Part shown: piece by piece, positions 1 to 24,162 of the stretch
Layout of the letters: each line of letters opens with the position of its first letter
How positions within the stretch are numbered: position 1 is the stretch's first letter
IMG/VR virus record: IMGVR_UViG_3300047317_000131
Location: 1-24,162 of that record
Length of the DNA stretch: 24,162 nucleotides
Strand: one strand, 5' to 3'
Source: a virus
Translations under genes and position numbers: made by a program
The notes under the pieces: generated by a model
The model's input: the letters and a program-made list of their open reading frames with translations, nothing else
Databases searched by the model: none
Told to the model about the DNA's origin: nothing

Positions 1-47
1 CCTGTTCGTTCGATCCAGTCTTTTTTGTCGCGGGTGGTTTTGTACAT
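1..47 (-). CDS. Unknown leftward gene, first 15 codons only (partial)
   Basis: An ATG read leftward from base 47 opens a frame (MYKTTRDKKDWIERT) that runs off the left edge without a stop. A GGAG lies at 61-58, about 10 bases before the ATG, inside a purine-rich stretch. The gene follows the same direction as the 582-6168 block but is separated from it by a 534-base gap, so it probably has its own promoter. The N-terminus is hydrophilic and basic, with no signal peptide. A terminase or other packaging gene would fit this position, but 15 residues do not allow a call. Confidence 0.5.
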   Translation of the reverse strand, partial: MYKTTRDKKDWIERT

Positions 48-350
48 GGCTCGCTCTCTCCAATTACTCCTACCGTATTCTTTTCCTATTACTGCCTTCT
101 GGACCTGTGGTTGCCCTACTCCCCCTTACCCCCTCACTGACACTCTGTGCGCCGGTCAGCCGCCCGCGATCCGGCGAGGTGCCGGTCTGTTCGGACGAAC
201 GTGGGAATAGGGGAATAGGACCGTCCGCGCGGACGTCCCTTTGACCAGCACAAGCACCGTTCTGCCACGCGATGCAATCTGGTCAGGGCAAGCCCTCACT
301 CCTGCAACGTGTGATCTTGGAACCGATTGAACGTGTTGGGGCTTGATGAT

Positions 351-447
351 AAACGCGGACGTGGTAGGTTTGCGTTTAAGAGCGAGCCTTGCACGAACAA
401 GGTTTTCGATCAGAAGAGCGGTGCCGCGATCAACGGTGCCGCTCTTC
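351..447. other. Cluster of three stem-loops, possible structured RNA or terminators
   Basis: Three inverted repeats follow one another within 97 bases. The first is aaacgc (351-356) with gcgttt (372-377). The second is agccttg (385-391) with caaggtt (398-404), which contains one G-U pair and a 6-base loop and runs into four T. The third is a perfect 9-bp stem, gaagagcgg (413-421) with ccgctcttc (439-447), whose loop can extend the stem with G-U pairs. The second hairpin resembles a short rightward intrinsic terminator. The cluster could be a small RNA, a terminator array or a packaging site. It does not fit a tRNA. Confidence 0.35.
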
Positions 448-527
448 GCATTTCTAAACTGCGCTGTGTCGCCCCGATTTGGCAAGCCACCCGCCCCAAC
501 ATTTTTCTCTGGACCTCTTAATAGGGT

Positions 528-532
528 GATTC
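528..532. promoter_or_regulatory. Only GANTC (CcrM-type) site found in the window
   Basis: GATTC at 528-532 is the only GANTC pentamer I found when reading the whole 24 kb. GANTC is the CcrM methylation site in Alphaproteobacteria, and GcrA acts at promoters carrying methylated GANTC. This copy lies in the noncoding gap, 50 bases downstream of the 582 gene's stop in transcription direction and about 480 bases before the leftward gene at 47. A regulatory role is inferred only from its uniqueness, its noncoding position and the GcrA-like gene at 5488-5964. Confidence 0.3.
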
Positions 533-581
533 GCCAGAGACACCCACCAGATATTGATTGGGTCAGCATTGCTGCCTGTGA

Positions 582-1646
582 TTAGCGGGGATCATCGTGG
601 TGGACCTCATAATCGTGGGTCACGAAGCCCAGTGAGGTGTCGCCGCGCTGATGCTCACCAATCCAGAGCTTGCGCCCCTGACAGCGCGTGCAGGACAGGT
701 CTTCGGCAAAGATATGCTCGCATAGCGGCGACAGCGGGTTGCGCCAATCCTTGCGCCAGTGACCACGCACCTGATGCGCACGCCTGCGCAGGATCGTCGC
801 CGCCTTCGCGATCAGTTTGCGCCATCGCGTTTCCGGCACGTTGAGATGCACAACGGAGTGCTTCAGGAATTTCTTATAGCTGCCCTTGGAAATGTAGCCG
901 CGACTTGGCTCCACGTTCTCCATGATGACAGGCAGATCATTGATAGTTGCGAACAGCGCCCAGATGTCACGGATCGAAATCTTCGGCTTCAGCAACTCTG
1001 GTCCTGCGGCGCTCGATATCGTTTGCATCATGCCCGCGCTGAACTTTTCGCTGTAGGTGTACGCCCAGCCGCATTGCTTTGAGTTATAGCCCTTCATCAT
1101 CACCAGAAGTTCGGCGTCCGGTTCGTCCTTCCATATCTTCATCGTGCGCCACGGCAGCGGATCATCATCGCTGCGCCAGACCATGCTGACCGGATGCGTC
1201 AACGCAAACCCCGGCTTCATCACGCTGTCGGTGAATTCCGACGTGATGAATGCAGTTTCGATCTGCGGATGCTGCCTGACAAGAAGGCCAACGCGACCCG
1301 GTGGCGCGCTGTCATCGATCTTGCCGATGCGCTTGATCGTCATGCCGTGATGCGCCGTCCGCTGCATGTAGGCGTTATAATCAAGCTCCACCCATGTCAT
1401 CGCGTGCGGCAATCGCGCGAGCCGTCTGGAATTCTCCAGCGCGGTGAGCCGCTGGCGCAGCCCGCCGACCTTCCAGAAATTCTGCGACAGGTCGAACAGG
1501 AATTCGCTCATGCGCTCATCGAGGACGAACTTCCTCGCCTGCGCGACTTGCAGATACAGATTTGCCGCCTCTGGATTTCCAAGCATGCGCTTGGTGTAGA
1601 GGCCAGAGGCGATGCAGGCGTCGGCGAGCGTCGGAGCTTTTTTCAT
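582..1646 (-). CDS. Unknown phage protein with C-terminal Cys/His-rich region
   Basis: The product is a 354-aa soluble protein with no signal peptide or membrane segment. The ATG at 1646 overlaps the HNH gene's stop as ATGA; a TTG two codons upstream is a weaker choice. There is no good Shine-Dalgarno, so translation is probably coupled to the HNH gene. The last ~90 residues are basic: an R/K-rich VRGHWRKDW stretch, then C-x(3)-H-x(7)-C-x(2)-C, then WIGEHQRGDTSLG and a His-rich end. This could bind metal and nucleic acid. I recall similar tails in uncharacterised phage proteins of Rhizobiales but cannot name a family. It is the last gene of the leftward run, downstream of HNH and RuvC-like nucleases, so a DNA-processing role is plausible but unproven. 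Confidence 0.75.
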   Translation of the reverse strand: MKKAPTLADACIASGLYTKRMLGNPEAANLYLQVAQARKFVLDERMSEFLFDLSQNFWKVGGLRQRLTALENSRRLARLPHAMTWVELDYNAYMQRTAHHGMTIKRIGKIDDSAPPGRVGLLVRQHPQIETAFITSEFTDSVMKPGFALTHPVSMVWRSDDDPLPWRTMKIWKDEPDAELLVMMKGYNSKQCGWAYTYSEKFSAGMMQTISSAAGPELLKPKISIRDIWALFATINDLPVIMENVEPSRGYISKGSYKKFLKHSVVHLNVPETRWRKLIAKAATILRRRAHQVRGHWRKDWRNPLSPLCEHIFAEDLSCTRCQGRKLWIGEHQRGDTSLGFVTHDYEVHHDDPR

Positions 1647-2026
1647 TGGCAAAATAGCGATAGCTGTGCAGACGCGGCTTCGGTCGGCGTATCACGCGGC
1701 ATAGGCTGATAGGCTTTCCCGACCCTGCCGTCCCTTAAATCCTGTTTTGTTTTGATCGAGTGGCAATTCGCACAAAGCAGTTGGTAATCATCCTTCCTGC
1801 CGTCGAACAGTATCGCTCTGGCTGATTTGTTCGCCGTATCGTGCCCCCGCGTGGAGCGAAGCACCGGCACCTTATGATCGAATTGAAGAACACGGGTATC
1901 GGTTATCGTGCATCCGTCACCCACGCATCGTCCTCCCATGATTTTGATTGCACGAAGACGCTGGTTGCGGAGATAGCGCGCTTGCGTGTCGCGCTGCTTG
2001 CGAATGTCGATGTACTTCCCGCCCAT
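1643..2026 (-). CDS. HNH endonuclease
   Basis: This 127-aa protein has the layout of a zinc-supported HNH nuclease. Cys34 and Cys39 form the first knuckle, Asp50-His51-Lys52 (QFDHK) is the catalytic part, and Cys85-x2-Cys88-His89 (CANCH) closes the fold. The N-terminus is strongly basic, which suits DNA binding. Such phage HNH proteins nick or cut DNA; many serve packaging beside terminase, others are homing-type nucleases. Here it sits 6 bases downstream of the RuvC-like gene and overlaps the next gene by ATGA, so all three are probably co-translated. No intron or intein borders are visible, which argues against a homing role. The fold call is firm; the biological role is not. Confidence 0.88.
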   Translation of the reverse strand: MGGKYIDIRKQRDTQARYLRNQRLRAIKIMGGRCVGDGCTITDTRVLQFDHKVPVLRSTRGHDTANKSARAILFDGRKDDYQLLCANCHSIKTKQDLRDGRVGKAYQPMPRDTPTEAASAQLSLFCQ

Positions 2027-2032
2027 GATTAC

Positions 2033-2563
2033 TCACTTTGAATTTCGGAACAGCGGCGTTTGCCCGACAGCAACATCAGGCCGCAGATATCCGCACTGAT
2101 AGCTCCACAATGCGCATGCGTCGGCTTCGTCGGTCGTATCGACCATCCAGCCCAGATCGCGGCATTGCTGAACAGTGCGCGGCTTGGCGATGGCGGATTT
2201 CATGTTGCTACCAAGGAAGTGCGCGCGAACTTGCGCCACTGTGGCTTCACGAAGCTCCACGCGATTGTAGCACCACTCCTCCAGATGCTCCGCGAAGCCC
2301 ATCAGCATTTTGATGGTGTTGATGTTCGTCTTGCCGTGCATCACCATCGGCAGTGCAGGACTTTCGAAGACGACCAGATTGGTCTTGTGCGCTGAACAGA
2401 ACAGATCGAGCCAGAGACGGAATTGCCGATACGCGGCAGCGCGCGGCTCTCCGCTCTTCACGAAGCGATGCGTTCCGAACTTCGGCACAGTGCCGGGTTT
2501 CCCGAATGCCCATCCTGTTACGCTGGCGAGGTCAAGCGCCAGCACTGTGCCGGTGAACGCCAT
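2033..2563 (-). CDS. RuvC-like Holliday-junction resolvase (phage type)
   Basis: This 176-aa protein has the RNase H-like core of RuvC resolvases. LALDLASVTGWA carries the first catalytic Asp (D11) on strand 1, VVFESPA carries Glu67, and TTDEADACALW near the C-terminus carries Asp145 and Asp148. Spacing and length fit the phage and bacterial RuvC family. These enzymes cut four-way junctions, resolving recombination or replication intermediates before packaging. The rightward RecE/RecT-type genes would generate such intermediates. The ATG at 2563 lies only 2 bases after the PEP-CTERM gene's stop, so the two are co-transcribed. All four acidic residues are present, so it should be active. Confidence 0.88.
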   Translation of the reverse strand: MAFTGTVLALDLASVTGWAFGKPGTVPKFGTHRFVKSGEPRAAAYRQFRLWLDLFCSAHKTNLVVFESPALPMVMHGKTNINTIKMLMGFAEHLEEWCYNRVELREATVAQVRAHFLGSNMKSAIAKPRTVQQCRDLGWMVDTTDEADACALWSYQCGYLRPDVAVGQTPLFRNSK

Positions 2564-2565
2564 GA

Positions 2566-3231
2566 TCAGGCGAGCCGCAGCGAGAGCGAGCTATCCTGAC
2601 GGCGCTTGCGCATCGCCATGAAGCCCACACCTGCGAAGCCCAGTACCATCATTGCCCACGTCGATGCTTCCGGCACCGCCTGTGCAATCGGCACCACGCC
2701 GACGTCGATGCGATAATGTTCGAACTCAGTCAACGTGCCGTCCTGAACAAGCAACGTCAGGCGGGTCATGATCTCGCCGTCAGTGGCGTGGAACGTGAAG
2801 CCGTTCTGGCTGTGTCCGTTGCCAAGATCACCAAGGTTGAAGGTCTGGAGAGCTTCAGGATTTCCGAACTGGTCAACAGCGCGCACGAATGCGAACAGAT
2901 TGCCGGTGCCAACCACAGAGAACACCTGAGTGGTCGTGCCAAGAACGAACGAATTCAACTGGTCGTGGACTTCGATCTGAAGATTGTTGGTGCCGTTGAT
3001 CTTGATGTCGTTGCCGTTGGACGCGGCATTGAACGTCGAGACGTCGAGCGCCTTGAACTCGACCAGACCCTGATGCTGACCGTTCAGACTTCCAAGCGCG
3101 ACGTCGCCGCTCAAGGAATTGAAGATGACGTTGTCACCAGTGCCGCTCAGTTTGGTTTCAAAGGTGACGGTCGCGCTGGCGGGCGTGGCGAGTGCGGCTA
3201 GCGCGATGACGGATAGTAGAAGTTTTCTCAT
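2566..3231 (-). CDS. PEPxxWA-CTERM exported surface protein
   Basis: The 221-aa product starts with a classic Sec signal, a basic MRK followed by a hydrophobic core and ATPASA (likely cut after residue 20). The mature part (21-180) is rich in Thr, Asn, Gly and Phe, looks all-beta and has no Cys. The C-terminus is a textbook PEPxxWA-CTERM tripartite signal: VPEASTWAMM (186-195), a hydrophobic helix to about 207, then RKRR (208-211) and a short tail. In bacteria this signal is recognised by an exosortase for sorting to the cell surface, typically in biofilm-forming species. The Shine-Dalgarno AGGAG is well placed. It lies between two DNA-metabolism genes and is not a structural virion gene. It would act in the host envelope, perhaps altering the surface or excluding other phages. 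The family assignment is strong; the role is inferred. Confidence 0.9.
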   Translation of the reverse strand: MRKLLLSVIALAALATPASATVTFETKLSGTGDNVIFNSLSGDVALGSLNGQHQGLVEFKALDVSTFNAASNGNDIKINGTNNLQIEVHDQLNSFVLGTTTQVFSVVGTGNLFAFVRAVDQFGNPEALQTFNLGDLGNGHSQNGFTFHATDGEIMTRLTLLVQDGTLTEFEHYRIDVGVVPIAQAVPEASTWAMMVLGFAGVGFMAMRKRRQDSSLSLRLA

Positions 3232-3247
3232 GGGTGGTCTCCTGAAG

Positions 3248-3290
3248 GATGCGGGTGTCGCATCGTTGACCGCAGCGGAATTCTGCGGTC
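3248..3290 (-). promoter_or_regulatory. Two perfect hairpins in the PEP-CTERM gene leader
   Basis: The 68 bases between the 3300 gene's stop and the PEP-CTERM start hold two perfect inverted repeats. One is an 8-bp stem, gaccgcag (3268-3275) with ctgcggtc (3283-3290), with a 7-base loop. The other is a 6-bp stem, gatgcg (3248-3253) with cgcatc (3259-3264), with a 5-base loop, ending a few bases before the Shine-Dalgarno. Neither is followed by a U-run on the leftward transcript, so they are not ordinary intrinsic terminators. They may set translation or mRNA stability of the exported protein apart from its neighbours, or be protein-binding sites. Confidence 0.5.
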
Positions 3291-3299
3291 AGAGTTGCG

Positions 3300-3764
3300 T
3301 CACGCGATCCGAACGAACCGGGCCAACTCAATCGGGCAACTATAGACCTGATATGCGTAACCCTTTTTGGTGTCGTTCACTTGCTGCACGATCCACCGCT
3401 CATGTGTCACACCGTCAACGATAGCCGAATAGCAAAGATCGCGCGAAAGACTGATGTACCAATCGGCTCTCTCCGACGTCTTCGTGGCGCGATCAACGAA
3501 CACCGACCTAAAGGGCCAGTCGTCCTTGCTCGTGAAGGCCACGCCAAGCCCCTTGATTTCAAATCGCTTCCACGGATTGTCTCCACGCCGCGCCTTCAGG
3601 TCTTCCTTATCGCCGTACTGGTCGCGGTCTTCGAAGCGAGGTCGCACCGTTACTTGATTGATTTGGGTTTCGTAGCCCTTGCGCCGCAGATAGTCGGCGA
3701 AGGCATTCACGGCCTTCATTGAAAACGGAACGGCTTTGCGGAAACGCTCCTCTTCTGTCGTCAT
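3300..3764 (-). CDS. Unknown protein, possible PD-(D/E)XK-type nuclease fold
   Basis: The product is 154 aa from the ATG at 3764, which overlaps the preceding stop as ATGA and has GGAG 7 bases upstream; an ATG four codons earlier is possible. The sequence runs alpha (MKAVNAFADYLRRKGY), then beta with an acidic stretch (RPRFEDRDQYGDKEDL, 41-56), then FEIKG (E69-x-K71), then strands ending in ADWYISLSRDLCYSAIV. An acidic residue ahead of E-x-K resembles the PD-(D/E)XK nuclease core, and the setting among nucleases agrees, but the pattern is short and I do not recognise a family. No membrane segment or signal is seen. Calling it hypothetical is safest. Confidence 0.7.
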   Translation of the reverse strand: MTTEEERFRKAVPFSMKAVNAFADYLRRKGYETQINQVTVRPRFEDRDQYGDKEDLKARRGDNPWKRFEIKGLGVAFTSKDDWPFRSVFVDRATKTSERADWYISLSRDLCYSAIVDGVTHERWIVQQVNDTKKGYAYQVYSCPIELARFVRIA

Positions 3765-4102
3765 TTTCCGCTCCATCCCAGCACCAGATACACGTCAGTT
3801 TCTCTGCCGTGGCTCTTGCTGGTCTTCATGTGACGTCGCTTGCCGGTGAACTGGATGCGATTGCGCCTGATCGCCTCCATGACCATCGCGCCCCACGCGT
3901 TGTGATGATGCGGACGCGCCAGCCCCTTCATCAGAAGTCGGATGCGAATGTCCTCTGCGGTGCCGATGAAGCCGGGGATCAACGCGAGCGCGATGATCGC
4001 CCGCTCCTGCCAGTCCCCGCCGTTCTCTGTCACGCGCTGCAACGCGCGGTCGCGCAGTGTCTTGGCGTCGGTGTGATGATCCCCGAACAGATCATCCATC
4101 AT
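3761..4102 (-). CDS. Conserved small phage protein of unknown function
   Basis: This is a 113-aa basic, soluble protein. The ATG at 4102 overlaps the previous stop as ATGA; a second ATG directly follows it. Visible parts are an acidic/His N-terminus (MMDDLFGDHHTD), a helical middle with alternating charges, and a C-terminal stretch with NAWGAMV, TGKRRHMKTSKSHGRETDVY. The last part, many basic residues before a predicted beta strand, resembles a short winged-helix-like nucleic-acid-binding module. I recall similar proteins in alphaproteobacterial phages next to replication genes, without a known function. Confidence 0.7.
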   Translation of the reverse strand: MMDDLFGDHHTDAKTLRDRALQRVTENGGDWQERAIIALALIPGFIGTAEDIRIRLLMKGLARPHHHNAWGAMVMEAIRRNRIQFTGKRRHMKTSKSHGRETDVYLVLGWSGK

Positions 4103-4302
4103 GTGCCTCGCCCTCCGCGCTTACCCGCCTTCAGGTTGACCACCTTGCCGATACCCTTCGCCTTGATCCTGCTCATCGCGTCGAGCTTGACCTTGTTCTC
4201 CTTGACGCGCTGTTCCTTGGCGCTTCGATCCGCCTCTGCTGCACGCGCCTCGCGCATCGCCCTCAACTCAGCTTCGCGTGGTCCCATTTTCTTTTCTGCC
4301 AT
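4099..4302 (-). CDS. Small highly charged basic protein, unknown
   Basis: The product is 67 aa, about a third Lys or Arg. A long predicted helix (residues 5-45, rich in Arg, Glu, Lys and Ala) is followed by a glycine-rich basic tail (KGIGKVVNLKAGKRGGRGT). Start choice is supported by GAGGAG a few bases before the ATG. The composition suggests binding to nucleic acid or to an acidic partner. No family is recognised. It overlaps the next gene by ATGA, so they are coupled. The 63-base gap before it (4303-4365) contains its ribosome site and nothing else obvious. Confidence 0.65.
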   Translation of the reverse strand: MAEKKMGPREAELRAMREARAAEADRSAKEQRVKENKVKLDAMSRIKAKGIGKVVNLKAGKRGGRGT

Positions 4303-4365
4303 TGCTTGCTCCTCTTGGTTTCGCAGGGTGCTGAAAAATTCCCGCGTCGTCTGAATGCCTCGCCG

Positions 4366-4578
4366 TCAGTTCATCGCCAGATAATAATCCACCAGCGGAT
4401 GCGGTCCATAATAGTCGGTCATGTCCTGCGCCATCTCGCGCGTCAGCAGCAGACCTTTGTCGTAGCCCTTGAAATACAGCACGATGCGCGGCGCGCCGCC
4501 GACCTTCTCCATCTCAACGGCGGTAATCTCGACCAGCATCGGGTCGCTGATATCTTCGGGCTTCAGGTAGCTCGCCAT
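4366..4578 (-). CDS. Small acidic hypothetical protein
   Basis: The product is 70 aa from the ATG at 4578, chosen because AGGAG lies 8 bases upstream; an ATG eight codons earlier has no such site. The sequence MASYLKPEDI...MLVEITAVEMEKVGGAPRIVLYFKGYDKGLLLTREMAQDM reads as a small beta-rich fold followed by a helix and a Tyr-rich end. A similar 'peptide binds/limits expression of a metabolite' pattern is not evident and I recognise no firm family. Its 5' end overlaps the preceding gene by 65 bases in another frame, longer than the usual 4-base overlaps here. One of the two gene ends may therefore be misjudged. Confidence 0.65.
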   Translation of the reverse strand: MASYLKPEDISDPMLVEITAVEMEKVGGAPRIVLYFKGYDKGLLLTREMAQDMTDYYGPHPLVDYYLAMN

Positions 4579-4762
4579 TGTCCCATCTCCTGTAGTATTC
4601 AACCAGCCATCGGTCGATGTGGTCCTGCGTGAAGTGGTAGCGGTCCATCCCAGCCCAGAACTGTTCCTTGGTAATCATGTCGAGGCCGTAGCGTTTCAAC
4701 AGATCATCCAGATATTCATACTTGGTCGGGCGCTTCACCGCCTTCGCCGGGCGCTTCGTCAT
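4514..4762 (-). CDS. Small basic hypothetical protein
   Basis: The product is 82 aa from the ATG at 4762, which overlaps the upstream gene's stop as ATGA and has GAGGA about 8 bases before it. The longer frame back to 4918 lies on top of the neighbouring gene and is rejected. The N-terminus is Lys/Arg-rich (MTKRPAKAVKRPTKYEY), followed by two predicted helices with many aromatic residues (LLKRYGLDM, EQFWAGMDRYHFTQDHIDRWLVEYYRRW). The final ~20 residues, rich in Arg, Tyr and Pro, overlap the next gene's start. DNA binding is plausible from the charge. No family is recognised. Confidence 0.6.
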   Translation of the reverse strand: MTKRPAKAVKRPTKYEYLDDLLKRYGLDMITKEQFWAGMDRYHFTQDHIDRWLVEYYRRWDNGELPEARRYQRPDAGRDYRR

Positions 4763-5034
4763 TGCTGCATCCTCAGTTGCTTGAGGGTCTGGCGACAGAC
4801 GCGCTCCACGTCGCTGAAACGCTGCCACGGTCCACCGTCGATCAGGTTGGCTGGCTGCTTGCCGAACGGCTTCATGTCGTCGCCGACGTTCTTCCAACTC
4901 GCCATGTAGCCAGCCCACTCCGGTTCAAGGACTTCCTCTTCCAGCGAGATGATGAACGAATAGTTGCCGCTGCGCGCCGCCCATAGCTTCTGCCCCTGCA
5001 TAACGGGCTGGATGGGTTCGAAGCGCAGCGACAT
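4759..5034 (-). CDS. Small hypothetical phage protein
   Basis: The product is 91 aa, soluble and mixed charge, starting 2 bases after the stop of the 5037 gene. The N-terminal half (FEPIQPVMQGQKLWAARSGNYSFIISLEEE) reads as beta strands; the middle GYMASWKNVGDDMKPFG and the end DVERVCRQTLKQLRM as loop and helix. This layout resembles small phage proteins with a beta sheet packed on one helix, but no family can be named. It shares the tight spacing of this leftward run and is probably expressed with the GcrA-like and coiled-coil genes upstream. Confidence 0.65.
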   Translation of the reverse strand: MSLRFEPIQPVMQGQKLWAARSGNYSFIISLEEEVLEPEWAGYMASWKNVGDDMKPFGKQPANLIDGGPWQRFSDVERVCRQTLKQLRMQQ

Positions 5035-5036
5035 GA

Positions 5037-5495
5037 CTACGCCGCTCCCAACTGATGGACGTTGCTTTCATCGGGCGGCGGGAGCGCGTCTTCCAGATCG
5101 GCTTGTTCGGGCTTCGCCTTCGTCGCCTTCGTCTTCGGCTCTTTCGGCATCGGCGGCAGATCGTTGAACAACGCCATCTGCGCCTTGTTGCCGCGAACCT
5201 TGGCGATCTTGAGCGCCATCTTGCGGTTCTCGACCTCAAGCTCCGCGACCTTGCCAAGATATTTTTCCAACAGGCGCTCCGCTTCCACTTGCAGCTTCAT
5301 CACCTTCTGCGGAATGCCCTGCGATGCGGCGCGCTCGTACACCGCCTGTTTCAATTCGCGCTGGCGACGTGCGGCATTCATGTACTTGCCACGCGCGCTG
5401 TCGATCTGCTCGTCCGCCTCGTTGATGTCCTTGATGATGCCGTTGATTAGTTTCGGCGTGAATTCCGCGTCCACTTGTTTTGCTGCTTTAGCCAT
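5037..5495 (-). CDS. Coiled-coil protein, loosely GapR/DUF2312-like
   Basis: The product is 152 aa from the ATG at 5495, preceded by AGGAG at good spacing; the longer frame to 5729 lies inside the GcrA-like gene and is rejected. Residues 12-115 are almost wholly helical with heptad-like spacing: a first helix (LINGIIKDINEADEQIDSA), a second (RRQRELKQAVYERAASQGI) and a third (VMKLQVEAERLLEKYLGKVA). The rest is a Pro/Lys/Glu-rich tail. The order helix, 'A..QGIP.KVMK', helix recalls the GapR/DUF2312 architecture of alphaproteobacterial DNA-binding proteins that track overtwisted DNA, but the tail is unlike it and similarity is weak. It overlaps the GcrA-like gene by 8 bases, so the two are co-translated. 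Confidence 0.72.
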   Translation of the reverse strand: MAKAAKQVDAEFTPKLINGIIKDINEADEQIDSARGKYMNAARRQRELKQAVYERAASQGIPQKVMKLQVEAERLLEKYLGKVAELEVENRKMALKIAKVRGNKAQMALFNDLPPMPKEPKTKATKAKPEQADLEDALPPPDESNVHQLGAA

Positions 5496-5964
5496 GTGAT
5501 CTCCTGAGTGCTGCCGGTTGCTGGTGATTGTACAGGCGATGATGCGTCGGGCAGTATGGCGAGCGCACACCTGTGAAGTCGGCGCGAGAGCGACCGCAGC
5601 ACATGCGAAGCCCATCAGTGCCAATCTGATTGAGAATGGCCTTGCAGCCGTTCTCAGGGTTGTCGAGATAGTTGACGCCGTTCGCTGGCTCTTCGCGGAC
5701 GATTTCGATTTCAGGTTCTTCCAGTTCAATGATGGACATGCGCTTGCTCCGTTGCCGTGGTTTGGGTGATCGTCGCGGCTTTGGAGCCTGCTGTTCTGTT
5801 CTGACGAACGAACTGGACTTTGCCAGCCGCCACTTGCGTCCGCTGATCGCGTTGCGCGAAAAAGTGTACCCGGCCTCGCCCATATCGCGAGCCACCGTCG
5901 TCAGACTGCCGCCAGCTTCCCACAGTTTTCGTAGCAGTGCATCGGCTTCGTCGGTCCAGTCCAT
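5488..5964 (-). CDS. GcrA-family cell-cycle regulator homologue
   Basis: This 158-aa protein matches the GcrA layout. The N-terminal helix-turn-helix opens with WTDEADALLRKLWEAGGSL and holds the hallmark SRNAISGRKWRLAKS (36-50; the family has SRNAVIGK-HRL). A basic linker with Pro and Arg follows. The C-terminal Cys/His part is NGC (C107), MCCG (122-123) and SPYCPTHH (C138, H141), as in GcrA's RNA-polymerase-binding domain. GcrA partners with sigma-70 and drives promoters with CcrM-methylated GANTC. Phage copies presumably redirect this system. The start has GAGG 6 bases before ATG. The recognition helix differs (ISGRKW for VIGKAH), so target specificity may differ. The family call is strong. 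Confidence 0.88.
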   Translation of the reverse strand: MDWTDEADALLRKLWEAGGSLTTVARDMGEAGYTFSRNAISGRKWRLAKSSSFVRTEQQAPKPRRSPKPRQRSKRMSIIELEEPEIEIVREEPANGVNYLDNPENGCKAILNQIGTDGLRMCCGRSRADFTGVRSPYCPTHHRLYNHQQPAALRRSHG

Positions 5965-5973
5965 CTCGCCGCC

Positions 5974-6168
5974 TCATTGGAAGATATCCGGCCTGATCTT
6001 TTTCGCTGGCAATTTCAATATCTTGGCGACGACGCGCACCCGCTCGACCGGCACCCGCGTCCATTGGTAGATCGCTTGCCGCCTGATCCCGCACGCCAGC
6101 GCGATCTTGGCGGGGAGACCGCGAGTGGCCCGAATGTGGGCGCAGATCGCGTCCGGTTCGTCTGTCAT
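5974..6168 (-). CDS. Cro/YdaS-like helix-turn-helix repressor
   Basis: This 64-aa protein is essentially one helix-turn-helix domain. GLPAKIALACGIRRQAIYQWTRVPVERVRVVAKIL spans the motif, with the recognition helix around IRRQAIYQWT, as in Cro and YdaS-type repressors that control phage switches. It is the first leftward gene, divergent from the rightward early operon, with a 158-base control region between. That is the classic place for a Cro or CI-type regulator. A candidate promoter (6203-6230) overlaps a repeated motif that could be its own operator. No second repressor is seen here, so a lysogeny switch cannot be claimed. Confidence 0.82.
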   Translation of the reverse strand: MTDEPDAICAHIRATRGLPAKIALACGIRRQAIYQWTRVPVERVRVVAKILKLPAKKIRPDIFQ

Positions 6169-6225
6169 CTGTCTTGGCCAGCCGTTGATAATTTACGCCG
6201 GGACCATACCGCACCCGCCAAGAAT

Positions 6226-6240
6226 GTAAAGCGGGGCTTG
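6226..6240 (+). promoter_or_regulatory. Repeated control motif, copy A
   Basis: GTAAAGCGGGGCTTG matches copies B and C (consensus GTAAAGSSGRGCTTG). It overlaps the candidate -35 box of the leftward Cro-like gene, a position suited to repression. The only other copies I found lie in control regions for rightward early genes. It is a candidate operator; the binding protein is unknown. Confidence 0.45.
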
Positions 6241-6260
6241 TCACTCGCCCGGCAGTAGTG

Positions 6261-6274
6261 GTAAGGAGAGCTTG
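6261..6274 (+). promoter_or_regulatory. Repeated control motif, copy B
   Basis: GTAAGGAGAGCTTG differs from copy C by one missing base and one substitution. It begins 35 bases after copy A, is followed at once by the gcggg/cccgc hairpin, and lies 53 bases before the 6327 start codon. It may be an operator or part of an RNA leader. Confidence 0.45.
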
Positions 6275-6326
6275 CGGGTATTCCCGCGTTTCTACCAACG
6301 GGCCTTCGCCCAGAAAGACTACTGCA

Positions 6327-7292
6327 ATGTCAGAAGACGAGAAGACGATTTCCGAACAGGTGATCGAGAAGACGGCAGAACTGGTGGCGCAAGCCACCGA
6401 CGCTGACCGCGAGTTTGTTGAGCGTCTGAAGAAGTCCGGTCCAACCGGAACGGTCGAGACGCTTCAGCCGGTGCATTGCGCACTGATCCTCGATGCGAAC
6501 AACGACCACAATCGCCGCATCAGCAATACCCAAGTCGATACGCTCATGGGAATTCTGATCCGCAATGAGTGGAAGCGCACGCATCAGGGCATGGCGTTCT
6601 ATGACACCGGCAAGCTGATGGACGCACAGCACCGTTGCGCTGCGAGCGTTATGACGGGCATCGCGCTGTCACCCATCATGGTGTCCGGTGGATATGCCAA
6701 GGACGACAACGACGCCATCGACGCCGGTTCTAAGCGCACCGCCGCCGATGCCGCGAAGCTGGCTGGTGTAGCAGACGCACAATTGAAGTGCGCGATTGTC
6801 GAAGCGTGGATGAAGTATGAGCACCTTGTCCAGTACGGCAAGACGATCACCTTCACCAATCATCAGGTCAAGGTGAAGGCCATCGAGCATGACAAGGCTC
6901 TTGAACGCGCAATGGCGATTGCCGACAGCGTAGTCAAGGCGCATGGTCTGTGCCCGATGACCAAGCGCGAGATTGCCTCGCGTGCATTCGAAATGGAGCG
7001 CGGCGGTTGGTCGCCCGCCTTCATCCAGACGCTGTTGAGCTTGGTCAACTCTGGCACGGCGGATTACGAGGGCGCTCCGACTGTCTATCTGTCGGAAGCC
7101 TACAGCAAGGATCGCGATGAAAAGTCGCGCTTCAAGCTGACCGCCATTCAGCGTCAGGCGATGTGGCACAAGGTTGCGGCTCTCTATAGCCACAAGTCCA
7201 AGGTCGCCAAGAACACGGTGCAGTGGAAGCTGGGCAATCCGATCCCGGCGATGTCGCCGCCGCCCGATAATGTTCAGCAAGCCGCAGAGTAA
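6327..7292 (+). CDS. Conserved phage protein with DxQHR motif, possibly ParB-like fold
   Basis: The product is 321 aa from the ATG at 6327. The longer frame to 6258 would run through the control region and is rejected, though the ribosome site before 6327 is weak (AGAAAG). Residues 50-110 show the pattern NRRIS..QVDTLM.....W.....GMAFYDTGKLMDAQHRCAA, similar to the conserved N-R-x(n)-D-G-Q-H-R motif of ParB-like phage and plasmid proteins. A helical middle and C-terminus follow. Such proteins are common early in phage genomes, sometimes near replication or partition genes, without a settled role. It is the first rightward gene and is followed by a strong terminator at 7311-7343. Confidence 0.78.
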   Translation: MSEDEKTISEQVIEKTAELVAQATDADREFVERLKKSGPTGTVETLQPVHCALILDANNDHNRRISNTQVDTLMGILIRNEWKRTHQGMAFYDTGKLMDAQHRCAASVMTGIALSPIMVSGGYAKDDNDAIDAGSKRTAADAAKLAGVADAQLKCAIVEAWMKYEHLVQYGKTITFTNHQVKVKAIEHDKALERAMAIADSVVKAHGLCPMTKREIASRAFEMERGGWSPAFIQTLLSLVNSGTADYEGAPTVYLSEAYSKDRDEKSRFKLTAIQRQAMWHKVAALYSHKSKVAKNTVQWKLGNPIPAMSPPPDNVQQAAE

Positions 7293-7310
7293 CCCATAGA
7301 AGTTCAACTC

Positions 7311-7343
7311 AGGGCCAGCGCGAAATGCTGGCCCTATTTTTTT
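7311..7343 (+). terminator. Intrinsic terminator overlapping the next gene's leader
   Basis: There is a perfect 9-bp stem, agggccagc (7311-7319) with gctggccct (7327-7335), and a 7-base loop. One A and seven T (7337-7343) follow. This is a textbook rho-independent terminator, 18 bases after the stop at 7292. The next gene's GGAG begins right after the T-run (7344 on), so readthrough or antitermination would be needed to express it from the upstream promoter. No other promoter for the 7355 gene is evident. Confidence 0.85.
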
Positions 7344-7354
7344 GGAGACATCAG

Positions 7355-8626
7355 ATGACCGACAACATAGTAACCATGCCGACGCCGATGAACGTGCTGG
7401 CCGACAAGATACGCGCCGCCTTCGCTCGCACAGAGCATGGCAGGCAAGAGTGGATCGACGGCACGCTGGAGCTTGCGACCGCACTATCAGAAGCGCGCGA
7501 GCGGTTTCAGAAGGACGACCGCAAGTTTTCCGTCTGGCTTGCTGAGAACGATCTTGATGCCATCGGCAAGAATGATCGCGCCGCACTGATCAGCATGGCC
7601 GATCAGGCGATCACCAAACAAGTGTTGCAAGAGACGAAGCGGTCATCGTGGTTCTGGATTTGGCGTGAAGAAATTCAGCCGATGGTTCATCAGGTGATGA
7701 CACATGCCGCCGAACCGACTTTGATTTCAGAACCGCCCGCTCCAGACGATACAGCCGGGGAAACTGAACAAGTGGCAATCGAAGAAACCAATGTTGAGAC
7801 TGAAGCGCCCGCGCCCGGCAAACGCCGCGCGAGAAAACTGGACAAGATCGGCAACGCTCAGTCCGACACGCTGGTCCGCATGTTCGAACATCATCGCATC
7901 TTCACTTCGATGATCGAGGGCGAAGGCAGGCAGGCTCACGTCAAGCTGGCGCTGCGCTACATCGCCAAGCGGTGCGTGGAAAAGGACTACCCGCCTGAAC
8001 TGTTCACCGCCAAAAAGTGGTCGCTGCAATTCATGTACCCGCATCTGCCGATGCGTCTGCTTGATCGGGTGTGCAAGTCGGGCACGCCGAATGCCGTGGT
8101 CAACATCCACACCATGTTGATCGAGACGGAGCGCCGGTTCATGGGCACGCCGGAATTCGGAGTAAAGGACCAGCCGTTCGCCGCGTACAATAAGGCGTAC
8201 TCGATCTTCCAAGCCATCAAGGATCAAAAGGATGGTGTCGAGGTTGGATCGTTCGATGCGTCTGCCGTCCACGTCCCGAAGTTTGCCAGCGACGAAGGCA
8301 AGCCGCCCGTCATTGTGCGCGGCACTCAGGTGTGGCCGGTTGAGATTGATAATCTCCACACTGGCTACGGCTACGATGATCTGCGCTGCGCGTACAAGTT
8401 CGCCGAAGATGTCCTGTTGATATTCGGCGAGCCGCGCGATGCTTCGATGGCAACCAAATCTCTCACGCTGCGCCATCTGATGTCATGGCTTCCCGGTGGC
8501 TACAATTCGCGTGGATGCACCATCGACGGCGTGCTTCGCGCCCTGAAGGACGTGGTCGCCGCTTACGGGGCAGACAAGGGGGACGTGATGCGCGGTCCCG
8601 CTGCCGCACCGAAGGCCGACGAATAA
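7355..8626 (+). CDS. Unknown 423-aa phage protein
   Basis: The product is 423 aa from the ATG at 7355, with GGAG 8 bases upstream. The N-terminal ~90 residues (GTLELATALSEARERF...FSVWLAENDLDAIGKNDRAALISMA) resemble the DUF3102-type helical module found in phage and plasmid proteins. An acidic, Pro-rich linker follows (about 120-165), then a basic stretch (GKRRARKLDK) and a ~250-aa C-terminal domain, with no catalytic motif I can name. Its place between the ParB-like and recombination genes suggests early DNA metabolism; a replication initiator is one possibility. No membrane segment is seen. The terminator directly upstream suggests regulated expression. Confidence 0.75.
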   Translation: MTDNIVTMPTPMNVLADKIRAAFARTEHGRQEWIDGTLELATALSEARERFQKDDRKFSVWLAENDLDAIGKNDRAALISMADQAITKQVLQETKRSSWFWIWREEIQPMVHQVMTHAAEPTLISEPPAPDDTAGETEQVAIEETNVETEAPAPGKRRARKLDKIGNAQSDTLVRMFEHHRIFTSMIEGEGRQAHVKLALRYIAKRCVEKDYPPELFTAKKWSLQFMYPHLPMRLLDRVCKSGTPNAVVNIHTMLIETERRFMGTPEFGVKDQPFAAYNKAYSIFQAIKDQKDGVEVGSFDASAVHVPKFASDEGKPPVIVRGTQVWPVEIDNLHTGYGYDDLRCAYKFAEDVLLIFGEPRDASMATKSLTLRHLMSWLPGGYNSRGCTIDGVLRALKDVVAAYGADKGDVMRGPAAAPKADE

Positions 8627-8782
8627 AAGTAAAGGCGAGCTTGCCGTCACCGGGCAAATCACCGTACACTTGGGAGGTTGAGCAATCACCGGCACGGGTC
8701 GCCGCTGGTGATCGTTCAGGGCGCGGGCATCCGGTTTCAAGTACCCGCGCCCATCAACCTTCCCCATGCGGAGCAAGCAAAA
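8627..8782 (+). promoter_or_regulatory. Leader of the recombination operon with strong hairpin
   Basis: This 156-base gap carries motif copy C and a perfect 9-bp inverted repeat, gggcgcggg (8719-8727) with cccgcgccc (8744-8752), with a 16-base loop and no U-run after it. A GGGAGG (8672-8677) abuts a TTG and is too close to act as its ribosome site. The stretch therefore looks like an operator or an RNA-level control leader rather than an extended N-terminus. No clear -10 box is visible. Confidence 0.5.
8629..8643 (+). promoter_or_regulatory. Repeated control motif, copy C
   Basis: GTAAAGGCGAGCTTG starts 2 bases after the stop of the 423-aa gene and 154 bases before the RecE-like start. As with copy B, a small stem-loop follows at once (ttgcc with ggcaa). 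Its recurrence upstream of a second early operon supports a shared regulatory function. Confidence 0.45.
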
Positions 8783-9724
8783 ATGAATGTCACGAAGTGG
8801 AACGGCAAGCGCATCACGAAGCCGGGCTGGTACTCAGGCATCCCCATCGAACGCTATCACAGCGCGGGCATGTGCGATGGCCCGGCAGTGTCGTCCTCCG
8901 ATCTGCGGGCGTGCTGGATCAAGTCGCCTGCGCATATGTACGCGCGATGGGCAGAGAACCCTGAACGCGAAGAGCGCGCACCGTCGCGCAACATGATCTT
9001 GGGATCGGCGGCGCATCATCTGTTCCTTGGTGAGGACGGATACAATCTGAAATTCATTCAGCAGAAGCTGACCTATCGCGACAAGGTCACGGCGGAAGAC
9101 AAGCCGTGGAACAACAATGCTGGCGTCTGCAAGGCGTGGAACGAAGCGCAGACCAAGCTGGGACTGACCATCGTAAAGCCGGAAGAGTTCAAGGCCATCG
9201 TGAAGATGTCGGAAAGCCTCGCGGTCGATCCGATGGTGCAGAACGGCATCCTGAATGGTCGCGTGGAGTGTTCTGGATTTTTCAAGCACCGCCCCACTGG
9301 CCTGTGGATCAAGGTGCGACCGGACGTGATCCCGATTGGCAGCGGTGACTATGTGGACCTGAAGACTGCCGCCGACGTGACGACCGTGGCGCTGCAATCA
9401 TCGATCAGATCATACGGCTACCACATGCAGGGCGCACTGGTGATGGAAGCCGCTGCGGACCTGTCGCCGGAAATTCAATCGAAGCAATTCGTCTTGCTCT
9501 TCATTGAGACGGCGAACCCGTACTGCGCACGCGCCGTACCGCTGGAGGAGAAAGACCTTGTGCGCGGCATCGATCAGAACGCGGCGATGCTGAAGTGGAT
9601 CGCGGAGTGCATCGAAACCAAACGCTGGCCGGGACCGGGCGGCGAGGACGACCTTCGCCCGCTTGGTCTCTCCAACGACGAACGCTCCCGCATTGACGAA
9701 CGTCTGAAGAGAGGAGGGCGGTGA
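8783..9724 (+). CDS. RecE-like PD-(D/E)XK exonuclease (exodeoxyribonuclease VIII type)
   Basis: The product is 313 aa from the ATG at 8783, with GGAG 9 bases upstream; a TTG at 8678 would extend it through the hairpin leader. Motifs of the RecE/lambda-exonuclease fold appear in order: GSAAHHLFL (74-82), RPDVIP with Asp181, YVDLKTAADV with Asp192-x-Lys194 (the D-x-K pair), and YGYHMQGALV (211-220), a helix with the conserved Tyr and Gln. It would degrade one strand of DNA ends to give single-stranded tails. RecT, two genes downstream, anneals such tails, so this is a two-component recombination system. All key residues are present. It overlaps the XRE gene by one base (TGATG). Confidence 0.88.
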   Translation: MNVTKWNGKRITKPGWYSGIPIERYHSAGMCDGPAVSSSDLRACWIKSPAHMYARWAENPEREERAPSRNMILGSAAHHLFLGEDGYNLKFIQQKLTYRDKVTAEDKPWNNNAGVCKAWNEAQTKLGLTIVKPEEFKAIVKMSESLAVDPMVQNGILNGRVECSGFFKHRPTGLWIKVRPDVIPIGSGDYVDLKTAADVTTVALQSSIRSYGYHMQGALVMEAAADLSPEIQSKQFVLLFIETANPYCARAVPLEEKDLVRGIDQNAAMLKWIAECIETKRWPGPGGEDDLRPLGLSNDERSRIDERLKRGGR

Positions 9725-10107
9725 TGGTCAAGCCCAAGGTCACGGAGTTCGACCAGTACGTCGGCGAGCGCATTCGTGAAGCGCGGCTGGATATCAAGAT
9801 GTCGCAGAAAGATTTGGGCGATCTGTTGGGCGTCTCGTTTCAGCAAGTGCAGAAGTATGAGACCGGAGCCAACCGCGTCAGCGGTGCGCGGTTCGAATTG
9901 CTGGTGACAGCACTGCGCCGACCGTTGACATACTTTTTCCCGAACGGCACCGACGTCCGCGCGACTGTCGATCCGATCATGAGCCAATTCATTTCCAGCA
10001 AGCGCGGTCTGGAGATGGCGAAGAAATTTCCCCGCCTTGGTCCCGGCGCGCAGGGCGTGGTGATGCGCGTGGTCGATGAATTCTTATCAAAGGAACATGC
10101 ACAATGA
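9724..10107 (+). CDS. XRE-family transcriptional regulator
   Basis: The product is 127 aa with a standard XRE/Cro-CI helix-turn-helix near the N-terminus: IREARLDIKMSQKDLGDLLGVSFQQVQKYETGANRVSGARFELLVTAL. SQKDLGDLLGVSFQQVQKYE holds the two helices, and LTYFF marks the usual end of the domain. The C-terminal third is helical and may dimerise. Starts at 9721 (GTG) or 9724 (ATG) are possible; ATG is favoured, with GAGGAGG upstream. It lies between the nuclease and recT in one operon, overlapping one by 1 base and the other by 4, so it is made with them. It could autoregulate the recombination operon, perhaps at the 8627-8782 leader; that is inference. Confidence 0.87.
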   Translation: MVKPKVTEFDQYVGERIREARLDIKMSQKDLGDLLGVSFQQVQKYETGANRVSGARFELLVTALRRPLTYFFPNGTDVRATVDPIMSQFISSKRGLEMAKKFPRLGPGAQGVVMRVVDEFLSKEHAQ

Positions 10108-11141
10108 TTGATGTGAGCGAAATCGAAAAGCGAGTTGATCGCGCGGTGACTGCCGCGATCCCCATGAACGTCAGCATGGGCGGCGTCCAGCTTGCGAGCT
10201 ATGTCCAGATGATGGAGTTGGCGAAGACGATGGCGACGTGCCGCGCCGCGATCCCCGCGTGGCTTCGTGCATCAGTCGGTGACTGTCTGTCGATCTGGCA
10301 GCGCGCCGCACGATGGGGACTTGATCCGTATTTCGTCGCGGAGAAGTCCTACATGATGACCAACCGGCAGACCGGCGAGACGAAGATCGCCTTCGAAAGC
10401 CAGTTGATCCACGCCGTCATCGAAAGCCTTGCGCCGCTGAAGGGCAGACTACGCCACAAGATCGTGGGCACGGGCGATGAACGCTATTGCGAGGTGTGGG
10501 GCACGTTCAAGGGCGAGGACGCGCCGCACATTTTCAAAAGCGAGACGCTGGGCAAGCGCGTGAAGGATATCGGCAAGAGCGAGAAGGGGTATTTCCGTGG
10601 GTCGCCGCTGTGGCTCCAGAAGCCCGAAGTCCAGTTGTTCTACGATGCGTCACGCGATTGGGCGCGCATCAATTGCCCCGACGTTCTCGCTGGCGTGTAC
10701 ACGCGCGACGAACTGACCGACCACGATCCAGTGGACGTGACACCATCGCCAGCACCCTCGACGCTGGCAGAGAGATTGCGTGCGGCGAAAGACCAGCACG
10801 CAGGAGACCGTGGCTTCGATGCCGACCACATCAAGAATGAGGTGGCGAAGAACGGAAGCACGGTGATAGACGGCAGCGCCAATTCCGACGCGGCCAATGA
10901 GGAGACGGGTAATGAGCCTGACAATGAGCGTGACATGGACCAACGGGTCGGCGGCGGTTCAGATCGAGGCGGGGACGCTGACGACCAAGGCGGAAGTGAA
11001 GGCGTTGACGCTGGAACTCCGCAAGGTGGAGAAGCTGTTGCCGGATCGCCTGAAGCGGACGGCGAAGAGAGCGACCAAGTCGAAATCTTCCCGCCCGACC
11101 GCAAGCAGCCCGCGCCGCAAAGCAAAAAGCGCAAGCGCTGA
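10104..11141 (+). CDS. recT: RecT-family single-strand annealing protein
   Basis: The product is 345 aa. Residues 1-215 match the RecT/Bet-type annealase core, with MMELAKTMATCRAAIPAWLRASVGDCLSIWQRAARWGLDPYFVAEKSYMM, then KIAFESQLIHAVIES, and WLQKPEVQLFYDASRDWARINCPDVLAGVYT. RecT pairs complementary single strands, using tails made by the RecE-like protein upstream. From about residue 230 the protein becomes low-complexity, acidic and Gly-rich (DQRVGGGSDRGGDADDQGG), then ends in a basic KKRKR. This tail is far longer than usual and coincides with an overlapping gene at 10912-11172 whose frame fits the local codon bias better. It starts by ATGA overlap with the XRE gene. The core call is strong; the tail is probably dispensable. 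Confidence 0.9.
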   Translation: MIDVSEIEKRVDRAVTAAIPMNVSMGGVQLASYVQMMELAKTMATCRAAIPAWLRASVGDCLSIWQRAARWGLDPYFVAEKSYMMTNRQTGETKIAFESQLIHAVIESLAPLKGRLRHKIVGTGDERYCEVWGTFKGEDAPHIFKSETLGKRVKDIGKSEKGYFRGSPLWLQKPEVQLFYDASRDWARINCPDVLAGVYTRDELTDHDPVDVTPSPAPSTLAERLRAAKDQHAGDRGFDADHIKNEVAKNGSTVIDGSANSDAANEETGNEPDNERDMDQRVGGGSDRGGDADDQGGSEGVDAGTPQGGEAVAGSPEADGEESDQVEIFPPDRKQPAPQSKKRKR

Positions 11142-11172
11142 TGCTGCGGCAGCGCAGACCCCGGCAGAGTGA
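10912..11172 (+). CDS. Small overlapping gene inside the recT 3' end
   Basis: The product would be 86 aa from the ATG at 10912, with GAGGAG a few bases upstream, in the +1 frame relative to recT. It opens with MSLTMSVTWTNGSAAVQIEAGTL, two likely beta strands, then a charged helix (KAEVKALTLELRKVEKLLPDRLKR), then a Lys/Arg/Ser/Ala-rich tail. Over codons 1-58 I count G or C at the third position in 50 of 58, against 28 of 58 for recT in the same bases. That favours this frame as the older coding frame. The last 31 bases overlap the next gene. No family is recognised; the basic tail suggests nucleic-acid binding. Confidence 0.6.
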   Translation: MSLTMSVTWTNGSAAVQIEAGTLTTKAEVKALTLELRKVEKLLPDRLKRTAKRATKSKSSRPTASSPRRKAKSASADAAAAQTPAE

Positions 11173-11455
11173 TCCGAAATACCTGAAGTGGCTTCGCACG
11201 CAACCGTGCGCGTGCGGATGCCATCGCGCTCCACCATGTGACGCGGCGCATCTGCGCTCGCGATCACTGGAGTACGATAAGGAAAGCGGCTACGGGAAGC
11301 CGGACGACCGCTGGGCACTGCCGCTGAACCACTGGTGCCACATGGCTCAACACCGCCACAACGAACTGCAATGGTGGGCTGACCGGGGCGTGGAAGACCC
11401 GTTCGCCCTCTGCATCACCTACTATCAACGCTTCAAGGAGCAAGCACATGACTGA
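11141..11455 (+). CDS. HNH/DUF968-like phage endonuclease
   Basis: The product is 104 aa. Cys-rich CACGCH (23-28 region) leads to DAAHLRSRS, then KPDDRWALPLNHWCHMAQHRHNELQWWADRG. The order C-x-C, A-A-H, K-P-D-D, P-L, C-H, H matches the small phage HNH-type proteins often annotated DUF968 or recombination nuclease, which lie beside recombination genes. The H of AAH and the HxxxxH near the end would be the metal and catalytic residues. The start at 11141 overlaps the recT stop as TGATG with no separate ribosome site, implying coupled translation. It could process recombination intermediates. Confidence 0.82.
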   Translation: MLRQRRPRQSDPKYLKWLRTQPCACGCHRAPPCDAAHLRSRSLEYDKESGYGKPDDRWALPLNHWCHMAQHRHNELQWWADRGVEDPFALCITYYQRFKEQAHD

Positions 11456-11846
11456 ACCTACCGCCCTCGCCCGCCGCGCCGTCGTTGACCTCGACAAGCT
11501 GGTGGAAGATTTGCACCCGCAGCCGAAGCTGGTGCCCATCCAGCCCGAACACTCTGCCGACAACCTCGACAATCTGGGCAAGATGTCTGCCGACGCCGTG
11601 CGCGCCCAGTACGAAGCCGCAGCCAAGGCGTTCGAACTGATGGGCGATGAAGTGAAGGACCGCATCGACAAGCTGGAAGCCTCGCTCGCCGAAGGTCACG
11701 CCAGTATGAAGCTGTTGGCCGAGGCCGCCGCCGCGATCCGCGAACAGGGCAAGCTGGCCCATATGCAGATCGCGGAGATGTCCAGCGTCACCAAGAACAT
11801 CAATGCCATGTGCGTTGAAGTGATGAAGAAGGTCGCCGGGAAATGA
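11448..11846 (+). CDS. Coiled-coil protein of unknown function
   Basis: The product is 132 aa, almost all helical after residue 40, with regular Ala and Leu spacing (AQYEAAAKAFELMGDEVKDRIDKLEASLAEGHASMKLLAEAAAAI), so a coiled coil is likely. There is no signal or membrane segment. AAGGAG precedes the ATG, and the gene overlaps the HNH stop by 8 bases. No family is recognised. The Ala-rich helices could be a structural or chaperone-like element in an early complex. It is a small part of the train of short early genes. Confidence 0.72.
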   Translation: MTEPTALARRAVVDLDKLVEDLHPQPKLVPIQPEHSADNLDNLGKMSADAVRAQYEAAAKAFELMGDEVKDRIDKLEASLAEGHASMKLLAEAAAAIREQGKLAHMQIAEMSSVTKNINAMCVEVMKKVAGK

Positions 11847-12019
11847 TTGACCCGAAGCTGATCGACATCGCCGCTGAATTGCGGGGAGAAACCGACAAAG
11901 CGTTCCGCCTGTCTGACGGGTCAACCACTGAGTGGGTGCCGAAGTCTCAGGTCGAACAGAACGATGATGGCACGTTCACGATGCCTGAGTGGCTTGCGAA
12001 GGATAAGGGGTTCATCTGA
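11843..12019 (+). CDS. Small conserved phage protein ending WLAKDKGFI
   Basis: The product is 58 aa, starting by ATGA overlap (ATG 11843, previous stop 11844-11846) and stopping at 12017-12019. It reads as a small mixed fold: a helix (KLIDIAAELRG), then TEWVPKSQVEQNDDGTFTMPEWLAKDKGFI. The pattern W-x-P-K-S-Q followed by mPeWLAkekGlI is one I know from many small phage proteins of unknown role. Both neighbours overlap it by a few bases, so it fits the operon exactly. It is short enough to be missed by a 60-aa cut-off. Coding is near certain given the fit; function is unknown. Confidence 0.85.
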   Translation: MIDPKLIDIAAELRGETDKAFRLSDGSTTEWVPKSQVEQNDDGTFTMPEWLAKDKGFI

Positions 12020-12270
12020 TGCCGCACCGTGAACCGATAATGATGGGCATGCAACAGCTTGCCGGCGGACCTCCTGACCGCGCCTTCACCAACCCAGACT
12101 ACGGCAAGGAAGTCCGCGTCGAGGTAATGGGCAACGAAGTCGCGCTGGTGTTCGTCGCATCCAACAACGCGAAGGCGCAGGAGCTTGGCGAGAACATTCT
12201 TGCGCAACTCAAGACCGGCGTCTTCAACGTCACCCTGATGGGCACGCCGACGAAGATCACGGAGGACTGA
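12019..12270 (+). CDS. Small hypothetical protein
   Basis: The product is 83 aa, overlapping the previous stop by one base (TGATG). The middle (YGKEVRVEVMGNEVALVFVASNNAKAQELGENILAQLKTG) reads as strand-strand-helix, followed by a final strand (VFNVTLMGTPTKI), a compact alpha/beta fold. No signal, membrane segment or catalytic motif is seen. It is an early-operon protein of unknown role. Confidence 0.72.
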   Translation: MPHREPIMMGMQQLAGGPPDRAFTNPDYGKEVRVEVMGNEVALVFVASNNAKAQELGENILAQLKTGVFNVTLMGTPTKITED

Positions 12271-12271
12271 C

Positions 12272-12490
12272 ATGAGCGACCGGCCAACCCACATTGTCGA
12301 ATTCGATGAAGCCGAATTGATCTGTCGGATGGTCGAGGCGTTCGCTGAAACGGAGCGCCCTGCCGGTTTGACGGCAGGGCAGGCCGTCGATGCTATGCCG
12401 CCGTTTGAAAGACGATGCTGGATGAGAGTGTCGGAAGCCATCAAGGACTACTGGGACGAAACCATTTTCGACATGAAGCGAATTCAATGA
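12272..12490 (+). CDS. Small acidic hypothetical protein
   Basis: The product is 72 aa, acidic, mostly helical (EAELICRMVEAFAETERP, QAVDAMPPFERRCWMRVSEAIKDYWDETIF). GGAGG lies before the start, one base after the preceding stop. No family is recognised. The Glu/Asp-rich surface might mimic DNA or bind a basic partner, but this is speculative. It overlaps the next gene by ATGA. Confidence 0.68.
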   Translation: MSDRPTHIVEFDEAELICRMVEAFAETERPAGLTAGQAVDAMPPFERRCWMRVSEAIKDYWDETIFDMKRIQ

Positions 12491-12909
12491 TGATCAGCCG
12501 CCGCCTTGTTCTCGCGATGATCGCGGTCGCCACCACCCCGCCGCTGATCGCGTGGGCGTTCAGGTCTGAACCACCGAAGCCACCGCGCCCGCAGCCGACG
12601 CTGTCCGACCGGCTGAACGAAGTCGATGCCGATCTCCCCGCCGCCAAGAAGGAAGATCGCCTGCCCGAAGCCCGCGCGGTCAGAACGATCCCGATCACCC
12701 AGCCAGAGCCAGCGGCAGCGATTGGCGCGGCAGCGTCCGAACGTCTCCGCGCTGTCGTCCTGACGCCACCGCCTGAAGCTGACGAGCCGCCGCAACGCCG
12801 CGCAAAACCGCATCGGCGTGCGGCGTTGCGGGGCGACGTCTGTTCGCGTCACAACATGCGGAAGGTGACGACGCGCGGCGGCAAATCGTGGCGCTGCCGT
12901 CGCCGCTGA
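12487..12909 (+). CDS. Membrane-anchored or exported Pro-rich protein
   Basis: The product is 140 aa from the ATG at 12487, which overlaps the previous stop as ATGA; the longer frame from 12415 lies in the neighbouring gene. The N-terminus MMISRRLVLAMIAVATTPPLIAWAF is a signal anchor or signal peptide. A Pro/Arg/Glu-rich stretch of about 80 residues follows. The C-terminus is a small basic module, GDVCSRHNMRKVTTRGGKSWRCRRR, with two Cys that could pair. I recall this D-x-C-x-R-H-x-M-R-K-V ending in short exported phage and host proteins of Rhizobiales. Likely periplasmic or inner-membrane facing, with unknown role. Confidence 0.72.
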   Translation: MMISRRLVLAMIAVATTPPLIAWAFRSEPPKPPRPQPTLSDRLNEVDADLPAAKKEDRLPEARAVRTIPITQPEPAAAIGAAASERLRAVVLTPPPEADEPPQRRAKPHRRAALRGDVCSRHNMRKVTTRGGKSWRCRRR

Positions 12910-12949
12910 CGGAGCAAGAAATGCCACATTCAGTTGTCAAATCAGGCAC

Positions 12950-13318
12950 ATGGCGAAACATACTACAGTCCTGATTTGCAGCGCCTGCGGCAGACCGTGG
13001 CGACGGGCACCTGACACAAGCCGCGCCCCGCCGCAGACCTGTACCCGCCGCGAGTGCCGCGCGAAGCATCGATCAGCGTCCATGCGACTTGTCTGGCGGC
13101 ACCGCAAACGCCGTCAGAGCCTCGCTGGTGAGACTTTGGCTTCCCCGGCTCCCGGTGCCCTGCCAGACCTCGATGCGCTCATGGCTGCGGCTGACGTGGC
13201 CGGGGATCGTGCCTTGAAAATGGCTCAGGCCATTGCGGAGCGCAGCGTCCATCCAATTGCGAGGTCGAGCAAGCCGGGGCGACCGGATATCCTGACCGGG
13301 AAAATCAGGATCGACTAA
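12950..13318 (+). CDS. Small zinc-finger-like protein
   Basis: The product is 122 aa. Residues 10-45 hold ICSACGRPW and TCTRRECRAKHRSASMRL, a C-x2-C plus C-x4-C pair that could bind one zinc, followed by a very basic WRHRKRRQ. This resembles small DNA- or RNA-binding ribbon proteins. The rest is Ala/Pro-rich and ends in a helical then Gly/Lys-rich tail. The ribosome site (CAGG) is weak. It is the last rightward gene; the stop at 13318 faces the leftward holin-like gene. No family is recognised. Confidence 0.65.
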   Translation: MAKHTTVLICSACGRPWRRAPDTSRAPPQTCTRRECRAKHRSASMRLVWRHRKRRQSLAGETLASPAPGALPDLDALMAAADVAGDRALKMAQAIAERSVHPIARSSKPGRPDILTGKIRID

Positions 13319-13384
13319 CATCCCTTGCAGATCGACGGTGGCGCTGGTGGGTACGGCGGCAGCGCCGGGACTTCTGCCCGTCGT
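13319..13384. other. Junction of convergent operons
   Basis: These 66 bases separate the end of the rightward early block from the end of the leftward late block. A 7-bp inverted repeat, ggcgctg (13340-13346) with cagcgcc (13360-13366), is present, and a 4-bp one, cggg with cccg, follows. There is no T-run on either strand, so a classical bidirectional terminator is not evident. Confidence 0.45.
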
Positions 13385-13555
13385 TCAGCGAAAGGGCACC
13401 AGCCCGAACAGCGACAGGATGCCGACGATCACCAGCACGGCGATGATGATCATCAAGCCCTTGCCCAGAAAGCCCTCTTCAGGGTTCACGCCCATCCAGA
13501 ACTTGATGAGCAACGCGATCAGGATCAGGACGGCGGCGGCGACGAGGAAATACAT
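13385..13555 (-). CDS. Two-TM holin-like small membrane protein
   Basis: The product is 56 aa, starting at ATG 13555 with AGGAG about 8 bases upstream. It has two hydrophobic segments, FLVAAAVLILIALLIKFW (3-20) and LMIIIAVLVIVGILSLFGLV (about 34-53), joined by a short GVNPEEGFLGKG turn, with a basic C-terminal residue. Two short TM segments, tiny size and position next to the endolysin suit a class II holin or pinholin-like protein that controls lysis timing. It is too short for usual ORF cut-offs. It is the last gene of the leftward late block. A different small membrane role cannot be excluded. Confidence 0.78.
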   Translation of the reverse strand: MYFLVAAAVLILIALLIKFWMGVNPEEGFLGKGLMIIIAVLVIVGILSLFGLVPFR

Positions 13556-13669
13556 GACTACTCTCCTGTGTGAAGGTGGTTGAGGCGCGTGCTGAACACC
13601 GCTTGGGTTCGCCCTATAACGAACCGCTGGGGGCCTCGCGAGCCGTACCAGACGCCTCTTGGGTATTCC
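13556..13669 (-). other. Gap between endolysin and holin-like genes, with hairpin
   Basis: These 114 bases follow the endolysin stop and lead to the holin-like gene. The stem ggttcg (13606-13611) with cgaacc (13620-13625) has an 8-base loop and no T-run. The gap may let the holin-like gene be expressed at a different level. No promoter is clear. Confidence 0.4.
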
Positions 13670-14737
13670 TTATCCCTTCGATTGGTGGATCAGATCACCG
13701 TTGACGTAGATTATCACCTCGCCAGCGACCTCGATGTTGATGGTCGGGACCGGCGTCAGTATCGGCGGCGGCAACTCCTCCGTGGGCGGATCGATCACCG
13801 CTCCATCCATCTCGCCGCCAAGCACGTCCGCGATGGCCTCGATGATCCCGGTGAACTGGTCCCCATAGATGTCGGCGTCCGCCTCGCTGTCAACGAAGCA
13901 CACCTCCAGCAAGATCGCAGGCATCTCCGTGTTGTTCAGGAAGTACAGGTCCGACCGCTTCTTTGCGCCGCGATTGATGAAGCCGACCGACGCGATGGCC
14001 GCGCTGACCTCTGACGCCAGCGCCTGTTGCGTGATGTACAGAACCTCCACGCCCATCGGTTTGCTGACCTGTTCGTAGGCATTGAAGTGGACGGAGATGT
14101 CCAGATCGCGCGTCTCGCAGTTATGCGCGTCGGTGATGGTCGCGAGATTGGTTGACTGATCCTTGCTGGTGTCGTCATGAAACGTCACCACGTCAAGGCC
14201 GCGCGCATGCAGAGCTTCCGCCAGCGCATCGACAACCTTTCTGGCCTCATCGACTTCATCAAGGATGCCGTGCGCGCCGCGCACATACTTGCCGTGGCCT
14301 GAACTGATGACGACTGACTGGTAGGGCATGGTCCTCTCCTGTTCGTTGAAGGCGACGATCACCTCGTCGTCGGTCTCAATTCCAAGTGCGCTCATCAGGC
14401 CGGGCGAGATGTCCGCGATCCGCCCGGTGTCGATGTGCGGTCCCCAATCTGCCGGATAGACGCCCTCGATCACGATGCCGGTGCGCGGCGCATGAACCGT
14501 CACCACCATGTCGAGCAAGTCCGCCTTGGACGTGGCGTCATAGTCCCAGCGCAGCGCGATATAGAATTGCTCTGGGTCGAGCCGCCGCGCCAAGCCGGTC
14601 GTCCCCGGTGGCTGGTCCAAGAGGAATAATTCGGGCTGCATATCCACATCGTAGATGAAGGCCAGCCCTTCATCCGGCGAGACGCCCGTGTCGGCGGGTC
14701 CACCGAACCAACTGACCTTGCCTCTGAGGATGGTCAT
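13670..14737 (-). CDS. Endolysin: RlpA-like barrel plus Amidase_3
   Basis: This 355-aa protein has two domains. Residues 1-130 (WFGGPADTGVSPDEGLAFIY ... GRIADISPGLMSALGIETDDEVIV) resemble the double-psi beta-barrel of RlpA-like proteins. Residues 140-306 are an Amidase_3 domain: SSGHG (His148), E161 or E164, ISVHFNA (His217) and LLEVCFVDS (Glu278), the usual zinc ligands and catalytic Glu of N-acetylmuramoyl-L-alanine amidases. A Pro-rich linker leads to a short beta tail (VAGEVIIYVNGDLI). It would cut the stem peptide from murein at lysis. No signal peptide is seen, so it needs the holin. It overlaps the i-spanin-like gene by ATGA. The amidase call is strong; the barrel call is moderate. Confidence 0.87.
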   Translation of the reverse strand: MTILRGKVSWFGGPADTGVSPDEGLAFIYDVDMQPELFLLDQPPGTTGLARRLDPEQFYIALRWDYDATSKADLLDMVVTVHAPRTGIVIEGVYPADWGPHIDTGRIADISPGLMSALGIETDDEVIVAFNEQERTMPYQSVVISSGHGKYVRGAHGILDEVDEARKVVDALAEALHARGLDVVTFHDDTSKDQSTNLATITDAHNCETRDLDISVHFNAYEQVSKPMGVEVLYITQQALASEVSAAIASVGFINRGAKKRSDLYFLNNTEMPAILLEVCFVDSEADADIYGDQFTGIIEAIADVLGGEMDGAVIDPPTEELPPPILTPVPTINIEVAGEVIIYVNGDLIHQSKG

Positions 14738-15039
14738 GGGTTCGTCTTCTGCGGTGAGATGTGAAGCTCGCGCGTCATGACGTCCACGATGCGCTTGATG
14801 CTTTCCTCGTTCTTGTCGATGTCCTGTTGCAGCTTGGCGATGGAGAGTTTCATTTCCTCCATCCTCAAGACTGTGTATTCAGCGCCGCGCGTCTCCATCG
14901 TGTGGACGCGGACTTCCAACTTCGTCATGTACGCGAGGAAGCTCGCGCCCGCCGCGCCGATGACGATCAGTTGCCCCAACAGAAATACGATCAGCGTCGT
15001 CTGGTGCTCGCTGAGCCAGCCCTTGACCTTGTCGTTCAC
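14734..15039 (-). CDS. i-spanin-like membrane coiled-coil protein
   Basis: The product is 101 aa from a GTG at 15039, with AGGTGG a few bases upstream. One TM segment (TTLIVFLLGQLIVIGAAGASFLAYM, about 14-38) is followed by a charged helix with heptads (KLEVRVHTMETRGAEYTVLRMEEMKLSIAKLQQDIDKNEESIKRIVDVM). A single N-terminal anchor with a periplasmic coiled coil is the topology of an Rz-like i-spanin, which spans the periplasm to disrupt the outer membrane at lysis. Its position directly upstream of the endolysin, overlapping by 4 bases, supports a lysis role. No separate o-spanin lipoprotein is visible. It could instead be a holin accessory protein. Confidence 0.6.
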   Translation of the reverse strand: MNDKVKGWLSEHQTTLIVFLLGQLIVIGAAGASFLAYMTKLEVRVHTMETRGAEYTVLRMEEMKLSIAKLQQDIDKNEESIKRIVDVMTRELHISPQKTNP

Positions 15040-15119
15040 GGTCCACCTTCACGGTTGACCCGCCTCGTATCGCCCGCGCCATTCGCCGCGCGGCTTCAAT
15101 CATAGCACGCCGCCGCTCT

Positions 15120-15389
15120 TCACACGCCGCGCATCTTGGCAACGAAGTCTCCCATCGTCAGCGGCGGCAGTCCTTCCAGCGCAAGGATGCGGTTCTCATG
15201 GTCGAACGCAATCGTTTGCTCCACTGATGGTGGCGGCGGTGGCGGCTCGACATAAGGATCGGCCACGCCACCGGCAGCAAGCCAGTTGTCGTACTCGACG
15301 CGGTCGCGGTTGGCTGGATCGTTTGGTATCCACGCCTGATCGGCGGTGCGGATGACCATGTCGCTTTTGGTCAGTTGATAATCAGCCAT
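15120..15389 (-). CDS. Small tail-fibre-associated protein
   Basis: The product is 89 aa from the ATG at 15389, which overlaps the fibre gene's stop as TGATG, with GAGG 6 bases before. It begins MADYQLTKSDMVIRTADQAWIPNDPANRDRVEYDNWLAAGGVADPYVEPPPPPP and ends in a helix. I know similar proteins, with IPxDPxNxDxxxYxxWxAxG and a Pro run, beside phage tail fibres, where they may be accessory or assembly factors. The Pro-rich linker separates two short modules. The following 80 bases (15040-15119) hold only the next gene's ribosome site. Confidence 0.72.
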   Translation of the reverse strand: MADYQLTKSDMVIRTADQAWIPNDPANRDRVEYDNWLAAGGVADPYVEPPPPPPSVEQTIAFDHENRILALEGLPPLTMGDFVAKMRGV

Positions 15390-17269
15390 CACATCCTCGC
15401 GTTCGCTGTGTAGTGGAAGCCCATCTCAGGCGTGGCCGGTGCGGCTGTCGAGCCGATGACCACCATGTTCGTCCCGGCTCCCTGAACGTAGGCCGTCTGC
15501 CCTGATCCGCCCTTGAATACCACACCGGGATTGCCGACGTTGTCGTAGACCGTCACCGTCGGCGCGGCGCGCTTCGCAACCTTGAAGTAGGTCGGCACAA
15601 GGAACGCGCCGACGCCGCCCACCGGAACGGTGGTGTCAACCCAGCCGTTAAGACCGCCAGCGTTCGTTGCCGTCCCCGCCCAAACATTATAGTCGTAGCT
15701 CTTTTCCCAATAGCGCTGGCACTTCAACAATTCGCTGGCGAAGTCCTCCACGGCATAGACTGACGGTGCAATCGTTCCTTCGTACAGACCGACATCCATC
15801 AGCGAGAAAATATTGTTGACCGCGCTGAACAGGTTGGCTTGATTGACGGTGCCAAACTGTCCCGCTGAAGCCGTCCAGACGTTTGGAGCTTGCCGATTGT
15901 TCGAACCAACCGCCAGCGTCCAGATGATCCGAAGGTGGTCCCACGTCCCCATCTGATCCAACGGCACGGTGATCATCTTGACGGTGTCGATACCGGCTTC
16001 CTGCGCGGTGATGACGTACTCCGCAACATAGGTGCGGTTGATCGCCATGTTTCGGAAGCAGACGCACCACGTTCCTGCCGGTGCGTTGACGGCAAATCTC
16101 AGCGTCACCGTCTTGGCCTGCGCCGTCCCCATCCTCAGATCAGGCAGTCTTATATTTTCGATGACCGTTCCAATCTGTCCGAAGTCGTCCGCGCCAAGGG
16201 TCGTCTTTGCGGCTTGGCAGACGACGCGGATACGATGCGATGACCCTCCCGGCGAGAGGACGCCGACGTACTGAGCCGCTCCAAGAATGCCGGGGGATGC
16301 GGCTTGATAGAGATAGAACTGATCGACCGGATAAAAGAGCGCTGCGCCCGATGACCCAAAGTTGGGCCACTCCTGATTGACTTGCATCGCGCCGTTGAGA
16401 ACGTAGTTTTTCTGCGGCACGCCGATGTTGCTGCGCGCCTGAGCCTGCTGCGAAGCGGTCAAGCCCTGCGGCAGATCATAGCGCACCGCGCCTTGTGCGA
16501 TGGTCGCTGCGGTCAGCGCCGTCATTCCGTATTCGGTGATCATGACGAAGCCGGGAGAACCTGCGCCGCCTTGAACCGCCGCACTATTCTGCATCGTGCA
16601 ACCGCCAGAGCCTCCAGCGGCGTAGCCACTGGCTGCTTGTCCTGCCGTGTTCGGAACGCCGCCGCCGCCGCCGCCATACGGACTGCTCGCCCCGTTGCCG
16701 GAAAGGCCATAGCTGTTTGGCACAGGGTTTTGAATGATGCTGATACCGCTGGTCGCCCCCCTGAAGTTGATGTCGCCACCGACGCCCGTGCCGCCAAGCG
16801 CTGCAACGCCAGTGCCAAAGGGGACAGCCGTACTGCCGACACCGCCATCACCACCCGTCGCGGAGAAGATTGCGCCGAATGAAGTTGTCCCGCCCTTGCC
16901 GCCGACGTTCGCCCCCGCTGCTGCCGGGACACCACCGGCACCGATGGTGATCGGCTGCGACAGTCCAATCTGCGCTGCGGTCAGCATCTTGCGCGCAGAG
17001 CCACCGGCACCGCCGCCATTCCCGGCGGCGCAAGTGCCCGCGCCGCCAGCCGCAGCGCTACCGCCCGCACCGCCGCCGCCAGCCAATTCGATCACGCACG
17101 ATGTCATGCTTGGCGACGGCACATACTGCCCGCTCGACGTGAACACCATGATGGCGATCACGCCGCTCTGGTTTGGCGTCGAGAATGTCTGCGCCCACTT
17201 CTCGCCGTCCCAAGTGTAGCCGTTGGCGGCTTGGCCTATCGTGGGTGAGCTTGGAAAATCGAACGCCAT
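15389..17269 (-). CDS. Tail fibre protein with Gly-rich shaft and receptor-type C-terminus
   Basis: This 626-aa fibre has a short N-terminal attachment part (FPSSPTIGQAANGYTWDGEKW), then from about residue 62 to 250 a Gly/Ala-rich shaft, and a helical hinge LTASQQAQARSNIGV (near 278). A beta-rich C-terminal domain runs to the end and includes CQRYWEKSY near residue 517, a motif I know from fibre receptor-binding domains. The last 120 residues are paralogous to those of the next fibre (CQRY..KSY, VVFKGG/MVYRGA, FHYxADAR ending). A run of six GCC triplets (16658-16675) encodes six Gly. It starts by TGATG overlap with the collagen-repeat fibre, so the pair is co-translated. Confidence 0.83.
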   Translation of the reverse strand: MAFDFPSSPTIGQAANGYTWDGEKWAQTFSTPNQSGVIAIMVFTSSGQYVPSPSMTSCVIELAGGGGAGGSAAAGGAGTCAAGNGGGAGGSARKMLTAAQIGLSQPITIGAGGVPAAAGANVGGKGGTTSFGAIFSATGGDGGVGSTAVPFGTGVAALGGTGVGGDINFRGATSGISIIQNPVPNSYGLSGNGASSPYGGGGGGVPNTAGQAASGYAAGGSGGCTMQNSAAVQGGAGSPGFVMITEYGMTALTAATIAQGAVRYDLPQGLTASQQAQARSNIGVPQKNYVLNGAMQVNQEWPNFGSSGAALFYPVDQFYLYQAASPGILGAAQYVGVLSPGGSSHRIRVVCQAAKTTLGADDFGQIGTVIENIRLPDLRMGTAQAKTVTLRFAVNAPAGTWCVCFRNMAINRTYVAEYVITAQEAGIDTVKMITVPLDQMGTWDHLRIIWTLAVGSNNRQAPNVWTASAGQFGTVNQANLFSAVNNIFSLMDVGLYEGTIAPSVYAVEDFASELLKCQRYWEKSYDYNVWAGTATNAGGLNGWVDTTVPVGGVGAFLVPTYFKVAKRAAPTVTVYDNVGNPGVVFKGGSGQTAYVQGAGTNMVVIGSTAAPATPEMGFHYTANARM

Positions 17270-19269
17270 CAGAGCCTCGCATCCGCTTTATAGTGAAACA
17301 CAAGCTCCTGTGCCGACGCACCTACTTGGCACCCAATCGCTGCACCATTGGTCCCGACGTTGCCGGTGTATTGCGCGATGCCGTTCGCGCCTCTGTAGAC
17401 CATTCCAGCCGCGCCCAAGATGTCATAGCAAGTGATGGATGGAGCGCCTCTCATCGGCGGATTGAAAGGGACGTAGGTGACGAATGACCCTGTCCCAACA
17501 AACGGTACGACAATGTCGATGGCCCCGTATCCGCCGCCGCTTGTTGCGAACGGCGTCCCCGGCGGAAGTCCCGGCATATATGATTTGCGATAGTAGCGCT
17601 GGCACGTCACCAACTCCTGATCGCTTGGTCTCATGATGAAGGGCGCACGCGAAGCCGGTGGCGCTTCGGTGCCGGGGACAACGAAGAAGCCAGAGAAGCG
17701 ACAGACGTTGGCTGTTGACGCCATGTAGTTCGGCTGACCCGGCGCACCAAGGTAAACCGTGCTGTACCAAGTGTTTGCCGCAGGCGCGATGTAGCTTGCC
17801 CCCGCCGCCATCACGAAGCTGGCGCGAAGGCCGCGACCGTTTGAAAAGTCCCACGTCCCGTCAGTGCAGCCGGGGACGGTGATCGTTTTATATTCCCATG
17901 CGTTCGCTACGTTCTGCGTGTAGGGAATGACGATGGACCGGCTGTCGTCGCCGTTGCCAAGACCAAGAGTGTAGATGCCGGGAGTGTTGTGGCATGTCCA
18001 GAAGCAGACCTTAATCGGCTGCGCGTTCGGCGTTCCCCACGCCAGACGCGATATGCGATAGCCTTCAATCATCTGGTAGGCGTTGACGACATCGGTTGCG
18101 CCAAGTGACGCCGCCGCAACCGTTGGAATGATAAAAAACCCGTAAGTGTAGCCGGGATTGTTTGTCTTGAAGATTGCGGAAGTCGTGGTGCCTGACGTGA
18201 CGTTGACCACGGTCCAGTTGTCGCAAACGAATTTATATTGGTTCGACGTGTTGACCACGTTGGTCTCGATAACTTCCTGACTGATTTCAAAATTCCCGTT
18301 CACTTGCAGACCGCTGTAGGCGAGCGCGTCGATGGGCGCAGCGAAAATATTCTGTCGCGCCTGCGCTTGCTGCGGAGCCGTCAGCGACTGCGGCGTGGAG
18401 AGGATTGCGCCGACTGACGGTGCGGGCGGAACGACAACCCACGCAACGCTGTCGATGTCGCGATAGCGGATGTAGACCATGCCGGTGTTGCTCTGAAACC
18501 AGAGCGCGTTGTCGGGTGCGCCGACTGGTGGCGTGTCGGAAACCAACACCGACGCGCCCGCCTCAACCCAGCCAGCCAGTTTTCTGCCGTAGGTTTTTCC
18601 ATCGAGCGGCGCTTCCGGCACCGGACCTGTCGGACCAACCGGACCCGGAATGCCTTGATCGCCCTGCGGTCCAATCAGCGACGTGCCGGGAGGCCATGCC
18701 GACACGCCCTTCGGTCCGTACATGAAGTTCGTCGTCACGTTGATGTAGAAGTTTCCTTCGACACCAATATTCGCAGCCGGATCAGTCGGGCCATAAAGAA
18801 CCGTGTTACCCGCCGCGCCCGTGTTGCCGATGTCGCCCTTGTCGCCCTTTGGACCCACCGGACCTTGCGGACCCGGCACCGTCGAGACAGGACCGATTGG
18901 TCCTTGCGTGCCTTGGATGCCCTGCGGGCCTTGAATGCCTTGCGGACCTATGAGCGAGATGCCTGCGGGCCACACGCCAGCCGCCTTCGGTCCATAGATG
19001 AAATGATTGGTCGTGTTGATATAGCTGTCGCCGTCGCGACCGACGACAGTGTTCGGTGGCGTCGTCCCATAAATGATGGTGTTGCCGGGCGGTCCCGGCT
19101 CGCTCGATGCCGGTCCCTCTGGTCCAGTTGGACCGGGAGGACCGGGCGGACCGGGTGACAAGACCTGAATGACTTCAGTCTCGCTGTCTGCCGTGACGAT
19201 GACGGCAGGATCACCCGGCTCGATGTCGAGTTCAGTGGTTGGAGAAAATTCAACCTTGTTGTCGGTCAT
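17269..19269 (-). CDS. Tail fibre with collagen-like repeats
   Basis: This 666-aa fibre has a short N-terminus, then three Gly-x-y blocks at residues ~38-63, ~108-155 and ~200-218. Between them lie two copies of a ~46-aa module (NTIIYG..YGPK..WPAGISLIG and NTVLYG..YGPK..WPPGTSLIG). Collagen-like blocks form trimeric stalks in phage fibres. A helical LTAPQQAQARQNI hinge follows near 300, then a large beta-rich C-terminus with CQRYYRKSY near residue 555. It is a paralogue of the fibre downstream, probably from duplication, and may give the phage two receptor specificities. The Gly codons make the repeats look repetitive in DNA; this is coding, not an RNA or CRISPR repeat. Confidence 0.85.
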   Translation of the reverse strand: MTDNKVEFSPTTELDIEPGDPAVIVTADSETEVIQVLSPGPPGPPGPTGPEGPASSEPGPPGNTIIYGTTPPNTVVGRDGDSYINTTNHFIYGPKAAGVWPAGISLIGPQGIQGPQGIQGTQGPIGPVSTVPGPQGPVGPKGDKGDIGNTGAAGNTVLYGPTDPAANIGVEGNFYINVTTNFMYGPKGVSAWPPGTSLIGPQGDQGIPGPVGPTGPVPEAPLDGKTYGRKLAGWVEAGASVLVSDTPPVGAPDNALWFQSNTGMVYIRYRDIDSVAWVVVPPAPSVGAILSTPQSLTAPQQAQARQNIFAAPIDALAYSGLQVNGNFEISQEVIETNVVNTSNQYKFVCDNWTVVNVTSGTTTSAIFKTNNPGYTYGFFIIPTVAAASLGATDVVNAYQMIEGYRISRLAWGTPNAQPIKVCFWTCHNTPGIYTLGLGNGDDSRSIVIPYTQNVANAWEYKTITVPGCTDGTWDFSNGRGLRASFVMAAGASYIAPAANTWYSTVYLGAPGQPNYMASTANVCRFSGFFVVPGTEAPPASRAPFIMRPSDQELVTCQRYYRKSYMPGLPPGTPFATSGGGYGAIDIVVPFVGTGSFVTYVPFNPPMRGAPSITCYDILGAAGMVYRGANGIAQYTGNVGTNGAAIGCQVGASAQELVFHYKADARL
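18616..19158 (-). repeat. Collagen-like repeat region with a duplicated 46-aa module
   Basis: The three Gly-x-y blocks (19158-19081, 18948-18805 and 18672-18616) alternate with two copies of a similar module of about 46 residues. Unit length is about 92 residues, so the region arose from at least one tandem duplication. Such repeats are prone to change length by recombination. Confidence 0.75.
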
Positions 19270-19610
19270 CGCGTCGGTCCCGCGTTGTTCGTTAGAAGTC
19301 CGGTCCAGACGCGAACCTTGTAGGTGTTGCGCGTGAAGATGTTGGAGTGATCGAAATCGCCAAGCCCCAGCCGCTCAAGCGCCTCCTGCCTTATCATCAC
19401 AGTGAACGTTCCGGCCAGCGGGTCGGTGATAATGATCTCCCCGGTGTCGGTCCCCAGCCGCATCACCGCCGCCTTGTCGGATGCATGACGCCGCAGCATC
19501 ATTTCCATTTCGCCGCCGGTCAGGTCGAGCGGTGAACCGTCCACGGTCTGCCAGATGAACCGGCGATAGAAGTCCGCGTCGTTCGCAACGGTGATGTTGA
19601 CGATGGTCAT
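19266..19610 (-). CDS. Tail-associated beta-rich protein
   Basis: The product is 114 aa with a pattern I know from phage tail operons: DADFYRRFIWQTVDGSPLDLTGGEMEMMLRRHASDKAAVMRLGTDTGEIIITDPLAGTFTVMI. It forms alternating strands around DLTG and resembles small Ig-like or baseplate-accessory domains (as in BppU N-terminal parts). The ATG has AAGGA upstream. It overlaps the collagen-repeat fibre's start as ATGA. Its place beside the fibres suggests it joins fibre to baseplate; that is inference. Confidence 0.72.
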   Translation of the reverse strand: MTIVNITVANDADFYRRFIWQTVDGSPLDLTGGEMEMMLRRHASDKAAVMRLGTDTGEIIITDPLAGTFTVMIRQEALERLGLGDFDHSNIFTRNTYKVRVWTGLLTNNAGPTR

Positions 19611-19621
19611 TGCGGCGGTCC

Positions 19622-20173
19622 TTACGGGTAGACGTTTGACACCCCGGCGAAAGCCGTGTCGATTTCATCCAGTTCAGTGACGGTGCCTGCGATGATCCCC
19701 GCCAGCGTCTCGCTCTCTTTTGTGAAGCACGCCTCGATGAAGGTAGCCATCGCGACCACCGCCGTGTCGAGTTGCGCCTCGCTGAGCGTGACGAAGTTTC
19801 CATCCGTCAGCTTGAACTGGATGGTGGACCCCGGCGCAGCCTTCACTTTTTCTCTGGCGTTGATCAGCACGTTGCGCGAGGTCGTGTCGCTGTGGAATGC
19901 AGCGGGGCTGATGCTCGACACGATCATGCCGCCACCGGCTTTGGTCCAGCGGCTGGAAGCATTGTAGGACCGCAATGATCCGCGCGGATACTGATAGGCA
20001 AAAACCTCGTAGAGTTCTTCCATCGTGCCGATGGGGGATGCCCTGTTTAGCTCTGCCCACGCCGCATATTCCGGGTCAGCCACCGGCACCGATGTGTGCC
20101 GCCTGCTCGACCAGACGTTTGCTTCGTCGCCGCCAACCTTCCAGTACCAGTCGAAAACGAGATAGCTCGCCAT
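19622..20173 (-). CDS. Fibre accessory protein with DUF4376-like C-terminus
   Basis: The product is 183 aa. The C-terminal ~90 residues (NVLINAREKVKAAPGSTIQFKLTDGNFVTLSEAQLDTAVVAMATFIEACFTKESETLAGIIAGTVTELDEIDTAF) follow the DUF4376 pattern, R/A-rich helix, PG-x-T-x-x-x-K, LS-x-x-Q-L, and a helix of Phe and Glu. This domain is common in proteins encoded beside phage tail fibres. The N-terminus (LVFDWYWKVGGDEANVWSSRR) is beta-rich. It has no signal peptide. Its place between a beta-helix fibre and the collagen fibre suits an assembly or adaptor role. Confidence 0.72.
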   Translation of the reverse strand: MASYLVFDWYWKVGGDEANVWSSRRHTSVPVADPEYAAWAELNRASPIGTMEELYEVFAYQYPRGSLRSYNASSRWTKAGGGMIVSSISPAAFHSDTTSRNVLINAREKVKAAPGSTIQFKLTDGNFVTLSEAQLDTAVVAMATFIEACFTKESETLAGIIAGTVTELDEIDTAFAGVSNVYP

Positions 20174-20191
20174 GATGTGTTTATTCCTTCC

Positions 20192-21523
20192 TTAAAGGTA
20201 TTGCCCGCCAGTCGAGACGGCACCAGCAATGGAGCCGGGGAATTGATTTGGTCCGGTGCCAGCCGTCGCGAGAACGCCGTTGCCGCTGACAATGTATCTT
20301 TGCCCGGTCACGAACCCGCCACCGCTGATGCCGTTCTCGTAGAAGAAGTTCGCTGAAGCGCCAACACCAACCGCGATGAATGCGTAGGCAAAATTCACCG
20401 CGCCCAGAACATTCAGCGCCGCGCCCTGCGGAGAAAGCTGTGCGCGCGACATCGTGCCGCTATAGCCAATCCACATATGCGCCTGAGCGTTTCCTCCGGT
20501 CTCGATGACAATTGGCGGTGTCGTGCCACCGGGAATTTCCATGTAACCGCCGTACTCGCAACTCATGTGAAACCGCTTGCATGGCCCGAAGCGATTGTTG
20601 TGGACGCGCATGAAGCCGCCGTTGAGCGCGATGCAATCAAGTCCGTTGCCGGTGGTGGTGACGCGGAAGCCTTCAATGTCGTAGTTTCCGCCGAATTGCA
20701 CGAACGGACAGCCGCCAAGCATGTTGGCATCGACCGCCACGTTCTGCGGAGCGCCGACGTTGCCCTTGAAGAATACCGTGCCTGATCCGTTCAACAAGTT
20801 CAGCGCCACGCGCTCGTTGTAGATGCCGTCAGCAACATAGACGTACTGATTGTTTCCGTTCTGATTGTACTTGACGACCTCCAGCGCCGCGCGGCTGATG
20901 GTCTTGAACGGACCAACCGTCGTGGTCTGCACTGTCGCTGACGTGCCGTCGAAGTTTGTATCGTGACCTGTCGCTGCGTTGACGTACCAGTTGGCAGTCT
21001 TTTGCAACGTCGCTGGCTGACCGACGACGCGGTTGGACCCGGCGATGATCTGCCAATATTGTCCGTCGAAAAACATCAGCAGCCACGCGCTGGCGTGAAC
21101 GTCGCCCAGTCCAACAGGCATCAAATCGGGAAACACCACGGGGACGAACGATGCCCCGTTGACGGAAAACATCGCGCCTTCAACCAGACTGTCGAAGTTT
21201 GCCTTGAACCAGAACGTTGCCCCAGTGGGCGGCGGCATCGACGGCAGGCTCGGCACCGTCGCGCTCCATTGCGAGGCCGTGCCGTTGTTCACAGCCGCCT
21301 TGAACACGTTGAAGACATCGATGCGCTTCATCGCCTTCATCAACTGCGTGAGGTCGCCGTTGTCTGGCGTGAGGCCGCTATCGGTGATCAGCTTGACGAT
21401 TTCCCGCTGCGGAAATTCAATCGAAGCAGCGGGCGGGATGGACCCCATCGTGCCGGTAGCAGGGTTGCCGTTGATGTAGGGCGCTTCTGGATCAGAAATG
21501 CCGTAGGGTTGGTTATATTTCAT
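20192..21523 (-). CDS. Tail fibre/tailspike, predicted right-handed beta-helix
   Basis: This 443-aa protein starts with a fibre-type N-terminus (MKYNQPYGISDPEAPYINGNPATGTMGSIPPAASIEFPQREIVKLITDSGL) that would attach it to the baseplate. From about residue 180 it turns into repeated short strands (WYVNAATGHDTNFDGTS, TISRAALEVV, YVYVADGIYNERVAL, VFFKGN, FEGFRVTTTGNG, VHNNRFGPC). These are the pattern of a right-handed parallel beta-helix, as in pectate-lyase-like phage tailspikes that bind or cleave surface polysaccharide. No catalytic pair can be assigned. The start has AAGGA 5 bases before ATG. It is one of three receptor-binding candidates in a row. Confidence 0.82.
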   Translation of the reverse strand: MKYNQPYGISDPEAPYINGNPATGTMGSIPPAASIEFPQREIVKLITDSGLTPDNGDLTQLMKAMKRIDVFNVFKAAVNNGTASQWSATVPSLPSMPPPTGATFWFKANFDSLVEGAMFSVNGASFVPVVFPDLMPVGLGDVHASAWLLMFFDGQYWQIIAGSNRVVGQPATLQKTANWYVNAATGHDTNFDGTSATVQTTTVGPFKTISRAALEVVKYNQNGNNQYVYVADGIYNERVALNLLNGSGTVFFKGNVGAPQNVAVDANMLGGCPFVQFGGNYDIEGFRVTTTGNGLDCIALNGGFMRVHNNRFGPCKRFHMSCEYGGYMEIPGGTTPPIVIETGGNAQAHMWIGYSGTMSRAQLSPQGAALNVLGAVNFAYAFIAVGVGASANFFYENGISGGGFVTGQRYIVSGNGVLATAGTGPNQFPGSIAGAVSTGGQYL

Positions 21524-21535
21524 TGGTCCTTCCTC

Positions 21536-22306
21536 TCAGGGTGTTCCTGCCATGTCGCCGCCGGTCTGAAGACCGGAGTAGTCGTAGATGATTTCGGTGT
21601 GCGCTGGCTTCCAGCGATCAAGCAAGCACTCCAAGTCCTCTGCAATGCCAATGATAAGATGCGGATCAACGCCTGTCTGACCTGACGACGCGCGAAACCA
21701 CGTCAGCTTCGCGCTCTCGACATGCACCGTCCAATAGAAGCGGTTTCCCGGCGGTCCCAGACCGTACTGCGGCCACGCCGACAGTTCGCCGTTGTCCACT
21801 GGATGACCGCTTGGGTCCAGTATCGGCCTGCCCCACTCATCAACCATCGGATCAGGCGGGGTGACGCCGTAGACCCGGCTATCGCCGCAACGGTCGATGC
21901 CGCAAACGAACACGCGATATTCGGTGATCGTGATGTCGTAACCAATCATCGCTGCGATCTGGACGAAGAACTCGCGCGACTGCGCACCCATCAGCGTCAT
22001 GCGCATCACCAGCGCAAGCTGCCGCTCATAGATTGACTGCGGTGCCGTGTAGCAAGGATCGGGCAATCCCCAATTGCGTTCCCAATCCGGCAGCAACTCG
22101 ATGGTCAGGCGCGGGTCGCTTTCAAACTCCAACAGCTTCGATGCGCGGACTTCGAAGTCGCCCCAGATGCGCGTCAGCCCCTTGATGACGCGCGTCAGCG
22201 CGCTCTCCTCATCGCGCGGCCAAGCCGGTCCCTGCGGGATCAGCGCCTGCAATGCGACGGCATAATCCTCGCCCGCCCGCGTAACGTGTTTATCTGGTTC
22301 AGGCAT
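21536..22306 (-). CDS. Baseplate/tail protein, Mu gp48-like (YmfQ/DUF2313)
   Basis: The product is 256 aa from the ATG at 22306, which overlaps the gp47-like stop by 8 bases; a TTG at 22321 would add five residues. The N-terminal helical part (ALQALIPQGPAWPRDEESALTRVIKGLTRIWGDFEVRASKLLEFESDPRLTIELLPDWERNWGLPD) is the hallmark of DUF2313/YmfQ proteins: LLP-G-A-W near the start, then E-x-D-P-x-T, ELLPDWE. The rest includes Q-R-x-A-L-V and a beta C-terminal half. In Mu, gp48 is a tail-wedge component next to gp47. Gene order here (46, 47, 48, fibres) is the same. Confidence 0.87.
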   Translation of the reverse strand: MPEPDKHVTRAGEDYAVALQALIPQGPAWPRDEESALTRVIKGLTRIWGDFEVRASKLLEFESDPRLTIELLPDWERNWGLPDPCYTAPQSIYERQLALVMRMTLMGAQSREFFVQIAAMIGYDITITEYRVFVCGIDRCGDSRVYGVTPPDPMVDEWGRPILDPSGHPVDNGELSAWPQYGLGPPGNRFYWTVHVESAKLTWFRASSGQTGVDPHLIIGIAEDLECLLDRWKPAHTEIIYDYSGLQTGGDMAGTP

Positions 22307-23372
22307 AAAGTACTGTCCCAAGGCACGGCATGTAACCCGGCGCGGGCATCTCGGTGGTTTCGTAATCCAGTTCGTGCGTCTCCTCGCCGACCGCCTGACT
22401 GATCGCCTCGTCTACCCATGAGCGATACCAAGTCTGCCCCGGCTTCGAACGCCTGAACTCCAAGTCCTTGATCGATTGCTCGATGCGCGCACGCACGGTC
22501 GGATCATCGACTGTGAGGTTGCGGATGGTGATGTCGTAGAAGAACATGATCGGTGCCACGGTGAAGCAATCCATTACGGTGACTGGTCGCTTCTGATTGA
22601 TGTGCGCGCCGACCACTGCGATGTCCTCCTCCTGCGGCAGTCCGTAATTGTCTGGGTAGAGGTCATCCATCAGGAAGCGCACCGTGATGGTCCCCGGTCC
22701 CTGCTCTGACCCAGCCCACGCGCGCGTCACTCCCGGTACTTGCATTGCCCAGATGACGTAGTCCGCTTGTGAGCCGCCCATCGGCGGGTTTTGAATGCGG
22801 AAAAGGATGCGCTCGCGAAGCTGGTCGTCCGTCTCCTGATCGACGCCGCCACTCATGTCTCCGAACAGCGTTGCCAGATCAAGGCCAGCGACCGGCTGAA
22901 CCGGCGCGATCACTGTGCCGTCAGGCAGATTGCCGATGGTGCCTGCGGTCAGCGCCACCGCCTGACCCCGCCCAAGACCGTCAGCGCCGATCATCGCCTC
23001 GGTGACGGTCTGGTACTGCACCCCGTTGGCTCCGGTCAGCAGCGCGCCGACAGGAATGACCACGCCCGATGTTCCTTCGTACTGGATGTCACCGCTGGCG
23101 TAGGTCGCAACCTTGCGTCCCTTGGAGCCATCCGCGTTGACCAGCCAGATCACTCCGTGCCGGTCCAGCCATTCAGTTTCTGCCGTGTCGGGCATCAACT
23201 GCTTTGCGAGCCAGTCGAGGTAAAGCATCGTGAGATGCGCCAGCCCCGACATGCTGTCGCTCATGATGCGCAGCACGCTGTTGGGGATCATGGCCTTCGC
23301 GCCAAGCTGCGACAGCACATAGTCCCGCGTCAGCTTGCGCGTCTCCTTCAGCGTCGGCGTTGTCCAAGGCAT
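22299..23372 (-). CDS. Baseplate J/gp47-like wedge protein
   Basis: This 357-aa protein fits the baseplate J family (P2 gpJ, Mu gp47). The N-terminus has LKETRKLTRDYVLSQLG and a helical stretch ending DWLAKQLMPDTAETEWLDRHG. The central WLVNADGSKGRKVATYASGDIQYEGTSGVVIPVGALLTG is the conserved 'G-x-x-I-P-x-G' part. DQETDDQLRERIL and GVTRAWA are further landmarks, and the C-terminal half is beta-rich. It forms the wedge of the baseplate and connects it to fibres. It overlaps the gp46-like stop by one base (TGATG), so translation is coupled. Confidence 0.9.
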   Translation of the reverse strand: MPWTTPTLKETRKLTRDYVLSQLGAKAMIPNSVLRIMSDSMSGLAHLTMLYLDWLAKQLMPDTAETEWLDRHGVIWLVNADGSKGRKVATYASGDIQYEGTSGVVIPVGALLTGANGVQYQTVTEAMIGADGLGRGQAVALTAGTIGNLPDGTVIAPVQPVAGLDLATLFGDMSGGVDQETDDQLRERILFRIQNPPMGGSQADYVIWAMQVPGVTRAWAGSEQGPGTITVRFLMDDLYPDNYGLPQEEDIAVVGAHINQKRPVTVMDCFTVAPIMFFYDITIRNLTVDDPTVRARIEQSIKDLEFRRSKPGQTWYRSWVDEAISQAVGEETHELDYETTEMPAPGYMPCLGTVLYA

Positions 23373-23878
23373 CAGCCCGCTCCCAATTCCTGCCAGAGAT
23401 CCGCGTACCGCATTTCGATAGCCGGGTCCGGTCCACGATAGATTGTTACCGCGACGTCGATGCGGTCGATGTCAACTCGATCCGCCACAACGTCGATGCG
23501 TGACGCAATGCGATGCTCCATGAATGGGCGCATGGCATCGCGTGTCCATCCATCCGCTCGCGACAGCGTTGAGCCGCCGCTGGCTCCAAGCCCGGTGATC
23601 TTGGCGCGCCTCAACAACCAAAGCAGACAGCCGACCGGCCAGCCTTCCCATAGCTCCTGTGCGTCGGTGTCGCCCCACCAACCGCCACGGTCAGTCGCAT
23701 CGGGATCGGGCAACTCTTCGTCAGGCGGCGCGAGCGAGTTGGTGCCCAGCGCGACGATCACCGCCGACTGCAAATCAAATCCGTCCTCGATCAGGTTCAT
23801 GTCGTTCATGAGCCAGTCGAGTTGGACCGCGTAGGCGGGGAAGTCGAGTTGCTGGAGAAATCGGATATCGCCTCTCAT
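23372..23878 (-). CDS. Phage GP46-like tail protein
   Basis: The 168-aa product has the GP46 pattern: DIRFLQQLDFPAYAVQLDWLMND, then LQSAVIVALGTN, then DRGGWWGDTDAQELWEGWPVGCLLWLLRRAKIT (RGGWWGD followed by G-x-LWLL-x-R-x-K is the hallmark), then a helical and a final strand part. In Mu, gp46 is part of the baseplate wedge, encoded between gp45 and gp47. The same order is found here. It overlaps the downstream-reading gp45-like gene by ATGA and gp47-like by one base. Confidence 0.9.
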   Translation of the reverse strand: MRGDIRFLQQLDFPAYAVQLDWLMNDMNLIEDGFDLQSAVIVALGTNSLAPPDEELPDPDATDRGGWWGDTDAQELWEGWPVGCLLWLLRRAKITGLGASGGSTLSRADGWTRDAMRPFMEHRIASRIDVVADRVDIDRIDVAVTIYRGPDPAIEMRYADLWQELGAG

Positions 23879-24162
23879 GTCAGCCTCGCTTCCAAAGCCG
23901 CAACTCTTTCCTTCAGCGCTGCGATTTCTGCATCGCGCGCTTCGAACGGCTGACCGTCCATCGAGGTCGGCGGTCCCGGCTTCGGTGCCTTGACCAGCAC
24001 AGCACCAGCACCGCTCTTCTCCGTGGTCATGCCCGAACCGCCGTTGACACCGTAGACTGGATGGTCCGCATCCTCGCTGCCAAGCCTGACCTCACCGATG
24101 AACACCCACTTGCCGCCCTCGTAGTAGCCGACGACCTTGCCGCCACTGCTAAACTCGATGCG
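23875..24162 (-). CDS. Baseplate/spike protein, Mu gp45-like, C-terminal part (partial)
   Basis: This gene enters from the right edge; at least 95 codons are open up to the last base, so the GTG at 24105 is not a true start. The visible part has IEFSSGGKVVGYYEGGKWVF, VRLGSEDADHPVYGVN, a Gly/Ser/Ala/Pro-rich stretch and a short final helix (EARDAEIAALKERVAALEARLT) that is a likely trimerising coiled coil. Beta-strand repeats with LGSEDA..PV are typical of gp45/gpV-type spike proteins, whose C-termini form trimeric needles. Its place before gp46 and gp47 supports this. Only the C-terminus is seen. Confidence 0.72.
   Translation of the reverse strand, partial: RIEFSSGGKVVGYYEGGKWVFIGEVRLGSEDADHPVYGVNGGSGMTTEKSGAGAVLVKAPKPGPPTSMDGQPFEARDAEIAALKERVAALEARLT

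Follow-up and report, generated by a model that had tools for sequence, protein, structure and literature searches.

Why would a phage encode a protein that carries the sorting signal of a bacterial exosortase substrate? The question is raised by a 221-amino acid protein that is encoded, from an ATG start codon, at positions 2566..3231 on the minus strand of a 24,162-base IMG/VR virus record. The whole of this stretch of DNA was analysed and is here termed the window, while other loci are referred to by L numbers. Phages remodel the surfaces of their hosts with lipoproteins and glycosyltransferases. PEP-CTERM proteins are exported through the Sec pathway and subsequently processed by an exosortase (EpsH) (PMC1569441), and those of bacterial hosts contribute to the formation of flocs (PMC9850573).

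Sorting signals of the phage-encoded protein

The N-terminus of the protein, MRKLLLSVIALAALATPASA followed by T, can be read directly as a Sec-type signal peptide with an AxA site (residues 1-20; 3172..3231, minus strand). AF2 predicts a helix over residues 2-13, a signal peptide much like it occurs in phages with unrelated ectodomains, and N-terminal Sec signals were also found in a heuristic scan of the relatives. The ectodomain (residues 21-184; 2680..3171, minus strand) is followed by the PEP-CTERM tag region (2569..2679, minus strand), comprising the motif VPEASTWAMM (residues 186-195; 2647-2676), a hydrophobic helix (AF2 helix 189-212) and the basic cluster RKRR (residues 208-211). The PEP-like motif, transmembrane helix and basic cluster are thus placed as in exosortase substrates, within approximately 25-40 amino acids of the C-terminus. 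The protein scores above the cut-offs of the Pfam PEP-CTERM model (23.8 bits; gathering threshold 20.7) and TIGR02595 (18.4; cut-off 16), while its score against the NCBIfam PEPxxWA model (29.4) falls under the curated cut-off of 35, a shortfall that PEA in place of PEP in the phage tag would plausibly explain. The preliminary description of this locus, which reported a Sec signal together with a complete sorting signal, is borne out by these results.

The same description had called for a search of phage genomes for PEP-CTERM signals. A degenerate DNA pattern for VPE[AP]xxxWAMM matched 104 stretches in viral contigs and, among the matches listed, 83 out of 83 (80 loci) lie within 45 amino acids of a C-terminus, ruling out a chance occurrence of the motif. 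An N-terminal signal-like segment is also present in 69 of these 83 listed matches. The presence of a PEP-CTERM protein in the phage contig is confirmed.

Phage context of the gene

The stop codon of the PEP-CTERM gene is separated by two nucleotides from the start of a gene coding for a RuvC-like Holliday junction resolvase (2033..2563, minus strand; phrog_159, E 5e-11), exactly as the preliminary description had it. An HNH endonuclease gene (1643..2026, minus strand; phrog_4234, E 2e-9) is next in the same gene string. On the other side lies a phage gene coding for a 158-amino acid protein with no assigned function (3300..3776, minus strand; 49% identity to its counterpart in L008), while an ExoVIII-like exonuclease and a RecT-like annealase form a phage recombination module at 8678..11141 on the plus strand. 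An endolysin, tail fibres and three baseplate proteins are also encoded in the window. Further downstream in the string of the PEP-CTERM gene, positions 582-1652 code for a 356-amino acid phage protein without a family match, 45% identical to that encoded at L006:1702-2817. Another signal-peptide-like protein, ending in GGKSWRCRRR, is encoded at positions 12415-12909 and has relatives in L003 and L011.

The position beside the RuvC-like gene is conserved in at least six related contigs, among them the window-type phages L003-L006, L008 and L159. Elsewhere, the PEP-CTERM gene is located near an endolysin gene (L007, L009 and L011) or between the DNA polymerase and PurZ genes (L013 and L015). 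The PurZ-like 2-aminoadenylosuccinate synthetases of the latter two phages (L013:9964-11016 and L015:9550-10605), encoded near the DNA polymerase, suggest that these phages may have 2-aminoadenine (Z) DNA.

Twelve full-length relatives of the protein were retrieved from viral contigs. With an HMM restricted to the body of the protein (residues 21-184), approximately 22 distinct viral contigs were matched at E<1e-50; the top-scoring proteins from chromosomes had E values of only about 2e-4 to 7e-3. The chromosomal matches, in Bradyrhizobium, Nitrobacter and sphingomonads, are mostly based on the tag, and relatives on plasmids were found at the level of the tag only. Searches of cultured phages recovered no relatives of the protein, nor any for the four ectodomain types searched, and PHROGs holds no convincing family for the ectodomain; the phages bearing the gene are uncultured and of soil type. 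An alternative C-terminal tag, VPGPIxGA(G/L)xPG...RRR, is found on phage proteins of L012 (1434-2105 and a second ORF) and L226 (6389-7156), and in L012 it is attached to a window-type body. This tail, which is recognised neither by Pfam (L012, L226) nor by NCBIfam (L012), is perhaps another sorting signal.

Host chromosomes are where PEP-CTERM genes are typically found, and a host gene might have reached the viral contig through a binning or assembly error. This is exceedingly improbable, as baseplate, tail fibre, endolysin, ExoVIII, RecT and RuvC genes share the contig, the identical locus recurs in independent samples, and the synteny and the ectodomain family are those of phages; the explanation was rejected. 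Host-like codon use combined with absence from related phages would have counted against the preliminary assignment of the gene to the phage. Related phages do carry it, and its GC3 (0.725) falls among those of its neighbours (0.60-0.80). Host contamination and a stray acquisition of the gene can both be dismissed.

Predicted fold of the ectodomain

An AF2 model computed with 11 sequences has an all-beta body between terminal helices, with block pLDDT values of 82-94 for residues 21-180. The best PDB matches are to FlaA1, followed by carbohydrate-binding modules of the CBM29, CBM6 and CBM16 types, and are weak (E 3e-5 to 1e-2, TM 0.3-0.4), as is the fold match by TM score (0.30/0.42, E 8e-4). 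The prediction is read as a jelly-roll-like sandwich that would allow glycan binding, and as no more than that.

Exchange of the gene and its ectodomain

The window and its closest phage, L008, share 91%, 92% and 91% identity in RuvC, ExoVIII and RecT, respectively, while their PEP-CTERM proteins are merely 49-53% identical. Between the window and the distant phage L003 the corresponding values are 65%, 58% and 49%, and the PEP-CTERM proteins are 85% identical. By these comparisons, the gene is moving independently of the genome in which it resides. L013 and L015 are colinear and 79-89% identical across the primase, polymerase, PurZ and one more gene (the next gene shares 56%), and their ectodomains are unrelated. 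The leader and signal peptide of L159 are as in L003, L006 and L008 (83-92% at the DNA level), as is the RuvC side, while its ectodomain is unrelated to theirs. In L006, an L005-like body is joined to an L011-like tag (92% tag identity). At least five unrelated ectodomains are found behind one leader and signal platform. Within a body type, dN/dS values of about 0.09-0.18 (0.13 for the window and L003) indicate purifying selection.

On the sequence evidence, the leader, signal peptide and tag form a constant platform, on which the ectodomain varies and is exchanged. Neither this exchange nor the structured leader described below figured in the preliminary description. The exchange of ectodomains probably proceeded by recombination through the conserved ends, in which the phages' own RecT and ExoVIII plausibly helped.

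A structured RNA leader

Immediately 5' of the start codon lies a leader of approximately 82 nt (3232..3313, minus strand), identified as a structured RNA by covariation in sets of 17 and 35 sequences. Two hairpins are drawn from this covariation, P2 (TGACCGCAG/CTGCGGTCA; 3291-3283 with 3275-3267) and P3 (GATGC/GCATC; 3264-3260 with 3252-3248), both on the minus strand. Among the 17 leaders, pairs of P2 and P3 are kept in 95.6% of cases, and shuffles keep 78.2%; the double-change cells number 39 against 11.9, and a control in which the partner was slid gave at most 50%. In the 35 sequences, 96.2% of the pairs are kept, with 100 such cells against 30.3. An alternative outer helix, P1 (GTGaCGCA/TGCGaCAC; 3303-3296 with 3262-3255, minus strand), competes for the 5' strand of P3, and as this strand is common to both, P1 and P3 are mutually exclusive. 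The excess for P1 is weaker than that for P2 and P3, at 81.7% of pairs kept against 73.4% in the control and 17 cells against 5.0 in the 17 leaders, and 81.9% kept with 16 cells against 5.3 in the 35 sequences. Where the central strand changes from GGTGC to GGTTC (L158) or GGTAC (L172), both partner strands change accordingly. A Shine-Dalgarno sequence, AGGAG (3243-3239, minus strand), is situated within the leader, and the folded leader probably tunes translation of the phage mRNA.

A covariance model scores the window leader, itself a training sequence of the model, at 57.9 bits (E 6.8e-13). No Rfam family matched at the gathering threshold in 11 phage or viral loci, and the sole match with E<1 at window positions 2000-4500 is an unrelated miRNA model lying off the leader, so that a known RNA was rejected; the covarying leader is a candidate new structured RNA. 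The leader was likewise rejected as an intrinsic terminator, given that no site with a G+C hairpin and T run was called on the minus strand between 3232 and 3313.

In approximately 1 Mb of viral loci the covariance model has confident matches at PEP-CTERM genes only, whereas in approximately 1.2 Mb of further loci, mostly chromosomal PEP-CTERM regions, it has no confident match and one at E 0.49. IMG/VR was also scanned with a 17-nt core of the leader, GCGGTGCATTCCGCACC. The association between leader and gene is not circular, because this core was picked irrespective of the protein. The scan yielded 22 stretches, all of which except L221 and L227 match the model, and each readable downstream gene codes for a signal peptide and PEP-CTERM tag or, in one case, the VPGP tail (L226); that of L219, which comes from the same phage as L220, is cut by the end of the locus. 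The downstream genes start -4 to +8 nt from the leader match. A second pattern, GATGCGACAC-CGCATC, yielded 31 stretches, with model matches only at those already known. Once matches of the same palindrome on the opposite strand are set aside, whole records have one copy of the leader each, with L220 and L229 as exceptions; none was found in those of the body-family phages L007, L009 and L012. L220 contains two leader and PEP-CTERM gene units in tandem, approximately 2 kb apart, with different ectodomains. A different, similar-looking leader pair (TTCGACC..GCAATC..GCGG..GCGAAAG.ACGGAGG), which has no Rfam match at gathering, occurs 5' of the PEP-CTERM genes of L096 and L163, in another viral contig group.

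The leader is also found in eight of 243 genomes of the genus Bradyrhizobium. Six of these copies (L263, L264, L265, L270, L271 and L273) precede a gene for a small secreted protein of the DUF4440/SnoaL type, that of L272 precedes another secreted protein and that of L269 an apparently phage-like gene of 380 amino acids. None of 250 Sphingomonadaceae genomes yielded the leader, in a search run without a positive control. This distribution points to Bradyrhizobium-like hosts, though not conclusively.

Host exosortase and phage lifestyle

None of 30 phage records encodes an exosortase, so that a phage-borne enzyme was rejected, while one or two are encoded in all 13 alphaproteobacterial genomes that carry related PEP-CTERM genes. 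As these candidate-type hosts have the enzyme and the phage records do not, the dependence on a host exosortase, proposed in the preliminary description, is supported. The preliminary reading thus finds support in part, for the phage origin of the gene and this dependence, whereas placement on the host surface and an influence on adsorption, superinfection or biofilm stay proposals. A tyrosine integrase was found in two of 27 records, a serine recombinase in none and a terminase match in 11, although these records may be fragments. Since 25 records have no tyrosine integrase and all 27 have no serine recombinase, the gene is unlikely to serve in lysogenic conversion alone; a prophage setting is disfavoured, although with fragmentary records a lytic cycle is not proven.

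Proposed function and alternative explanations

The gene is most likely a host-surface display cassette, the probable effect of which is on adsorption or superinfection, through the binding of other phages or neighbours to the infected cell. Its mRNA would be translated under the tuning of the folded leader and the protein exported via Sec, with the C-terminal PEP-CTERM helix retained in the inner membrane. Cleavage by the host exosortase at the PEP-like motif would then pass the beta-sandwich ectodomain to the cell surface or the exopolysaccharide. Other phages may adsorb more poorly to the surface thus altered; alternatively, progeny may not be lost on debris and infected cells. Either use would resemble that of the T5 Llp lipoprotein, reached by a different sorting route. 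We consider it an even call that the phage makes the protein as a substrate for the host exosortase and thereby alters the infected cell surface to either of these ends. The proposed role in adsorption or superinfection draws on the exchangeability of the ectodomain, its restriction to phages and the analogy with phage surface-exclusion proteins; the exchange of ectodomains would also fit roles in exopolysaccharide binding or immune evasion. A more elaborate version, in which a switch-like leader with two exclusive helices, a constant signal, a swappable ectodomain and the tag form a dedicated cassette delivered by the host exosortase, and in which phages infecting the same cell exclude one another with a specificity determined by the type of ectodomain, is put forward tentatively.

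Several other explanations were weighed, among which exopolysaccharide binding ranks first, followed by exosortase saturation, a neutral passenger and a role in lysis. The surface protein might bind host exopolysaccharide and change the aggregation or biofilm of infected cells, aiding persistence or spread of the phage. Host PEP-CTERM proteins are tied to exopolysaccharide and floc formation (PMC1569441, PMC9850573), and carbohydrate-binding modules are the top fold matches after FlaA1, but the fold match is weak and the rapid swapping of unrelated ectodomains at one locus better suits an antagonistic target than a constant task, which leaves this explanation rather doubtful. That the exosortase is flooded with substrate, leaving host surface proteins including receptors undisplayed, would account for the constancy of the tag and signal and for phages that carry a substrate but no enzyme. 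A pure competitor would, however, need no folded, diversified ectodomain under purifying selection, and we regard such saturation as improbable.

The chromosomes of Bradyrhizobium-family genomes encode distant homologues that bear the same tag, which might suggest that the gene is a neutral passenger (moron), captured from a host without benefit to the phage. Its conserved position, long phage-only divergence, dN/dS of approximately 0.1-0.2 and own conserved leader make this very unlikely. Least credible of the four is a membrane-anchored envelope or lysis accessory: while an endolysin gene is near the PEP-CTERM gene in L007, L009 and L011, it is RuvC that adjoins it in the window and relatives and DNA polymerase and PurZ that flank it in L013 and L015, and a cleavable surface-sorting tag is no spanin design.

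Relation to known systems and significance

As in the host PEP-CTERM/exosortase system, the phage protein has an N-terminal signal, PEP-like motif, hydrophobic helix and basic end, with a PF07589 match. Host PEP-CTERM genes form single-gene operons with a sigma-54 site upstream (Haft et al. 2006, PMC1569441), whereas the phage gene, with no exosortase of its own, stands in a phage gene string and is preceded by a structured RNA leader. The sigma-54 consensus is not enriched upstream in the phage set, nor in the chromosomal PEP-CTERM sets examined. Chromosomal proteins of Bradyrhizobium and Nitrobacter (e.g. L034, L189-L192) share the style of the tag and a remote similarity in the ectodomain, but are set apart by the body HMM and the leader search described above.

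T5 Llp, an outer-membrane lipoprotein, and phi80 Cor, a small envelope protein, act in phage surface exclusion. Like the protein described here, they are small, phage-made and exported, and are proposed to alter how accessible receptors are on infected cells; neither has an exosortase tag, and the relation is no more than an analogy. A survey of the genes acquired by hot-spring viruses lists PEP-CTERM-like (TIGR03118) proteins as one category of horizontal transfer (n = 13), likewise placing an exosortase-type tag in viral contigs, and the passage on this category makes no mention of a phage family, of exchange, of a leader or of a role in surface display (PMC11003980). A phage exosortase substrate is not described in the open-access literature searched, in agreement with the preliminary description, which was aware of no such protein.

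Surface modification by way of exosortase sorting would represent a known kind of phage activity achieved by a new route. Exosortase-tagged phage proteins constitute a widespread class, found in dozens of contigs and actively exchanged, and the RNA type of their leader also occurs in Bradyrhizobium chromosomes. Whether phages exploit exosortase sorting, the purpose of which is obscure in many bacteria, and whether the exclusion of one phage by another in soil bacteria is governed by the variable ectodomains, can now be tested.
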